Assembly: GCF_003063295.1 (NCBI RefSeq)
Contig: NZ_MUXF01000005.1
Coordinates: forward strand, 62,001-126,000
Source: Arcobacter lacus
GTDB lineage: Bacteria; Campylobacterota; Campylobacteria; Campylobacterales; Arcobacteraceae
Direction: 5' to 3'
DNA: 64,000 bases
The stretch's first letter is position 1; each line of letters opens with the position of its first letter. The notes under the pieces were generated by a model. That model searched no databases and was not told the origin of the DNA. It worked only from the letters and a program-made list of their open reading frames with translations. A program made the position numbers and the translations under genes. This document shows positions 1 to 64,000 of the stretch, piece after piece.

Positions 1-354
1 GTTGAAGATTCAAATCCTTTAGAGTTAGGAACGGCATTTATTTTTGCATTTTTATTTATTATTACTATGTTAATTACAAATTTTGTTGTAGATAGTTATG
101 GTTCAACTGGATTAAAATTTTTATCAATAATTATTGGATTTACAGATATTGACCCTTTCATTTTGTCTTTATTAACAGGAAAATATTCTATTGATTCATC
201 AGTTATTGCTTCAGCTATAATAATTGCTGCAGGAAGTAATAATATTTTAAAAGCCGTATATACAATTTGGTTTGGGAAAGATAAAACAATTTCTAGCTTT
301 GTTTGGCTCTCAATTTTAGGTATTTTGACAATTTTAGTAGGCTTTTTTATATAA
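1..354 (+). CDS. DUF4010 / MgtC-SapB family membrane protein, C-terminal part
   Basis: The reading frame is open from the first base, so the gene begins upstream of the window and only its last 117 residues are seen. They hold three to four hydrophobic helices and an NPLEL motif near the visible start, as in the DUF4010 membrane domain often fused to an MgtC/SapB domain. The family is an inner-membrane protein of unknown transport role. The assignment rests on the helix pattern and short motifs only. There is no neighbour on the same strand to suggest a partner, and the substrate is unknown. Confidence 0.6.
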   Translation, partial: VEDSNPLELGTAFIFAFLFIITMLITNFVVDSYGSTGLKFLSIIIGFTDIDPFILSLLTGKYSIDSSVIASAIIIAAGSNNILKAVYTIWFGKDKTISSFVWLSILGILTILVGFFI

Positions 355-462
355 TTCCTTACTAAAGTGTTACCATTTGATAAAATTTTTAAATTAAACT
401 TGAAAACTAATCAAAAATAAATGAAAAATAGATATAATCACTCATACAAAAATATTGATAAT

Positions 463-515
463 CGATGAGTATAAAACTTACAGCAGAAGTTTAACTAAAA
501 CACCTATACTCATCG
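463..515. repeat. Nested inverted repeat
   Basis: An 11-bp perfect inverted repeat (CGATGAGTATA at 463-473 and TATACTCATCG at 505-515) encloses a second 6-bp pair (AAACTT at 474-479 and AAGTTT at 487-492). It lies between the 3' ends of a plus-strand gene and a minus-strand gene, so it may be a bidirectional terminator or a structured element. There is no clear T run after either arm. Confidence 0.6.
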
Positions 516-526
516 CTTATTGATTA

Positions 527-1057
527 CTATTTAGATAATTCTTTTATATATTTTACATAATCTTCTTCATATTTATTTAATACTTCATCACTTAGTTTAT
601 ATTCTGTTCCATAAGTTATAAATGGTTTTTTATAATCCATTTTTATATAATTTGCTGTGCCAAAGAATGGAAAAAGATACTCTTCAACACTTTTTTTATC
701 TTTTCCTGTTTCACTAAATGCTTTTTCATCTCCTCCACAACTAACAGCAACAGCAAAAGCTTTATTTTCTAATTTATAATTAGCTCCATAAGCAAAATCA
801 TATTCAAGAACAAAATCAAACCACTCTTTTAAAAGTGCAGGCGAACTAAACCAATACATTGGAAATTGAAAAACAATAACATCATGATTCAACAATAACT
901 CTTGCTCTTTTTTTACATCTATTTTAAAGTTTGGATAGTTTGTATATAAATTGTTTATAGTTACATTTTCTAATTTACTAATTGCATTTATAAGTTTTTT
1001 ATTTACAACTGAATTCTCAATATTTGGGTGAACTAAATTTACCAATATTTTTTTCAT
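527..1057 (-). CDS. Flavodoxin-fold NAD(P)H oxidoreductase (quinone reductase type)
   Basis: The 176-residue product matches the Flavodoxin_2 family (MdaB/KefF-like NAD(P)H:quinone oxidoreductases), soluble FMN or FAD enzymes that reduce quinones by two electrons. Visible family marks are the N-terminal beta strand with KKILVNLVHPN, the FQFPMYWFSSPALLKEWFD segment at about residues 64-82 that shapes the flavin site, and the VSCGG turn. Length is usual for the family. It is transcribed divergently from an HxlR-type regulator, an arrangement typical of quinone or electrophile stress control. The physiological substrate cannot be told from sequence. Confidence 0.85.
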   Translation of the reverse strand: MKKILVNLVHPNIENSVVNKKLINAISKLENVTINNLYTNYPNFKIDVKKEQELLLNHDVIVFQFPMYWFSSPALLKEWFDFVLEYDFAYGANYKLENKAFAVAVSCGGDEKAFSETGKDKKSVEEYLFPFFGTANYIKMDYKKPFITYGTEYKLSDEVLNKYEEDYVKYIKELSK

Positions 1058-1115
1058 TTTAAAGCCTTTTTTTATAAATTTTGATAGGATTATATATAAA
1101 TATAAAATAAAATGT

Positions 1116-1127
1116 AAGTATGTACTT
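1116..1127. promoter_or_regulatory. Candidate HxlR operator
   Basis: AAGTATGTACTT is an AAGTA/TACTT inverted repeat with a two-base centre, in the space between the divergent oxidoreductase and HxlR genes. The octamer ATGTACTT in it recurs at 22582-22589, upstream of the second HxlR gene of the window. Binding is inferred, not shown. Confidence 0.35.
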
Positions 1128-1160
1128 TTGTGTAATATACTATCAATTAGGAAAGTATCT

Positions 1161-1508
1161 ATGAAAAAAAATGAAGAAAATAATATTACAGAAACGCCAT
1201 TTGGTTATACTTTATCTTTAATCTCTGGAAAATGGAAAATGATAATTTTATACTTATTATCAGAGTATGAAGTTATAAGATACAATGAACTACAAAGAAA
1301 AATAGGAAGCATCACTTATAAGATGTTAAGCTCCCAATTAAAAGAATTAGAAGCAGATAAATTAATCACAAGAAAAGAGTATCCAATGATTCCTCCAAAA
1401 GTTGAATATAGTTTAACACAAAGAGGAAAATCTCTTATTCCTATTTTAGATGCGATGTGTTATTGGGGTTCAAAGGAAAGACCTGAATTAAATCTTTGTG
1501 TAAAGTAG
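1161..1508 (+). CDS. HxlR family transcriptional regulator
   Basis: A 115-residue winged-helix regulator of the HxlR family. The pattern SGKWKMIILYLL followed by RYNELQRKIG and [15 protein letters not shown] is diagnostic. The ATG at 1161 is preferred over an upstream TTG at 1128 because GGAAAG lies just in front of it and the family starts here. HxlR proteins often sense electrophiles or oxidants through a cysteine a dozen residues before the GKW motif; here that position is a threonine, so this copy must sense differently, if it senses a thiol-reactive signal at all. It is divergent from the flavodoxin-fold oxidoreductase, its likely target. Confidence 0.88.
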   Translation: MKKNEENNITETPFGYTLSLISGKWKMIILYLLSEYEVIRYNELQRKIGSITYKMLSSQLKELEADKLITRKEYPMIPPKVEYSLTQRGKSLIPILDAMCYWGSKERPELNLCVK

Positions 1509-1514
1509 GATATT

Positions 1515-2342
1515 TTATAATTCCAAATTCTTTAAATAGTCACTAATTTTTGGAATATAATCTTTTCTACAAACTAAACAAGTAGGTATGTAAGCCTCTT
1601 TTTTAGGTAAAACAGTGATTTTTATATCTTTATCATAACCCATCTTTTTTACAATACTTGTAGGAAGTAAACTTTTTCCCATTCCTACTTTTATACAAGA
1701 AAGAATTGTTTCTAAACTTCCAAAAGATAGAGATTTTTCTACATAAATATTTTTTTGTTTGTAATAATCTTTCAAGAATTCATCATAAATACAGCCTTCT
1801 TTAAAAGTTAAAGTTACATTTGGAGTATTATCTCCTTGTGGTTCAAGTATCGCTATTTCTTCTTCATATTTTTTTAAAACCATTAAAGAATCATTTTTTG
1901 GTTCACCACTAATAAATGCAATATCAACTTTATAATCTAAAATAAGTTGAGTAACACTTTTTGTAGTTCCTGTAAAAAGTTCAAGTTGCATTTGAGGAAA
2001 ATCTTCATGAAGTTTTAATAAAAAAGGAGAGATTCTTACAACAGCATTACAATCAGTTGAACCAATTTTCAAAGAATTTATCTCATTTTCATTCGTAAGA
2101 CTTGAAATACAATTTTCCATTTTATGTATTAGTTCTATTGCTTGAGGATAAAACTTTTCACCTGATTTTGTGAGAATCACACCTTTTGGAACTCTATGAA
2201 AAAGTTCTAAGTTTAAAATCTTTTCTAATTGTTTTACTCTTGAAGTTACATTTGATTGAGTACATTTTAATTCATTTGATGCAAGAGAAATACTTTTATT
2301 ATTTGCAACACTTACAAAAACTTTTAATAAATTCAAATCCAT
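1515..2342 (-). CDS. LysR family transcriptional regulator
   Basis: A 275-residue LysR-type regulator with an N-terminal helix-turn-helix (residues 1-60; LLKVFVSVANNKSISLASNELKC...) and a substrate-binding effector domain (about 80-275). The internal ATG at 2342 is chosen over an ATG nine codons upstream because AAGGA sits at good distance before it and LysR proteins normally begin MDLNLL. It is divergent from the MFS transporter at 2440, so it very likely controls that gene and itself. The inducer is unknown. Confidence 0.88.
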   Translation of the reverse strand: MDLNLLKVFVSVANNKSISLASNELKCTQSNVTSRVKQLEKILNLELFHRVPKGVILTKSGEKFYPQAIELIHKMENCISSLTNENEINSLKIGSTDCNAVVRISPFLLKLHEDFPQMQLELFTGTTKSVTQLILDYKVDIAFISGEPKNDSLMVLKKYEEEIAILEPQGDNTPNVTLTFKEGCIYDEFLKDYYKQKNIYVEKSLSFGSLETILSCIKVGMGKSLLPTSIVKKMGYDKDIKITVLPKKEAYIPTCLVCRKDYIPKISDYLKNLEL

Positions 2343-2379
2343 ATCATTTTTCCTTATATCACCTATCATTATTGATTAT

Positions 2380-2409
2380 TTGACACTAGATTACTATTCG
2401 TGATATTAT
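2380..2409 (+). promoter_or_regulatory. Sigma-70 promoter of the MFS gene
   Basis: A perfect -35 hexamer TTGACA (2380-2385) is followed after 18 bases by TATTAT (2404-2409), about 30 bases before the MFS start codon. A full -35 box is uncommon in Campylobacterota, whose promoters usually rely on the -10 region. It overlaps the space shared with the LysR gene. Confidence 0.6.
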
Positions 2410-2439
2410 AACAAAATTTGAGAGAGATAGGATTTTAAG

Positions 2440-3618
2440 ATGAGTAGATTGTTTGATAGGAACGATAATCTAGCAATTTTAATTGCAGGGATTTTTTCAA
2501 TTATTATAGGAATTGGAGTAGCAAGATTTGCTTTTACAGGTCTTATTCCTCCAATGCTTGAAGATCATTTAAGTATTAAATTTGTAGGTATTTTGGCTTC
2601 ATTAAATTTTGCAGGATATTTAACAGGTTCGATTTTATCTGTATTTTTAAAAGATATAAATCAAAAAGTACTTTTTTATAGAATGGGAATAGTTTTAGCA
2701 ATAGCAACTACTTTTGTTTTAGGTTTTAGCACAAATGATACTTTTTGGATGATTTCAAGAGTTTTAGGTGGATTTGCAGGAGCAATGGCTTTAGTAGTTG
2801 GTTCAGCTATTGTTATGACAAAACTCAAAATGGAAAGTAAAACGAAAGCTATGGGAATTCATTTTAGTGGTATAGGATTTTCTATTTTAACAACAGATTT
2901 AATAGCAAGATATGTTTTGAGTTTGGGATATACTTGGCAAGATTCTTGGATAGTTTTATCAATATTTGCAATAGTTTTAGCAAGTTACGCAATGTATATT
3001 TTATCTTTTGATAAAGAAGTTAAACAAAATGTTGTAAAACATAAATTTGATTTTTCTATTTTTACTTTTTTTGTGATTTTATTGATTATGGCTTATTTTA
3101 CAGAAGGTGTAGGATTTGTAGTTCAAGCAACATTTTTACCTGATATTGTAAATACTCTTCCTGGACTTGAAGGTTATGGAAGTTTAACTTGGACTTTAGT
3201 TGGTCTTGCTGGAATACCATCTTGTATAATTTGGATGAGATTAGCTCATAATTACGGAAGTATAAATATGATTATTATAGCTTTACTTCTTCAAGCAATT
3301 GGTATTTTAATTCCGGCATTTACAAGTAATATTTATTTAAATTTATTAAGTGGGGTTTTGTATGGTGGTACTTTTATAGGTTTAGTGGCGCTTTTTATGA
3401 ATTTAGGTGGACAATTATCTCATGGAAATCCAGTGATTTTAATGGGTGCTTTAACTACTTCTTATGGTGTAGGACAAGTTATTGCTCCTTTATATAGTGT
3501 ATATTTAATTGAAAAGTTTGGCAATTATGATTATGCTTTATATCTTACTGCTCTTATTGTTTTGGGTGGAATATTGTTATTATTTATTGCAAAAAAGTTC
3601 GAAAAAGAGAGAATTTAA
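2440..3618 (+). CDS. YbfB/YjiJ family MFS transporter
   Basis: A 392-residue inner-membrane protein with about 12 predicted helices. The first helix ends with GIGVARFAFTGLIPPM, the hallmark of the YbfB/YjiJ (UPF0226) branch of the major facilitator superfamily. Length fits the family. The substrate of this branch is not established. The gene stands alone downstream of a strong-looking promoter and opposite a LysR regulator, which suggests ligand-induced efflux of a small molecule (inference). Confidence 0.85.
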   Translation: MSRLFDRNDNLAILIAGIFSIIIGIGVARFAFTGLIPPMLEDHLSIKFVGILASLNFAGYLTGSILSVFLKDINQKVLFYRMGIVLAIATTFVLGFSTNDTFWMISRVLGGFAGAMALVVGSAIVMTKLKMESKTKAMGIHFSGIGFSILTTDLIARYVLSLGYTWQDSWIVLSIFAIVLASYAMYILSFDKEVKQNVVKHKFDFSIFTFFVILLIMAYFTEGVGFVVQATFLPDIVNTLPGLEGYGSLTWTLVGLAGIPSCIIWMRLAHNYGSINMIIIALLLQAIGILIPAFTSNIYLNLLSGVLYGGTFIGLVALFMNLGGQLSHGNPVILMGALTTSYGVGQVIAPLYSVYLIEKFGNYDYALYLTALIVLGGILLLFIAKKFEKERI

Positions 3619-3624
3619 TGTAAA

Positions 3625-3644
3625 TATCACCCTAATGGGTGATA
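3625..3644. terminator. Hairpin after the MFS gene
   Basis: TATCACCC and GGGTGATA form a perfect 8-bp stem with a TAAT loop, seven bases after the MFS stop codon. No T run follows on the plus strand, but A-rich sequence lies beyond it, so it may stop transcription weakly or act on the downstream leader. Confidence 0.5.
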
Positions 3645-3665
3645 GACAAAGCAAAAAAAATAAAA

Positions 3666-3671
3666 TATAAT
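3666..3671 (+). promoter_or_regulatory. -10 box of the adhesin gene
   Basis: TATAAT lies 30 bases before the ATG of the giant adhesin, after an A-rich tract; AGGAG at 3691-3695 is its ribosome binding site. No -35 box is evident, as is common for this phylum. Confidence 0.5.
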
Positions 3672-3700
3672 CTTACTAATAAATTAACAAAGGAGAGCTT

Positions 3701-6700
3701 ATGTCTCAAGTAGGAATAGTTAAAACTTTAGAAGGAGGAGTATTTTATGCAAAGGATTCTTCTGGAAATATTAGAGAACTAAGTATTGGAGATATAATAT
3801 CTGAAAATGAAATCGTATTTGGCGATAGCTCAAATTCTCCATCTGCAAAAGCAGAAGTGGAATTATCAGAAAATGATGTAATAGTTTTAAACCAAGCACA
3901 ACAACAATTGATAGACGCTTCTTTAAATGAAGTAACTTTTGGAAATGAAGAAGTAACTTTTGCAAAAAATGATGTACAGAATGCATGGAATAACACAGCA
4001 GATGATGTAAGTGATGATATGGAAACAGCTGCAGGTGATCCAACACAACAAGAGACACAAGCTGGACAAGAAGAACCAACAGAAGAAGGAAGAGTTTCTG
4101 CTAGATTTAGCTCTAGAGATGGAGATTCTACAAACGTTGTAAGTGATTTAAGAGATGCTTCTTGGACAGAAGAACAAACTACTATTATTCCTGATTTAGA
4201 AAATAAATTAATAGAACAACCATTACCAGTTGCTTTTACAATTATTGATGGAGATAATATAGTATGGGAAGGAAATACTGCAACTTATACTGTAAAAGTT
4301 GTAGATGCTGCTGGAAATCCAATTATTGTTAATCAAGATACAATAGTATATGTTAGATATACAAATATAGAAACAGATGACAATGATACACAATACACAC
4401 ATAACACAACAATAGCTGTTGTTGTTAAAGCAGGAACTAGTGAATCTACATTTACTGTAGAAACGAAAGATGATTATCTAGCAGATAATGGTGAAAGATT
4501 TAATCTAGAAATCACAGGTAATAATTCTACAGAATTTGATATGAGAACAGGAAATCAAACTGGTGGACAAACAAATGTTGATACTGCAATATTAGATAAT
4601 TCAAATCCAACAACTCCAGGAGGAGAAGATAATGGTTTTGGAGCAGAAGATACAGTTTTTGCAATAATAGAAGGAACAGCAACAGTAAATGAAGGTGATT
4701 CAGCTCAATATGTTGTAAAATTAGTAGATAAAGATGGAAATCCTGTAACTGTAACAAAAGATACAGAGGTAACTATAAAATATACAAATAAAACAACTCA
4801 AGATGGTGATACAGAATATAATAACAACGATACAATAAAAATTACTATTAAAGCTGGTGAAAATTCATCAGATAAATTTGATGTTGATACAATTGATGAT
4901 TATTTAGCAGATAATGGAGAAAAATTTAATTTAGAAATTACAAATGTTGATGATCAAGGACAATTTGAGAAAGTAAATATTGGTGATATAAATGGCGATA
5001 AAACAAATGTTGATACTACAATCTTAGATAATACAACTGATAAACCAAATGAAAATAGTACAGTAGAAAGTAATCAAGAAAATGTAATTTTAAAAATAGT
5101 AGCAGTTGGAGAAGATGGAAATCCAATAATTAAAGATGGTAAATATACATTTGAAAATAATGTAGCTGAAGGTTCAAATGCAAAATATATGGTATTAGCA
5201 TTTAAACCAGGTACAACAGAATTTAAAACAACAGATGTAGTTGATACTCAAGGTGGAACAGTTACTATAAAAACAACTGATGATACAGCAAAAACAACTG
5301 GAACAAAAGATAATGCAGAACTTGATTATGTATCTGAAACTTCAAAAATTGTAACTGTTGGAGAAGTATTTGAGATAAAAACTTTAGATGATTATTTATC
5401 AGATGATGGAGAAAAATATAAAGTATCAATAAATGATAAAACTTATGAACATCCAGCATCAGGTGCAATTTATGAAAATGTGGTTACAAATACTGATCCA
5501 GTAACAACAACAATAAAAGATAACACAACACCAAATACAGAAACAAATGTAGAAGATGTAAAAATAGTACTTGTAGCTGTATCATCTGCTACAACTACAA
5601 TTGCTGATATTACAGATACAACAACTGGAAAATTAATAATTGATAATACAAATGAAACGCCAGAAGGTGGAAAATTATATTATATTGCAGTTGCAGTTGA
5701 TAAAGATGGAAAACCTTTAGCTACTCAAGGTGGAGATGTTACAATAAATTATGGAACTACATCAACTACTTCAGATAAAGATGCAACAGCTGACATAGAT
5801 TATGATACTACAAAATTAACTACAAAAGTAGGAGAGGTATTTGAAGTAAAAACAAAAGATGATTATTATGCTGAAGGAGATGAAAACTTTACTGTAAAAA
5901 TTACAGATTTAGAGAATTCACCATATGAAACACCATCTATTGATACAACAAAAGATACTGTAACTTCAACGATAAAAGATAATGCACCAACAATAAATGG
6001 AACAGTTGTTTCAGGTGGTGAAGATACAGATGGAAATACTTATGGAGCAGAAGATACAGTATATGCAATCATTACTGGAGAAACAACAGTAAATGAAGGA
6101 GGAGAAGTTACATATACAGTTAAACTAGTTGATAAAGATGGTAATACTGTAATTCCAACAAAAGAAACGACAGTTACTGTAACTTATACAAATATTGGAA
6201 CAACATCAACAGATGATACAAATAAAACGAATAATCAAGAAATAGCTGTAAAAATAGATGCTTCAGGGAAAGGAACATTTACTGTAGAAACAAAAGATGA
6301 TTATTATGCAGAAGCTGATGAAAACTATAATGTAAAAATTACAAATGTACAAAATACGGGTGAATTTGAAAATGTAAAATTTGATAGTTATCCAAATACT
6401 ATTCCAAATAGTCCATCAAATAATGTTACTACAACGATTAAAGATAATCCATCAAAAGTTGAACAACCAGATACTGGAACAGGAAATGATGATCCAATAA
6501 ATGGAAGTTATGGAAAAGAAGATACCGTATATGTAAAAATTGAAGGTAATCCAACTGTAGTTGAAGGTGGAAAATTATCACATACTGTAACACTTGTAGA
6601 TAAAGATGGAAAAGCTGTAACTATTCCAGCTGGAGAAAGTGTAACAGTAACATTAACTTATACTATTAAACAAGATGGTGGTAGTTCAGATGATTATGTT

Positions 6701-9700
6701 ACAAAAGAAGAGACAATTATTATAAAAGGTGGAACATCTTCAACAACTTTTGAAAATATTACAAAAGTAGATTTTGTGACTGAAGGTAAAGAGATTTATG
6801 AAATCACAATATCAAAAGTTGAACAAAGTGGTGCTTTTGAAAATGTTGCTATTGATTCTACAGCAAATAAAGTAACAGATACAATCCTTGATGGTATTAC
6901 ATTAACAAATCCTCAAAATGCTTATGTTGATGAAGATAACTTCTATACAAATAAAAATGATGGAACAAATTCAACAACTAAAAATAGTAATATAAATGAT
7001 ACAAAAAGTTTAGGATTTACAATTCCAGCAAATTATGAAACAGAAGTTGGAACTTTTAGTGTTAATTTTGTGAGTGCACCAACAGTTACAGTTGATGGAA
7101 ATAATTATCCATTGACTTCAAATGGAGTAGCAATTACATATACAGTTAATGGAAATACAATTACTGCAAACGCAGGAAGTACAAAAGTTTTTGATATTGT
7201 TTTAAGCAAAGACGGAACATACACATATAAACAATATGCAAATATTGACCATCCAAACAGTGGAAATGCAAATACAGATTATGAAAATGTTAATACAAAT
7301 GATAATATAAATTTAAATTTTGAATTTAATATTACTACAACACCTAAAAATGGAGAACCTTCTACAACAAGTCCTACTCAAGGCTTTACAGTTACAGTAA
7401 ATGACTCTACTCCAGATGCAGGAACAAGAACAGAAACAGTAAATGAAGATGGAACTTTAACTATTGTTTTAAGTGATGAATCATTTAAAAATGGATCTAT
7501 TGAAATAGATAATGGAAAAGATGGATATCAAACTATTGCTAAAAATGGAACAGTTAATATTTATGATGGTGATGAAATTATTGGAACACTTACAAATAAA
7601 GGAAATGGGACTTTAACTTTTAAACCAAATGCAGATTATAGTAAATATGAAGCTGATAATGGTTATTTACCAAATTTTAAATATAAAGTTAGTGATACTG
7701 ATGGAGATTATGCGCAAGGACAAATCAATATTCATGTTAAACCAGTAGCTGATGGTACAACTATTAAAGTAGAAAATGTAACAACTCATGAAGATAATAA
7801 AAATACTCAAGAAGGGCAAAATTCTGTATCTTTAGGATTAGTACAACCAACTATTAAGGATAATACAGATAAAAATGACACTGCAAAAGGTGACCATGGT
7901 GAAAGAGTTGATTATATTACACTTAAATTTACAAATGGAACTTCTGTAAAAGGTGCCGTTTTAGAAAAAGCTGATGGTACTGATATTGCTACAATTTCTA
8001 ATAATAATCAAACTGTTAAAATAGTTATTGTTAAAGATGATGGAACAGGAAAAATGATAGTAGACACAGATTTCCATCATTCAAATATTACTTTGGGACA
8101 ATCTGGAGTAGTTTATCTTACAAAAGAGGAATATGAAGGATTAAAAATCCAACATGCTGAAGATAATGATACAGATATAGTAATTAATATCTCAACAAGA
8201 AGTTATGAAGTTAATGATAGTGGAGAACCTTTATCTGGTGTAAATTCAAAATCAAATAATTCAAATATGACTGTAGTTATTAAACCAGTAACTGATGATA
8301 TTAGTTTAAAATGGAATGATGAGAGTGCAGGAACAATATCTGATAGTGGAAAAACTTACACATTTAATGATATAGATGAAGGAAATCCTACTATTGATTT
8401 AAAAGCACTTCTTACAAAAACAAGTGGAACAGAACTAAATGATGAAACGGCTGGAAACAAAGCTGATTTAGATGGAAGTGAAAAAAGAACATATACAATT
8501 TCTGGTATTCCAGAAGGTACAGTTGTAACTTTAGGTGGACAAACTGCTGTTGCAAATGATAAAGGTATTGCAACTATAGTATTTAATGATACAAATAATA
8601 AAAATGCAGATCCAGATTTCTCTATGAAATTCCCTGAAAATTACTCTGGAACAGTCGAAGGAAAGATTACTTTAAGTGTTTATGATAATGGTGTAGAATC
8701 TGGACAAAGAGATACAACAGATTATGGAAATGGTGCAAATGGCATTAAAACTGCTGAAGTTGATTTTAAAGTAAATGTGTATCCTGTTGCAAATGAAGCT
8801 ACACTTAAAGTTAGTCAAGCTGTAGGTTATGAAGATGCTGGAAGAAGTCAAGGAAATATTTCAAATGGAAGTGATGCTTCAAAAGTTGATCAACCAGAAA
8901 AAGGAATTTCACTTGATATAAAAGTTAGTTCTACTGATACAGATGGAAGTGAAACAATTACTATCAATATAAACAAAATACCAAGTGGTGGATATATCTA
9001 CTATAAAGGTGGATTGTATGATGAAAATGGTTTTGTAAGTGGTACTAAAACTGATGCTATAAGTATTACAAAAACAGGAAGTACTTGGTCAATAACTGTT
9101 CCTGAATACAACAATGAAAGTCCAAAATTTATTCCTCCTCATAATAGTGATGAAGAATATAATTTAGAAGTTACAGCACAAACAGTAGATACTGCTATTA
9201 TTGATGGTCAAGAAGTTGTTGAAACTTCAACTATTTCATCTCCTAAAATTATAGAAGTTATTGTAAAAGGTGTAGCAGATATTCCTGTTGGAACAGAATT
9301 AAACAATGATGGAAATGAAAATGCTTATACTGTTGGTGAAAATGATTTAGATAGTAGTGGAAATAAATTTGATTTAAAAGTTATTTATAAAGATGCTTCT
9401 AAATTAGATTCTTATGATAATGATGGTTCTGAAGAACTTTCAATTGTAATAAAAGGTCTACCAGATGGATTTAGCGTAGAGGGAGCACTACCTACAGGTG
9501 ATGGAGAATGGGCATTTAATGCAAAAGATTTAGATAAAATCAAAATTACAACACCTTCAAATTTTAGTGGTGAAGCTTCATTTACGTTAACTTATGTGAC
9601 AACAGAAAGAGAAGGAAACAGTAAAGTTCATTATACTCAAGATGTAAATATCTACATAAATCCAGAAATTGATTCAACACTTAATGGTCAATCAGTTGGA

Positions 9701-12469
9701 AATGAAGATGAAGTAGTAACTATAAATTTAAATCTTATTCATAATAATGGTGATGCTGATGAAACTTTAGAAGAAGTAAAAATTAGTGTAGATGATGTTA
9801 CTGGAAAAGATTTTACCTTATTTATAGGTGGAGTAGATATTAAAGATGCTGGACTTACAATAAAAGATGGTTATTATGTGTTAACACCAGCTCAAGCAAA
9901 AACTATTACAGCTCAAGGAAAAGAAAATATTTCTGGTGAATATGAATTTGATGTAAAATATACAGTTAAAGATGTAGCAAATGATGGTAAAGCTGAAATA
10001 AAAGAATTTGATGCAACTCATAATTTAGTTATTAATCCTGTAACAGATCAACCAACTATTGATTTTGGAACAATAGAGGTAACAGGAAGTAATATAACTG
10101 TAAATGGTACAGATATAAAAATCGTTGGAGATAAAAAATCAACTATTGAAATTCCAGTTGAAACAACAAGTCTTGATACAGATGGTTCTGAAAAAGTTGT
10201 AGAAATTAGAATAGAAGGAGTTCCTGCTGGAGTAAAAGTTGTAGGTGGTGAATCTTCAACTGAAGCATTAGAAATTAGCCAAAATAATGGTGTTTGGACA
10301 ATAAAAGTTGATGAAACTATAACAGATATCAATGAAATTATCAAAAATATAAAATTCGAAATAGATTCAGACGCAAAATTCTCACATAGAGAAATCACTA
10401 TTACAACTGTAACTCAAGATAAAAATGCTGAAACTAAAGAAGCTAGTAAAACTATAACTATTGATTACGATAAAGCACCTGGAACTGGTGGTGGAACAGG
10501 AGAAGCTGCAAACTTTAGTTTAGTAGCAAAAGATTTTATAGTTACAGAAGATAAAGAGTTTAGATTAACAAATTTATTTGATATAAAAACTAATGGTGGA
10601 GAGGTTGAAGGTACAAGTTGGACTATTACGCTTACAGATTTACCAGAAGGTACTATTATAAATGGAACAGTTATTGGAGCAGACGGTAAATATGTTATAG
10701 AAAGTAAATTAGATGGTCAAGATATTTATGATATAGAATCAATTATCTCTAGTATCAAAATAACTCCACCAGCAAATTTAAATGATTATGATAATAGTAC
10801 AAAATCTATGACAATTACTGCAACAATTGAAACAAAAGTAGGTCAAACTGTAATTTCTACAAGTGAAGTAGAAAATGATTCTACAATTTTACCGGTAACA
10901 GATAAAATGACGGTTACTGTTGATGCAGTAAATGAAATAGATGAAAGTGGAAGCTTTGAGTTTGGAATTACTTTATCAAGTACGGGTGATAATGAATCTA
11001 GAACAGATATAGTTGGAGAAACTATTGTTATTACAGTTTCTGAAAACTTCGAATCAGGAGAAACAGCAACAGGTGAATTGCTTTACAATGGTCAAGTATT
11101 AACACCAAATACAAATGGACAATATGAGATAGAAGTTCCAACTGGATATAAATTTGGTGATAAAATTGAAGGATTAGAGTATAAATCAGGTGAACAAAGA
11201 CATGGTAATGTAACTATTACAGCTTCAATTAAACATCAAGAAACAGAAGCACATGATAATTATGAAACAAATGTAGAAAATGCAAGTGGAAGTGCAACTG
11301 TAAATGTAAAACCAGTTTTAGATGCAAATCCAGATGATATAAAAATAACAGCAAATTCTGTTGAAGATACTATCATTGATGTTAAAATTGAAGATACTCA
11401 GTTTATTACAGATAATTCTGAAAATTTAATAAATGTAATTTTTAATGATATACCAAAAGATTTTATAGTTTACTATAAAGATGCAAATGGAAATACAAAA
11501 ATGGCTGTAAACACAGGAGATGGTAAATGGTTAGTTCCTGTTGTTAATGGAAACCTTCCTGATGGAATTCAAATCAAAGCACCAGAGAATTATAGTGGTG
11601 AATTTAAATTTAATATGGATTTCTATATCAAAGAAGAAGGATTAGATTTACAAAAAATTACAAAAGAGGCAACAGTTAATGTAACACCAATAGCGGATGG
11701 TGTTACTATTGACCCTACTCTTTCAGGTATTCAAGATGATGGTAGTTACGCAAAAGCATTTGAATGGACAGATTTAAATTTAAATGCGAATATGAAAGAT
11801 GTTGATGGAAGTGAAACTTTAACTCTAAAATTTGATGGTTTAAGTCAAAATGCACAATTTAGAATTTTAGCTGAAGATGGAACAGCAAAATCAGTAGATG
11901 CTCTTTATGAAAATGGAGAATGGACAATCAATGGAATAAACGTTGATGATATAAATAATATTCAGTTATTACATGATAAAGAAGCAACTGTAAAAGTTAC
12001 AGCAAGCACAGTTGATACAGCAACTGATGAAAATGGAAATCCAGTTGGAAGTTCAAGTACATCAACAGAAGTAGAAAGCACATTTGATTTAAGAATTGAT
12101 TCATCTGATATTGATAATGGTAAATTTACTTTAGGAAAAGAAGTAAATATAGATTTCTCTAAAATTGAAAATGGAGATATAAAAGATATAAATACAATTG
12201 ATTTAGGTGCAGAAGGTAAAAATGAACTTTTAAATCTTACACTTCAAGATGTATTAGATATAGGTGAAAAAGATGGAGATGGAAATATCAATCTTACAAT
12301 TCTTGGAGATGATAAAGATGGTGTTTCTTTTGCGAAAAATGATGGTTGGCAAAAATCTGAAATAACACAAACTATAGGTGATAAAACATTTGAAGTTTGG
12401 TCAAATACAGGAGATAATACTGTTACGGTTAAAGTAGAACAACCAATTTCAGATGGAATTACAAACTAA
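3701..12469 (+). CDS. LapA/BapA-like giant repeat adhesin with retention module
   Basis: A 2922-residue secreted surface protein. Residues 1-100 match the retention module of LapA-type adhesins, which plugs the outer-membrane TolC-like pore. TAAG at 109-112 fits the di-alanine site cut by periplasmic LapG proteases. From about 177 to 1060 there are six Calx-beta-like repeats of 120-165 residues, starting near 177, 318, 463, 620, 786 and 942; each carries a KVVDAAGNP or KLVDKDGNP type strand, a TKDDYLADNGE-like loop and an ILDN end. A VCBS-like part and several cadherin-like repeats with DTDGSE motifs follow. The last 120 residues resemble the VCA0849-type type I secretion target region. I saw no cysteine. 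No signal peptide is present, as expected for type I export. No exporter or LapD/LapG gene is in the window. Confidence 0.88.
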   Translation: MSQVGIVKTLEGGVFYAKDSSGNIRELSIGDIISENEIVFGDSSNSPSAKAEVELSENDVIVLNQAQQQLIDASLNEVTFGNEEVTFAKNDVQNAWNNTADDVSDDMETAAGDPTQQETQAGQEEPTEEGRVSARFSSRDGDSTNVVSDLRDASWTEEQTTIIPDLENKLIEQPLPVAFTIIDGDNIVWEGNTATYTVKVVDAAGNPIIVNQDTIVYVRYTNIETDDNDTQYTHNTTIAVVVKAGTSESTFTVETKDDYLADNGERFNLEITGNNSTEFDMRTGNQTGGQTNVDTAILDNSNPTTPGGEDNGFGAEDTVFAIIEGTATVNEGDSAQYVVKLVDKDGNPVTVTKDTEVTIKYTNKTTQDGDTEYNNNDTIKITIKAGENSSDKFDVDTIDDYLADNGEKFNLEITNVDDQGQFEKVNIGDINGDKTNVDTTILDNTTDKPNENSTVESNQENVILKIVAVGEDGNPIIKDGKYTFENNVAEGSNAKYMVLAFKPGTTEFKTTDVVDTQGGTVTIKTTDDTAKTTGTKDNAELDYVSETSKIVTVGEVFEIKTLDDYLSDDGEKYKVSINDKTYEHPASGAIYENVVTNTDPVTTTIKDNTTPNTETNVEDVKIVLVAVSSATTTIADITDTTTGKLIIDNTNETPEGGKLYYIAVAVDKDGKPLATQGGDVTINYGTTSTTSDKDATADIDYDTTKLTTKVGEVFEVKTKDDYYAEGDENFTVKITDLENSPYETPSIDTTKDTVTSTIKDNAPTINGTVVSGGEDTDGNTYGAEDTVYAIITGETTVNEGGEVTYTVKLVDKDGNTVIPTKETTVTVTYTNIGTTSTDDTNKTNNQEIAVKIDASGKGTFTVETKDDYYAEADENYNVKITNVQNTGEFENVKFDSYPNTIPNSPSNNVTTTIKDNPSKVEQPDTGTGNDDPINGSYGKEDTVYVKIEGNPTVVEGGKLSHTVTLVDKDGKAVTIPAGESVTVTLTYTIKQDGGSSDDYVTKEETIIIKGGTSSTTFENITKVDFVTEGKEIYEITISKVEQSGAFENVAIDSTANKVTDTILDGITLTNPQNAYVDEDNFYTNKNDGTNSTTKNSNINDTKSLGFTIPANYETEVGTFSVNFVSAPTVTVDGNNYPLTSNGVAITYTVNGNTITANAGSTKVFDIVLSKDGTYTYKQYANIDHPNSGNANTDYENVNTNDNINLNFEFNITTTPKNGEPSTTSPTQGFTVTVNDSTPDAGTRTETVNEDGTLTIVLSDESFKNGSIEIDNGKDGYQTIAKNGTVNIYDGDEIIGTLTNKGNGTLTFKPNADYSKYEADNGYLPNFKYKVSDTDGDYAQGQINIHVKPVADGTTIKVENVTTHEDNKNTQEGQNSVSLGLVQPTIKDNTDKNDTAKGDHGERVDYITLKFTNGTSVKGAVLEKADGTDIATISNNNQTVKIVIVKDDGTGKMIVDTDFHHSNITLGQSGVVYLTKEEYEGLKIQHAEDNDTDIVINISTRSYEVNDSGEPLSGVNSKSNNSNMTVVIKPVTDDISLKWNDESAGTISDSGKTYTFNDIDEGNPTIDLKALLTKTSGTELNDETAGNKADLDGSEKRTYTISGIPEGTVVTLGGQTAVANDKGIATIVFNDTNNKNADPDFSMKFPENYSGTVEGKITLSVYDNGVESGQRDTTDYGNGANGIKTAEVDFKVNVYPVANEATLKVSQAVGYEDAGRSQGNISNGSDASKVDQPEKGISLDIKVSSTDTDGSETITININKIPSGGYIYYKGGLYDENGFVSGTKTDAISITKTGSTWSITVPEYNNESPKFIPPHNSDEEYNLEVTAQTVDTAIIDGQEVVETSTISSPKIIEVIVKGVADIPVGTELNNDGNENAYTVGENDLDSSGNKFDLKVIYKDASKLDSYDNDGSEELSIVIKGLPDGFSVEGALPTGDGEWAFNAKDLDKIKITTPSNFSGEASFTLTYVTTEREGNSKVHYTQDVNIYINPEIDSTLNGQSVGNEDEVVTINLNLIHNNGDADETLEEVKISVDDVTGKDFTLFIGGVDIKDAGLTIKDGYYVLTPAQAKTITAQGKENISGEYEFDVKYTVKDVANDGKAEIKEFDATHNLVINPVTDQPTIDFGTIEVTGSNITVNGTDIKIVGDKKSTIEIPVETTSLDTDGSEKVVEIRIEGVPAGVKVVGGESSTEALEISQNNGVWTIKVDETITDINEIIKNIKFEIDSDAKFSHREITITTVTQDKNAETKEASKTITIDYDKAPGTGGGTGEAANFSLVAKDFIVTEDKEFRLTNLFDIKTNGGEVEGTSWTITLTDLPEGTIINGTVIGADGKYVIESKLDGQDIYDIESIISSIKITPPANLNDYDNSTKSMTITATIETKVGQTVISTSEVENDSTILPVTDKMTVTVDAVNEIDESGSFEFGITLSSTGDNESRTDIVGETIVITVSENFESGETATGELLYNGQVLTPNTNGQYEIEVPTGYKFGDKIEGLEYKSGEQRHGNVTITASIKHQETEAHDNYETNVENASGSATVNVKPVLDANPDDIKITANSVEDTIIDVKIEDTQFITDNSENLINVIFNDIPKDFIVYYKDANGNTKMAVNTGDGKWLVPVVNGNLPDGIQIKAPENYSGEFKFNMDFYIKEEGLDLQKITKEATVNVTPIADGVTIDPTLSGIQDDGSYAKAFEWTDLNLNANMKDVDGSETLTLKFDGLSQNAQFRILAEDGTAKSVDALYENGEWTINGINVDDINNIQLLHDKEATVKVTASTVDTATDENGNPVGSSSTSTEVESTFDLRIDSSDIDNGKFTLGKEVNIDFSKIENGDIKDINTIDLGAEGKNELLNLTLQDVLDIGEKDGDGNINLTILGDDKDGVSFAKNDGWQKSEITQTIGDKTFEVWSNTGDNTVTVKVEQPISDGITN
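4025..4036 (+). other. Predicted LapG cleavage site codons (TAAG)
   Basis: These four codons give T109-A110-A111-G112 directly after the retention module and before the first repeat. In characterised LapA-type adhesins a TAAG or PAAG motif at about residue 107 is cut by LapG when c-di-GMP is low, releasing the adhesin. Position and sequence both match. Confidence 0.65.
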
Positions 12470-12492
12470 TTTCATCTTGAAGTATTGTTTTT

Positions 12493-12523
12493 AAAGGTAA
12501 GGATTTTTTCCTTGCCTTTTTTT
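12493..12523 (+). terminator. Rho-independent terminator of the adhesin gene
   Basis: AAAGGTAAGGA (12493-12503) pairs with TCCTTGCCTTT (with one U-G pair) across a five-T loop, and the second arm runs into a tract of T residues. It begins 24 bases after the adhesin stop codon and ends just before the 3' end of the convergent rluA-type gene. Confidence 0.85.
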
Positions 12524-12526
12524 ATT

Positions 12527-13429
12527 TTAGAAAAATTCTTTATATAAATCTTTATTTTTAGAATATATTTTGTAAATAATACCTTTATATTCAAATTCTA
12601 AATAATTTGCATGAAGCCATAATCTATGTGATTTTGTGACTTTAAATCTATCCTCTTTACTTAAAGTTTTATTTAGATAATTTTCTGCATTTTCATCATC
12701 TACTCCATAAATTGGATCACCTAAAATTGTATGTCCTATAGAGTGAAGATGAACTCTTATTTGATGTTGTCTTCCTGTTAGAGGAAGAGCTTCTACTAAA
12801 GTTAGATTTTTTTCTTTATCATAAATTATTGGTTTTATTATAGTTACTGATTCTTTTCCACCCTCTTCTTTTGTACAGACTTTCATTCTTACTCCAATAG
12901 CTTTTCCCTCTCTATCTAGAGCTTTATCTATTTTTATTTCTTCTTTTATTTCTCCTTGAACAATAGCTAAATATGATTTATGATATTTTTTTTCTTGAAA
13001 CATATCTTTTAATTCTATTTCACTTTTTTTATTTTTTCCAACAATTACAAGACCAGAAGTTTCTGCATCTATCCTATGAATTAGGTTTGCATTTTCACCA
13101 AAGTGGTATCTAATCTCATCAAGTAAAGAATAAGAAGTATTTTTTGAAATTGGATGAACCATAAGATGAGTTGGTTTATCAAAAATAGCAAAATTTTCAA
13201 ATTCTAAAAGTGGTTTTAAACCTTTTGTTTGACCCTCAAAAACAGCTATAAAAATGTGCTCTGTTGGGATTTCATCGCCTGCATTTATTTGATTCATATT
13301 TTCATCAAAGATTCTTCCTTTTGAAGTCAGCCTTTGCCCTATTTTAGGCTCAATCTTAAGGTTTTGTATTAAAAAAAGTTGTATTTTTTTGCCTTTTATT
13401 GCATCATATTTTCTAAGTGTGAATGCCAA
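12527..13429 (-). CDS. RluA family pseudouridine synthase
   Basis: A 300-residue enzyme that isomerises uridine to pseudouridine in rRNA or tRNA. The catalytic motif HRIDAETSG is at residues 118-126 with Asp121 as nucleophile, and the GRQHQIRVHL motif is at about residue 218. The N-terminal 60 residues are not a clear S4 domain but could be a reduced one. The start is a TTG at 13429 with AGGA eight bases upstream. It faces the adhesin gene tail to tail. Which uridine is modified cannot be decided from sequence. Confidence 0.88.
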   Translation of the reverse strand: MAFTLRKYDAIKGKKIQLFLIQNLKIEPKIGQRLTSKGRIFDENMNQINAGDEIPTEHIFIAVFEGQTKGLKPLLEFENFAIFDKPTHLMVHPISKNTSYSLLDEIRYHFGENANLIHRIDAETSGLVIVGKNKKSEIELKDMFQEKKYHKSYLAIVQGEIKEEIKIDKALDREGKAIGVRMKVCTKEEGGKESVTIIKPIIYDKEKNLTLVEALPLTGRQHQIRVHLHSIGHTILGDPIYGVDDENAENYLNKTLSKEDRFKVTKSHRLWLHANYLEFEYKGIIYKIYSKNKDLYKEFF

Positions 13430-13501
13430 AATTTATTTCCTATTTTTATCTTATATTTTGTTCTGATTAGATATAGTTCAAATTCAAAATAACAACAATT
13501 T

Positions 13502-13507
13502 TATAAT
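13502..13507 (+). promoter_or_regulatory. -10 box for purB-nrdAB
   Basis: TATAAT lies 35 bases before the purB start codon in an AT-rich space. AAGGGA precedes the ATG. It is the only good promoter match before the purB-nrdA-nrdB set. Confidence 0.5.
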
Positions 13508-13542
13508 AAAATTTATACAAATATGATTATAAGGGATTTTTT

Positions 13543-14871
13543 ATGGTTGAGAGATATGCTAGAAAAGAGATGAGTTCAAAGTGGACTCAAGAAGCAAGAT
13601 ATGCAGCTTGGCTTGAAGTAGAAAAAGCAGCAGTTAAAGCTTGGAATAAACTAGGATTAATTCCTGATTCTGATTGTGAAAAAATTGTAAAGAATGCAAC
13701 TTTTTCAGTTGAAAGAATCGAAGAAATCGAGGCTATTACAAAACATGATTTAATTGCATTTAATACAAGCGTATCTGAATCATTGGGTGAAGAATCAAGA
13801 TGGTTCCATTATGGTATGACATCTTCAGATGCTGTTGACACAGGTGTTGCACTTCAAATGAGAGATTCTTTAAAAATTATCATTGATGATGTAAAAATGT
13901 TAATGGAATCTATTGAAAAAAGAGCAAAAGAACACAAATATACACTTATGGTAGGAAGAAGTCATGGTATCCATGGTGAACCTATTACTTTTGGTTTAAC
14001 TTTAGCTGTTTGGTATGATGAAGTGGCACGACATCTTAAAAATCTTGAAGATACTATGGATGTTATTGCTGTTGGACAAATTTCAGGAGCTATGGGTAAC
14101 TTTGCTCATGCACCACTTGAACTTGAAGAGTATGCAATGGCAGAGCTTGGTTTAAAACCAGAACCTTGTTCAAATCAAGTAATTCACAGAGATAGATATG
14201 CTAGACTTGCAACTGCTTTAGCACTTTTAGCATCTTCTGTTGAAAAATTTGCAGTTCAAGTAAGACATTTACAAAGAACAGAAGTTTATGAAGCTGAAGA
14301 GTATTTTGCAAAAGGGCAAAAAGGAAGTTCGGCTATGCCTCATAAAAGAAATCCAATTTTAACTGAAAATATAACTGGACTTGCAAGAATGATTAGAGCT
14401 TATGCAATTCCAGCTATGGAAAATGTTGCACTTTGGCATGAAAGAGATATTTCTCACTCTTCAACTGAAAGATTTTGGTTGCCAGATGCATTTATAACAA
14501 CAGATTTTATGTTACATAGAATGAATAGTGTAATTGCAAACTTAACAGTTATGCCAGAAAATATGATGAAAAATCTTAACTTAACTGGTGGATTAGTATT
14601 CTCTCAAAGAGTTTTACTAGAGTTACCACTTGCTGGTGTTAGTAGAGAAGATGCTTATAGAATTGTTCAAAGAAATGCTATGAAAGTTTGGGAAGAGATT
14701 CAACAAGGAAAATCAACTACAAATGAAAAAGGTGAATCTTTATATCTTCAATATCTATTAGGTGATGAAGAGTTAAGAGCATCTTTAAGTGAAGAGCAAA
14801 TTAGAGAGTGTTTTAACTTTGATTATTATACAAAAAATGTTGATGCAATATTCAAAAGAGTTTTTAAATAA
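13543..14871 (+). CDS. purB: Adenylosuccinate lyase
   Basis: A 442-residue cytosolic enzyme that cleaves adenylosuccinate to AMP and fumarate and SAICAR to AICAR in purine synthesis. The fumarase/lyase superfamily signature GSSAMPHKRNP lies at about residues 261-271. The catalytic histidine regions TSSDAVDTG (near 93) and GRSHGIHGEP (near 140) are present. Length is normal for the bacterial short form. It is 10 bases upstream of nrdA, so purine synthesis and ribonucleotide reduction are probably co-transcribed, a pairing conserved in Campylobacterota. Confidence 0.96.
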   Translation: MVERYARKEMSSKWTQEARYAAWLEVEKAAVKAWNKLGLIPDSDCEKIVKNATFSVERIEEIEAITKHDLIAFNTSVSESLGEESRWFHYGMTSSDAVDTGVALQMRDSLKIIIDDVKMLMESIEKRAKEHKYTLMVGRSHGIHGEPITFGLTLAVWYDEVARHLKNLEDTMDVIAVGQISGAMGNFAHAPLELEEYAMAELGLKPEPCSNQVIHRDRYARLATALALLASSVEKFAVQVRHLQRTEVYEAEEYFAKGQKGSSAMPHKRNPILTENITGLARMIRAYAIPAMENVALWHERDISHSSTERFWLPDAFITTDFMLHRMNSVIANLTVMPENMMKNLNLTGGLVFSQRVLLELPLAGVSREDAYRIVQRNAMKVWEEIQQGKSTTNEKGESLYLQYLLGDEELRASLSEEQIRECFNFDYYTKNVDAIFKRVFK

Positions 14872-14881
14872 AGGGTAACCA

Positions 14882-17266
14882 ATGTCAATTATGATTCAAA
14901 AAAGAAATGGTCGTAAAGAACTTTTAGACATTACAAAAATTCAAAAAATGTCTATGGAAGCAACAAAAGGTTTAGAAGGTGTTAGTCAAAGTGAACTAGA
15001 ACTTGATGCACATATAAAATTTATTGATGGTATGCACTCTAAAGATATTCAAGATGCATTAATTAAAACTGCAGTTGAAAAAATCGATATTGATGTACCA
15101 AATTGGACTTTTGTTGCAGCACGTCTATTTTTATTTGATTTATATCATAGAGTAGGAATTGCAACTCATGGTGTAAAAGGTGAAGCATATTGTCATTTTA
15201 AAGATTATATAAAATATGGAATTGAAGCTGGAAGATTAATACCAAGTATTGCAGATGGTTACGATTTAGATGAACTAAATGCATATATTGACCCTTCAAG
15301 AGACCTTTTATTTAACTATTTAGGAATAAAAACTTTATATGATAGATATTTAATAAAAAATAGAAAAGCTGAACCAATAGAGTTACCACAACAAATGTTT
15401 ATGGCAATAGCTATGTTTTTAGCTCAAAATGAAAAAGATAAACAATCAAAAGCAAAAGAGTTTTATGATGTAATTTCTAAATTTGAAGTTATGTTAGCAA
15501 CTCCAACTTTATCAAATGCTAGAACAAATAGACATCAATTAAGTTCTTGTTACATTGGTTCAAGTCCTGATAATATCGAAGGTATTTTTGATGGTTACAA
15601 AGAGATGGCACTTCTATCTAAATATGGTGGTGGAATTGGTTGGGATTGGAACCAAATCAGAAGTTTAGGTGGAGTTATTGATGACCACAAAAGTGCTGCT
15701 GGTGGAACTGTACCATTTTTAAAAATTACAAATGATTTAGCTATTGCAGTTGACCAATTAGGTACAAGAAAAGGAGCAATTGCTGTTTATCTTGAGCCTT
15801 GGCATATGGATATAGTTGATTTTGTTGATTTAAAGAAAAACTCTGGAGAAGAAAGAAGAAGAGCACATGACTTATTCCCTGCTCTTTGGATTTCTGATTT
15901 ATTTATGGAAAGAGTAATGGAAGACTCTTATTGGACTTTATTTGACCCTTATGAAGTAAGAGATTTAAGTGAAACATTTGGTGATGAGTTCAAAGCAAAA
16001 TATATAGCTTATGAAAATGATGAATCTATCACAAAAGATAGAATGAAAGCAAAAGATTTATGGAAAAAAATCTTAACTTCATATTTTGAAGTTGGAAGTC
16101 CATTCTTATGTTGGAAAGATACAGCAAACAGAACAAATCCAAACTCTCATGTAGGACATATTAGAAGTTCAAACCTTTGTACAGAGATTTTCCAAAATAC
16201 AAATCCAAACCACTATAAAATCAAATTAGAGTTTGAAGATGGTACAGTTTCTACTTATGAAGAGACAGATTTAGTAGTTGTTGATGGTGGAGTTACTAAA
16301 AAAGCAAATAAAGTTTCTGCACTTGATAGTGTAAATGGTAAAAGAGTATTTATTGTTGAAAAAGAGAAAATTGATGGAGATACAGCAGTTTGTAATTTAG
16401 CTTCTATAAATCTATCAAAAATAAATACAAAAGAAGACATAGAAAGAGTTGTTCCAACTGCAATAAGAATGCTTGATAATGTAATAGATTTAAACTTCTA
16501 TCCACTTAGAAAAGTAAAAGCAACAAACTTAAAATCAAGAAGTATTGGTTTAGGTGTTATGGGTGAAGCAGAGATGTTAGCTCAATATCAATTAGCTTGG
16601 GGTTCAACTGAACACTTCAAAAAAGTTGATCAAATTATGGAAGCAATTTCATATAATACAATTAAATCAAGTTCAGATTTAGCAAGTGAAAAAGGTGTAT
16701 ATCCTACATTTGAAGGTTCAAAATGGAGTAAAGGTATTATGCCTCATGATTTAGCTCCTCAAGCTGTTAATGCACTTGTAGATAAAGATTTATTTGATAC
16801 AAGTTATGATTGGGATAGTTTAAGAGAAAAAGTTAAAAAAGACGGTATGAGAAATGGTTACTTAATGGCTATTGCTCCTACTTCTTCTATTTCTATTCTT
16901 GTAGGAACTACACAAGCAATAGAACCTGTTTATAAAAGAAAATGGTTTGAAGAGAACTTATCAGGATTAATTCCAGTTGTTGTTCCAAAATTAAGTCCAG
17001 AAACATGGGCTTATTATACACCTGCTTTTGAAATTGACCAATTACAAGTTATCAAAGCAGCAGCAATTAGACAAAAATGGATTGACCAAGGGCAATCAAC
17101 AAATATTTTTATGAGTTTAGATAAAGCAAGTGGAAAATATTTACATGAAATTTATACATTAGCTTGGAAATTAGGACTTAAATCGACTTACTATTTAAGA
17201 AGCCAAAGTCCAGAAGCAAAAAATGATGTAGAAGATAGAAGTATGGAGTGTGCAGGCTGCCAATAA
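14882..17266 (+). CDS. nrdA: Class I ribonucleoside-diphosphate reductase, alpha subunit
   Basis: The 794-residue large subunit reduces ribonucleoside diphosphates to deoxy forms, using a radical supplied by NrdB. An ATP-cone-like regulatory domain fills residues 1-90. The redox cysteine pair is C223 (SSCYIG) and C504 (AVCNLASINL), the thiyl radical cysteine is C433 (SNLCTEI), and the C-terminal relay cysteines lie in MECAGCQ. The stretch between C433 and C504 is 71 residues, against 23 in the Escherichia coli enzyme, so about 48 residues are inserted next to the active site. RBS GGGTAACC precedes the ATG. nrdB follows after 32 bases. Confidence 0.96.
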   Translation: MSIMIQKRNGRKELLDITKIQKMSMEATKGLEGVSQSELELDAHIKFIDGMHSKDIQDALIKTAVEKIDIDVPNWTFVAARLFLFDLYHRVGIATHGVKGEAYCHFKDYIKYGIEAGRLIPSIADGYDLDELNAYIDPSRDLLFNYLGIKTLYDRYLIKNRKAEPIELPQQMFMAIAMFLAQNEKDKQSKAKEFYDVISKFEVMLATPTLSNARTNRHQLSSCYIGSSPDNIEGIFDGYKEMALLSKYGGGIGWDWNQIRSLGGVIDDHKSAAGGTVPFLKITNDLAIAVDQLGTRKGAIAVYLEPWHMDIVDFVDLKKNSGEERRRAHDLFPALWISDLFMERVMEDSYWTLFDPYEVRDLSETFGDEFKAKYIAYENDESITKDRMKAKDLWKKILTSYFEVGSPFLCWKDTANRTNPNSHVGHIRSSNLCTEIFQNTNPNHYKIKLEFEDGTVSTYEETDLVVVDGGVTKKANKVSALDSVNGKRVFIVEKEKIDGDTAVCNLASINLSKINTKEDIERVVPTAIRMLDNVIDLNFYPLRKVKATNLKSRSIGLGVMGEAEMLAQYQLAWGSTEHFKKVDQIMEAISYNTIKSSSDLASEKGVYPTFEGSKWSKGIMPHDLAPQAVNALVDKDLFDTSYDWDSLREKVKKDGMRNGYLMAIAPTSSISILVGTTQAIEPVYKRKWFEENLSGLIPVVVPKLSPETWAYYTPAFEIDQLQVIKAAAIRQKWIDQGQSTNIFMSLDKASGKYLHEIYTLAWKLGLKSTYYLRSQSPEAKNDVEDRSMECAGCQ

Positions 17267-17298
17267 TTGCCTGCTTAAAAAAATATAAAGGACTTTAA

Positions 17299-18318
17299 AT
17301 GGAAAGAAAAACTAATTATAACCCTGATTCTAAAGAGAGCTTAAACGATAGAAGAGTTTTTGGTGGAAATAGTGATGGAATGATCAATTTCACTAGAATG
17401 AAATATCAATGGGCTTTAAATCTTTGGGATACAATGGAGGCAAATACTTGGTTTCCAAGAGAAGTTCAAATGACAGGTGATGCAAAAGATTATAAGTTTT
17501 TAACACCTGCTGAAAAAAGAATGTATGATTTAGTTTTATCTCAACTTATCTTTATGGATTCTTTACAAACAAATAATCTAATGGATAATATAAATCCTTA
17601 TATTACTGCTCCTGAAATAAATGCTTGTTTAGCAAGACAATCTTACGAAGAAGCAAATCATAGTAAATCTTACGCAGTTATGGTTGAATCAATTTCTGAT
17701 AACACAGATTTGATTTATGATATGTGGAAAAATGATGCAAAATTAAGAGAAAAAAATACATATATTGCTGAAGTTTATAAAAATCTTTCAGGTGAAATTG
17801 ATGATAGAAAAATTCTTTTAGCACTTTTTGCAAATCAGATTTTAGAAGGTTTATATTTTTATGCTGGATTTGCAGCTATTTATGCTCTTGGAAAATCAGG
17901 AAAGATGCTTGGAAGTTCTCAAATGATTAGATTTATTCAAAGAGATGAAGTAACACACCTTTTATTATTTCAAAATATGATAAATAGTGTAAGAAAAGAA
18001 AGACCTGATTTATTTACAGATGAAGTAGAACAAACTGTAAGAGCTATGTTTAAAAAAGCTGTTGATTTAGAGGCTTCTTGGGGAGCATATATCACTCAAG
18101 GACAAATTCTAGGATTTACAGATGGAATTATTAGACAATATATTGAATATCTTGCTGATAGAAGACTTGAAGCTGTTGGATATAAACCAGAATATGGAGT
18201 AAAACATCCAATTCCATGGGTTGATGGTTATGCTTCATTTAATGACCAAAGAACGAATTTCTTTGAAGGGAATGTTGTAAATTATTCTAAAGGTTCTATT
18301 GACTTTGACGATTTTTAA
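17299..18318 (+). CDS. nrdB: Class I ribonucleoside-diphosphate reductase, beta subunit
   Basis: The 339-residue small subunit carries the metal cofactor and tyrosyl radical. The ligand sets are visible: Asp in FMDSLQ, Glu and His in EEANHSKSY with the radical Tyr four residues after the His, Glu in QILEGLYF, and Glu and His in RDEVTHLL. The presence of that Tyr argues for a class Ia or Ib-like di-iron enzyme and not the Tyr-less class Ic. It ends in DFDDF, resembling the C-terminal tail that docks on NrdA. It is the last gene of purB-nrdA-nrdB. Confidence 0.95.
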
Positions 18319-18425
18319 AAAAAGAAGATTTTCTAATCTTTCTTTTTGCCAATCTCTGCGTTGGCACTCGTATTTTAAGGACTCACTTACACCAGTAAGC
18401 TCATCCCTAAAATCCAATCACCGCC
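18319..18425. repeat. GC-richer structured element (dispersed repeat or small RNA)
   Basis: This spacer after nrdB differs sharply from its AT-rich surroundings. It contains GCCAA/TTGGC around 18350-18367 and a long imperfect hairpin in which ATTTTAAGGA pairs with TCCCTAAAAT and CTTAC pairs with GTAAG around ACCA, leaving a symmetrical CTCA/CTCA internal loop. On the minus strand it ends in AGATT/AATCT followed by a T-rich tail at 18319-18335, a plausible terminator, and TATGAT at 18447-18452 could serve as a promoter. Either a REP-like dispersed repeat or a roughly 120-nt RNA fits. A 60-codon minus-strand frame through it looks accidental. Confidence 0.5.
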
Positions 18426-18476
18426 TTGACCTTAACAAAAATAAAAATCATAAAATCTCTTTTTGGAGGAATTGAA

Positions 18477-19316
18477 ATGAGAAAGAAATTTTCTGAAAGA
18501 AATGGCTATAAAAATCCAAGAGATGCTTTACAAGTAGAATTTATAAATGACGATTTGAGAAATAGATTATGGAATAATATAAAAATGACATATCTTGATG
18601 GTTTGAGTACTCAATATAACTCAGAGGATTTAAATTTAAATGATAATTTAGAAATATATAAAATTAAACAATTATATGATTCTTTCTTTAAAACACATGA
18701 AGAACCACCTAGGAATAGGAGACAATTAAAAAAAGATATTAAAAATAAATATTTCTTGTTAAAATGGTTTGAAATCTATGATTTAGTAGAATATTTACCT
18801 GAATTATTTAAAAGAGAATTTTCAACTTTTTGTGAAGATATTAATGAAGTTTTAGAGGAAGAGAATTCAGGATATAGATTTGTAGAAGGCTTAATTGTAC
18901 AAATTATCGATGAAGTTGAAATAAAAGAAATTGAAGAAGTTTTTGAATCTAAATATGTTACTGCAAAAGGGCATTTATCAAAAGCTTTAGAGCTTTTAAG
19001 TGATAGAGAAAATCCTGATTATCAAAACTCAATAAAAGAATCTATAAGTGCAGTAGAATCAATTGTAAATTTAATTTCAGGAAAAACAAATGTGGCATTA
19101 AATAAATGTTTTCAATATATTCCTTTTGAAATTGATGAAAATTTTCAAAGTGGGATGATGAAACTTTATAATTGGACTTCTTCTTCTGATGGAATTAGAC
19201 ATGCTTCTAATGGAAATGAAATTAAAAGTTCATTTGCTGAAGCAAAATATATGGTAGTTTCATGTTCAGCTTTTATTAATTATTTAATATTAAAACAAGA
19301 AGAAATTAAAAATTAA
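18477..19316 (+). CDS. AbiJ-NTD4 domain protein (abortive-infection type)
   Basis: A 279-residue protein whose first 45 residues carry the AbiJ_NTD4 signature, FSERNGY at 5-11 and DDLRNRLWN at 25-33. AbiJ N-terminal domains are found in phage-defence (abortive infection) proteins; their biochemical action is unknown. Residues 132-200 (GYRFVEG...NSIKESISAVESIV) and the GIRHASNG turn at 239-246 belong to the conserved C-terminal half of this family. The ATG at 18477 is chosen because GGAGGA lies just upstream; an in-frame TTG at 18426 is less likely. It stands alone, directly after the structured repeat, between nrdB and housekeeping genes, which suggests acquisition by transfer. Confidence 0.8.
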   Translation: MRKKFSERNGYKNPRDALQVEFINDDLRNRLWNNIKMTYLDGLSTQYNSEDLNLNDNLEIYKIKQLYDSFFKTHEEPPRNRRQLKKDIKNKYFLLKWFEIYDLVEYLPELFKREFSTFCEDINEVLEEENSGYRFVEGLIVQIIDEVEIKEIEEVFESKYVTAKGHLSKALELLSDRENPDYQNSIKESISAVESIVNLISGKTNVALNKCFQYIPFEIDENFQSGMMKLYNWTSSSDGIRHASNGNEIKSSFAEAKYMVVSCSAFINYLILKQEEIKN

Positions 19317-19344
19317 ATTTATATTTTTCGATTGGAGAGAAATA

Positions 19345-19758
19345 ATGTTAACACAAAATATAATGCCAAGATTTAGCGAAACAGATGCTTTAGGACATAT
19401 AAATAACAATACTTATGGAGTTTGGTTTGAAGCAGCAAGGGAGCCAATATATAAGCTATTTTTACCAAATTTAAATATAAAAAAATGGTGTTTAGTTATG
19501 GCACATAGTTCAAACGACTTTTTAAAAGAAGTTTTTTGGGGTGATGAAGTTATTGTAAAAACTGCTGTTTCAAAGATAGGAAATTCATCTTTTGAGCTAA
19601 AACACGCAGTTTATCAAAAAGGTGTTTTATGTACATCTTCAAAAACAGTTTTGATTCATTATGATTTTGATTCAAAAATAGCTATAAAAATTCCAGATAA
19701 CATAAAAGCAAAATTAGAAGAGCATATTTTTACAGATAACTGGGATTTAAAAATATAA
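19345..19758 (+). CDS. Hotdog-fold acyl-CoA thioesterase (YbgC/FadM-like)
   Basis: A 137-residue hotdog-fold protein. SETDALGHINNNTYGVWFE at residues 11-29 is the 4-hydroxybenzoyl-CoA thioesterase family motif, with the Asp of ETDALGH as the catalytic acid. Such cytosolic enzymes hydrolyse short or medium acyl-CoA esters; the true substrate is unknown. It is followed after 16 bases by a small unknown gene, probably in the same transcript. Confidence 0.85.
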   Translation: MLTQNIMPRFSETDALGHINNNTYGVWFEAAREPIYKLFLPNLNIKKWCLVMAHSSNDFLKEVFWGDEVIVKTAVSKIGNSSFELKHAVYQKGVLCTSSKTVLIHYDFDSKIAIKIPDNIKAKLEEHIFTDNWDLKI

Positions 19759-19774
19759 TAAAAAGGAATAATTA

Positions 19775-20026
19775 ATGCCAATTTCAAGAGTAAAAGATTT
19801 TTTAGAAAATGAGTTAGAAAATTTAGACAATTTTTCTTATACAATAGATAAAGATGATAATCATATTTATGTAATATTTTCAATAATTTTAGGTGAAAAC
19901 TCAAATAAAGAGTTAACTTTTAAACTTTTAAATAATATTTTATATTTGCACTCTATAACTTATGGATGGAAGCCTGTAGAAAAAGGAAGTGCAAATAAAT
20001 ACTTTTGGATAGAAGTTTTGAAATAA
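19775..20026 (+). CDS. Conserved-looking small protein of unknown function
   Basis: An 83-residue soluble protein with a good AAGGA site before its ATG. It has an acidic amphipathic start, alternating hydrophobic strands (HIYVIFSIIL) and a C-terminal part rich in aromatic residues (YGWKPVEKGSANKYFWIEVLK). I do not recognise a family. It follows the thioesterase gene closely. The frame, ribosome site and balanced composition support a real gene. Confidence 0.6.
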   Translation: MPISRVKDFLENELENLDNFSYTIDKDDNHIYVIFSIILGENSNKELTFKLLNNILYLHSITYGWKPVEKGSANKYFWIEVLK

Positions 20027-20086
20027 TTTTTAACAAAATTTTTATAATTATGATATAATAAAATAATTTACTGTGAGGTTTTCCTA

Positions 20087-21037
20087 ATGTCAATTTTTGG
20101 TAAGATTATTTTATTATTATTTATATTTTTACTTTTAAATTTTATATCTATTTTCACTTTCGATTACGATGAATATTTTAAAGATAAAAGTCATAATCTT
20201 TCTTTTGAAAATAAAAGTAATTTTGAATTTTTTCATAAAACAGAATATAAACCTTCAGATTTTACTATAACAAAAATTGATAATCTTATTGAATTAAGTG
20301 GTACTTTTGAAAATCACAATATTGTGCTAGATGTTATTCAAGCCTTAGGAATAAATAAAGAAGGTACATTAACTTATGAAAACAATGTTGTAGTTGATAA
20401 ACAAGTATTAGAAACAATTTTTCTTTTAATCGTACCATTTAAAGATTTTTTTGCAGATAACTCAAAAATATCAGTTGTAAACAACGAAATATTACTTTCT
20501 GGTGAGTTAAAAAATAAAATGTATAAAAATCTAATCGATACAATTATTTTACAAAAAAGCAATAACATCACATTAAATACACAAATCTCTATTCCAGAAG
20601 AAAATCCAATAAATAATGAACAAAATGAAAATAATAACGAAGAACATATAACTACTGGCACAATTTTAAAATTATCTGATATTCAGTTATTAATAAACAA
20701 TATTTTAAAAGATAAAAAAATAAGTTTTGAAAGAAAAAGTTCTATTCCTACTACAGAATCACAAAATACTCTTCATGAAATTGCGAAAATTTTAAATGAA
20801 AATCCAAATTTTAAAGTTGAAGTAGCAGGACATACAGATTCAAGAGGAGAAGCTGCTTTAAATAAACAAATTTCTCAAGATAGAGCAAATAGTGTAAAAA
20901 ATATTTTAGTAAGCAATGGAGTAAATGAATCTAGAATCACAGCAATTGGTTATGGAGAAGAATTTCCTATTGCAAAAGATGATGAAAATGGATTGTCGGA
21001 AATTAATCGTAGGGTGGAATTTATTATAGGAGAGTAG
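20087..21037 (+). CDS. OmpA family protein with N-terminal membrane anchor
   Basis: A 316-residue envelope protein. Residues 4-22 are a single hydrophobic helix with no clear signal peptidase site, so it is probably anchored in the inner membrane and faces the periplasm. Residues 60-170 contain two similar strand-helix units (LSGTFENHNIVLDVIQAL; LSGELKNKMYKNLIDTII), reminiscent of BON-type domains. After an Asn/Glu-rich linker, residues 195-316 form an OmpA C-terminal peptidoglycan-binding domain (VAGHTDSRG, SQDRANSV, RITAIGYGEE, NRRVEF). The architecture resembles ArfA/OmpATb-like proteins. The next gene begins four bases after its stop. Confidence 0.85.
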   Translation: MSIFGKIILLLFIFLLLNFISIFTFDYDEYFKDKSHNLSFENKSNFEFFHKTEYKPSDFTITKIDNLIELSGTFENHNIVLDVIQALGINKEGTLTYENNVVVDKQVLETIFLLIVPFKDFFADNSKISVVNNEILLSGELKNKMYKNLIDTIILQKSNNITLNTQISIPEENPINNEQNENNNEEHITTGTILKLSDIQLLINNILKDKKISFERKSSIPTTESQNTLHEIAKILNENPNFKVEVAGHTDSRGEAALNKQISQDRANSVKNILVSNGVNESRITAIGYGEEFPIAKDDENGLSEINRRVEFIIGE

Positions 21038-21040
21038 TAA

Positions 21041-21514
21041 GTGTTTGAAATTGTGCCATTTATAGTTATTAATCTAGTTATTGCTTTGATTATAGGAGTT
21101 TTGATTGGTTATTTAATAGGAAAAAGAAACAATTCTTTTAAAACTATTAAGTCGGATAGTGATGAACAAGTAGAAAATAAAAAAGTAAGATTTAAAATAA
21201 ATCCTATTTTTAATAAAAGTTCATCTTTAGATTATAAACCAATGGTTTTGAGTTCATCTAGTAAAATAGATAATTTCAAGAAAATAAAAGGAATTAATTC
21301 TCAAATTGAGAAAAACTTATACAGTTTAGGAATTTTCCATTACGAACAAATATCAAATTGGACAAATAAAAATGTAGAATGGATAGAAAGCTTTTTAGAG
21401 TTACCATTCCATGTAAGAAATAACCAATGGGTTGAACAAGCAAGAATCTTAAAAAATGGAAATGAAACAACTTACAGTCAACAAGTTGAAAATGGTGAAA
21501 TAGAAGTAGATTAA
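21041..21514 (+). CDS. Membrane-anchored helix-hairpin-helix protein
   Basis: A 157-residue protein starting with GTG. Residues 5-28 form one transmembrane helix ending in GKR. A charged linker leads to a helix-hairpin-helix domain at about 84-145 (FKKIKGINSQIEKNLYSLGI, then EQISNW and WVEQARIL), a module also seen at the end of some ribosomal and respiratory proteins in Proteobacteria. This domain type often binds DNA or protein without sequence preference. Close coupling with the OmpA-like gene suggests a joint envelope function (inference). Confidence 0.7.
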   Translation: MFEIVPFIVINLVIALIIGVLIGYLIGKRNNSFKTIKSDSDEQVENKKVRFKINPIFNKSSSLDYKPMVLSSSSKIDNFKKIKGINSQIEKNLYSLGIFHYEQISNWTNKNVEWIESFLELPFHVRNNQWVEQARILKNGNETTYSQQVENGEIEVD

Positions 21515-21519
21515 ATAAT

Positions 21520-22506
21520 CTACGATTCTATTTTTACTACATATCTTCCAGTTACTTCTCCTGAAAGTAGTTTTTGACAAACTTCTTTTATTTCATTTAA
21601 AGTAATTTCCGTTGTAATCTCTTTTAAGTTATCTATTTTCCAACTAGCTGCAAGTTTTTCCCAAATTAGTTGTTTTTTTGACAGTTTGCATTCAACTGAA
21701 TCGATACCTATTAATCTAACACCTCTTAAAATAAATGGATAAACATTTGTATTTAGCTCATAAGATGCTGTAAGACCACAACAAGTAACCACTCCATCAT
21801 ATTTTACTTGTTTTAGTGCTTGAGCAAGAATATCTCCACCAACAGTATCCACAATACCAGCATATTTTTCTTTTAATAATGGTTTTTTGATATTTTCAAG
21901 AAATTCATCTCTAAAAATTACTTCATTTGCACCAATGCTTTTTAAGTAGTTAGCTTTTTCTTTTTTTCCTGAAAGTGCAACTACATTGTAACCCAATTTA
22001 TTTAGTATAGATACAGCAATAGAACCTACTCCTCCTGTTGCTCCTGTTACTAAAATATCTCCTGATTCTGGTGTTATATCATTTAATATTAGTTCATTTA
22101 TGCTAAGTGCAGCTGTAAGCCCTGCTGTTCCATATATCATTATGTCTTTATCACTAATAGAATCAGGAATTCTAGCTACCCAAGAAGCTTTAACTTTTAC
22201 ATATTCACTATGTCCACCATCACTATTCATTCCTAAATCATAGCCAGTAACTACGACTCTTTCACCAACTTTAAATATTGAAGAATTTGATTCAAAAACT
22301 GTTCCCGCTACATCAACTCCTGTAATATGAGGAAAATTTCTTGAAACTCCAGGATGTCCGATTGAACTTAATGCATCTTTATAATTTAAGCAAGAATAAG
22401 TAGCCTTTATAATGATTTCATCTTTTTCACATTTTGGTTTAGCTATATCTCTCACATCACAAATAAATTTATCATCTGATATTTTATCAACTACGAAAGC
22501 TTTCAC
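21520..22506 (-). CDS. YhdH/YhfP family quinone oxidoreductase (acryloyl-CoA reductase type)
   Basis: A 328-residue zinc-free medium-chain dehydrogenase/reductase. Visible marks are YSCLNYKDALSSIGHPGVSRNFPHITGVDVAGTV (split across residues 34-67), the NADPH-binding VTGATGGVGSIAVSIL at about 153-168, and VVALSGK. YhdH-type enzymes reduce acryloyl-CoA or related enones with NADPH. The start is GTG at 22506 with GGAGAG upstream. It is divergent from an HxlR regulator, its probable controller, which parallels the first regulator pair of the window. Confidence 0.88.
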   Translation of the reverse strand: MKAFVVDKISDDKFICDVRDIAKPKCEKDEIIIKATYSCLNYKDALSSIGHPGVSRNFPHITGVDVAGTVFESNSSIFKVGERVVVTGYDLGMNSDGGHSEYVKVKASWVARIPDSISDKDIMIYGTAGLTAALSINELILNDITPESGDILVTGATGGVGSIAVSILNKLGYNVVALSGKKEKANYLKSIGANEVIFRDEFLENIKKPLLKEKYAGIVDTVGGDILAQALKQVKYDGVVTCCGLTASYELNTNVYPFILRGVRLIGIDSVECKLSKKQLIWEKLAASWKIDNLKEITTEITLNEIKEVCQKLLSGEVTGRYVVKIES

Positions 22507-22581
22507 AATCTCTCCTTTGTTTTACTTTGTATGAAACTTTAGCTAAAATGATTTATAATAGCAAGAACTATCTTTTAAGAA

Positions 22582-22612
22582 ATGTACTTACTAAAAAGAT
22601 ACTTTTGGAGTA
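22582..22612. promoter_or_regulatory. Candidate HxlR operator region
   Basis: The stretch contains ATGTACTT (shared with the first HxlR intergenic space at 1120-1127), two more TACT units and an AGTA that makes TACT-N5-AGTA just before the ATG. HxlR-type regulators bind TACT/AGTA-like repeats in some bacteria. Binding here is inferred. Confidence 0.35.
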
Positions 22613-22616
22613 AAAT

Positions 22617-22955
22617 ATGACTAAAAAAATAAACCAAGATAATATAGATACTGAGTTTAAATGCCCTGTAGAAACGGCTCTTGATGTATTAGCAGGAAAG
22701 TGGAAGATATTGATAATTTGGTATTTAAAAGATGAGAAAAAAAGATTTAATGAATTACAAAAATTATTACCAAAAGCTACTCAAAAGATGTTAATACAAA
22801 AACTAAGAGAGTTAGAAAATGATGGAATAGTTCATAGAGAAGTTTATCCAGTTGTTCCTCCAAAAGTTGAGTATTCTTTAACTGAATATGGAAAAAGTTT
22901 AAAACCAATTATAAAACAGCTTTATCTTTGGGGAGATAACCATAAAAAAAGATAG
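22617..22955 (+). CDS. HxlR family transcriptional regulator (Cys-containing)
   Basis: A 112-residue winged-helix regulator. It retains the conserved sensing cysteine in [15 protein letters not shown] at residues 16-30, unlike the copy at 1161. [10 protein letters not shown] and [15 protein letters not shown] are the usual HxlR marks. Redox or electrophile sensing through Cys16 is likely from what is known of YodB and related proteins. It is divergent from the YhdH-type reductase and ends tail to tail with gpsA, with one base between. Confidence 0.9.
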
Positions 22956-22956
22956 A

Positions 22957-23853
22957 TTAATTTTTAAGTAAATCTTTTAAACTATCTTTAGGATTTTTAC
23001 CATTTAGTATGAGTTTTACCTCATTTGCTATTGGTGTGTAGATTTTATATTTTTTTGAAAGTTTATCGATTGCATCAGCAGTTTTCACACCTTCTGCAAC
23101 TTCTCCTAGTTCTTCTAAAATATCTTCTAATTTTTTATTTTGTGATAGTCCAAGCCCTACTCTAAAGTTTCTACTCATTGTAGAGTTTGCAGTTAAAAAT
23201 AGATCACCAGCTCCACTTAATCCTAAAAAAGATGATTTTTTAGCACCAAAATATTTTCCAAATCTTTGCATTTCTACAAGTCCTCTTGCAATTAGTGAAG
23301 CTTGGGCATTTTTACCAAGTTGTAATCCTTCACAAATTCCACTTGCAATTGCTAAAACATTTTTATATGCTCCTGCTATTTCAGCTCCTATAACATCTTT
23401 ACTATAATAAGTTTTGATAAAATTAGGGAAAAATGGTTGAAATAAGTCATATAAATTTTTTGATGTAGAGTTTATTACCAATGCACAAGGTAACCCTTTT
23501 ATCACTTCAGCTGCAAATGAGGGACCAGATATAAATCCTATGTTTTCATCTGGAACAAATGAGGCATAAATTTCATTTAAAAACTCACCACTTGAGGCTT
23601 CTATTCCTTTTGAGGCAACAAGTATTTTTTGTCCTTTAAATACAAAGTTCTCTTTTAACCAAGTTCTTATCTCTTGTGCTGGAATAGCAATAACTAAATA
23701 CTCACAATCCATTGCAGTTTCTAAATCAACAAAATTGTCAAGTTCTCTTTTAGTTCTTGAAGTTATATAACATTTTTGTTTTTGGTTTAGTGCAAAATGA
23801 AGCGCTTGTCCCCATTTTCCTGCACCAATAACTGCAATAGAATTATTTTGCAT
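22957..23853 (-). CDS. gpsA: Glycerol-3-phosphate dehydrogenase [NAD(P)+]
   Basis: A 298-residue cytosolic enzyme that reduces dihydroxyacetone phosphate to sn-glycerol 3-phosphate for phospholipid synthesis. The Rossmann motif is IGAGKWGQALHFAL at residues 8-21. Family regions SGPSFAAEV (about 110), EIAGAYKNVLAIASGI with the catalytic lysine (about 160-175) and SGAGDLFLT are all present. It is slightly shorter than the usual 320-335 residues, as in other Campylobacterota. It starts one base after the gatB stop and is the last gene of that transcript. Confidence 0.94.
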   Translation of the reverse strand: MQNNSIAVIGAGKWGQALHFALNQKQKCYITSRTKRELDNFVDLETAMDCEYLVIAIPAQEIRTWLKENFVFKGQKILVASKGIEASSGEFLNEIYASFVPDENIGFISGPSFAAEVIKGLPCALVINSTSKNLYDLFQPFFPNFIKTYYSKDVIGAEIAGAYKNVLAIASGICEGLQLGKNAQASLIARGLVEMQRFGKYFGAKKSSFLGLSGAGDLFLTANSTMSRNFRVGLGLSQNKKLEDILEELGEVAEGVKTADAIDKLSKKYKIYTPIANEVKLILNGKNPKDSLKDLLKN

Positions 23854-23854
23854 T

Positions 23855-25288
23855 TTAAGATAATCTTTCTTTTAACAAATCATTTACTCTGTTTGGATTT
23901 GCTGTACCTTTAGAAGCTTTCATTGTTTGCCCAACAAAAAATGCAAACATTTTTTCTTTACCAGCTTTATACTCAGCTACTTTGTCTTGATTTGCATTTA
24001 AAATTTCATCAATAATAGCTAATAAAGCTCCATCATCACTTACTTGTTTTAAACCTAATTTCTCAATAGCTTCATCAACACTTGAGCTATTTTCCATTAA
24101 ATAATCTAAAACTTCTTTTGCTGCTTTTCCAGAGATTGTATTATCTTCAATTCTTTTTACAATAGTTGCTAAAGTTTTTGAAGTAATAGGAGATTGTTCA
24201 ATAGTAACACCCTCTTTTAATCTTCCTTGTAATTCAACAGTTAGCCAAGTAGTTGCATTTTTAGCACTAATTCCTTCTTTCATCATCTCATCAAAGTAGT
24301 TTGCCATTTCAAGCGATGATGTAATAACAGAAGCATCGTACTCTTTTATTCCATACTCTTTTACAAATCTATCTTTTTTCTCATCTGGAAGTTCAGGAAT
24401 TTTTGAATATTCACTTATCATCTCATTTGTGATGATTAAAGGAAGTAAATCTGGGTCTGGAAAATATCTATAATCAGCCGCATCTTCTTTTCCTCTCATA
24501 CTTCTTGTTTCACCAGTATTTGGATCAAAAAGTCTAGTTTCTTGAACAATTTCAGTTGAGTGAACACCATCTTCCCAAGCTTCAATATGTCTATTTACTT
24601 CATAATGAATAGCTTTTTCAATAAATCTAAATGAGTTCATATTTTTGATTTCACATCGTGTATATAAGTTTGTATCACCTTTTGGTCGAATAGAAACATT
24701 CACGTCACATCTAAAACTTCCCTCTTGCATATTAGCATCACTAATACCTAAATATCTTACTATTGAATGAAGTTTTTTAAGATATAAAATAGCTTCTTCT
24801 GCACTTCTCATATCAGGTTCACTTACTATTTCAAGCAAAGGAGTTCCCGCTCTATTTAAATCAACTTGAGAAACATTTCCACTATGAATATTTTTTCCAG
24901 CATCATTCTCTAAATGTGCTCTTGTAACACCAATAGTTTTTTGTCTTCCATCTGGAAAATCAATAGTCAATTCTCCAAGACCAACAACTGGTACCTCAAA
25001 TTGAGATATTTGATAACCACTTGGTAAATCTGGATAAAAGTAATTTTTTCTATTAAAAATTGATTTTTGGTTGATTTTTGATTTTAAAGCAGTTCCAAGC
25101 ATAATAGCTTTATGAACAGCTTCTTTATTTAAAACTGGTAGTGCTCCAGGTAATCCTAAACATGTTGGACAAACATTTGTATTTGGTTTTTCACCAAAAC
25201 TTGTTGCACAAGAACAAAATAGTTTACTTTTTGTATTTAGTTGTGCGTGAACTTCTAAACCAATTATTACTTCAAACATACTTGACAT
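23855..25288 (-). CDS. gatB: Aspartyl/glutamyl-tRNA amidotransferase subunit B
   Basis: The 477-residue subunit B of GatCAB, which activates and amidates Glu-tRNA(Gln) and Asp-tRNA(Asn). Marks are [17 protein letters not shown] at residues 9-25, [28 protein letters not shown] and [15 protein letters not shown]-terminal YqeY-like tail domain (about 330-477) binds tRNA. Length is normal. gatA and gatC are not in the window. The gene lies 12 bases after the SurA-like chaperone gene and one base before gpsA. Confidence 0.96.
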
Positions 25289-25300
25289 CTATACCCTTTT

Positions 25301-26125
25301 TTATCTAATTACTTTTATATCTGCTGTTAATTTTTGTTTTTCAAAATAGTCTTTAAGATATTTTTGTTCTCTATTCATCATAATATCGTTAAAAATTCTA
25401 GCTTTTACACTTTCGTAAGCTAAAGGTGCAGTTCCCTCTTTTTTTGTTACGAAGAAAGTTATATACTGTTTGTTAGCTGTAAATATTGGTGTAAATGAAT
25501 TTACTTTTGTACCATTTAACAAATATTGTAACTGAGCTTGAATTTCTGCTGTATTTAATTTTAGAGAAGTTCTTTGAACATTACTCGGAATAATTATTGG
25601 ATTTTTTGCAACTTCTACTAAAGATTCTTTACTTGTAGAACTATATTGTGTTACATCAAAAGTTTTTGCAGTAAGGTATTTATTTTGATTTTTTTCATAA
25701 TATAATTGCATATCTTCATCAGTTGCAATTGCTAATTGACCTTTTACAAGTTTTTGAACAAGTTTTTGTCTAATTACAGTATTTTTTGCTTCATTCTCAA
25801 AAACAGAATAATCAGGATATTCTTGTTTTATAATAGCTTTGAAAGCATAAATATCCATACCATTTGAGTTTGCAAGTTTCTCAATATAATCATTTATTTC
25901 AAAAATATCAGCTGTGATATTATACTCTTGAACTAATTGGTCGTACAAAATTTTGTCTATTAGATAACTAACGGCTTCATTTTTAGGTATTTTGTTTACA
26001 ACCATAGTTCTTTCTATGTCATAAAGTGTAATAGGTTCTTCATTTACTAGTATTGCTACACCATTTACCATTGAAGCAAAGCTAAGAGTTGAACCTAAAA
26101 GTAGTGATAATAAAAGTTTGTGCAT
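25301..26125 (-). CDS. SurA-like periplasmic chaperone / peptidyl-prolyl isomerase
   Basis: A 274-residue protein with a signal peptide (KLLLSLLLGSTLSFAS, cleavage near residue 17), then a SurA N-terminal-like chaperone region (NGVAILVNEEPITLYDIERTM) and a poorly conserved parvulin-type region at about 125-235. The isomerase residues are not clear, so chaperone action on outer-membrane proteins may be its main role. It is first in the set with gatB and gpsA. Confidence 0.75.
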   Translation of the reverse strand: MHKLLLSLLLGSTLSFASMVNGVAILVNEEPITLYDIERTMVVNKIPKNEAVSYLIDKILYDQLVQEYNITADIFEINDYIEKLANSNGMDIYAFKAIIKQEYPDYSVFENEAKNTVIRQKLVQKLVKGQLAIATDEDMQLYYEKNQNKYLTAKTFDVTQYSSTSKESLVEVAKNPIIIPSNVQRTSLKLNTAEIQAQLQYLLNGTKVNSFTPIFTANKQYITFFVTKKEGTAPLAYESVKARIFNDIMMNREQKYLKDYFEKQKLTADIKVIR

Positions 26126-26201
26126 TTTTATTCCTTTTTTAATAAAGTAGATATTTTACCAAAAAAAATGTAAATATCAAGTTTGAAAGGAATAAAGATT
26201 T

Positions 26202-29039
26202 TTAACTCCTTTCTTTTGTAACTCTATTTATTAGATAAAAAATAGAGTTATAATCAAGCCCAGATTTTTCACTCAATCCTATTTCACAAGTTTTACTTGT
26301 AGAAAATGCCATTTTAGCACCATTTGTTTGCTCTTTTAAATATCTAAGCGCTGAATCATTTAATTCTGGGAAATTAAATCCTCTATCACCTGCAAATCCA
26401 CAACATTTTACATCAGCAGGAATTATTACATTTGTTGAACATAAAAGTGCTAGTTTTTTGAACTTCTCTTCAAGTCCCATTTTTCTTGAACTACAAGTTG
26501 TATGAATAGTAATTGCTTCATCTATTGGAGTAAACTCTAAATCTTTTGTTAGGAAAGTTAAAGCAAAATCTATTGGTTCATAAATCGATAATTTATGAGA
26601 GAAACTCTCCATCATTTTTTTAGTACATGGACTTGTATCACATAAAATTGGATACTCTCCAAATTCACTTGCATTTAAAAGTGCTTCTTCTAACTCACTT
26701 GATTTTGTATGTGCTGCATCATTAAATCCTTTTGAACTAAAAGGCATTCCACAACAAAGATTTGATAAGTTTTGTGGGAAGATGATTTGGTAACCAGCTT
26801 TTTGTAAAAGTTCAGTTGTTACCTCAAAAAGTTGTTTTTCTTCTTTTGACATATCATTTAATCCCATAGTTCTACTAATACATGATGGGAAATATACAAC
26901 TTTTTTATCTTTTACTTGTTGTTCAAAATTTAAATCAACATTTGTACCTTTTGGCATATATGTTGACCATTTAGGGAAACTCTTTCTACTTAAATCTCTC
27001 ATAGTTTTAGTAAATACTTCCATACTTGGAGTTCCTAAAACTTTGTGCATAAAGTTTGCACTATGAAGACCAAATCTTATACCTTTTAATGTTCCACTAA
27101 AATTATTTGCAACAAAATTAGAAATAGAAATAGCCCCGTTAGTTAATTGTTCAGCTCTTAAATGTTTTGTTAAACTTCCAGTATCTATTTTAACTGGACA
27201 TGCGCTTGAACATAAACTACAAGTTGCACAAGTCTCTATTCCATCATATTGATAAAGTTTTTTATACTCTTTTGCCTCTTTATGATTTCCAATACTTTCT
27301 AGTCTTGAAATCTCTCTATTTATTACAATTCTTTGTCTTGGTGTTAGAGTTAATTCATTTGAAGGACATGTTGGTTCACAAAAACCACACTCAATACATT
27401 TATCAACAATTTCATTTGTAGCTGGAAGTGTTTTAAGATTTTTTAAGTGGGCTTCTTTATCATCATTTATAATTACCCCTGGATTTAATAAACCTTTTGG
27501 ATCAAATAATGATTTGATTTTTTTCATTATGGTATAAGCTTCTTTACCCCACTCTACTTCAATAAATGCAGCCATGTTTCTTCCAGTTCCATGTTCAGCT
27601 TTTAAGCTCCCTTGGTATTTAAGAGCAACTGAATTAACAACTTCATTCATCAAATCATCATATCTTTTTACTTCTTTTATATCTGAAAAATCTTGAGTAA
27701 ATACAAAGTGGAAATTTCCTTCTAAAGCGTGACCAAAGATTAAAGCTTCAGAGTAACCATATTTTTGGAATAATCCTTGAAGTTCTAACGTAGCTTCAGC
27801 TAAAACTTCAATTGGATAAGCAACATCTTCAATAATAACAGTCGTTCCTGTAACTCTTACAGCTCCAACAGCAGGAAATAATCCTTTTCTAATTTTCCAA
27901 TAAAGTGTATATTCTTGTTCATCTTTTGTAAAATATAAATCTCTTACAACACTAAACTCTTTTAAAAGTTCTTCAATTTGTTCTATTTGAGTATTTAGTT
28001 TTTCATCACTTATTGCTCTAGTTTCTATTAAAAGTGCAGTTACATTTTCATCAAAATCTTTGATAAATTTTGGCATAGCTGGATCTTGTTCAATACTTTT
28101 TAAAGCTGCTCTATCCATAAGTTCAACTGCATCAACAACAATTTGTTTTGAATCACGAGCAAGTTTTAGTTTTGTAACCGCATGACAAGCTTCATTCATA
28201 TCTTTAAAGTAAATAAGTGCACTTGCTTTATCTTTTAAATCTTCAACTGTATAGTAAGTTATCTCTTCAATAAATGCTAAAGTTCCTTCACTTCCTATGA
28301 TTAAGTGTTGAAGAATTTCAAACTCATCTTCAAAATCAATCAGTGCATTTATTGAGTAACCACATGTATTTTTAATTTTAAATTTTTTCTCTATTTTTGC
28401 TCTTAACTCTTCATTTGATTTTGTCTCATCTGAAAAGCTTTTTAAATCTTTTAAGAAATCTCCATGAGTTTTTCTAAATTCATCTTTGCTATTTTCATCT
28501 GCTGTATCAAGTTTTGAACCATCTGCAAAAATTAGTTTCATAGATTTCAGAGTTTTGTATGAGTTTTGTGAAATTCCACAACACATTCCTGAAGCATTAT
28601 TTGCAGCAATTCCACCAATCATAGCTGCATTTATACTTGCTGGATCTGGACCTATTTTTTTAGAATAACGTGCAAGTAATCCATTTGCTTGAGCACCTGT
28701 AAGGGCAGGTTCAAGACTGATTGTACTAGCATCTGGAGCTATTTTAAAGTTTGAGAAGTTTCTTGAAGTTATAACTAAAATAGAATCACTAATTGCTTGC
28801 CCTGAAAGTGAAGTTCCACCTGCTCTAAAAGTGATACTTAAATTCATAGAGTTTGCAAGTTCAATAATGTCTTGAACCTCTTTAGAATTATCAGTTTTGA
28901 TTACAATCTTTGGAATTAATCTATAAAATGAAGCATCAGTTCCATAAGCTAAAGTGTGAAGTTTATCTGTGAAGATTTTATCTTTTGAGATTTTTAATGA
29001 AATTTCATCAAAAAATTTTTGGTAACGACTTTCTAACAT
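26202..29039 (-). CDS. FAD/iron-sulfur D-lactate dehydrogenase (DLD-II / GlcD-GlpC fusion)
   Basis: A 945-residue membrane-associated enzyme that oxidises D-lactate to pyruvate and passes electrons to quinone. Residues 1-510 are a GlcD-like FAD-linked oxidase (TFRAGGTSLSGQ for FAD; HALEGNFHFVF; KAEHGTGRN). Two 4Fe-4S motifs follow (CIECGFCEPTCP and CATCSLCSSACP), then two CCG cysteine-rich domains (LCCGMPFSSKG; KCCGFAGDRG). The ATG at 29039 is used because AGGAGA lies before it; an ATG seven codons upstream is less likely. It is downstream of lctP at the end of the lactate locus. Glycolate or another 2-hydroxy acid is a less likely substrate. Confidence 0.88.
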   Translation of the reverse strand: MLESRYQKFFDEISLKISKDKIFTDKLHTLAYGTDASFYRLIPKIVIKTDNSKEVQDIIELANSMNLSITFRAGGTSLSGQAISDSILVITSRNFSNFKIAPDASTISLEPALTGAQANGLLARYSKKIGPDPASINAAMIGGIAANNASGMCCGISQNSYKTLKSMKLIFADGSKLDTADENSKDEFRKTHGDFLKDLKSFSDETKSNEELRAKIEKKFKIKNTCGYSINALIDFEDEFEILQHLIIGSEGTLAFIEEITYYTVEDLKDKASALIYFKDMNEACHAVTKLKLARDSKQIVVDAVELMDRAALKSIEQDPAMPKFIKDFDENVTALLIETRAISDEKLNTQIEQIEELLKEFSVVRDLYFTKDEQEYTLYWKIRKGLFPAVGAVRVTGTTVIIEDVAYPIEVLAEATLELQGLFQKYGYSEALIFGHALEGNFHFVFTQDFSDIKEVKRYDDLMNEVVNSVALKYQGSLKAEHGTGRNMAAFIEVEWGKEAYTIMKKIKSLFDPKGLLNPGVIINDDKEAHLKNLKTLPATNEIVDKCIECGFCEPTCPSNELTLTPRQRIVINREISRLESIGNHKEAKEYKKLYQYDGIETCATCSLCSSACPVKIDTGSLTKHLRAEQLTNGAISISNFVANNFSGTLKGIRFGLHSANFMHKVLGTPSMEVFTKTMRDLSRKSFPKWSTYMPKGTNVDLNFEQQVKDKKVVYFPSCISRTMGLNDMSKEEKQLFEVTTELLQKAGYQIIFPQNLSNLCCGMPFSSKGFNDAAHTKSSELEEALLNASEFGEYPILCDTSPCTKKMMESFSHKLSIYEPIDFALTFLTKDLEFTPIDEAITIHTTCSSRKMGLEEKFKKLALLCSTNVIIPADVKCCGFAGDRGFNFPELNDSALRYLKEQTNGAKMAFSTSKTCEIGLSEKSGLDYNSIFYLINRVTKERS

Positions 29040-29157
29040 ATTAGTTCTCCTAGGATTCATAAAATATAAATTTTAACTTTACGAAATGATAATAATATGA
29101 TATTTATAAAAGAATAATTTTATTTAGGAAAAATACCTAAATAAAATTAATATATAG

Positions 29158-30798
29158 TTATGGAATCATCCATGTTAAAACGTAAGCTTGAGTCATAGTT
29201 ATAAGTCCCATAATTACTACAAGAATTAAACTATGTTTAACTGTAAATCTAAATAAATCAGACTCTTTTCCAACAATTCCTGTTGATGCACAAGCAATAG
29301 AAATTGATTGAGGAGAGATCATTTTTCCACAAACCCCACCAGTTGTATTTGCTGCAACCATCAATGTTTCATTAAGCCCTAATTGTTGAGCAGTTTGTTG
29401 TTGTAATCCGCAGAAAAGTGCATTTGATGAAGTATCTGAACCTGTTAAGAATACTCCAAGCCATCCAAGAAACGGAGAGAAAAATGGGAATAAGAAACCT
29501 GTATTTGCTAAAACTAATGCCATAGTTGAAGACATACCTGAATAGTTCATTACAAATGCGAAACCAAGAACCATACCAATTGATACGATAGCCCATTTTA
29601 ATTCAAATAGTGTTTCACCCATTGTTTTTGTAGCTGTTGATATATTTAATCTAAAAATAAATAAAGTGATAATAGCTGTTAAGAAAATAGCTGTACCTGT
29701 TGCTGAAATAGGATTAAATGTATATACAACATCAAAAGACTTTGGTGCACTAGTAATTGGAGGCATTTTGAAAATCATATTATGAATAGCAGAGAATTCA
29801 AATTTGAAAATAGTACTTGCTAAAACTTGACCTTTTGCAAAAAAAGCTTTAAACCAACCTGTTGTCCAAATTGTAACCATTACAGAAAGAATAATAAATG
29901 GAGACCATGCTTTAAATACTTGAGCACTTGTATGTGATGATGAAACAACCTCATCTAATTCTACTGTTTTCATAATATTTTTTGGTTTCCAGTATTTTAA
30001 AAAGATTGTTGTTGAAACAATAGAAACTATAGCAGAAGTAACATCTGGTAATTCTGGACCTATAAAGTTTGATGTGAAATATTGAGAAATAGCAAAACTT
30101 GCACCTGCAACTAAAGCTGCTGGCCAAACTTCTTTTATACCTTTCCATCCATCCATTATTGCAACTAACCATAAAGGAATAATTAAAGATAATAGTGGTA
30201 ACTGTCTACCTGCCATTGCTCCAATTGTAAAAGCATCAATTGAAGTTACTTGTCCTGCAACAATAATTGGAACTCCAAGTGCTCCAAAAGCAACAGGTGC
30301 TGTATTTGCAATAAGACATAATCCAGCTGCATATAATGGTTTAAATCCAAGTCCTACTAAAATTGCAGCTGTAATTGCAACAGGTGCACCAAAACCAGCA
30401 GCACCTTCTAAAAAAGCACCAAATGAGAAACCAATTAAGATAACTTGAATTCTTTGATCTTCAGTTATTGAAATAATTGAATTTCTAATAATTTCAAATT
30501 GTCCACTTTTTACAGTTAATTTGTATAAGAATACTGATGCGACAATAATCCAAGCGATTGGCCATAAACCGAATAAGAAACCATATTCAGCAGATGCAAA
30601 TACCATATTAACTGGCATTTCAAATCCAAAAACTGCTACAATCATCGATAATGCTAATGTGATGATTGCTGCATAGTGACCTTTCATTCTAAATACAGCA
30701 AGCGCCAAAAAGAAAAAAACGATAGGAATTAGTGCTACAAGTGCAGATAAACCTAAACTTCCTCCAATTGGTGCATATACTTGTTGCCAAGTTTGCAT
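29158..30798 (-). CDS. lctP: L-lactate permease
   Basis: A 546-residue inner-membrane protein of the LctP family with about 13 helices that imports lactate (and often glycolate) with protons. Family marks include GFSFGAFLEGAAGFGAPVA, NTAPVAFGALGVPI and TGSDTSSNALFCGLQ near the C-terminus, followed by TTGGVCGKMISPQSI. AAGGAGG is a strong ribosome site before the ATG. It sits between the response regulator and the D-lactate dehydrogenase gene, with 91 bases upstream that could hold its own promoter. Confidence 0.94.
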   Translation of the reverse strand: MQTWQQVYAPIGGSLGLSALVALIPIVFFFLALAVFRMKGHYAAIITLALSMIVAVFGFEMPVNMVFASAEYGFLFGLWPIAWIIVASVFLYKLTVKSGQFEIIRNSIISITEDQRIQVILIGFSFGAFLEGAAGFGAPVAITAAILVGLGFKPLYAAGLCLIANTAPVAFGALGVPIIVAGQVTSIDAFTIGAMAGRQLPLLSLIIPLWLVAIMDGWKGIKEVWPAALVAGASFAISQYFTSNFIGPELPDVTSAIVSIVSTTIFLKYWKPKNIMKTVELDEVVSSSHTSAQVFKAWSPFIILSVMVTIWTTGWFKAFFAKGQVLASTIFKFEFSAIHNMIFKMPPITSAPKSFDVVYTFNPISATGTAIFLTAIITLFIFRLNISTATKTMGETLFELKWAIVSIGMVLGFAFVMNYSGMSSTMALVLANTGFLFPFFSPFLGWLGVFLTGSDTSSNALFCGLQQQTAQQLGLNETLMVAANTTGGVCGKMISPQSISIACASTGIVGKESDLFRFTVKHSLILVVIMGLITMTQAYVLTWMIP

Positions 30799-30889
30799 AT
30801 AAACCTCCTTAATTAAAATAATTACAAGGATATTAATAAAATGATATGAGATTTATATGATTTTTAATAGCTTAAAATAGAAGAAAGAA

Positions 30890-31534
30890 CTAAATATTTT
30901 TAAAAATATAGCCTGTATCAATAACTGTTTGAATAAACTCTTTGTCTAAGATTTTTCTTAGCCTTCTTATTAAACTTCTTATAGATTCTAATGTTACAAA
31001 GTTTCCTTCCCAAACATAGTTCTCTATTGTTTCGTAAGTAATAACTTGATTTTTTTTACTAAGAAATAGATTCATAAGAAGTTTCTCTTTTTTTGTTAAT
31101 CTTATTTCTTCATCATTTATAGTTATTGTTGCAGAGATAAAGTCAAAATATGAGTTTTCATCAAAATAGATTTTATCATTTTTTATTTGACAGAGTTTTT
31201 CTATTTTTATCTCTAATTCATCTATAAAAAAAGGCTTTTTCAAATAATCATTACAGCCAAAATCGTAAGATTGTTTTATGATATCTAGTTCAACACTTGC
31301 ACTTATTATAATAACTGGAACAATTTCATAAAACTCTCTAATTTTTTTTAAAATATTTATTCCATCAACATTTGGAACATTGATATCTAATATAAAACAT
31401 GAAAAACCTTCTGTTATTTTTTCATAAGCTTCTGCTCCATCTGTAAAAGATATTACATTGTAGTTTTTCATTTTTAATCTTTTAGTGATAGTTTCATTTA
31501 ACTTTTGGTTGTCTTCTAAAAGTAAGATTTTCAT
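30890..31534 (-). CDS. OmpR-family response regulator of the lactate locus
   Basis: A 214-residue two-component regulator. The receiver domain (1-120) has the phosphorylated Asp50 in FILDINVPNVDG and Lys in LKKPFF; the winged-helix DNA-binding domain fills 135-214 (LTKKEKLLMNLF, RSLIRRLRKIL, TGYIF). It begins one base after the sensor kinase stop codon. Placed between lutC-kinase and lctP, it probably activates lactate genes, but no target site is proven. Confidence 0.9.
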   Translation of the reverse strand: MKILLLEDNQKLNETITKRLKMKNYNVISFTDGAEAYEKITEGFSCFILDINVPNVDGINILKKIREFYEIVPVIIISASVELDIIKQSYDFGCNDYLKKPFFIDELEIKIEKLCQIKNDKIYFDENSYFDFISATITINDEEIRLTKKEKLLMNLFLSKKNQVITYETIENYVWEGNFVTLESIRSLIRRLRKILDKEFIQTVIDTGYIFKNI

Positions 31535-31535
31535 T

Positions 31536-33728
31536 TTAAGCCTTTTTAAACGGAAGTTTTATTGTAAAAATAACACAATTTTTATCATTTCGAACACTAA
31601 TAGTGCCTTTCATTTTATCTTCAATAATTATTTTTGCCATATAAAGACCTAAACCCATTCCATTTTCTTTTGTTGTAAAATAAGGTTCGAAAATTGAATT
31701 TATGATTTTTTCATCAATTGCTCCAGCATCATCAATAATTTCTATCATATTACAATTTTCACATCTTTGAATGTTTATGTTTATTTCTCCTTTTTTATTT
31801 AAAGGAAGATTCTTTTCAACAATTTTATTTTTTGCATTATTTATAATGTTTAGTAAAACTTGTTTGAATTCGTTCTCATATCCATAAATTAGAAGTTCTT
31901 CATTTTTATTTTTATAGTTAAAATTCATATTTATATTTGAATAAAAAACTTGTTTCCCTATAATTTCATTTATTTCATTTAAGGCTTTTGAAATTGAAAA
32001 AAGGACTTTTTTTGTTGAAGGTTTTAGAAAATTTCTAAAATCACTTAAAGTTTTAGACATATATTTTATTTGAATCATAGAATCATTAACAAAATTTTTT
32101 ACATCATTATCTTTTAATTCATTTAGCAAATAAGATGTTTCAATATCTTGAACAAGTGCAGATAATTCAACTAAAGGCTCATTCCATTGATGCGCAATCG
32201 CTGCAATCATATCTCCCATCTCAGCCAATTTACTTTGTTGGATTAAAAATTGTCTTTGTTGCGTTCTTTCGGTCATATCGTCCATAATACAAACAATTCC
32301 ACCAATAGTTCCATCTATGTTTTTATATGCTGCTTTATTTAAAACGATATGTTTCATCTCATTTGATAAAGTGTAAAAAGTAAATTCAAAACTAATTGTA
32401 TTAAAAGTTTTTAATACTTCTTTATCAATTTGTGTATTTATTGTGGCAATTTCTGTTGGGAAAAAGTCAAAAGCTGTTTTTCCTATAATTTCTTCTTTTG
32501 TAGAACTCACTAAAGATGCAAAAGCTGTATTACAGCCTAAAAAGTGACCATCAACATTTTTATAATAAATGGCATTAGGAATGGTATCTAAAAGTACTTT
32601 ATCAAACTCTATTCTATTTGAAAGTTCACGTTCGAGTTTTTCTCTTCTTTGGATATTAACTTTTAAAATTACAACTATTGCAGTTAAAAGTGAAATTGTA
32701 AGAATTGTGATAATAAAAAAGTTTTTATGTTCTTTATATATTGAGCTAGGTTCATTGATAATTATAGGATTTTCAATATAATCTGAAACATCAAGCTTAA
32801 ACTTTTTTAGTTCATTATAATCAAACATATAAAGATTTGGAGATTTTTCTATGATAGGAATATTTTTTATATCTTTTCCATTAAGCACATCTATTGCCAT
32901 TTTAGATACAGTATCTCCTTGTGCAATTGCTGAAGTTAATAACCCTCCAACCATTCCACTATTTAAATAAAAATCCCAAAGACCATAAATTGGTACTTTA
33001 CTTACTGCTTTCACTTCTTCAAAACTTTGTTTATATGTAAAATATTTTCCTGTTGTATCTTTAAATAAAAGTACAAACAAAATTGCACTATCTTTTTTTT
33101 CAAGGTTTGATACTTTATTTTTTAAATCAGTTATTTCTAAATTATCTGTATATTCTATATTGAATTTTTTTGAATATTTTTCAATTATCGGATTTAAATC
33201 TTTTTTTACAGCTAAACCAGTTATAGATTTATCATTTATGATTAAAAGGTTTTTTAAATTTGGATGTAATTTTGAGATTAGTTCAAAGTTTTTTTCAATA
33301 TCAACTTCTTCTGCAACTCCTGAAACTTCTTTGAGAGGTAATTTATCTAGTATTGTTTTATTGTAGTTATTTATTCCACAAAATAGAACAGGAGCATCTT
33401 TGAACAAAAAATTATAATATTTGGATATAAAATCAAAAGCATTATTATCGCTAATTATTATTAAATCAAATTTACGATCAGAAAATTGTTCTTTATATAA
33501 TTTTGCTAAGTTATCTAGATAAGAAGAATCATCTATTCTTTTTGTATCCATATAAACAGTTGTTAGTTCAACATCTTTATATTTTGAAAAGTTTTTTTCA
33601 ATAGCTTTTGATATATCATCTGTCCAAGCATATCCTTTATGATATGAATGAATTAATAAAACTTCTTTATTTTGACTTGCATATAATATATTAAAAAAAA
33701 GTATGCTAAATAGTAAAAAATATCTCAT
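31536..33728 (-). CDS. Sensor histidine kinase with ABC-substrate-binding-like sensor and PAS
   Basis: A 730-residue membrane kinase. A signal or anchor helix (1-16) is followed by a periplasmic domain of the ABC_sub_bind type (about 20-325; LLIHSYHKGYAWTDDI, YMDTKRI, LIIISDNNAFDF), a transmembrane helix near 337-355, a PAS domain (about 370-485) and a HisKA/HATPase core. The phosphoacceptor is H513 in IAHQWNEPL; the usual sequence in this group is HQWRQPLN, so two conserved positions differ. The ATPase core shows NIINNAKNKI and MGLGLYMAK. It lies between lutC and its regulator, which suggests it senses lactate or a related carboxylate. Confidence 0.88.
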   Translation of the reverse strand: MRYFLLFSILFFNILYASQNKEVLLIHSYHKGYAWTDDISKAIEKNFSKYKDVELTTVYMDTKRIDDSSYLDNLAKLYKEQFSDRKFDLIIISDNNAFDFISKYYNFLFKDAPVLFCGINNYNKTILDKLPLKEVSGVAEEVDIEKNFELISKLHPNLKNLLIINDKSITGLAVKKDLNPIIEKYSKKFNIEYTDNLEITDLKNKVSNLEKKDSAILFVLLFKDTTGKYFTYKQSFEEVKAVSKVPIYGLWDFYLNSGMVGGLLTSAIAQGDTVSKMAIDVLNGKDIKNIPIIEKSPNLYMFDYNELKKFKLDVSDYIENPIIINEPSSIYKEHKNFFIITILTISLLTAIVVILKVNIQRREKLERELSNRIEFDKVLLDTIPNAIYYKNVDGHFLGCNTAFASLVSSTKEEIIGKTAFDFFPTEIATINTQIDKEVLKTFNTISFEFTFYTLSNEMKHIVLNKAAYKNIDGTIGGIVCIMDDMTERTQQRQFLIQQSKLAEMGDMIAAIAHQWNEPLVELSALVQDIETSYLLNELKDNDVKNFVNDSMIQIKYMSKTLSDFRNFLKPSTKKVLFSISKALNEINEIIGKQVFYSNINMNFNYKNKNEELLIYGYENEFKQVLLNIINNAKNKIVEKNLPLNKKGEININIQRCENCNMIEIIDDAGAIDEKIINSIFEPYFTTKENGMGLGLYMAKIIIEDKMKGTISVRNDKNCVIFTIKLPFKKA

Positions 33729-33752
33729 TATTTCTCCTATTTAGCAATTATA

Positions 33753-34340
33753 TCAAGATTTGATAAAAATCACATATCCTGATTTTGGACCGTGTGCTCC
33801 AATAACAAGCGATTGTTCAATATCAGCAGTTTTTGAAGGTCCAGAAATAAATACTCCAAAACCAGCTTTTTCAAAACTAAGTTTTTCATACGCTTCATGC
33901 ATATTGTTTACTATTTCATCTTCATCTATTACAATAACAATATTTTGTGCAATAAAATATAAAGATCTATGTCTATTTGATTCATCTTTCATCCAAATTG
34001 CACCATTTTCTGCAACTGCAAAATTACCTTTTACAATAGCTAAATCAATATCTTTTAGATTATGAGCATCATCTTGTGAATTTGAATCAAAATTTCCTGA
34101 ACTACAAAAATTTACGTTTGAAGCAATAACTTTTTCATCTGGATATAACTCTTTTATTGTTTTATCTAAATCTTCTTTTTCAATAACTAAAGCTTTACCA
34201 CCAACACTTTCGAGCATTGTAGAAAATGTTTCAAATTTATTATCAAATTTTATTCCAAAATTTTCATAAGAAGGAAGTTTTACATCTTTTACAATATTAT
34301 TTTCTCTAATAGAATTTAAAATTTTTTCTTTACTAGTCAT
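33753..34340 (-). CDS. lutC: Lactate utilization protein C (LUD domain)
   Basis: A 195-residue LUD-domain protein, the third part of the LutABC complex that oxidises L-lactate to pyruvate in the cytoplasm. Marks are the C-terminal GPSKTADIEQSLVIGAHGP at about 168-186 and the preceding IVIVIDEDEIV strand. It overlaps the lutB end by eight bases, so translation is coupled. The sensor kinase gene follows after 24 bases. Confidence 0.9.
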   Translation of the reverse strand: MTSKEKILNSIRENNIVKDVKLPSYENFGIKFDNKFETFSTMLESVGGKALVIEKEDLDKTIKELYPDEKVIASNVNFCSSGNFDSNSQDDAHNLKDIDLAIVKGNFAVAENGAIWMKDESNRHRSLYFIAQNIVIVIDEDEIVNNMHEAYEKLSFEKAGFGVFISGPSKTADIEQSLVIGAHGPKSGYVIFIKS

Positions 34341-35712
34341 CTAAATCTCCATCTTTAAACATCTCTTTGAAACTTTTTTTAGGGAATTTTGGTAAGTCTC
34401 TTTGTTTTCCCCACGCATTTGCTTTATTATAAATTATAGAATTTGGAAGTTTTGGAACAATAAATCTTGCTGTTTTTCCAAGAAAATCAAATAATATAGG
34501 TTTACTCATAAGCCAAGTGGTTACTTTCATAGCCATTTTCTTTTTGCTGTCAATTAAATCAGCTTCTCCTAAATCTTGTCTTAAACTATAAAGTTGTGAA
34601 TCTAAATCTATTTTAACTGGACAAACATTTGTACAAGACCCGCATAATGTACAGGCAAATGGTAAACTATTGTGAGCTTCTGGATGTCTAGCACTTCCTA
34701 AAATAGAACCAATTGGTCCTGGTATTACATACTCATAAGAGTGACCACCACTTCTTCTATAAACTGGACAAGTATTCATACAAGCACCACATCTAATACA
34801 ATTTAATGCTTTTTTATTTTTTTGAGAACTCAAGAATTGACTTCTTTTATTATCAACGATAATAACATGCATCTTTCCACCTTCGACACTTCCATGAAAA
34901 TGTGAAGTATATGAAGTAATTGGTTGTCCCGTTGCACTACGTGCTAATAATCTTGTAAATACACTTAAATCTTCAAGTCTAGGAATAATTTTTTCAATTC
35001 CCATTGAAGCAATATGAAGTTTAGGAACACTAGCTCCCATATCTGCATTTCCTTCATTTGTACAAACTACAACACCACCTGTTTGTGCAATTGCAAAATT
35101 AACTCCTGTTAATCCAGCATCAGCTGTTAAAAAGTCTTCTCTAAGTGCAGCCCTTGCAGCACGTGTAAGATAAGTTGGGTCATAGTTTCCTTTTTCAGTA
35201 CCTAATTTTTCATGGAAAGTATCTGAAACATCAGATTTTTTTAGGTGAATTGCAGGAAGAACTATATGAGAAGGTGGTTCATGTCTTAGTTGAACTATTC
35301 TTTCACCTAAGTCTGTATCAATAACTTCAATTCCCCTACTTTCTAAATAAGGATTTAAGTGACACTCTTCTGTTAACATTGATTTTGATTTAACAAGTTT
35401 TTTTACGTTATTTTCACTTAAAATTTTATGTACTATTTCATTATGTTCTTTTGCATCACAAGCGAAGTGAACTGTTATTCCTTTTTCTGTTGCATTTTTT
35501 TCAAATTCTAATAGATATTTATCTAAATTTGCCATCGTATGAGTTTTGATTTGATTTGCATACTCTCGTAAATTTTCCCATTCAGGAATAGATTTACTAG
35601 CTCTATCTCTTTTTTCTCTTACAAACCATAATGCTTGGTCATGCCAATGCATTCTTTCATCATTTGCTACAAATTTTGTTGCATTATCTGAGTGGTTGTG
35701 ATTTGTGCTCAT
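34333..35712 (-). CDS. lutB: Lactate utilization protein B (iron-sulfur, LUD domain)
   Basis: A 459-residue LutB. The N-terminal LUD domain (about 60-290) contains SMLTEECHLN and ADAGLTGVNFAIAQTG; two 4Fe-4S motifs follow, CIRCGACMNTCPVYR near 305 and CTLCGSCTNVCPV near 355. Together with LutA and LutC it passes electrons from L-lactate to the respiratory chain. It overlaps the lutA stop by four bases. Length fits the family (about 460-480). Confidence 0.94.
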   Translation of the reverse strand: MSTNHNHSDNATKFVANDERMHWHDQALWFVREKRDRASKSIPEWENLREYANQIKTHTMANLDKYLLEFEKNATEKGITVHFACDAKEHNEIVHKILSENNVKKLVKSKSMLTEECHLNPYLESRGIEVIDTDLGERIVQLRHEPPSHIVLPAIHLKKSDVSDTFHEKLGTEKGNYDPTYLTRAARAALREDFLTADAGLTGVNFAIAQTGGVVVCTNEGNADMGASVPKLHIASMGIEKIIPRLEDLSVFTRLLARSATGQPITSYTSHFHGSVEGGKMHVIIVDNKRSQFLSSQKNKKALNCIRCGACMNTCPVYRRSGGHSYEYVIPGPIGSILGSARHPEAHNSLPFACTLCGSCTNVCPVKIDLDSQLYSLRQDLGEADLIDSKKKMAMKVTTWLMSKPILFDFLGKTARFIVPKLPNSIIYNKANAWGKQRDLPKFPKKSFKEMFKDGDLDD

Positions 35713-36458
35713 GGTCTAACTCCTGCTAGAATTTCAACAATATGCATAACTTTGATTGGATTTTTATCTCTATTTATGATTCCATCCATGTGCATAAGAC
35801 ATGACATATCAGCACCTGTAATTATTTGTGCATTAGAATCTAAATGGTCTTTTATTCTATCTTTTCCCATTGCAACTGAAATTGCTTCTTCTGCAACACT
35901 AAATGTTCCACCGAATCCACAGCACTCATCTTCTCTTTTTAAAGTTACTAATTCAATGTCATTTACTTTATTTAAAAGATTTTTTAATTTTGAATCGTAT
36001 GGAATATTTAACTCACTAGCAGTTGCAAGTTTTAAAACTCTATGCCCATGACATGAATTGTGTACTCCAACTTTGTAAGGGAAAGAGTGATCAAATTTTA
36101 TATTTTCAATTTTTATAATATCGTGTAAAAATTCACATACTTCATAAATAGAAGCTTTTACTTTATTGTAATCATTGTCATCATTAAAAAATTCAGCATA
36201 ATGTTCTTTTACCATAGTAACACAAGAGCCACTAGGAGCAACAATATAGTCATACTCTTTAAATGTTTCTACAAAATTTATTGCGAGAATTTTTATATCT
36301 TTTGCACAGCCAGAGTTTGCCATAGGTTGTCCACAGCAAGTTTGACTTAATGGATAATCAATGTTTAAACCTTGATTTTTTAGTAGTTTATATGTAGCTT
36401 TACAAATATCGGGATATAGTTCATTCATAAAACATGGTATAAAAAGACCAATTTTCAT
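35709..36458 (-). CDS. lutA: Lactate utilization protein A (CCG domains)
   Basis: A 249-residue protein with two CCG cysteine-rich domains: QTCCGQPMANSGC near 40-52 with the later SGSC, and HNSCHGHR plus DECCGFGGTFSV in the second half. These domains bind iron-sulfur clusters in LutA/GlcF/HdrB-like subunits. It is the first gene of the lutABC set, so the operon promoter should lie in the 86 bases between it and the deaminase gene. Confidence 0.94.
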   Translation of the reverse strand: MKIGLFIPCFMNELYPDICKATYKLLKNQGLNIDYPLSQTCCGQPMANSGCAKDIKILAINFVETFKEYDYIVAPSGSCVTMVKEHYAEFFNDDNDYNKVKASIYEVCEFLHDIIKIENIKFDHSFPYKVGVHNSCHGHRVLKLATASELNIPYDSKLKNLLNKVNDIELVTLKREDECCGFGGTFSVAEEAISVAMGKDRIKDHLDSNAQIITGADMSCLMHMDGIINRDKNPIKVMHIVEILAGVRP

Positions 36459-36544
36459 ATTTTCTCCTTCTTATTATTGAGGTAATTTTATAGTTAAAAT
36501 ATGAAAAATTTATGATATTTTACTTTTTAGAAAATAAAATCTTT

Positions 36545-36991
36545 TTATTCATCAATATTTCGAATTTGTTCTATAATAACACCATTGTCTTTTATAAATT
36601 TTGAAATTATTTCAGAGTTTGTATGTTCATAAGCTTTTTCGTACACTATTCTTTTTATTCCACTAGCAATTAAATTTTTTGAACATTCACTACAAGGTTC
36701 AAGTGTTACATAAATAGTTCCACCTTCTATACTTATACCTTTTCTTGCTGCCCAAATAATAGCATTCATTTCAGCATGAATCTCATAAGTTTTTGACCAT
36801 TCATGGTGATCTTTTGTATATTCACCTTTCCAATGTTCGCTACAATTTATGTATCCTGCTGGTGTTCCATTATAGCCTGTTGATAAAATTCTTCCATCTT
36901 TTACTATAACCGCACCCACTTGTTTTGATACACATTTTGAGGCAAGTGCTATCTCTTTTGCAATATTTATAAAACTTCTATCATTTAACAT
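36545..36991 (-). CDS. dCMP/CMP deaminase family protein
   Basis: A 148-residue zinc deaminase. The zinc site is HAEMNAIIWAA (His ligand and catalytic Glu) and LEPCSECSK (two Cys ligands). ASKCVSKQVGAVIVKDGRILSTGYNG is the ComEB/dCMP deaminase-type N-terminal region. The likely reaction is dCMP to dUMP, feeding thymidylate synthesis. It is separated from lutA by 86 bases and probably has its own promoter. Confidence 0.88.
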   Translation of the reverse strand: MLNDRSFINIAKEIALASKCVSKQVGAVIVKDGRILSTGYNGTPAGYINCSEHWKGEYTKDHHEWSKTYEIHAEMNAIIWAARKGISIEGGTIYVTLEPCSECSKNLIASGIKRIVYEKAYEHTNSEIISKFIKDNGVIIEQIRNIDE

Positions 36992-37108
36992 AATTTTAGA
37001 ATCCTAAATCAAAAATTTTTTTATTATAACAAAAAAGAAATTTTATCTTTATTCTTAAATAAAACTTATTTTATATAGGTAAAAATTTATTTATTAGAAA
37101 AATTTTGA

Positions 37109-37114
37109 TATTAT
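37109..37114 (+). promoter_or_regulatory. -10 box for accBC
   Basis: TATTAT within TGATATTATGA lies 34 bases before the accB ATG in AT-rich sequence, and AAGG precedes the start codon. No -35 is evident. Confidence 0.4.
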
Positions 37115-37147
37115 GAGGAAAATTTTTTACTAAAGTAAAGGCAAAAT

Positions 37148-37621
37148 ATGGATTTTAAAGATATAAAAGAGTTAATTAGAGTTTTCGATAAAAGCGAACT
37201 TAATAAACTAAGAATTAAAGAAGCAGATTTCGAAATCTCTATGCAAAGAGGTTTTGAAGGTGGTGTTACAACTGTTACAACTGCACCTGCTGTTGCAGTT
37301 TCTGCTCCTGTTGCACAAGTTGCATCTTCTGTTGTTGCTCCTGTAGCTGTAACTTCGGGTGAAGGAAGTTTATTAAGCAAAGGTGATACAATCAATGCTC
37401 CAATGGTAGGAACATTTTATTCTTCTCCATCTCCAGAATCTCCAGCATTTGTAAAAGTTGGTGATACAGTTAGAAAAGGTCAAACACTTTGTATTTTAGA
37501 AGCAATGAAAATTATGAATGAGGTTGAAGCTGAATTTGATTGTAAAATTTTAGAAATTTTAGTTCAAGATTCTTCTCCAGTTGAATATGATATGCCGATT
37601 TTTGTTGTAGAAAAAATATAA
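37148..37621 (+). CDS. accB: Biotin carboxyl carrier protein of acetyl-CoA carboxylase
   Basis: A 157-residue carrier. The biotinylated lysine is K121 in LEAMKIMNEV. Residues 1-35 form the N-terminal helical region, followed by an Ala/Val/Pro-rich flexible linker (about 40-75) and the biotinyl domain (80-157). It carries CO2 from AccC to the carboxyltransferase in fatty acid synthesis. accC starts nine bases after its stop, and the two genes form an operon. Confidence 0.95.
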   Translation: MDFKDIKELIRVFDKSELNKLRIKEADFEISMQRGFEGGVTTVTTAPAVAVSAPVAQVASSVVAPVAVTSGEGSLLSKGDTINAPMVGTFYSSPSPESPAFVKVGDTVRKGQTLCILEAMKIMNEVEAEFDCKILEILVQDSSPVEYDMPIFVVEKI

Positions 37622-37630
37622 GAGTTTCAT

Positions 37631-38983
37631 ATGGCAGAAATTAAAAAAATTTTAATAGCTAACAGAGGAGAAATCGTTCAAAGAGCTGTTAGAACAATTA
37701 GAGAAATGGGAAAAAAATCAGTAGCAATTTATAGTGCTGGTGATAAAAATGCTTCATATTTAAAACATGCAGATGAAGCTATCTGTATTGGTGGTGCAAA
37801 ATCTAGTGAATCTTATTTGAATATACCAGCAATTATAACAGCAGCCGAAATAACTGGTTGTGATGCAATTTTCCCTGGTTATGGATTTTTATCAGAAAAT
37901 CAAGATTTTGTAGAAATTTGTAAGCTTCATAATATTAAATTTATCGGACCATCTGTTGAAGTAATGGAAAAAATGGCTGATAAATCTAAAGCTAAAGAAG
38001 AGATGATAAAAGCTGGAGTTCCTGTTGTTCCAGGAAGTAAAGGTTCTGTTAAAACTTTAGACGAAGGTAGAACAATAGCAAGAGAAATTGGATATCCAAT
38101 TATGGCAAAAGCTGCTGCTGGTGGTGGTGGTAGAGGAATGAGATTAATAAAAACAGAAGAAGAATTTGACCAAAACTTTATGGCAGCTTCAAGTGAAGCG
38201 CTTGCAGCATTTGGTGATGGTACAATGTATTTAGAAAGATTTATTAATAATCCAAGACATATTGAAGTTCAAGTTGTTGGAGATTCTCATGGAAATGCTA
38301 TTCATATAGGTGAAAGAGATTGTTCTTTACAAAGAAGACATCAAAAAGTTATAGAAGAATCACCTGCTATTTTATTAAATGATGAAACGAGAGCAAAACT
38401 TCATGAAGTTGCTGTTAAAGCTACAAAATATTTAAAATATGAAGGTGCTGGAACTTTTGAGTTTTTAGCAGATGATAAACAAAATATCTATTTTATGGAA
38501 ATGAATACAAGACTTCAAGTTGAACATCCAGTTTCAGAAATGGTATCAGGAATAGATATTGTTGAACTTATGATTAAAGTGGCTGAAGGTGAAAAAGTAC
38601 CACCACAAGAGTCAATTAAATTTAGAGGACATGCAATAGAGTGTAGAATTACAGCTGAAGATCCAAATACATTCTTACCTTGTCCTGGAAAAATAGTTCA
38701 ATGGATGGTTCCTGGTGGAAGAAATGTAAGAGTTGACTCTCATATTTATACAGGATATATCGTACCTCCATATTACGACTCAATGATAGGAAAACTTATC
38801 GTTTGGGGAAGAGATAGAAATAAAGCTATCAACATTATGAAAAGAGCTTTAAATGAATTTGAAGTAGAAGGAATAAAAACTACAATTCCTTTCCATAAAA
38901 AAATGATGGAAAATAAAGATTTCATTTCAAATAACTATGATACTAAATACCTTGAAAACTACAAAGGTTTAGATGACTTATAA
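37631..38983 (+). CDS. accC: Biotin carboxylase of acetyl-CoA carboxylase
   Basis: A 450-residue ATP-grasp enzyme that carboxylates the biotin on AccB. The N-terminal domain begins KILIANRGEIVQRAVR, the ATP-binding glycine loop is KAAAGGGGRGMRLI at about 159-172, and catalytic segments HIGERDCSLQRRHQKVIEE and MNTRLQVEHPVSE are present. Length is normal for the free-standing bacterial enzyme and the C-terminus ends cleanly, so it is not a pyruvate carboxylase fragment, although it could also serve another carboxylase. Confidence 0.95.
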   Translation: MAEIKKILIANRGEIVQRAVRTIREMGKKSVAIYSAGDKNASYLKHADEAICIGGAKSSESYLNIPAIITAAEITGCDAIFPGYGFLSENQDFVEICKLHNIKFIGPSVEVMEKMADKSKAKEEMIKAGVPVVPGSKGSVKTLDEGRTIAREIGYPIMAKAAAGGGGRGMRLIKTEEEFDQNFMAASSEALAAFGDGTMYLERFINNPRHIEVQVVGDSHGNAIHIGERDCSLQRRHQKVIEESPAILLNDETRAKLHEVAVKATKYLKYEGAGTFEFLADDKQNIYFMEMNTRLQVEHPVSEMVSGIDIVELMIKVAEGEKVPPQESIKFRGHAIECRITAEDPNTFLPCPGKIVQWMVPGGRNVRVDSHIYTGYIVPPYYDSMIGKLIVWGRDRNKAINIMKRALNEFEVEGIKTTIPFHKKMMENKDFISNNYDTKYLENYKGLDDL

Positions 38984-38990
38984 GAATTAG

Positions 38991-39008
38991 AGCACTGCTC
39001 TTTTTCTT
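38991..39008 (+). terminator. Terminator after accC
   Basis: AGAGC and GCTCT form a short stem around ACT, followed by TTTTTCTT, eight bases after the accC stop codon. The stem is short but the position and T tract fit a rho-independent terminator. Confidence 0.55.
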
Positions 39009-39034
39009 AAAGCAAAGCTTAATATAAACTTAGA

Positions 39035-39195
39035 TACAATCCTCAAAATTATACACATTTATATGCCCATTTTATTTTGGTAAATTACCAAAAATTTAGA
39101 CTAGCTTACTTGCATGATTCAAATTCAATTTTAATTGTACATTTATGGGAAGAGGTATCTTAAGATATAAGAGTGTATATTTTAAATATATACTA
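39035..39195 (+). promoter_or_regulatory. Promoter and symmetrical leader of the DEAD-box helicase gene
   Basis: TACAAT at 39035-39040 is a possible -10 box, which would give a leader of about 155 nt. The region holds TTTTGGTAA/TTACCAAAA around one base (39075-39093), the perfect palindrome TATCTTAAGATA (39156-39167) and GTATAT/ATATAC (39075+100, i.e. 39175-39193) just before the ribosome site. Long structured leaders are known for cold-shock helicase genes; the function here is inferred. Confidence 0.4.
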
Positions 39196-39204
39196 AGGTA
39201 AAAA

Positions 39205-40749
39205 ATGACTTTTAACGATTTTAATTTTAAAGAATTATTGCAAAAAGCAATAGATGAAGCGGGATTTAAAGAACCAAGTCCTATTCAAGAACAAGCTATT
39301 CCTCATATTTTAGATGGAAAAGATATAGTTGGACAAGCACATACAGGAACTGGAAAAACAGCAGCGTTTGGACTTCCAATTTTAAATAAAATAAAAGCAA
39401 AAACAGGAGTTGAAGCAGTTGTTATTGTTCCAACAAGAGAATTAGCTATGCAAGTTTCTGATGAGCTTTATAGATTTGGTAAACTTTTAGGAATAAATAC
39501 AGCTACGGTTTATGGTGGTCAAGCTTATGCTAGACAAATAAAACTTATTGAAAGTTCAAGTGTTATTGTAGCAACTCCTGGAAGATTTCTTGATTTATTA
39601 AGAGGTGATAAAATCTCTATAAAACCAAAATTTGTTGTTCTTGATGAAGCAGATGAAATGCTTGATATGGGATTTTTAGATGATATAAAAGAGATTTTTA
39701 CTTTCTTACCAGAAAATAGACAAACTTTATTATTCTCAGCAACAATGCCAACAGCTATTAAAAACTTAGCAAAAACAATTCTAAAAGAGCCAGAATTTGT
39801 TACTTTAACAAAATCTGATGTAACTAACTCAAAAATCACTCAAACTTTTTATGTTGTTGATGAAAAAGAGAGAGATGATGCTTTAATTAGATTATTTGAT
39901 TTCAAAAATCCAAAAAAATCAATAATCTTTTGTAGAACAAAAAAAGATGTTGATAGATTATCAACTTTTTTAGTTTCTCAAGGTTTTATGGCAAAAGCAC
40001 TTCATGGTGATATGGAGCAAAAACAAAGAGAAGAAGCAATAAAAGCTTTTAAATCTTCAAAATTAGAGATTTTAATAGCAACGGATGTTGCTGCAAGGGG
40101 ACTTGATGTAAATGATGTAACGCATGTATTTAACTATCATTTACCATTTGATTCTGAGTCATATGTTCATAGAATTGGAAGAACTGGACGAGCAGGAAAA
40201 GAAGGAATGGCTGTTTCAATAGTTACTCCTCATGAATTTAGAATGTTACAAAAAATTGAAAAATCAATAGGAACTAAATTAGAATCTAAAGTTGTACCAA
40301 ATATTGGTTTAGTTAAAAAGAAAAAATTTGCAGAACTTAAACAACAAGTTTTAGAGCAAGAGATTAAAGATTACGCATTAGAATTAGTTGAAGAATTAAA
40401 AGAAGAGTTTGATGTTTCTACTATTGCATTTAAACTTGCTTCTATACTTTCATCAAGTACTTATGTTCAAGGTAATAACCATATTGGTAAATCGGAATCA
40501 GATATCCAAAAACTTATAGAATATGCTTCAAAATCTGGTGATAGAGATGGAGATAGAAGAAGAAATAATTCTAGAGGTAGAAGCCGAAATGGTGGTGGTA
40601 ATTCTAGATTTAGAGATGGTGATAGAAATAGAGAAAATAAAGATAAAAACAGAAGTGATAGAACTGATAGAAATACAGATAGAAGAAGAACTTCTTCATC
40701 TTCAAAACCAAGAAGTGAAAACTCAAATAGATCAAGAAAAAGAGACTAA
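39205..40749 (+). CDS. DEAD-box ATP-dependent RNA helicase (CshA/DeaD type)
   Basis: A 514-residue RNA helicase. The Q motif FKEPSPIQEQAIP, Walker A AHTGTGKT (45-52), DEAD (147-150), SAT (178-180) and HRIGRTGRAG are all present. After the two RecA domains there is a helical region (about 370-425) and an Arg/Asp/Gly/Asn/Ser-rich tail (about 440-514) that should bind RNA without sequence preference. Such enzymes remodel rRNA and mRNA, often with RNase J, which is encoded at 51.0 kb. It is monocistronic between hairpins. Confidence 0.94.
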   Translation: MTFNDFNFKELLQKAIDEAGFKEPSPIQEQAIPHILDGKDIVGQAHTGTGKTAAFGLPILNKIKAKTGVEAVVIVPTRELAMQVSDELYRFGKLLGINTATVYGGQAYARQIKLIESSSVIVATPGRFLDLLRGDKISIKPKFVVLDEADEMLDMGFLDDIKEIFTFLPENRQTLLFSATMPTAIKNLAKTILKEPEFVTLTKSDVTNSKITQTFYVVDEKERDDALIRLFDFKNPKKSIIFCRTKKDVDRLSTFLVSQGFMAKALHGDMEQKQREEAIKAFKSSKLEILIATDVAARGLDVNDVTHVFNYHLPFDSESYVHRIGRTGRAGKEGMAVSIVTPHEFRMLQKIEKSIGTKLESKVVPNIGLVKKKKFAELKQQVLEQEIKDYALELVEELKEEFDVSTIAFKLASILSSSTYVQGNNHIGKSESDIQKLIEYASKSGDRDGDRRRNNSRGRSRNGGGNSRFRDGDRNRENKDKNRSDRTDRNTDRRRTSSSSKPRSENSNRSRKRD

Positions 40750-40780
40750 ATAAGAAACCAAATTTATTTGGTTTCTTATT
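40749..40780. terminator. Strong hairpin after the helicase gene
   Basis: A perfect 15-bp stem, AATAAGAAACCAAAT with ATTTGGTTTCTTATT, separated by two bases; its first base is the last base of the stop codon. T-rich within the second arm but without a long T run after it. Probable terminator or mRNA 3' end. Confidence 0.7.
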
Positions 40781-40893
40781 ACTTACAAATTTTAAATACT
40801 CATAATAATTATAAAAAATAACTTTTCTTCTCATAAATATTCTAAAATGCCCTTTTTTAGGTATATCTAATATTATAATAAGACTAAATGAAC

Positions 40894-40899
40894 TATAAT
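40894..40899 (+). promoter_or_regulatory. -10 box of the phosphate transporter gene
   Basis: TATAAT lies 43 bases before the ATG of the PiT gene. No -35 or Pho-box-like direct repeat was recognised upstream. AAAGGGA is the ribosome site. Confidence 0.5.
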
Positions 40900-40941
40900 A
40901 GAACATAGTTTGATTACAAAATAACTACAAAAGGGACTCTA

Positions 40942-42537
40942 ATGGATATTAAAACACTCAATACGTTGGATAAAGCGACCCAGGATACGATGCCAAGTTT
41001 TGCAAAGTTTAGTTTATCTTTACTTTTTATCTTGATGGTATTTTTATGGACTTACACTTCTCATGGTACAATTCCTGATAATGCATTTTTAATTGTAGGT
41101 GCTGTTTTTGGTGCGTATATGGCTATTAATATTGGAGCAAATGATGTTGCAAACAATGTGGGACCTGCTGTTGGTGCTAGAGCTTTAACTCTTACAGGTG
41201 CTGTTATAGTTGCTGCAATTTTTGAAGCTGCAGGAGCTATAATTGCTGGAGGTGATGTTGTTAATACAATTAAAAGTGGAATAATAGATCCTACTTTAAT
41301 CACTGATCCTCATGCATTTATTTGGGCCATGACAGCTGGTCTTTTGGCAGGTGCAGTTTGGCTAAATTTTGCTACTTCAATAGGAGCTCCTGTTTCTACA
41401 ACTCATGCAATTGTTGGTGGGGTAATGGGTGCAGGAATTGCTGGAGTTGGTTTTTCTATCGTTAATTGGAGTAGCATGGGAAGTATTGTTGCTTCTTGGG
41501 TAATTTCACCTTTATTTGGTGGAATTATTGCTGCAGGATTTTTATTTTTTATTAAAACAAAAATTATCTTTTGTGAAGACAAAATTGCTGCTGCAAACAA
41601 ATTTGTGCCAATTTTAATTGCAGTTATGACATGGGCATTTTCAACTTATTTAATATTAAAAGGTTTAAGACAAGTTATTAATATTGGTTTTATACCTGCT
41701 TCTCTTTTTAGTTTAGTTTTTGCAGTAATCGTATATTTTGTAGTAAAACCTACAATTTTTTCTAAATCAAAAGATTTAAAAAATGATAGAACAAGTGTAA
41801 ATAGCTTATTTACAATACCATTAATTTTTGGTGCTGCTCTTTTATCATTTGCCCATGGTGCAAATGATGTTTCAAATGCAATTGGACCACTTGCTGCTAT
41901 TAATGATGCAGTTTTAACTTTAGGGGAAGGTGTTTTACCTCATGAAAAAGTTGGTATTCCTTTATGGATTATGGCTGTTGGTGCAAGTGGAATTGTAATA
42001 GGACTTATTTTGTATGGACCAAGACTTATAAGAACAGTTGGTTCTGAAATTACTGAACTTGATCAAGTAAGAGCTTTTTCTATTGCAATGGCTACTGCAA
42101 TTACAGTTATCGTTGCAAGCCAATTAGGTTTACCAGTTTCTTCTACTCACATTGCAATTGGTGGAGTTTTTGGTGTTGGATTTTTAAGAGAAATTATGGA
42201 TTCAAGTGAAAAGAAATATATTCAAGATGCTAGAGAAAAATTTAAAAAACATAAGAAAAAACTTGAAAATATGCAAATTGAATTAAGAAAACTTGAGTTG
42301 GTTAAAGATAAATCAAAATCAGATTATATTAAAATTGTTGATCTATTTAAAAAAATAGATGAAGTTGAAGCTGTAGTTGATCAAGAGAAAAAAGATTTTA
42401 AAGAAGCAAAAGGTGTAAAATACGTAAAAAGAGACGCAGTTAAAAAAATAATTGCAGCTTGGGTTATCACTGTTCCTGCTTCTGCTCTTCTTGCTGCTGG
42501 TATTTTTTATATGATTAAAGGTATCGTTATTGTGTAA
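40942..42537 (+). CDS. PiT family inorganic phosphate transporter
   Basis: A 531-residue inner-membrane carrier that imports phosphate (as metal phosphate) with protons or sodium. The two PiT signature repeats are visible: GANDVANNVGPAVGARALT near residue 66 and HGANDVSNAIGPLAAI near residue 308. About 11-12 helices surround them, and a charged cytoplasmic stretch of some 75 residues with heptad-like Lys/Glu pattern (about 425-500) precedes the last helix, as in the longer PiT proteins of this phylum. No PhoU-like gene is adjacent. Confidence 0.93.
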   Translation: MDIKTLNTLDKATQDTMPSFAKFSLSLLFILMVFLWTYTSHGTIPDNAFLIVGAVFGAYMAINIGANDVANNVGPAVGARALTLTGAVIVAAIFEAAGAIIAGGDVVNTIKSGIIDPTLITDPHAFIWAMTAGLLAGAVWLNFATSIGAPVSTTHAIVGGVMGAGIAGVGFSIVNWSSMGSIVASWVISPLFGGIIAAGFLFFIKTKIIFCEDKIAAANKFVPILIAVMTWAFSTYLILKGLRQVINIGFIPASLFSLVFAVIVYFVVKPTIFSKSKDLKNDRTSVNSLFTIPLIFGAALLSFAHGANDVSNAIGPLAAINDAVLTLGEGVLPHEKVGIPLWIMAVGASGIVIGLILYGPRLIRTVGSEITELDQVRAFSIAMATAITVIVASQLGLPVSSTHIAIGGVFGVGFLREIMDSSEKKYIQDAREKFKKHKKKLENMQIELRKLELVKDKSKSDYIKIVDLFKKIDEVEAVVDQEKKDFKEAKGVKYVKRDAVKKIIAAWVITVPASALLAAGIFYMIKGIVIV

Positions 42538-42556
42538 GTAGAAAAATCTACTTACA
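42533..42556. terminator. Hairpin at the end of the phosphate transporter gene
   Basis: TGTAAGTAGA pairs perfectly with TCTACTTACA over an AAAA loop. The first arm includes the stop codon. There is no long T run after it, so termination may be partial and the AEC gene downstream could be reached by read-through. Confidence 0.6.
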
Positions 42557-42592
42557 TAACCTATTTGACTTCTAATTTTATATTAGGAATTT

Positions 42593-43510
42593 ATTATCGA
42601 AGCTATATTTTCTGTTTTACCTATTTATTTTTTTATTTTTTTAGGTTTTATCGCAAAAAAAAGATTTACAACTCAAATTGATGATAAAACATTAGTTTTA
42701 TTGTCTTTATATTTTTTTCAACCAATTTTAATTGTTTGGGGATTGACAAAAACTCCTATAAATTATGAGTTTGTTATGTCTCCAATTTTCTATGTTGTTG
42801 TAGTTTTTATTACTTTATCTTTTTTAATATTTTTTAGCAAAATTTTATTTACTTCAAGAACAGATGAATCAATTTATTTAGGTACTGCACTTATTGGAAA
42901 TACAGGAAATCTTGGAATTCCTCTTGGAATTGCACTTTTTGGTGTAGAATCTGTTCCTTATACAAGTATAATAAATATCGCAAATGTATTTTTTATGTAT
43001 ACAATTTCAGTATATTTTTTTGCAAGAGAACAATTCTCTTTAAAACAAGCAATTATTTCAATATTTAAAATACCTGCTATTTGGTTTGCCGCTTTTGCTT
43101 TATTTTTAAACTATTATCAAATACCAATAAATGAACATATTACAACTGCTTTAGATATGGGAGCATACACTTCTTTAACTATTCAACTTTTTATATTTGG
43201 TGTTTATCTTTATAATGTAAAAATTAAAACAATTCCTTGGAAATTATCTTTACATATAAGTTTTGCTAAACATATTTTATTACCAGTAATTGGTATTTTT
43301 GTAATTGTATTGTTTAGTGATTTTAACTCATTTGTTGCTTCAATTTTAATAATGGAATTGATGATGCCATTAGCTGTAAACAATGTAAATTTTGCAGTTT
43401 TATATAATTGTAAACCTTTTGATGTTGCTGCAACTATTTTAATATCTTCAATTGTATTTGTTTTATTTTTGTATTTCTATATTGAAATTATAAATTATTT
43501 TATAAAGTAG
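42593..43510 (+). CDS. AEC family transporter with a non-canonical start
   Basis: The frame encodes an auxin-efflux-carrier-family permease with about ten helices. The first in-frame ATG/GTG/TTG is the TTG at 42701, but that would remove the first helix; the upstream codons read I-I-E-A-I-F-S-V-L-P-I-Y, continuing family-like sequence, and a stop at 42584 closes the frame. AGGAA at 42585-42589 lies just before ATT (42593) and ATC (42596). ATT at 42593 gives 305 residues, the usual length. GNTGNLGIPLGIALFG is the AEC motif. The substrate is unknown; many AEC members carry malate or malonate. Start-codon loss by mutation is the alternative. Confidence 0.75.
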   Translation: MIEAIFSVLPIYFFIFLGFIAKKRFTTQIDDKTLVLLSLYFFQPILIVWGLTKTPINYEFVMSPIFYVVVVFITLSFLIFFSKILFTSRTDESIYLGTALIGNTGNLGIPLGIALFGVESVPYTSIINIANVFFMYTISVYFFAREQFSLKQAIISIFKIPAIWFAAFALFLNYYQIPINEHITTALDMGAYTSLTIQLFIFGVYLYNVKIKTIPWKLSLHISFAKHILLPVIGIFVIVLFSDFNSFVASILIMELMMPLAVNNVNFAVLYNCKPFDVAATILISSIVFVLFLYFYIEIINYFIK

Positions 43511-43516
43511 GTTTTT

Positions 43517-45304
43517 ATGTGTGGAATTATTGGAGCAAATTTTATATCAGATAAATTTGATAAATCATTAGAATTTTTACATCATAGAGGTCCTGATTTT
43601 CAAAATTCAATTAAGATAGAAAATAAACAATTTGGACATACAAGACTTGCAATAATTGATTTAGATGAAGAAGCAAATCAACCAATGATATTTGATGATG
43701 TTTTGCTTGTATTTAATGGAGAGATTTACAATTATAAAGAATTGATTCACGTGGAACATTTAGAGTGTAAAACAAAAAGTGATAGTGAAGTATTAATCAG
43801 ACTTTATCAAAAGTATGGATTTGATTTTTTAAATAAATTAAATGGAATGTTTTCTTTTTGTATTTATGATATGAAAAAAGATTTATATTTTTGTGCAAGA
43901 GATAGATATGGTAAAAAACCATTTTTTTACTATTTTAAAGATAATAAGTTTATATTTTCATCAAGTGTAAAATCAATTTTAAATTTACTTGATTATAAAC
44001 CAAATCTAAATAAAGTTGCTCTTTCTAAATATATGCAATATTTTGTATCTTTTGGTGAAGATTCTTTCTATCAAGACATTTTTAAACTTGAAGCTTCTAC
44101 ATATATGATTTATGAGCCAAATAAAGCCCACGAGCTTCAAAAGAAGAAATATTATAAGATAAACACCTATAAAGCTATAAAAGATGAAAAACAAGCTTTA
44201 AATGATATTGAGGAGCTTTTATTTAAAAGTGTTGAGTATAGATTAAATAGTGATGTTGAAGTTGCTTCACTTTTGAGTGGTGGAATTGATAGTTCATTGA
44301 TATCTGCACTTTATACAAAAATTTCTGGAAAAAAAATAAATACCTTTAGTATTGGTTATGATGAATATAAAAATTATTGTGAGTTAGATTATGCACAAAT
44401 TACAGCAAGTCATATAAACTCAAATCATCATCCAGTAGAAATAAATCAAAAAGAGTATATCAATTATTTTGAGCAAACACTTGATATGTTAGAAGAGCCT
44501 CATGGAGATAGTGCAGCAATTCCTTTAAATATCTTAACAAAACAGATACATAAAGCTGGAATAAAAACTGTATTGTCAGGTGAAGGAAGTGATGAAATAT
44601 TTTTAGGTTATGATAATTATGCAAAGTTTTTAAAATATTATGAGTTTGAAAAGAGTTTATCAAATGAACAAAATCTTTTTTTAAATGATATTATTGGAGC
44701 CTTACAAAATAATACAAAAGAGAGTGAATATTTAAGAAGAATTGTAAAAAAACAAAATCTATATAACTCTTTTGGAGAAATTTATACAGATATTCAAAGA
44801 AAGAGATTATTTAAGAAAGTTCCTTCATATAAAAGTGAAACAGCAAAACAAGATCCAGTTGATTGGATGAGTTATATTGATTTAAAAATATGGCTAGGTG
44901 AATCTCTTTTATCAAAAGTTGATAGAATATCTATGGGAAACTCTTTAGAAGTTAGAACGCCTTTTCTTGACGTTAATTTAGTAAATTATATGTTTAGTGT
45001 TGAATCAGAGATAAAAGTTGGTGATACAAATAAATATTTACTCAAAAAAATAGCTTCAAAATACATCCCTGAAACGATAATAAATCGAACAAAAAAAGGA
45101 TTCAATTCACCTTTTAATGAGTGGTTAAATAAAGAGTATAAAAATAAGATTCTTGAAGTAATAGTTGAAGTAAATAATCAAACAAATTTATTTAATCATG
45201 AATATATTTTGCATATTTATGAGCTTTCAAAATCAAATAAATTTAAACAACATCTTTATTCTCTTTTTGTTTTTTCTTTATGGTATAAGAAAGAATATTT
45301 GTAG
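43517..45304 (+). CDS. asnB: Asparagine synthase (glutamine-hydrolysing)
   Basis: A 595-residue enzyme that makes asparagine from aspartate, ATP and glutamine. The N-terminal class II glutaminase domain begins MCGIIGAN, with Cys2 as nucleophile after Met removal, and contains HHRGPD and NGEIYNY. The synthetase domain has the PP-loop SGGIDSS at 254-260 and GEGSDEIFLGY. It starts six bases after the AEC transporter. Sugar-amidating relatives exist in surface polysaccharide loci, but no such genes are nearby, so asparagine formation is preferred. A parS-like site lies in its codons at 43743-43758. Confidence 0.9.
   Translation: MCGIIGANFISDKFDKSLEFLHHRGPDFQNSIKIENKQFGHTRLAIIDLDEEANQPMIFDDVLLVFNGEIYNYKELIHVEHLECKTKSDSEVLIRLYQKYGFDFLNKLNGMFSFCIYDMKKDLYFCARDRYGKKPFFYYFKDNKFIFSSSVKSILNLLDYKPNLNKVALSKYMQYFVSFGEDSFYQDIFKLEASTYMIYEPNKAHELQKKKYYKINTYKAIKDEKQALNDIEELLFKSVEYRLNSDVEVASLLSGGIDSSLISALYTKISGKKINTFSIGYDEYKNYCELDYAQITASHINSNHHPVEINQKEYINYFEQTLDMLEEPHGDSAAIPLNILTKQIHKAGIKTVLSGEGSDEIFLGYDNYAKFLKYYEFEKSLSNEQNLFLNDIIGALQNNTKESEYLRRIVKKQNLYNSFGEIYTDIQRKRLFKKVPSYKSETAKQDPVDWMSYIDLKIWLGESLLSKVDRISMGNSLEVRTPFLDVNLVNYMFSVESEIKVGDTNKYLLKKIASKYIPETIINRTKKGFNSPFNEWLNKEYKNKILEVIVEVNNQTNLFNHEYILHIYELSKSNKFKQHLYSLFVFSLWYKKEYL
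43743..43758. promoter_or_regulatory. parS: parS-like ParB site (one mismatch), inside asnB
   Basis: TGATTCACGTGGAACA, whose reverse complement TGTTCCACGTGAATCA differs at one position from the bacterial parS consensus TGTTNCACGTGAAACA. The CACGTG core and most of both half-sites are intact. Confidence 0.6.
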
Positions 45305-45335
45305 GATTTTTATCTAGTTGTCTTTATTTTCTTTA

Positions 45336-45351
45336 TGTTTCACGTGGAACA
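45336..45351. promoter_or_regulatory. parS: Perfect parS ParB site
   Basis: TGTTTCACGTGGAACA reads TGTTCCACGTGAAACA on the minus strand, an exact match to the consensus 16-mer. It lies in the intergenic space between the convergent asnB and Phd-like genes. Confidence 0.85.
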
Positions 45352-45401
45352 TTTTTCTTTAATACCCTATTTTATGAATTCTCTTTAAATATATAAGGTA
45401 A

Positions 45402-45438
45402 ATAAAGACTTTATATATTTAATATAATTAGTCTTTAT
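45402..45438. terminator. Inverted repeat at the end of the Phd-like gene
   Basis: ATAAAGACT (45402-45410) and AGTCTTTAT (45430-45438) form a 9-bp inverted repeat with an AT-only 19-base loop, overlapping the last codons of the minus-strand gene. Possible terminator for that gene. Confidence 0.4.
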
Positions 45439-45832
45439 CCCAGAACTCTTTTAGAGTTTCATCTTTATCTTTTTTTAGTTCACTATTATCAGTAAAGAAT
45501 TCTAAATCATCAATTTTATTTAATGCAGCTTGAAAATCTTCATCTTCAATATTTTCTTTTTTAGATATATTTTTATCACTTTTTACCGTTTCATTTTTCT
45601 CAGATTCAATAGAAGGAATTTCAACTATATCTTTGCCTTTTAATTTAAGATAGTCAGTCATAATCTTTTCATACTCTTCAAAATCTAGAAGAATAGTATT
45701 TGGTTTCCCATCTCTTAATATGATTGCTTTTTCTATCTCTTTTCTATTTAATTTATCAAAGATGTTTTTACTTTTTCTTACAAGTTCAGTTGATGAAAAC
45801 ATCTCTTTTGATGTATATTGTAATAGCGACAT
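45428..45832 (-). CDS. Orphan Phd/YefM-like protein
   Basis: A 134-residue protein. Residues 1-70 follow the Phd/YefM antitoxin pattern (SSTELVRKSKNIFDKL, AIILRDGKPNTILLDFEEYEKIM), the DNA-binding and dimerisation part. The remaining half is highly charged and Lys/Glu/Asp-rich, ending in FWDKD, and resembles a disordered tail. No toxin gene of the RelE or Doc type is next to it on either side. A palindrome sits over its predicted transcription start, which fits autorepression. It could be a solitary regulator or an antitoxin whose toxin has been lost. Confidence 0.7.
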   Translation of the reverse strand: MSLLQYTSKEMFSSTELVRKSKNIFDKLNRKEIEKAIILRDGKPNTILLDFEEYEKIMTDYLKLKGKDIVEIPSIESEKNETVKSDKNISKKENIEDEDFQAALNKIDDLEFFTDNSELKKDKDETLKEFWDKD

Positions 45833-45842
45833 TTTAATCCTT

Positions 45843-45865
45843 TACATATTTTAATATGTATTATA
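45843..45865 (-). promoter_or_regulatory. Promoter and palindromic operator of the Phd-like gene
   Basis: On the minus strand a TATAAT -10 box (45865-45860) runs directly into TACATATTAAAATATGTA (45860-45843), two perfect 8-base arms around two bases. The palindrome covers the expected start point, and AAGGATTAAA follows as ribosome site. YefM/Phd proteins bind short palindromes over their own promoters. Confidence 0.6.
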
Positions 45866-45883
45866 ACACAATTTAGGAAAATC

Positions 45884-45907
45884 ATATTTATCAAAATAGA
45901 TAAATAT
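45884..45907. repeat. AT-rich inverted repeat upstream of the Phd-like gene
   Basis: ATATTTATC and GATAAATAT form a perfect 9-bp inverted repeat around AAAATA. It lies in the roughly 295-base space between the Phd-like and PhoH genes, which is almost pure A/T and holds no gene. Confidence 0.5.
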
Positions 45908-46093
45908 TAATAAATTTTAGATTCACTTATATAGCTAATATATAAATTTATTGGGATTTAATATGTAATAAATACTTAATATTAATTTGATAGCGATTAA
46001 CAAGTTTCAAAATAATAGTTTTAAATTATTGAGTTTTTATAAGTTTATTAATAGAGAATAAATTTGTTTTTTAGTTTGATTTTAAATAAGTTA

Positions 46094-46132
46094 AATAATT
46101 AACTACATGAAAAGATTCTGTAGTTAATTATT
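46094..46132 (-). terminator. Hairpin at the end of the phoH gene
   Basis: AATAATTAACTAC (46094-46106) pairs perfectly with GTAGTTAATTATT (46120-46132) over 13 bases. It overlaps the phoH-type stop codon on the minus strand and is followed there by AT-rich sequence. Probable transcript end. Confidence 0.55.
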
Positions 46133-47528
46133 TTGAGAAGATTTGTTCAGCCCACTCAGTAATAGGACCTCTTAAAACTTTTTCTAATTTTATTGCGAAG
46201 ATATTTACAAGGTTATCTTCGTTTTTAGTTGATTTTAAAAGTGTAGTTAAAGCATTTGTGTATTTATTTACATAGAAATTATCTATTTGTTTATTTGAAC
46301 CAAGAACTACAACTTTACAACTGCTATCTATTCTTGATAGAACCATTTGCATAGTTTTATTTGACATATTCTGAGCTTCATCAATAATGATAAATGAGTT
46401 TGATAGAGTTCTTCCTCTCATTTCTCCTACCCACATAGTTTCTATTCCATAGTTTGATATCATCTGCTCTATTCTAGCAGTAACTTCACTATCATCAAGT
46501 TGTTGAAAAACTACATCGGGAGCTTTTTTATTTCTTTTTCTTTTATGTTCAGTTCTTATAATGTAATCTAAACTATCCATCAAAGGATGATTATAGATTT
46601 TAAATTTTTCTTCAAGTCCAGGTAAATAACCAACATCTTCACCTTTATCAAGTGATTCAATAGAGTTTCTAATATATATAATCTTTTGAAAAAACTTTTG
46701 CCTTACTAGTTTTAGAGCACCACTTAATGCAAGCAAAGTTTTTCCACTTCCAGCTTTTGCTTCTATAATCAAAACATTGTAAAAATGATTTATTATAGCA
46801 TCACTAAAAAAAAGTTGTTCTTTATTTAAAGGCGTTATAACTTGATCTCTAATTTCTACTTCATCAAGTAATTTTATTTTTTTATTTTGGATATTTGCTA
46901 AAAGTACTTGATCAGAATGTCTTACTTTAAAACAATATGAAAAGTTATAAGGTTTATACTCTTTGTCAAATTTTATTATCTCTTCATTATCAAGATATTC
47001 TAAATCTTCAAAATCTATATCTATATATTTAATAAAATCTAAATCAAAAATATCTTTATCTTTACCTAATAGAGAATTAGTTTTTATATCTAGAGAAATG
47101 GCTCTTGTTCTAGCCATAATATCAAGAGAGATAAATTCAACTTTATGTTTATAATAAGTATTTGCAAAAGTTGAAATCTCAAGTATTTTTCTATCATTTA
47201 TGATATTTAATGATACATTCTTACTATTAATTTCATATTCATCTTTTGAGATTATATCAATAACAGTATCTTTATTATTTATTTTTAATCTTATGATTTT
47301 ATATAAATCTTTTTTTGTAGAACTGATGATATTAGAATCTTCAAGTATTCTTGCAAACTCTCTTGCTTGAAAATTTATCTCATCAAAACCACTTTTTTTT
47401 GTATCTATTTCATCAAGTACAGTTTCTGCTAAGATAATTAAATTTTTTCCATCTTGAGATAATTTATAAATATTTGTAGCATCTTCAAGTAAGATATTTG
47501 TATCTAGAACATAGTATTTATCAAACAT
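46128..47528 (-). CDS. PhoH family protein with N-terminal PIN domain
   Basis: A 466-residue PhoH2-type protein. The PIN ribonuclease-like domain covers residues 1-150, with acidic residues in VLDTNILLED (D9, D16) and VLDEIDTKK. The PhoH ATPase domain has Walker A EAKAGSGKTLLAL with GSGKT at 260-264, and Walker B FIIIDEAQNMS. PhoH2 proteins couple ATP hydrolysis to RNA unwinding and cleavage. It starts eight bases inside the end of the hemJ gene, so the minus-strand genes from rsmA to here may be one transcript. Confidence 0.9.
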   Translation of the reverse strand: MFDKYYVLDTNILLEDATNIYKLSQDGKNLIILAETVLDEIDTKKSGFDEINFQAREFARILEDSNIISSTKKDLYKIIRLKINNKDTVIDIISKDEYEINSKNVSLNIINDRKILEISTFANTYYKHKVEFISLDIMARTRAISLDIKTNSLLGKDKDIFDLDFIKYIDIDFEDLEYLDNEEIIKFDKEYKPYNFSYCFKVRHSDQVLLANIQNKKIKLLDEVEIRDQVITPLNKEQLFFSDAIINHFYNVLIIEAKAGSGKTLLALSGALKLVRQKFFQKIIYIRNSIESLDKGEDVGYLPGLEEKFKIYNHPLMDSLDYIIRTEHKRKRNKKAPDVVFQQLDDSEVTARIEQMISNYGIETMWVGEMRGRTLSNSFIIIDEAQNMSNKTMQMVLSRIDSSCKVVVLGSNKQIDNFYVNKYTNALTTLLKSTKNEDNLVNIFAIKLEKVLRGPITEWAEQIFSK

Positions 47529-48039
47529 CAGCTTTTACCTTTTTAGGTTTTAATATTTTGTATGAAATAAATGTAAACAATAAAATTATTAATAGAGTAA
47601 AAATAATAGAAAAGCTTTTTGTGATAACATAAGTAACTATTAAAATAGCTAACATTGTTGGCATTTCATTGTACATTCTAAAAAACTTTCCATCTTTTGT
47701 ACAGCAATCATCTGCTAATTGTTTTCTATATTTTGCTAAAGACAAAGAGTAAATAATAAGTAAAATAATAGCAGTTATTTTTGCATACATCCAACCAAAT
47801 TGGAATAAAGAAGGATTTATTGCTAACATTGAGATACCTGAAATAATTGTTACTAACATCGCAGGGTGACCTATGTAATAATAGATTTTGTATTCTTGAA
47901 TTTTCACTACTTCTACAAACTCTTTTTTATCAATATTTTCTATATGATAAACAAAAAGTCTTGGAAGATAAAATAACATTGCCATCCAAGATAAAACAGC
48001 AATAATATGTAAGCTTAACATCCAAGTGTAATATTCCAT
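47521..48039 (-). CDS. hemJ: Protoporphyrinogen oxidase HemJ
   Basis: A 172-residue inner-membrane protein with four to five helices. HIIAVLSWMAMLFYLPRLFVYH (split motif, His and Arg/His conserved) and GHPAMLVTIISGISML match HemJ (UPF0093), which oxidises protoporphyrinogen IX in heme synthesis where HemG and HemY are absent. The ATG at 48039 is preferred to one eleven codons upstream because AAGGAT lies before it. It starts two bases after the rarA stop. Confidence 0.85.
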   Translation of the reverse strand: MEYYTWMLSLHIIAVLSWMAMLFYLPRLFVYHIENIDKKEFVEVVKIQEYKIYYYIGHPAMLVTIISGISMLAINPSLFQFGWMYAKITAIILLIIYSLSLAKYRKQLADDCCTKDGKFFRMYNEMPTMLAILIVTYVITKSFSIIFTLLIILLFTFISYKILKPKKVKADV

Positions 48040-48041
48040 TT

Positions 48042-49226
48042 TTAATCCTTGTTTTTTATTTTTTCTATCCAATCATTTAGAGTTTTTTCAAAACCAATAT
48101 TTGAACTTTGATAAAGATTTAAATCTTCTTTCAAATATTCTTGTTCAACATATCCACCAAAATCATGAGGATATAAATAGCCTATATGCTGCGAATCTAA
48201 ATGTTTAGGTATATCTAGTATCTTACCATTTTTTATTTGTTCTAGAGCTTTATTTATAGCTTTATAAGCACTATTTGATTTTGGACTTGATGCGAGATAA
48301 ATTGCACACTGTGAAAGCATAATTCTTGATTCTGGATAACCTATTTTATTACAGGCCATCATAGTATTTACTGCAAGGTTTAAAGCATTAGGATTTGCAT
48401 TTCCTATATCTTCACTTGCAAATATTACAAGTCTTCTAGTTATGAAATCTACACTTTCTCCACCATTTATTAATCTTGCCATATAATAAAGTGCTGCATC
48501 AATATTTGAACCTCTTAGAGATTTTATCATTGCACTGGCTAAATCATAGTGAGTATCAGAAGATGAAACTCCATCCCCTATTACATTTTCTCTTAACTCT
48601 TTTAATAAATCAATATTAATATCTTTTGATACTTTATATGAAAAATTTAAAAGTGTTAACATTGCTCTTGCATCTCCAGAACTGGAAATTATCAAATACT
48701 CTTTTGCTTCATCACTTATATTTATATCAATATCTTTTAAAGCAATATAAAGAATTTTATTCATTTCATATTTTGTAAATGGTTTAAATTCATATAAAAA
48801 AGATCTTGAACGAATAGCATTTGTTAAAGTAAAAAATGGGTTTTCTGTACTAGCTCCAATGATAATTGCATCATAGTTTTCCATTATTGGAAGTAAAACT
48901 TCTTGTTGATTTTTTGATAATCTATGAACTTCATCTATAAAAATTAAAGGTTTAATTAACGCACCTTTATATTTATCAAATACTTTTCGTAAGTCTTCTA
49001 CTTTAATAGATGTTGCATTAAAATAATAGTAATCTGTTCCTATCTCTTTTGCAATAATTTTTGCTAAAGTTGTTTTCCCAGTTCCAGGTTTACCATAAAA
49101 AAATAGATGTGGAATATCTTTTTGTTTGATTAATTTATATAAAGCTTTATCTTTTGAGATAATATGAGATTGACCAACAAAAGTTTCTAAACTTGTTGGT
49201 CTAAGTTTATTAGATAGATCTATCAT
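48042..49226 (-). CDS. rarA: Replication-associated recombination protein RarA (MgsA)
   Basis: A 394-residue AAA+ ATPase related to clamp loaders that acts at stalled replication forks. Walker A is GKPGTGKT at 45-52 and Walker B is IFIDEVHRLSKNQQE. The C-terminal MgsA domain (about 180-394) shows the typical ASAMIKSLRGSN and EDIGNANPNAL segments. It overlaps the upstream pseudouridine synthase gene by 17 bases. Confidence 0.94.
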   Translation of the reverse strand: MIDLSNKLRPTSLETFVGQSHIISKDKALYKLIKQKDIPHLFFYGKPGTGKTTLAKIIAKEIGTDYYYFNATSIKVEDLRKVFDKYKGALIKPLIFIDEVHRLSKNQQEVLLPIMENYDAIIIGASTENPFFTLTNAIRSRSFLYEFKPFTKYEMNKILYIALKDIDINISDEAKEYLIISSSGDARAMLTLLNFSYKVSKDINIDLLKELRENVIGDGVSSSDTHYDLASAMIKSLRGSNIDAALYYMARLINGGESVDFITRRLVIFASEDIGNANPNALNLAVNTMMACNKIGYPESRIMLSQCAIYLASSPKSNSAYKAINKALEQIKNGKILDIPKHLDSQHIGYLYPHDFGGYVEQEYLKEDLNLYQSSNIGFEKTLNDWIEKIKNKD

Positions 49227-50037
49227 CTTCGTTCATAAAAATTCTAAGATTTTTATATTCTTCTTTTGTTAGATATCTTGATTTACCTGTTGGAAGATTA
49301 TTTAAAGATATTCCACCATATTCTAATCTTTTTAAATCTAAAACATCAAGATTAAAATGAGCAAAGAATCTTCTTAATTCTCTGTTTTTCCCTTCATTTA
49401 TAACAACTTTAATTTTAGAGTGTTTTGTTCCATTTGTTTGAATATCATAAGCTAAAAAAGGAGCAAAGCTCATAGATTTGATTTTAGTACCTTTATAAGC
49501 TCCTGAAGTCGCATCTTCGATTGTAATACCACTTTGCATTGCTTGTTCAACTGCAGGCGTAATAATACCATTTAATTTGATTTTATACACCCTTTCTAAA
49601 TCTGAGTGCATTAAAGCATTTACTATATCAACACTATCAGATAAAAGAAGTAATCCTTCACTAGAATAGTCAAGTCTACCAACACTTAAAAAGTGTTTAT
49701 ATTTATGTTCTAAACCATCATAGATTGTTTTTCTTCCTTGTGGATCTTTTTTTGAAACAATTTCACCTTTAGGTTTATTATAAACAATAACTGTATATAA
49801 CTTGTTTTTTTCTTCTTTGATAAGTTTTTTACCAATTTCAATTTTATCAGTAGACTTTACTTTTGTGGCTAAATCTGTAACAACTTTATTGTTTACTCTA
49901 ATTTTGCCCTCTTCTATTAGTTTATCTGCTTCTCTTCTTGAATAATTACTATTATGTGATAAGAATTTATTTAATCTAATTAATTCAAACTTTGGTTCTT
50001 CTACTTTTGTTGTAGATTTTTTTGTCTCTTTTTTCAT
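49210..50037 (-). CDS. RsuA/RluB family rRNA pseudouridine synthase
   Basis: A 275-residue enzyme. A Lys-rich N-terminal stretch (1-18) precedes an S4 RNA-binding domain (about 20-70; RLNKFLSHNSNYSRREADKLIEEG). The catalytic motif is VGRLDYSSEGLLLLS near 118-132, with Asp as nucleophile. NEGKNRELRRFFAHF is the RluB/RsuA C-terminal motif. The target is probably 23S or 16S rRNA. It shares a four-base overlap with the kpsF-type gene upstream. Confidence 0.9.
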   Translation of the reverse strand: MKKETKKSTTKVEEPKFELIRLNKFLSHNSNYSRREADKLIEEGKIRVNNKVVTDLATKVKSTDKIEIGKKLIKEEKNKLYTVIVYNKPKGEIVSKKDPQGRKTIYDGLEHKYKHFLSVGRLDYSSEGLLLLSDSVDIVNALMHSDLERVYKIKLNGIITPAVEQAMQSGITIEDATSGAYKGTKIKSMSFAPFLAYDIQTNGTKHSKIKVVINEGKNRELRRFFAHFNLDVLDLKRLEYGGISLNNLPTGKSRYLTKEEYKNLRIFMNEDDRSI

Positions 50038-50996
50038 TTTATACCAGCTTCTATTAGGTCATGGATATGTAATAAACCAATTAGTTTATTATTTTCATCT
50101 GTTACAATTAATAATTGTATTTTATAATTTTCAATGATTTGAAGTGCATCACTTGCAAGTAAATCTTTATTTTTTAAAGTTTTTGGATTTAGAGTAGCAA
50201 TATCTTCAACATTACAATTGATAGAAAAGTTTTCATTCATAAGTGCTCTTCTTAAATCTCCATCACTTAAAACTCCATATACCGTTCTATTTTCATCAAC
50301 TATAATTACATTTCCAACTCTTCCTTCACTCATAACGATAATTGCATCTTTAAGTTTTGTTTCACGTGAAACTGTAGGAAGGTTATCTTTTTTTAATAAA
50401 TCATCAACTTTAACAAAAAGTTTTTTGCCAAGACTTCCACCTGGATGAAAAGATGCAAAATCCTCTTTTTTAAAATCTCTTTTTTTCATAAGGCAAACTG
50501 CAAGAGCATCTCCCATTGCCATAGTCAATGTTGTAGAAGAAGTTGGAGCAGTATCTAAAGGACATGCTTCTTTGTCAACAGCAATATTTATAAAAACATC
50601 TGCATATTTTGCTAAAGTTGAGTTTTCACTTTTTGCCATAGCAATCAAAGGAATATTAAGTCTTTTTAAGTGTGGCAAAATTTGGATTAATTCTTCACTC
50701 TCTCCACTGTATGAAATACCAAGGACAATATCATCTTTTCCAATCATTCCCAAATCGCCATGCATAGCTTCTGTTGGATGAAGAAAAAATGAACTAGTTC
50801 CTGTACTTGCTAGTGTTGCAGCAATCTTTGCTCCAACAAGACCAGATTTTCCAACACCAGTCACTATTAATTTACCTTTTGAATTTACAATTAAATCAAT
50901 AGCTTTTTCTATATCAAAAGATATTTTATTTGCTGTTTTTTCTAACTCTTTTGCTTCAGTTAATAAAACATCTCTAACTATCTCTTTAAAATTCAT
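50034..50996 (-). CDS. KpsF/GutQ family arabinose-5-phosphate isomerase
   Basis: A 320-residue enzyme that converts ribulose 5-phosphate to arabinose 5-phosphate, the first step to Kdo of lipopolysaccharide. The SIS domain (about 30-165) contains GVGKSGLVGAKIAATLASTG and HPTEAMHGDLGM; two CBS domains fill 200-320. AFHPGGSLGKKL-like sequence joins them. Length is usual. A parS-like 16-mer is embedded in its codons at 50358-50373, where it reads TVSRETK. Confidence 0.92.
   Translation of the reverse strand: MNFKEIVRDVLLTEAKELEKTANKISFDIEKAIDLIVNSKGKLIVTGVGKSGLVGAKIAATLASTGTSSFFLHPTEAMHGDLGMIGKDDIVLGISYSGESEELIQILPHLKRLNIPLIAMAKSENSTLAKYADVFINIAVDKEACPLDTAPTSSTTLTMAMGDALAVCLMKKRDFKKEDFASFHPGGSLGKKLFVKVDDLLKKDNLPTVSRETKLKDAIIVMSEGRVGNVIIVDENRTVYGVLSDGDLRRALMNENFSINCNVEDIATLNPKTLKNKDLLASDALQIIENYKIQLLIVTDENNKLIGLLHIHDLIEAGIK
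50358..50373. promoter_or_regulatory. parS: parS-like ParB site (one mismatch), inside the kpsF-type gene
   Basis: TGTTTCACGTGAAACT matches the consensus TGTTNCACGTGAAACA except for the last base. The palindromic core GTTTCACGTGAAAC is perfect. Confidence 0.7.
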
Positions 50997-51008
50997 GTAT
51001 AGTCCTTA

Positions 51009-52934
51009 TTATTGTACAAATATAGTAGGAACAATCATCGGATATTTTTTATATTTTCTAGTACAATGTTTTCTTACAACTTTTCTTAATTCATCTTCTA
51101 AAATTCTATTATTTTTTAGAATACCAGGTTTAACATTTTCTAAGAATATACCTAAAATATCTTCAATCTCTTTTACAAAATATTTATCTTGTTTATCAGA
51201 AACCAATCCAAATGACGAAACTTTTGGCTTCTGAGCTAATGTTCTATCATTTTCATTAATTTGAGCTACAATCATAACGATACCTTCTTTAGCCATAGTT
51301 TGTCTATCTAAAACTACATCATCAGAAATTCTATGATTTAATTGATTGTCTATATAAACTTTTCCAGATTTAACTGTTTTTACTTTTTTAAGATATTTTG
51401 GAGTAACTTCGATTTGTTCTCCATCACTCATAATATAAACGTTTCTTTCTAATACACCACAATCAACTCCAGTTTGACCATGTTTTAAAGCATGATTATA
51501 TTCACCATGAACTGGTAAAAAGAATTTTGGTTTAACTAGTCTTAGCATAAGTTTTTGTTCTTCTTGTCCAGCATGTCCTGAAACGTGAATATCTGGGAAG
51601 TCTTGATAAGCAACTTTTGCACCAGCTTTTAATAAGTGATTTATAATTTCAGAAACACTTGCTTCATTTCCTGGAATTGCTTTAGATGAAAGTATAATTT
51701 GATCTTCTGGTTTAATTTTAATATGTCTATGTTCATGAATTGCCATTCTATATAAAGCACTCATTGATTCACCTTGACTACCTGTTGTTACAATTAAAAC
51801 TTCTTTATCATTATATTTATTTACTTCGTGAGCTTCTATAAATTGATCTCTTGGGAATTTGATATAACCTAAATTCATAGCTATTTCTAAATTCTTTTCC
51901 ATAGATCGTCCAATTACACAGATTTTTCTTCCATAAATTAGTGCTTTTTCAATAGCTTGTGCAACTCTGTGAATATTTGAAGAGAAAGTTGACATCACAA
52001 CTCTACCTTTTGCACTAGAAAAGATTTTATCAAAAGTTGGTCCAACAGTTTTTTCTGTTCTTGTAAAACCAGGTGAATGAGAGTTTGTTGAATCAGAAGT
52101 TAAAACTAAAACACCCTCTTCTCCATAATGAGCAAGTCTATGTAAATCTGTAGGAAATCCATCTATTGGAGTATGATCTATTTTAAAATCGCCTGTGTGA
52201 ATCATTGTTCCAGCTTCTGTTTTAATAGCAACTGCTGATGAATCAATAATTGAGTGAGTAATATGCATCCACTCTACTTCAAAATCATTTCCTATTTTTA
52301 TTGGAGTTCTTTTTGAAATTGCTCTAAAATATCCTCTATGCTCTCTCATTTTATGTTCATCAAATTTTGAACCAATCATTTCAAGAGGTAATGAAGTTCC
52401 ATAAACTGGGAATTGCATCTCTTTAAATAGATATGGCATTGCACCAATATGATCCTCATGTCCGTGTGTAATAATAACACCAACAATTTTATCTTTAATC
52501 TCTCTAATATAAGTAAAATCAGGGATTAAAATATCAACTCCATGCATTTCACCATCAGGAAAACTCATACCAACATCTACAATTAGTGCTTCATTTTCAG
52601 TTTCAACAACCATCATATTTCCACCAATTTCATCTAAACCACCAAGAGGAGTGATTTTTATTTTGGCACTTGTATTTAGATTTAATTTATAGTGAGGATT
52701 TAATCTATCTTTATGAATTTTTTCATTTATTAAATATGCTTTTTTAAGATCACTTACCCAACCTTCTCCACTTTTCTGATTATTATTAGGATTAGTTAAA
52801 TTATCCTTTGGAGTTTTTGGTTTAGGTTTTCTTTTTTTAAAAGGAGGTTTTTTAGTAGTAGTTCCTTCTTCTACATTTGAACTATTTTCATTTTTTATTA
52901 CAACTGTGAATTCTTCTTTATTTATTTCTTCCAT
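51009..52934 (-). CDS. rnj: Ribonuclease J
   Basis: A 641-residue metallo-beta-lactamase/beta-CASP RNase that degrades and matures mRNA and rRNA by 5' exonuclease and endonuclease action. The zinc motif THGHEDHIGA has HGHEDH at 157-162. Residues 1-90 are a Lys/Pro/Asn-rich extension ahead of the catalytic fold, as in the Helicobacter enzyme, where it helps RNA binding and helicase contact. Beta-CASP motifs SDSTNSHSPGFTRTE and HVSGHAGQEE are present. It overlaps the rsmA end by 17 bases. Confidence 0.94.
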   Translation of the reverse strand: MEEINKEEFTVVIKNENSSNVEEGTTTKKPPFKKRKPKPKTPKDNLTNPNNNQKSGEGWVSDLKKAYLINEKIHKDRLNPHYKLNLNTSAKIKITPLGGLDEIGGNMMVVETENEALIVDVGMSFPDGEMHGVDILIPDFTYIREIKDKIVGVIITHGHEDHIGAMPYLFKEMQFPVYGTSLPLEMIGSKFDEHKMREHRGYFRAISKRTPIKIGNDFEVEWMHITHSIIDSSAVAIKTEAGTMIHTGDFKIDHTPIDGFPTDLHRLAHYGEEGVLVLTSDSTNSHSPGFTRTEKTVGPTFDKIFSSAKGRVVMSTFSSNIHRVAQAIEKALIYGRKICVIGRSMEKNLEIAMNLGYIKFPRDQFIEAHEVNKYNDKEVLIVTTGSQGESMSALYRMAIHEHRHIKIKPEDQIILSSKAIPGNEASVSEIINHLLKAGAKVAYQDFPDIHVSGHAGQEEQKLMLRLVKPKFFLPVHGEYNHALKHGQTGVDCGVLERNVYIMSDGEQIEVTPKYLKKVKTVKSGKVYIDNQLNHRISDDVVLDRQTMAKEGIVMIVAQINENDRTLAQKPKVSSFGLVSDKQDKYFVKEIEDILGIFLENVKPGILKNNRILEDELRKVVRKHCTRKYKKYPMIVPTIFVQ

Positions 52935-53715
52935 TTTTTACCTTTGTATACATTTGGCTATACAAAGACGAACTTACTTCATGAGGTCTAACATTATCAT
53001 TTATATTTAGCTCTTTATAGATTTCAGAAATGATATTTTTATCAAAAATAGTTGTAAGATTTTTAGACAATTTCTTCCTTGGCTGAATAAAACAGGCCTT
53101 TAAAAATTTATTAAAATCTTTATCAAAAATCTTTGATATATCTTTTTTGATATAAAGAATTGAAGAAGTAACTTTTGGAGGTGGGTCAAATGCTTCAGCA
53201 GGAACATCAAAAAGTATTTTAGAATTAATAGAAATTAACTCAGTTATTATACCTAAAGATGAATATTCCTTATCATTTGTTTTTGCAGTAAATTTTTCTG
53301 CTACCTCTTTTTGAACCATAACAATAATATGCTCACATAGTTCATCTTCAAATGCTCTTAAAATAATATTTGTTGCAATATAGTATGGTAAGTTTGATAT
53401 TAAATCATATTTACCATTATGTAGGTTTTTTAGCTTATCCCAAGCCTCTAAAACATCAGTGTGGATCAGTTTTAGTTTACCTTCTTTAATTTCTATTGCA
53501 AATTTAGACTTTAAGATACCGATTAAATCAGTATCAACTTCATAAGCAGTTAAATCTTTGTACTTGACTAAATTTTTGGTCAAATCACCTAATCCAGGCC
53601 CAATTTCAACTATATGATTATTGTTGTTGGGCATCGATTGGATGATTTTATCCAAAATAGTCGAATCTTTTAAAAAGTTTTGTCCGTATTGTTTTTTTGC
53701 TTTAACTTTTTCCAT
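52918..53715 (-). CDS. rsmA: 16S rRNA (adenine1518/1519-N6)-dimethyltransferase
   Basis: A 265-residue SAM-dependent enzyme (KsgA) that dimethylates two adenines in the 3' terminal helix of 16S rRNA. Marks are [11 protein letters not shown] at residues 7-17, [11 protein letters not shown] for SAM binding, the catalytic [12 protein letters not shown] and the [11 protein letters not shown] segment. Length is normal. It is the first gene of the minus-strand set running to phoH and is divergent from hisF, with 76 bases between the start codons. Confidence 0.95.
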
Positions 53716-53791
53716 AATTGCGACGAGTATATCTGTTTTTAACTTACAATTAGATAAGATAATTTTCAGTTGTTACCAAAGGATTTTTATT

Positions 53792-54553
53792 TTGAGTAGT
53801 TTTGCAAAAAGAATTATTCCATGTTTGGATGTAGATAATGGAAGAGTTGTTAAAGGTGTTAATTTTGTTGGACTTAGAGATGCAGGAGACCCTGTTGAAG
53901 TTGCTAAAAGATATAACTCAGAAGGTGCAGATGAGATAACTTTTTTAGATATTACTGCAAGCCATGAAAATAGAGGAACTATAGTTGATATTGTAAAAAA
54001 AGTTGCTCAAGAAGTATTTATTCCTTTAACTGTTGGAGGAGGAATAAGAAAACTTGAAGATATATACTCTTTACTAAATGTTGGTTGTGACAAAGTTTCA
54101 ATTAACTCTTCAGCTGTTACAAATCCAAACTTAATAAATGAGAGTTCAAAAAGATTTGGTAGTCAATGTATAGTTGTTGCAATTGATGTAAAAAGAGTCG
54201 CTGATGGTTCTTACCACGTTTTTGTAAAAGGTGGAAGAGAAGATACTGGACTTGATGCGTTATCTTGGGCAAAAGAAGTATATGATAGAGGAGCAGGTGA
54301 AATCCTTTTAACTTCTATGGATACTGATGGAGCTAAAACAGGTTTTGAATTAAATATAACTAAGCAAGTTTCAAATTTAGTAGATATTCCAGTTATTGCA
54401 AGTGGTGGAGCTGGATCTATGGAACATATAAAAGAGGCTTTTGAAAATGGTGCAAGTGCTGCATTAGCTGCATCAATTTTCCACTTTAAAGAGATTGATA
54501 TTATGGATTTAAAGAGATATTTAAGAGAAAATAATATACCAGTAAGGATTTAA
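53792..54553 (+). CDS. hisF: Imidazole glycerol phosphate synthase, cyclase subunit
   Basis: A 253-residue (beta/alpha)8 barrel enzyme that, with HisH, forms imidazole glycerol phosphate in histidine synthesis. The start is a TTG at 53792 with AAAGGA eight bases upstream, giving [19 protein letters not shown] with the catalytic Asp13; longer starts would run into rsmA. The second catalytic Asp lies in [19 protein letters not shown] and [11 protein letters not shown] are phosphate-binding loops. No other his gene is in the window. Confidence 0.95.
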
Positions 54554-54554
54554 A

Positions 54555-55238
54555 ATGAAGAAATTAATTTTTAATATGATGTTATTACCAGTTTTAGGAT
54601 TTTCTTATGAATTAGATTTTAATAAAAGTTTTTCAAAAATTGTTAATCCAGATTTATTAAGTACAAATGTAACAATTAGTGTTGAGAAAAAAGAAGAAAA
54701 TAAAGTAAATAGTGAAATAGAAAAATTTAATAATTTTATAAAAGATACTAAAAGTGTAACTATAAAAAATGGAAATTATACTTTAAGCCCAAAATATGAA
54801 TATAAAGATAATAAAACAGAGTTTAAAGGTTATGTTGGAGATTTAAGATATACAGCACAATCAAAAGATGCAAAAAATATAAATAAATTTATAAATGATT
54901 TACTTGTTTTAAAAGATCAAATAAAATCAGCAGATATAAAACTTGATATCTCAAATATTTCATGGGAAGTAAGTCAAAGTTTACAAAATAAAAATTCTGA
55001 CGAATTAAGACTTGAGGCTATAAATTGGATAGAAGATTACTCAAATAGTTTATCTTCAAAATTATCAAAAAGATGTGAAGTAAAAAATATAAACATAGAT
55101 GATAATGGTTCAAATATTGTATATGCAAGAAGTAGTAAAATGGCATTGTCATCATCTTTTGAAATGAGTGATGTTGTTCCCGTTAGTAGTGAACAAAATA
55201 TTACTATAAATCCAAGATTTTTATTGGAGTGTAGATGA
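54555..55238 (+). CDS. SIMPL domain (DUF541) periplasmic protein
   Basis: A 227-residue exported protein with a short signal peptide (KKLIFNMMLLPVLGFS, cleavage near residue 17). The rest matches the SIMPL/DUF541 pattern: VTISVEKKEEN near the start, KNGNYTLSPKYEYKDNKTEFKGY, VLKDQIKSADIKLDISNISWEVS, and a C-terminal region ending in PRFLLECR. Function is unknown; relatives are periplasmic or outer-membrane-linked. It starts two bases after hisF and overlaps the next gene by four bases. Confidence 0.75.
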   Translation: MKKLIFNMMLLPVLGFSYELDFNKSFSKIVNPDLLSTNVTISVEKKEENKVNSEIEKFNNFIKDTKSVTIKNGNYTLSPKYEYKDNKTEFKGYVGDLRYTAQSKDAKNINKFINDLLVLKDQIKSADIKLDISNISWEVSQSLQNKNSDELRLEAINWIEDYSNSLSSKLSKRCEVKNINIDDNGSNIVYARSSKMALSSSFEMSDVVPVSSEQNITINPRFLLECR

Positions 55239-55771
55239 TAATATCTGCAGGGAGAAATGAAACTTTTCCTTTTGCACAAACTATTGGCGTAGGATTAGTA
55301 GAGACTGCAATAAATCTTACAAGATTATGTTTGTTTGATAAACCAGAATATCTACTTTTTATTGGAAGTGCTGGAAGCTACGGTGAACACAAAATTTTTG
55401 ATATAGTCGAATCAAAAAGAGCTTCAAACATAGAACTTGGATTTTTAACTGGGAGTGCTTATACTCCACTTGATAATGTACTTGAATCTGAAAACAAATT
55501 TGCAAGAAATGATACAATAGTAAATTCATCAAATTATATTTCAACAAATGAAAAACTTTGTAAAGAGTTTTTAGATTATGGTGTTGGAATTGAAAATATG
55601 GAATTTTTTTCAGTTTTAAGTGTAGCAAAAGAGTTTGAAATTCCAGTTGCTGGGATTTTTATAGTAACAAATTATACAAATGAAAATGCGCATGAAGATT
55701 TTATAAAAAATCATAAAGAAGCGATGGAAAAATTAACAAATTATTTAATAGAAAAAAATATTATAAAATAG
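55235..55771 (+). CDS. Purine-nucleoside-phosphorylase-like protein (PNP_UDP_1 superfamily)
   Basis: A 178-residue protein, shorter than full nucleoside phosphorylases (about 230 or more). It keeps the superfamily marks IGSAGSYG (residues 43-50), [20 protein letters not shown] near 110-129 with the Met-Glu pair that binds ribose, and [15 protein letters not shown]. It may cleave a purine nucleoside or be a reduced homologue. The ATGA overlap with the SIMPL gene indicates translational coupling. rlmN follows after ten bases. Confidence 0.75.
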
Positions 55772-55781
55772 AAAGAACAAA

Positions 55782-56864
55782 ATGGCAAAAGAAGGTTTAC
55801 CATCTATATATGATTACACATTAGATGAATTAAAAGAGATTTTAAAACCATCATTTAGAGCAAAGCAAGTTTATAATTGGCTTTATAAAAAATATGCAAG
55901 TTCTTATGATGATATGAAAAATTTACCAAAAGAGTTGGTAGAAAATTTAAAAGAAAACTATCCAATAGATATTATGCAAATTGTAAAAAAAGAACAAAGT
56001 AGAGATGGAAGTATTAAATATCTTTTTAAATTAAGAGATAATCATACTGTTGAAGCTGTACTTCTTTTAATGAAAGATAAAAAAATAGATGAAGATGGAC
56101 AAATAGTAAGAAGTGAAAAATACACTGTTTGTATCTCTTCTCAAGTTGGCTGTAAAGTTGGCTGTAGTTTTTGTCTGACTGCAAAAGGTGGGTTTGTAAG
56201 AAATCTTACAGTTGGAGAATATATTGCACAAATTGTAAATATAAAAAGAGATAATGACATAGCTGAAAATAAAGCTTTAAATATCGTTTATATGGGAATG
56301 GGTGAACCGCTTGATAATTTTGATAACTTTACTAAAGCAGTTGAAATTTTCTCAGAACTTGATGGTTTGGCAATAAGTAGAAGAAGACAAACTGTTTCAA
56401 CTTCAGGAATTGCAACAAAAATAAAAAAATTAGGTGAAAAAGATTTACAAATTCAACTTGCTATTTCACTTCATGCTGTTGATGATGAGTTAAGAAGTGA
56501 GTTAATCCCTATGAACAAAGCTTATAATATTGCTTCAATTATTGAAGCAGTTAAAGCTTTTCCTGTAGATACAAGAAAAAAAGTTATGTTTGAATACTTG
56601 GTTATAAAAGATAAAAATGACTCGATTGAAGCTGCAAAAAAACTAGTTAGTTTATTAAATGGAATTCAAGCAAAAGTAAATTTAATTTATTTTAATCCAT
56701 ATCCAGGAACTTCATATCAGCGCCCACAAGAAAAAGATATGCTAAAATTCAAAGATTTTTTAAACCAAAAAGGTGTAATTTGTACAATTAGAGAATCAAA
56801 AGGTCTTGATATAAGCGCAGCTTGTGGACAATTAAAAGAAAAGGAAGCAAATGGGAATTCTTGA
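55782..56864 (+). CDS. rlmN: Dual-specificity rRNA/tRNA methyltransferase RlmN
   Basis: A 360-residue radical-SAM enzyme that methylates C2 of A2503 in 23S rRNA and A37 in some tRNAs. The cluster motif CKVGCSFC is near residues 126-133; the methyl-carrier Cys is in [10 protein letters not shown] near the C-terminus. [13 protein letters not shown] at the N-terminus and [13 protein letters not shown] are diagnostic. Length is normal. Its end overlaps a 32-codon reading frame and gltX follows, all on one probable transcript. Confidence 0.95.
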
Positions 56865-56949
56865 AATATCGTTGCTAGTATTTATTGTAACAGTTGTAGT
56901 TGTTACAGGCATAGGTTTTTATATACAAAATAAAAAAGAGGAGAAATAA
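56851..56949 (+). CDS. Small single-helix membrane peptide
   Basis: A 32-residue frame begins with ATG at 56851, with AAGGA just upstream, and overlaps the last 14 bases of rlmN. It encodes a short acidic N-terminus, a hydrophobic helix of about 19 residues ([19 protein letters not shown]) and a basic/acidic tail NKKEEK. It stops three bases before the gltX ATG. The helix-plus-charged-tail form, overlap and ribosome site suggest a true small membrane protein. I do not recognise a family. Confidence 0.55.
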
Positions 56950-56952
56950 TTA

Positions 56953-58362
56953 ATGGCTATTACAAGATTTGCCCCAAGCCCTACAGGATACTTACATATT
57001 GGTGGATTAAGAACTTCATTATATAGTTATTTATGGGCTAGAAAAACAGGGGGAGAATTTAGATTAAGAATCGAAGATACGGATTTAGCTAGAAATAGTG
57101 AAGAAGCAATGAAAGCTATTATAGATGCTTTTGATTGGGTTGGACTTAATTATGATGGAGAAGTATTTTATCAATCAAAAAGAACAGATATTTATAAACA
57201 ATATATTGATAAGTTATTGGAAAGTGGAAATGCTTATAAATGTTATATGAGTAAAGAAGAACTTGATACTTTAAGAGCAGCTCAAGAAGCAGCAAAACAA
57301 ACACCAAGATATGATGGAACTTGGAGACCAGAACCTGGAAAAGAGTTACCACCAGTTCCCGTTGGAGTTGAACCTGTAATTAGAATAAAAGCTCCAACAA
57401 CTGGAACTATCGAGTTTGATGATGGTGTAAAAGGACATATGAAATTCGATGCTAATCAAGTTGATGATTATGTAATTGCAAGATCAAATGGGATGCCTAC
57501 ATACAACTTTGTTGTTGCTATTGATGATGCTTTAATGGGAATGACAGATGTAATTAGAGGTGATGACCACTTATCTAATACGCCAAAACAAATAGTTGTT
57601 TATAATGCCTTAGGTTTTAAAGTTCCAAAATTTTACCATGTACCAATGATAAATAATCCAGAAGGTAAAAAACTATCAAAAAGAGATGGTGCTATGGATG
57701 TTATGGATTATAAAAGACTTGGATATTTACCTGAAGCTTTATTAAACTTTTTAGTAAGACTTGGTTGGTCAAATGGTGATCAAGAGATTTTTTCTATGAA
57801 AGAGATGTTAGAACTATTTGATCCATCAAATATAAATAAATCAGCATCTTCTTATAATGGAGAAAAACTTTTATGGCTAAATAGTGAATATATAAAAGCT
57901 GTATCAAATGAAAGATTAATTGAAGAATTGAAGTTTTTTGATTTAGATTTATCAAATTATCCTAAGAAAAATGAAATTTTAGATTTAGCAAAACAAAGAG
58001 CTCAAACTTTAGTTGAATTAAAAAAATCAATAACAGATATTATCGATATTCCAACTTCTTATGAAGAATCTGGAGTTAAAAAGTTTATAAAAGAAGATAC
58101 AAAAGAACTTTTAGAAAAATATTTATTATTATTAGAATCAAATAAAAATTCTTTAGATAGTGTTGAAAAAATAGAAGAATTTACAAAACCTTTTATAAAT
58201 GAAAATGGTTTAAAATTCCCACAATTGTTCCAACCTATAAGAATTGCATTAACTGGAGGAACACAAGCTCCATCTGTTTATGACATCATTTTTATACTTG
58301 GATTTGATGAAGTTTCTACAAGAATAAATGAGGCTTTGAAAAGAAATTTTCAAAATACTTGA
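56953..58362 (+). CDS. gltX: Glutamyl-tRNA synthetase
   Basis: A 469-residue class I aminoacyl-tRNA synthetase. The HIGH-type motif is PSPTGYLHIGGLRTSLYSYL at residues 8-27 and the KMSKS-type motif is KKLSKRDGA near 236-244. The C-terminal helical anticodon domain is complete. Campylobacterota usually have two GltX copies of which one charges tRNA(Gln); gatB in this window agrees with the indirect Gln-tRNA(Gln) route. Which copy this is cannot be told here. Confidence 0.94.
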   Translation: MAITRFAPSPTGYLHIGGLRTSLYSYLWARKTGGEFRLRIEDTDLARNSEEAMKAIIDAFDWVGLNYDGEVFYQSKRTDIYKQYIDKLLESGNAYKCYMSKEELDTLRAAQEAAKQTPRYDGTWRPEPGKELPPVPVGVEPVIRIKAPTTGTIEFDDGVKGHMKFDANQVDDYVIARSNGMPTYNFVVAIDDALMGMTDVIRGDDHLSNTPKQIVVYNALGFKVPKFYHVPMINNPEGKKLSKRDGAMDVMDYKRLGYLPEALLNFLVRLGWSNGDQEIFSMKEMLELFDPSNINKSASSYNGEKLLWLNSEYIKAVSNERLIEELKFFDLDLSNYPKKNEILDLAKQRAQTLVELKKSITDIIDIPTSYEESGVKKFIKEDTKELLEKYLLLLESNKNSLDSVEKIEEFTKPFINENGLKFPQLFQPIRIALTGGTQAPSVYDIIFILGFDEVSTRINEALKRNFQNT

Positions 58363-58415
58363 TTATTTGAAAATAATCAGGCATAATGTCCAAACTTTTA
58401 AAAAGGACAATAGAA

Positions 58416-58682
58416 ATGAACATTTACGTAGGAAATTTATCATACAGAATGAATGATAAAGAGTTAGAAACTGTTTTCGCTAAATTTGGTGAAGTAAAAA
58501 GTGCAAAAGTTATCATGGATAAAGAGACAGGAAGATCAAAAGGTTTTGCTTTCGTTGAAATGGCAGATGCAAAAGCTGGTAAAGATGCTATCGAAGCTTT
58601 AAATGGTAATGATTGTGAAGGAAGAACGTTAAGAGTTAACGAAGCTAAACCTAGAGAAGAAAGACCAAGAAGACAATTCTAA
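58416..58682 (+). CDS. RRM-domain RNA-binding protein
   Basis: An 88-residue protein made of one RNA recognition motif. RNP2 is IYVGNLS at residues 3-9 and RNP1 is KGFAFVEM near 44-51; the tail ends RPRRQF. Such small RRM proteins are single-stranded RNA binders, sometimes induced by cold. The ATG at 58416 is used, with AAGGA upstream; an in-frame ATG at 58386 would add ten residues outside the fold. It stands 53 bases after gltX and before a clear hairpin. Confidence 0.9.
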   Translation: MNIYVGNLSYRMNDKELETVFAKFGEVKSAKVIMDKETGRSKGFAFVEMADAKAGKDAIEALNGNDCEGRTLRVNEAKPREERPRRQF

Positions 58683-58690
58683 GAAGTTTT

Positions 58691-58710
58691 TGTAGTGCTT
58701 TTGCACTACA
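58691..58710 (+). terminator. Terminator after the RRM gene
   Basis: TGTAGTGC and GCACTACA form a perfect 8-bp stem over a TTTT loop, eight bases after the stop codon, then TACTTTAAT. It ends the hisF-to-RRM plus-strand run. Confidence 0.65.
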
Positions 58711-58724
58711 TACTTTAATACCCA

Positions 58725-58760
58725 CACAATTTTTTAATACTAATCACAATTTTTTATAAT
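58725..58760 (+). promoter_or_regulatory. Direct repeats and -10 box of the metal two-component operon
   Basis: CACAATTTTTTAATAC (58725-58740) and CACAATTTTTTATAAT (58745-58760) repeat with a 20-base period, two helix turns. The second copy contains the TATAAT -10 box (58755-58760) 25 bases before the response-regulator ATG. OmpR-family regulators bind direct repeats of this spacing, so autoregulation is plausible. Confidence 0.45.
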
Positions 58761-58784
58761 ACAATTTCAAATTAAGGAATTTGT

Positions 58785-59444
58785 ATGAAGATTTTATTAC
58801 TCGAAGATGATTTAATTTTAAATGAAATTATTGAAGAATATTTGATTTCACAAGAACATGAAGTTATTACTACTTTTAGTGGTAATGAAGCACAAGACTA
58901 TTTATATTCGCAAATTTTTGATTTATTAATTTTAGACGTAAATGTTCCTTTTGTAAGTGGTTTTGAATTATTAAAAGAATTACGAACCAAAAATATTAAA
59001 ACACCAACTATTTTTATAACTTCTTTGAATATGGTCGAAGATATGCAAAAAGGGTTTGATAGTGGTTGTGATGACTATTTAAAAAAACCTTTTGAATTAA
59101 AAGAGTTAGACTTACGAATAAATAATATAAAAAGACTTTTCAATATAACACCTAAAGAGTTAATAAATATATCAAAAGACACTTTTTTAGATATTCAAAA
59201 TTTATTAATAATAAAAAATAATCAAAAAATTCATTTAGCAAAAAAAGAGTGTGAGGTTTTGCAATATTTGATAAATTCTTCAAAAACTGTAAGCATAGAA
59301 GAGTTAAGTTTAAATCTTTGGGCTTATGAAGATAATCCAAATGATTCTACTATTAGAACATATATAAAGAATTTACGAAAAATTTTAGGTGAAGAAAAGA
59401 TAATAAATATAAGAGGAGTTGGTTATAGATTTAACAAAGAATGA
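58785..59444 (+). CDS. OmpR-family response regulator
   Basis: A 219-residue regulator. The receiver domain has Asp51 in LILDVNVPFVSG and Lys in LKKPFELKEL; the winged-helix output domain covers about 130-219 (HLAKKECEVLQYL, STIRTYIKNLRKIL, RGVGYRF). It is co-transcribed with the sensor kinase, whose start overlaps its 3' end, and with the metal-efflux genes that follow. By position it resembles CusR, but the signal is not proven. Confidence 0.9.
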   Translation: MKILLLEDDLILNEIIEEYLISQEHEVITTFSGNEAQDYLYSQIFDLLILDVNVPFVSGFELLKELRTKNIKTPTIFITSLNMVEDMQKGFDSGCDDYLKKPFELKELDLRINNIKRLFNITPKELINISKDTFLDIQNLLIIKNNQKIHLAKKECEVLQYLINSSKTVSIEELSLNLWAYEDNPNDSTIRTYIKNLRKILGEEKIINIRGVGYRFNKE

Positions 59445-60570
59445 AAAGATAACCTTTTTTAGGTTTTTATTTTTATATTTAGGTTCATCATTTATTTTGA
59501 TGTTTATAGCTGCATTTTTTTATTATCAAAATGAAAAAATTTTATATATTGATTTAGTTAAATCAAACATGCAAAGTATCGTATCAAAAGCTTCAAATGA
59601 AGTTATAGTATCACATATGATGAATGAAAAATTTGATAAAGAAAAATACTTAAATTCGCATGAATATAAAATCTCTTTTTATGATAAAAATAAAAGTAAA
59701 TTATTTGGGAATTTAGAAGAAAACATAGATTTAAATGAAAAGTTTATCTTTGATAATGAATCGATTATTTTAGTAGATAATTCAACTGTAGGGCATTTAG
59801 GTATTGAATATATTGCTTTGAAAGATACTAGTTTATTTGATAAGTTAGAAAGACTTAAAATATCAATAGTTATATTCTTTTTAGTATTTTATTTTATCAT
59901 TTCTTTAATAGGAATTTATTTAGCAAAACTATTTTTAAAACCAATAAAAGATGAAAGAAATAAATTAAACAACTTTATAAAAGATACAACTCATGAATTA
60001 AATACACCGATAAGTGCAATAATGATGTCAAGTGAGAATGAAAATTTATCATCAAAACAAATCGAAAGAATACGATATAGTGCGAATAGATTATCTGAAA
60101 TATACAAAGATTTAACATATATATTTTTAGAAAATATTGAAGTTAAAGTAGCTGAAGAATTGGAATTATCTAAAATAATAAAAGAACAAATAGATAGTTT
60201 TGAACCAATATTTTCAAGAAAGAAATTAAAAATAAAAATAGAACTAGAAGATACTTTATATAAGATGAATAAAGATGATTTTATAAGACTTTTTAACAAC
60301 GTTTTTTCAAATGCAATAAAATACAACAAGATAAACGGTGATATAGAAGTCATCTTAAAAGATAAAAAACTAAGCATAAAAGATAGTGGAATAGGAATAG
60401 ATAAAAATAAAATAAAAGATATATTTAAACGATATTATAGAGCAACAAATCAAAGTGGTGGTTTTGGATTGGGTCTAAATATCGTAAATATGATATGTCA
60501 AACTTACAAGATAAAAATCGAAGTTGAGTCTATTGAAAATCAAGGAACAACTTTTATTATATATTTTTAA
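59419..60570 (+). CDS. Sensor histidine kinase of the metal-efflux locus
   Basis: A 383-residue inner-membrane kinase: helix at 12-36, a periplasmic domain of about 110 residues (37-147), a second helix at 148-170, then HisKA with H192 in DTTHELNTPISA and an ATPase core with NNVFSNAIKYN and GFGLGLNIVNM. The start is uncertain: TTG at 59419 lies too close to GAGGAG, and no ATG or GTG is in frame before the first helix. It overlaps the regulator gene by 26 bases. The sensor domain lacks an obvious metal-binding cluster apart from HMM near residue 66. Confidence 0.88.
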   Translation: MVIDLTKNEKITFFRFLFLYLGSSFILMFIAAFFYYQNEKILYIDLVKSNMQSIVSKASNEVIVSHMMNEKFDKEKYLNSHEYKISFYDKNKSKLFGNLEENIDLNEKFIFDNESIILVDNSTVGHLGIEYIALKDTSLFDKLERLKISIVIFFLVFYFIISLIGIYLAKLFLKPIKDERNKLNNFIKDTTHELNTPISAIMMSSENENLSSKQIERIRYSANRLSEIYKDLTYIFLENIEVKVAEELELSKIIKEQIDSFEPIFSRKKLKIKIELEDTLYKMNKDDFIRLFNNVFSNAIKYNKINGDIEVILKDKKLSIKDSGIGIDKNKIKDIFKRYYRATNQSGGFGLGLNIVNMICQTYKIKIEVESIENQGTTFIIYF

Positions 60571-60633
60571 ACTCCACATAAACTACACAAAACTTTAGAT
60601 AGATTTTCATATATCAAAAAATAAAGGATATTT

Positions 60634-61017
60634 ATGAAAAATTTATTCAAAGTGTTTTTAGCACTATTTCTTACAGTTGGCTTTTTAAATGCACAAAGCT
60701 TAAATCAAAAAAATCAAGTTGATGGATATGATGTTGAAATTACAAGTACAAGAGATTTAAGTGCTGGTTCAAATGAGCTTTTTGCAAATATTACAAAAGA
60801 TGGAAAAGCTGTAACAACTGCTAAAGTTAAAGTTAAATTCTTTATGCCAGAAATGCCAGGAATGCCATATATGGAACACGAAGGTGAAGGAAGTTTATCT
60901 GGTGATAAATATAAAATGACTATTAATTTTTGTATGAATGGAACTTGGCAATATCAACTAAAATTTAAAACAGATGATGGTGTTGTTCATACAGTTAAAA
61001 GTAGTGTAAATTTCTAA
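60634..61017 (+). CDS. FixH/YtkA-like periplasmic protein
   Basis: A 127-residue exported protein with a signal peptide (LFKVFLALFLTVGFLNA, cleavage near residue 20). The mature part is an immunoglobulin-like fold of the FixH/YtkA type with the Met/Pro-rich loop MPEMPGMPYMEHEGEG at about residues 70-85, and one Cys in INFCMNGTWQY. Met-rich loops of this kind can bind Cu(I) or Ag(I). Its stop overlaps the next start (TAATG), so it belongs to the efflux operon. Confidence 0.8.
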   Translation: MKNLFKVFLALFLTVGFLNAQSLNQKNQVDGYDVEITSTRDLSAGSNELFANITKDGKAVTTAKVKVKFFMPEMPGMPYMEHEGEGSLSGDKYKMTINFCMNGTWQYQLKFKTDDGVVHTVKSSVNF

Positions 61018-62204
61018 TGTTAAAGATTTTATTTAGTTCATCTTTAGTTATCTCTTTATTGGGAGCTGTTTCTATTGATGAATTAGTAAATGATAGTTTT
61101 GAAAAAAATTATGACATTAAAAGCTTAGAAAAATCTATTGAAATTGCAAATCATCAAATAGCAATCGCAAAAAATTGGGAAAACCCAATGATCGCTTTTA
61201 AAACAAATGAAATTATGTTTGATAAACCTTTATCAAATCAAAAAGAGTATGGAGTAGAACTTTCTCAAGCTATTCCTATTGGAAAAAAACTTGATATTGA
61301 AGAAAATATTGCAAAAAATGATAGAAATATTCAAATATATAGTTTAGAAGATAAGAAGCTTGAGTTAGAATCAAAAATATATGAATACTCTTACAATATT
61401 TTGATTTTTGAAAAAAGATATGAATTACTCAATACTTACCAAAAAAATTTAAAGAAATTAGAAAATCTAAATACTTTATTACAAAAATATGAAAAAGCAA
61501 CTTTAAATGAAGTAATAGATACTCAAATCTCATCTTTAGATTTAAAATTAGAACAAGAAAATCTAAAAAATAGTATTGATAATTTGTACTTAAATTTAGA
61601 ACAAATCACATATAAAAAAGTTGATTCAATAACTCAAAATCTAGATATAAAAAGAGTTGATAAAGAAAAAGCAACTTCAAATCTTAGTTCTCATCCTCAA
61701 GTAAAAACTTTAGAAGAAAATAGTACAAAATATAGTCAGATGGCATCTTTAGAAGATGCTAAAAAGTTTTCTAGTGTGACTTTAAGTTTAGAATATATGC
61801 AAAATAAAGAGCAAGATTATGGAAATGTAACAGTTGCTATTCCTCTTCCTATTTATAAAACTGAAAATGTAAATAGAATAAAAGCAAAGTTAAATGCAAA
61901 TGAAACAAATGATAAATTGGATAGTTTACTACACAATTTATCTTTAGAAACACAAATTTATGTAAATAATCTAAATCAAAATGTAAGAAACTATGAAGTA
62001 ATCCAAAAAGAGATAATTCCTCTAAAACAAAAGATTCAAAAAAACATAGAAAACTATAATAGTTTTGAAAAATCAAATCCACAAGATAGTATAAAAAATC
62101 TAAATGAGTTAATAACTTATGAATTAAAAGCCTTAGATGAAGTTCAAAAATATTATGAAAACTACTCTAAACTACTCTATTACTCTAACAAAGGTATAAA
62201 ATGA
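61017..62204 (+). CDS. TolC family outer-membrane efflux protein
   Basis: A 395-residue outer-membrane channel of the TolC/CusC type. After a signal peptide (cleavage near residue 17) the protein is almost wholly helical, with the two-fold coiled-coil repeat of the family and ENPMIAFKTNEI and GVELSQAIPIGKKLDI marking the first half, VTVAIPLPIYKTENVNRI the second. It is shorter than E. coli TolC, as are many heavy-metal members. The adaptor gene overlaps by four bases. Confidence 0.87.
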   Translation: MLKILFSSSLVISLLGAVSIDELVNDSFEKNYDIKSLEKSIEIANHQIAIAKNWENPMIAFKTNEIMFDKPLSNQKEYGVELSQAIPIGKKLDIEENIAKNDRNIQIYSLEDKKLELESKIYEYSYNILIFEKRYELLNTYQKNLKKLENLNTLLQKYEKATLNEVIDTQISSLDLKLEQENLKNSIDNLYLNLEQITYKKVDSITQNLDIKRVDKEKATSNLSSHPQVKTLEENSTKYSQMASLEDAKKFSSVTLSLEYMQNKEQDYGNVTVAIPLPIYKTENVNRIKAKLNANETNDKLDSLLHNLSLETQIYVNNLNQNVRNYEVIQKEIIPLKQKIQKNIENYNSFEKSNPQDSIKNLNELITYELKALDEVQKYYENYSKLLYYSNKGIK

Positions 62205-63205
62205 TAAAAAATGTATTAATACTTATTTTACTTCTAGGAAGTTTTGTAAATGCCGAAATTTTAGATGCAAAACAGTTATTTAATAAAAAAATTGCAAAAG
62301 TAAAAAAAGAAGAGATACTTTTGAGTAAAAGTTTTTATGGAATTACAAAAATAGATGAAAGTTCAACTTTTGATATTGTAAGTAGATTTGATGGTTATAT
62401 TACAAATTTAAATGCGAATAAAAGTTATATGACTATAAAAAAAGGTGAGCCTTTATATTCTATTTATTCTTCTGATATTTTATCTATTCAAAATGAACTT
62501 CAAATATCAAAAGAGTTAAATCAAAATATTTATCAAAGTACACTTTTAAAATTAGATAATTTAGATATTCCAAAAGAAAGCCAAGAAAAGATAAAAAATG
62601 GTAAATTAAATAACAATGGTTTAGTTGTAACTTCACCTACAAATGGAATATTGTTACAAAAGAATATAAACAATAAAAGTTCAGTTTCAAAAGGAACTAC
62701 CCTACTTCAAATAGCATCTTTAGATAAAATTTGGTTTATTGCTTCTGTTTATCAAGAAGATTTAGCTTTTATAAAAAAAGATAAACAAGCTACAATTTAT
62801 ATTGATGGATTAAATACAAGTTTTAATACAAAAGTTGATTTCATTTATCCTATCTTTGATGATAAAAGTAAAACAGTTGATGTTAGATTTATTTTAGATA
62901 ATAAAGAGTTAAATTTATTGCCTAGTATGTTTGGAAAAGTTGATATTATAGATAAACAAAAACAGCTTTTGACTTTACCTAAAACAGCAGTATTGAAAAA
63001 ATCTGATAGTTTTTACGTATTTAAATATGTATCAAATGATGAATTTAAACCTGTTAAAATTGAAGCAAAAAGAATAAACTCAAATAAATATGAGATAATT
63101 AGTGGATTAAATGAAAATGATGAGGTTATAGATAATGCCTTATTTTTACTTGATTCAGATGCTTTGACAAACTCTTTGTATGAATCAGATAATGAAGATT
63201 GGTAA
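62201..63205 (+). CDS. Efflux RND periplasmic adaptor subunit (CusB-like)
   Basis: A 334-residue membrane-fusion protein. Signal peptide at 1-18; barrel-sandwich halves around FDGYITNLNANKSYMTIKKGEPLYSI and VVTSPTNGILLQKNI flank a short helical hairpin; a beta-barrel (LDKIWFIASVYQEDLAFI) and membrane-proximal domain follow. The order resembles CusB, but it is shorter and lacks an N-terminal Met-rich metal site. It links the TolC-type channel to the RND pump encoded six bases downstream. Confidence 0.88.
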   Translation: MIKNVLILILLLGSFVNAEILDAKQLFNKKIAKVKKEEILLSKSFYGITKIDESSTFDIVSRFDGYITNLNANKSYMTIKKGEPLYSIYSSDILSIQNELQISKELNQNIYQSTLLKLDNLDIPKESQEKIKNGKLNNNGLVVTSPTNGILLQKNINNKSSVSKGTTLLQIASLDKIWFIASVYQEDLAFIKKDKQATIYIDGLNTSFNTKVDFIYPIFDDKSKTVDVRFILDNKELNLLPSMFGKVDIIDKQKQLLTLPKTAVLKKSDSFYVFKYVSNDEFKPVKIEAKRINSNKYEIISGLNENDEVIDNALFLLDSDALTNSLYESDNEDW

Positions 63206-63211
63206 AATATT

Positions 63212-64000
63212 ATGATAGAAAATATAATCTCATATAGTGTGAAAAATAAGTTTATTATCCTTTTTGTTGTTTTTATTTTGACACTTTCTTCTATTTGGGC
63301 TGTTAAAAATACAAGTTTAGATGCATTACCTGATTTGTCTCCTGCGCAAGTTATCATTCAAGTTGAGTGGGATGGACAAAGTCCAAAAACAATAGAAGAA
63401 CAAATCTCTTATCCTCTTATTTCAAATTTGATGAGTTTGCCAAATATCGAAACAGTTAGAGCAATGAGCTCTTTTTCAAATGCAATGATTTATATCATAT
63501 TTAAAGATGGAACAAATTTATATGATGCAAGAAGTCGAATTTTAGAGCAACTTTCTACTTTACAAGGAACTTTTCCTAGTGGTTCAAGTGTTCAGCTTGG
63601 AGTTGATGCAACTGGTGTTGGTTGGGCTTATGAATACGCATTAAAGTCAAAAACAAAAAGTTTAGAAGAGTTACGAACTTTACAAGATTATTTTTATAAA
63701 TTTGGGCTTTTAGGAGTTGATGGAGTTAGTGAAATAGCAACAATTGGTGGTTTTATAAAAAATTATGAAATTACATTAAACCAAGACAAATTAGTTCAAT
63801 ATGATTTAAATATAGAAGATATTAAAAAAATTATTGAAGCAAACAATGATGACAAGGGTGGAAGAATTGTTTTAGAAAATGGTTATGAATATATAATTAC
63901 TGCTCGAGGTTATCTAAAATCAGTTGTTGATATTGAAAACATAACAATACAAACTGAAAATAATATACCATTGAAAATAAAAGATATAGCAACAGTTAAT
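63212..64000 (+). CDS. Heavy-metal efflux RND pump (CusA/CzcA family), N-terminal part
   Basis: The frame opens with ATG at 63212 and is still open at the window edge, so 263 residues of a protein normally about 1030 long are seen. Residues 13-32 are the first transmembrane helix; DALPDLSPAQVIIQVEW and GVGWAYEYAL (about residue 137) are signatures of the heavy-metal branch of RND pumps. Monovalent metal (Cu/Ag) is favoured by the adjacent FixH/YtkA-like Met-rich protein, but the deciding helix-4 motif lies outside the window. Confidence 0.92.
   Translation, partial: MIENIISYSVKNKFIILFVVFILTLSSIWAVKNTSLDALPDLSPAQVIIQVEWDGQSPKTIEEQISYPLISNLMSLPNIETVRAMSSFSNAMIYIIFKDGTNLYDARSRILEQLSTLQGTFPSGSSVQLGVDATGVGWAYEYALKSKTKSLEELRTLQDYFYKFGLLGVDGVSEIATIGGFIKNYEITLNQDKLVQYDLNIEDIKKIIEANNDDKGGRIVLENGYEYIITARGYLKSVVDIENITIQTENNIPLKIKDIATVN

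Follow-up and report, generated by a model that had tools for sequence, protein, structure and literature searches.

An ERIC-like palindrome probably nested in the nrdB intrinsic terminator of a Campylobacterota genome

The spacer between nrdB and an AbiJ-like abortive infection gene in Arcobacter lacus is a real, conserved element that is ERIC-like and not REP. In the literature that we found, Campylobacterota are not described as ERIC hosts. We read it, with a probability of about 0.64, as an old, non-autonomous, MITE-like palindrome of the ERIC family nested in the intrinsic terminator of nrdB. The core with its motifs, the covariation and the similarity to the ERIC profile are directly supported, and so are the position and orientation relative to stop codons in two groups of elements and the nesting at fabI and guaB. 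The window, that is the whole stretch of 64,000 nucleotides analysed (contig NZ_MUXF01000005.1, positions 62,001 to 126,000), had been annotated in an earlier note which singled out this spacer as a foreign, structured repeat or small RNA; that observation is real and richer than described, and it is partly confirmed here. The features of the locus are collected in Table 1.

Table 1. Features of the nrdB–AbiJ spacer and its borders (window coordinates)
Feature	Position	Strand	Basis or remark
Presumed nrdB, ribonucleotide reductase small subunit	17299..18318	+	ORF; stop TAA 18316-18318
nrdB intrinsic-terminator-like A/U-rich hairpin and T-run	18319..18348	+	Predicted fold; also the element's left outer arm
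Conserved body, ERIC-like element	18345..18432	.	blastn relatives, covariance model R1
Left motif GCGTTGG	18358..18364	+	Motif conservation
Core CTCACTTAC-ACCA-GTAAGCTC	18382..18402	+	Overlaps both ERIC-PCR primers
Core as read on the minus strand, GAGCUUAC...GUAAGUGAG	18382..18402		
Right motif GCCTTGA	18423..18429	+	
Right outer arm, degenerate reverse complement of left arm	18436..18466	+	
AbiJ-like abortive infection gene	18477..19316	+	Pfam PF18863, E 1.1e-27; PADLOC PDC-S32
Thioesterase-like gene, right border of variable gene slot	19345..19758	+	Pfam PF13279

The spacer forms one long imperfect hairpin, about 18319-18466, around the core CTCACTTAC-N4-GTAAGCTC, with arms of lower G+C that extend from the conserved inner part to the nrdB stop codon and to about 18466. 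A hairpin had been claimed here before, but it is longer than was thought. The AbiJ-like gene directly 3′ of it is a neighbour and lies outside the element. The upstream gene, which we take to be nrdB because its sequence was recognised rather than on a family search, has matches in 29 of the 31 genomes of the genus (missing in G016 and G019). The spacer had also been called GC-rich and foreign. Over 18345-18432 the first part is correct, with 45.5% G+C against 27.8% for the window, a value reached by 0.1% of 88-nt windows; over the originally proposed 18319-18452 the value is 35.1%, which 8.3% of 134-nt windows reach, so that the GC-rich part is the inner element. The excess sits in the conserved body and its motifs, and the composition carries no sign of a recent import. 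Nested pairing was rightly proposed: both strands fold better than all of 200 dinucleotide shuffles (z −3.72 for the plus strand, 18310-18440; z −4.37 for the minus strand, 18310-18455), and the symmetrical CTCA/CTCA loop, located at 18382-18385 and 18400-18403, forms part of the strongly conserved core. ARAGORN detected no tRNA in 17000-20500. Far from the spacer, one uninterrupted ORF (2922 aa) occupies 3701-12469 of the window; it contains repeated motifs and, judged by eye, resembles a large RTX-type adhesin.

The element is neither single-copy nor devoid of conserved pairing, the combination that the earlier note had set against its own proposal: there is a second copy in the same genome, and the covariation is strong. 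A blastn search of the genome of origin (G000), as well as a relaxed core pattern, finds the window copy only; among the 31 genus genomes, blastn recovers it at the nrdB locus of G003 (92%) and G002 (72%) and gives short matches in G024 and G028 at fabI-lysA. The second G000 copy was found by the covariance model R1 (C1:239130-239240, 60 bits) and follows what we take, from its end, to be lepA. Altogether this model finds 71 copies in 20 of the 31 genomes, two of them in the genome of the window and up to nine per genome, all of these being lower bounds as 121 candidates per genome were scored. With a free loop of 3-8, the core pattern has 41 matches, which are spread over 20 of the 397 phylum genomes, and its reversed control has none. 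A scan of genome contigs yielded at least 120 stretches with the strict core, and among the matches listed are Vibrio, Colwellia, Pseudomonas, Yersinia, Mariprofundaceae, Bacteroidetes and Clostridia. In seventeen genomes picked for holding the core, copy numbers range from 1 to 32 and the control pattern is absent, the 32 copies being those of Yersinia frederiksenii; in the phylum of Yersinia, centre included, the core occurs in 27 of 299 genomes, with one control match noticed. Plasmid and phage collections contained no match to the element, and viral contigs contained eight core stretches, of which L197 and L199, judged by eye, look like genuine elements. In Clostridiaceae BL-3, whose genome has eight core copies, one strict core (L082, 1267-1287) lies between the 23S and 16S rRNA genes. 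The suggestion of a dispersed repeat is thus borne out; its REP-like nature is not, the element being ERIC-like and low-copy in its host genome.

ERIC has been in use for strain typing for decades; to our knowledge it has no known mobiliser and supposedly a narrow host range. The comparison used the two standard ERIC-PCR primers, ERIC1R and ERIC2. In the core, ERIC1R comes together with the reverse complement of ERIC2, and the primers point outward from exactly there. The ERIC core at this meeting point (TCACTTAC...GTAAGCTC) is present in the element, but the ERIC arms beyond it (CTGGGGATTCAC / CTGGGGTGAGCG) are absent from L001 and L032: ERIC1R fits best at a place outside the element, with 7 mismatches, and ERIC2 shows 9 and 10 mismatches at the element. 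With the outer ERIC arms missing, we therefore call the element ERIC-like rather than ERIC proper. Standard ERIC primers would probably not prime on the window element because their outer halves are unmatched there. Elsewhere, ERIC1R fits L160 with a single mismatch and the Mixta locus L083 with three. In length the element is in line with the ~127 bp of ERIC (112 positions in R1, about 148 bp for the whole hairpin), and it shares with ERIC a long imperfect palindrome with a conserved fold. Both primer strings appear in Arcobacter typing papers (PMC12299246, PMC7075591, PMC4619883), ERIC primers being in use for typing in this genus too.

The similarity extends to the profile. R1 was built from 34 elements, nearly all from Arcobacteraceae and excluding L060-L063 from other Campylobacterota families; the window copy, which it scores at 100.5 bits, is among the training rows. 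Of 86 non-Arcobacteraceae loci R1 found 70 and missed 16, with scores that are inflated because the loci were selected by their core, so that part of the score is built in. All 13 Yersinia loci supplied were recovered (E 3.9e-10 to 0.03, best 56.6 bits), as were loci from Bacteroidetes (L105, 80.8 bits), a Chromatiales bacterium (L109, 76.2) and Clostridia (L088, 51.5). The misses all hold the strict core and include Vibrio L091, Colwellia L096, Bacteroidales L089 and Clostridium L148. R1 also identified copies away from the strict core (L147:3415-3526, 57.2 bits; L139:6539-6625; L143:4791-4900). The word CCTTG is found in the right arm of 33/38 elements of the Arcobacteraceae set, 35/64 mainly proteobacterial elements and 11/14 Bacteroidota elements, against averages of 2.5, 6.2 and 0.6, respectively, for permuted words; we quote means, as the permuted pentamers include shifted copies of the motif and their maxima are high. 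In Yersinia the word GCCTTG does not mark the right arm (7/24 right vs 8/24 left) and in Firmicutes CCTTG occurs in 3/10, low counts which imply that the motif is not universal.

A 2024 review (PMC10969869) gives ERIC Enterobacteriaceae and Vibrionaceae as hosts, with 30 to 711 copies, and a stem-loop survey recorded it in E. coli, Y. pestis and V. cholerae (PMC2267715). Table 1 of PMC2229807 lists TA termini and a target site duplication for it, and the same paper regards movement by transposases as lacking experimental support. Unlike the hosts named in the 2024 review (PMC10969869), those of the present element also include Campylobacterota, Bacteroidetes and Clostridia; our literature search, mostly of non-subscription papers, found no recognisable report of ERIC elements in other phyla. 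With ERIC, IRU and RU-1 the element has in common the core, an imperfect palindrome of 100-150 bp, an intergenic location and dispersal, and R1 recovers the Yersinia copies. It differs from them by outer arms that are locus-specific, by few copies per genome and, in the Campylobacterota set, by a fixed orientation after stop codons.

Other known systems resemble the element in single traits. REP and BIME palindromes, mobilised by RAYT, are likewise short palindromic intergenic repeats. For REPs, PMC3733652 gives a length of 20-40 bp and, in its title, the tags GTAG or CGTC. Compared by length, our element is several times longer, at about 110-148 bp. Group IIC introns insert beside intrinsic terminators in one orientation, which recalls the placement of the element; unlike them, it is about 110 nt long and palindromic, with no Rfam match in the window. 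Integron attC sites are imperfect palindromes right after a stop codon of which the bottom strand folds, but the element is dispersed after housekeeping genes and has other conserved letters.

The core lies 37-71 nt past a stop codon on the same strand in 33 of 40 Campylobacterota elements, a set that includes L060-L063 from outside Arcobacteraceae, of which one in four obeys the rule. It does so too in 49 of 66 other, mainly proteobacterial elements; here 45 of the 66 are titled or fetched, with 34 of the 45 in agreement, and the set also took in those of the 40 loci L154-L193 that remained after 14 had been grouped by likeness. All position counts exclude elements near a contig end, with flanks more than 80 or 85% alike, or from viral loci. 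Elsewhere the rule is followed by 4/12 elements in Firmicutes, 8/25 in Yersinia, 0/8 in other Enterobacteria and 0/15 in Bacteroidota. Within the genus, 20 of the 71 copies found by the model were fetched and all 20 obey, at 42-63 nt, after seven different genes; by sequence, the upstream genes presumably include nrdB, fabI, guaA, guaB, lepA, hypD and amtB. The outer end of the hairpin is at most 10 nt from the stop codon in 67 of the 73 aligned elements having such a stop, a count given without a null and after 23 of 96 elements with weak arms had been dropped. A distant relative of ERIC in a different phylum, seated at the end-of-gene signal of nrdB, suggests that this family of repeats has a wider distribution and a more orderly placement than the name ERIC implies.

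A T-rich hairpin near 18319 had been seen as the end of a minus-strand RNA. The segment 18319-18348 folds alone on the plus strand, in the place of an nrdB terminator. Read by eye, the 29 fabI-lysA gaps of the genus divide into 10 with an element, 2 with a decayed one and 17 with neither (fabI is missing in G017 and its end in G019). In the empty sites of G000, G003, G004, G010, G011 and G016 a terminator hairpin begins at the stop codon, and in filled sites the left arm, loop and part of the right arm of the terminator precede the element, which is followed by the base of the right arm and the T-run. At guaB, plain terminators are carried by G004, G019, G022, G023 and G025, while G001, G021 and G029 have a similar hairpin, then the element and then a second copy of the right arm, exact to degenerate. 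The empty fabI and guaB sites could be ancestral or result from deletion of the hairpin; because the element is present at fabI in several genera, partial loss is likely. A terminator finder gave no excess of one arm over the other (3 left vs 2 right of 40 in Campylobacterota), and a terminator scan requiring three G-C pairs did not list 18319-18348; the energy cut-off of the finder misses A/U-rich terminators, so that the nesting rests on the orthologous sites read by eye. Across the outer flanks, direct repeats such as a target duplication would leave exceed the null in only 2 of 47 cases and inverted repeats in 37 of 47. As a separate matter, an inverted duplication of the upstream coding end was considered as an insertion signature and rejected (10/73 vs 18/207 swapped controls). 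At fabI-lysA, G024 carries two elements in opposite orientation and G028 one, and a similar element stands in opposite orientations in these related species (L265 in G024, L262 in G028).

The palindrome would have been inserted into, or lost from, a terminator hairpin, the arms of which may have become the outer arms of the element. It might be retained for a continuing role of the compound hairpin in ending or capping the upstream transcript, and the core could be recognised by a mobilising or binding factor, probably on the folded minus strand. The strict core, the strand-biased fold and, in some groups, the terminator-linked position offer handles on such a factor.

The pairing of the arms is well conserved. 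In 121 non-redundant elements the mean arm pairing score is 13.3 compared to 1.35 with arms exchanged, and 97 of them score above the null's 95th percentile; the outer arms vary by locus yet remain complementary. Covariance folding, proposed earlier as a check, revealed paired changes well above shuffles in the fabI set, which comprises 14 orthologous elements from at least five genera with a fold of 48 pairs. Nineteen of the 48 pairs have changed on both sides (10.1 in shuffles), and 96.0% of cells are paired; shuffling gives 87.9% and sliding no more than 48.8%. None of 500 shuffles reaches any of five measures, a count not to be read as a probability, since the fold comes from these same, mutually related rows.

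The element folds better on the minus strand. Isolated mismatches in the outer arms of 53 elements, counted with a scoring favouring neither strand, comprise 74 C/A (wobble on the minus strand) against 7 G/T (wobble on the plus strand), and 79 pyrimidine against 21 purine pairs; this count left out 68 of the 121 elements, which did not have both motifs or had weak arms. In the fabI set, with a fold chosen for the minus strand, 87 wobble cells favour the minus and 11 the plus strand. The bias may reflect selection on the minus strand, or the right arm may simply be poor in G: on the plus strand it is G-poor, and a C in the left arm stands opposite A 51 times and opposite T 37 times (p 0.17). 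We therefore rejected the asymmetry as proof of an RNA, as composition could account for it.

Both wobble counts would nevertheless agree with the proposal of a small RNA gene, in which a promoter on the right drives a roughly 120-nt minus-strand hairpin RNA antisense to the end of nrdB, and the better-preserved fold is indeed that of the minus strand. However, the putative −10 box TATGAT is absent from the six promoter-like sites found in 18000-18800, a number with no clear excess over the 4.7 average in shuffles, and a common promoter is improbable since the right outer arms vary between loci. Rfam gave no match above the gathering threshold in the window and, at ten further loci, four matches (rRNA, tRNA, TPP riboswitch), none at an element. 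The two mismatch types on the minus strand are about equal (68 G-A, 74 G-U), where an RNA would be expected to favour G-U; we infer that this resembles the tolerance of DNA hairpins more than that of RNA. The small-RNA reading is unproven, and we hold it to be quite improbable. Very improbable, in our opinion, is a purely bulky terminator, i.e. ordinary terminators grown by hairpin template-switching with cores that converged. It would fit the nesting in terminators and the position at stop codons, but termination requires neither a fixed 17-base core in several phyla nor the GCGTTG/GCCTTG motifs, and in Yersinia the core is identical though the stop-codon rule mostly fails.

The same mismatch spectrum would suit a single-stranded DNA hairpin used for recombination, the folded minus strand serving as an attC-like site of insertion or cassette exchange at which defence genes are swapped. 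In G000 and G003 nrdB and the element are similar, and the likeness ends near the end of the right arm. Flush with the end of the element, G000 has AbiJ (PF18863) and G003, in its stead, putAbiC (PF16872); the two sequences converge again some 32 bp short of the thioesterase start. At nrdB an accessory gene, defined as a first downstream ORF of at least 80 aa with homologues at the locus in at most three other genomes, comes next in 7 of 7 genomes that carry the element there and in 3 of 22 that lack it (Fisher 7.7e-5, kinship ignored). The nrdB slot is thus variable, but the element is not shown to be the cause. In counts that likewise ignore kinship, no association exists at guaA (5/11 with the element vs 11/18 without; gene missing in G017 and G019) or guaB (5/5 vs 21/25; locus missing in G026), R1 detects no further element on contig C5 to bound AbiJ on its far side, and attC end boxes were sought by eye against the consensus. 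We consider recombination of this kind rather unlikely. The hot spot beside a defence gene that had been suggested consequently applies to nrdB and, as a general property, is unsupported at guaA and guaB. None of the other genes scanned from these slots had a convincing match in Pfam or PADLOC. A wider proposal, tentative and on balance unlikely, is that ERIC represents the enterobacterial branch of a multi-phylum hairpin family, whose minus strand would fold as single-stranded DNA and be inserted into intrinsic terminators in one orientation by some machinery, the terminator providing the locus-specific arms and the end of the element a joint for the exchange of accessory genes, abortive-infection genes among them.

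Some further observations concern the gaps themselves. The element-free nrdB-thioesterase gaps L205, L210 and L227 extend over about 450-490 bp with no ORF of 80 aa, and L205 and L210 start with a common hairpin-like stretch. The guaA 3′ flanks of G000 (L378) and G009 (L385) apparently hold the left half of an ERIC-like element only, and the next gene begins where the right half would be. Another palindrome, with a core near TGTACTTGTAGTACA, follows guaA in L365, L368, L371, L372, L373, L379 and L391 and is perhaps a sister family; in G018 (L375) a TGTACTTGTAGTACA-type palindrome stands in tandem with an ERIC-like element.
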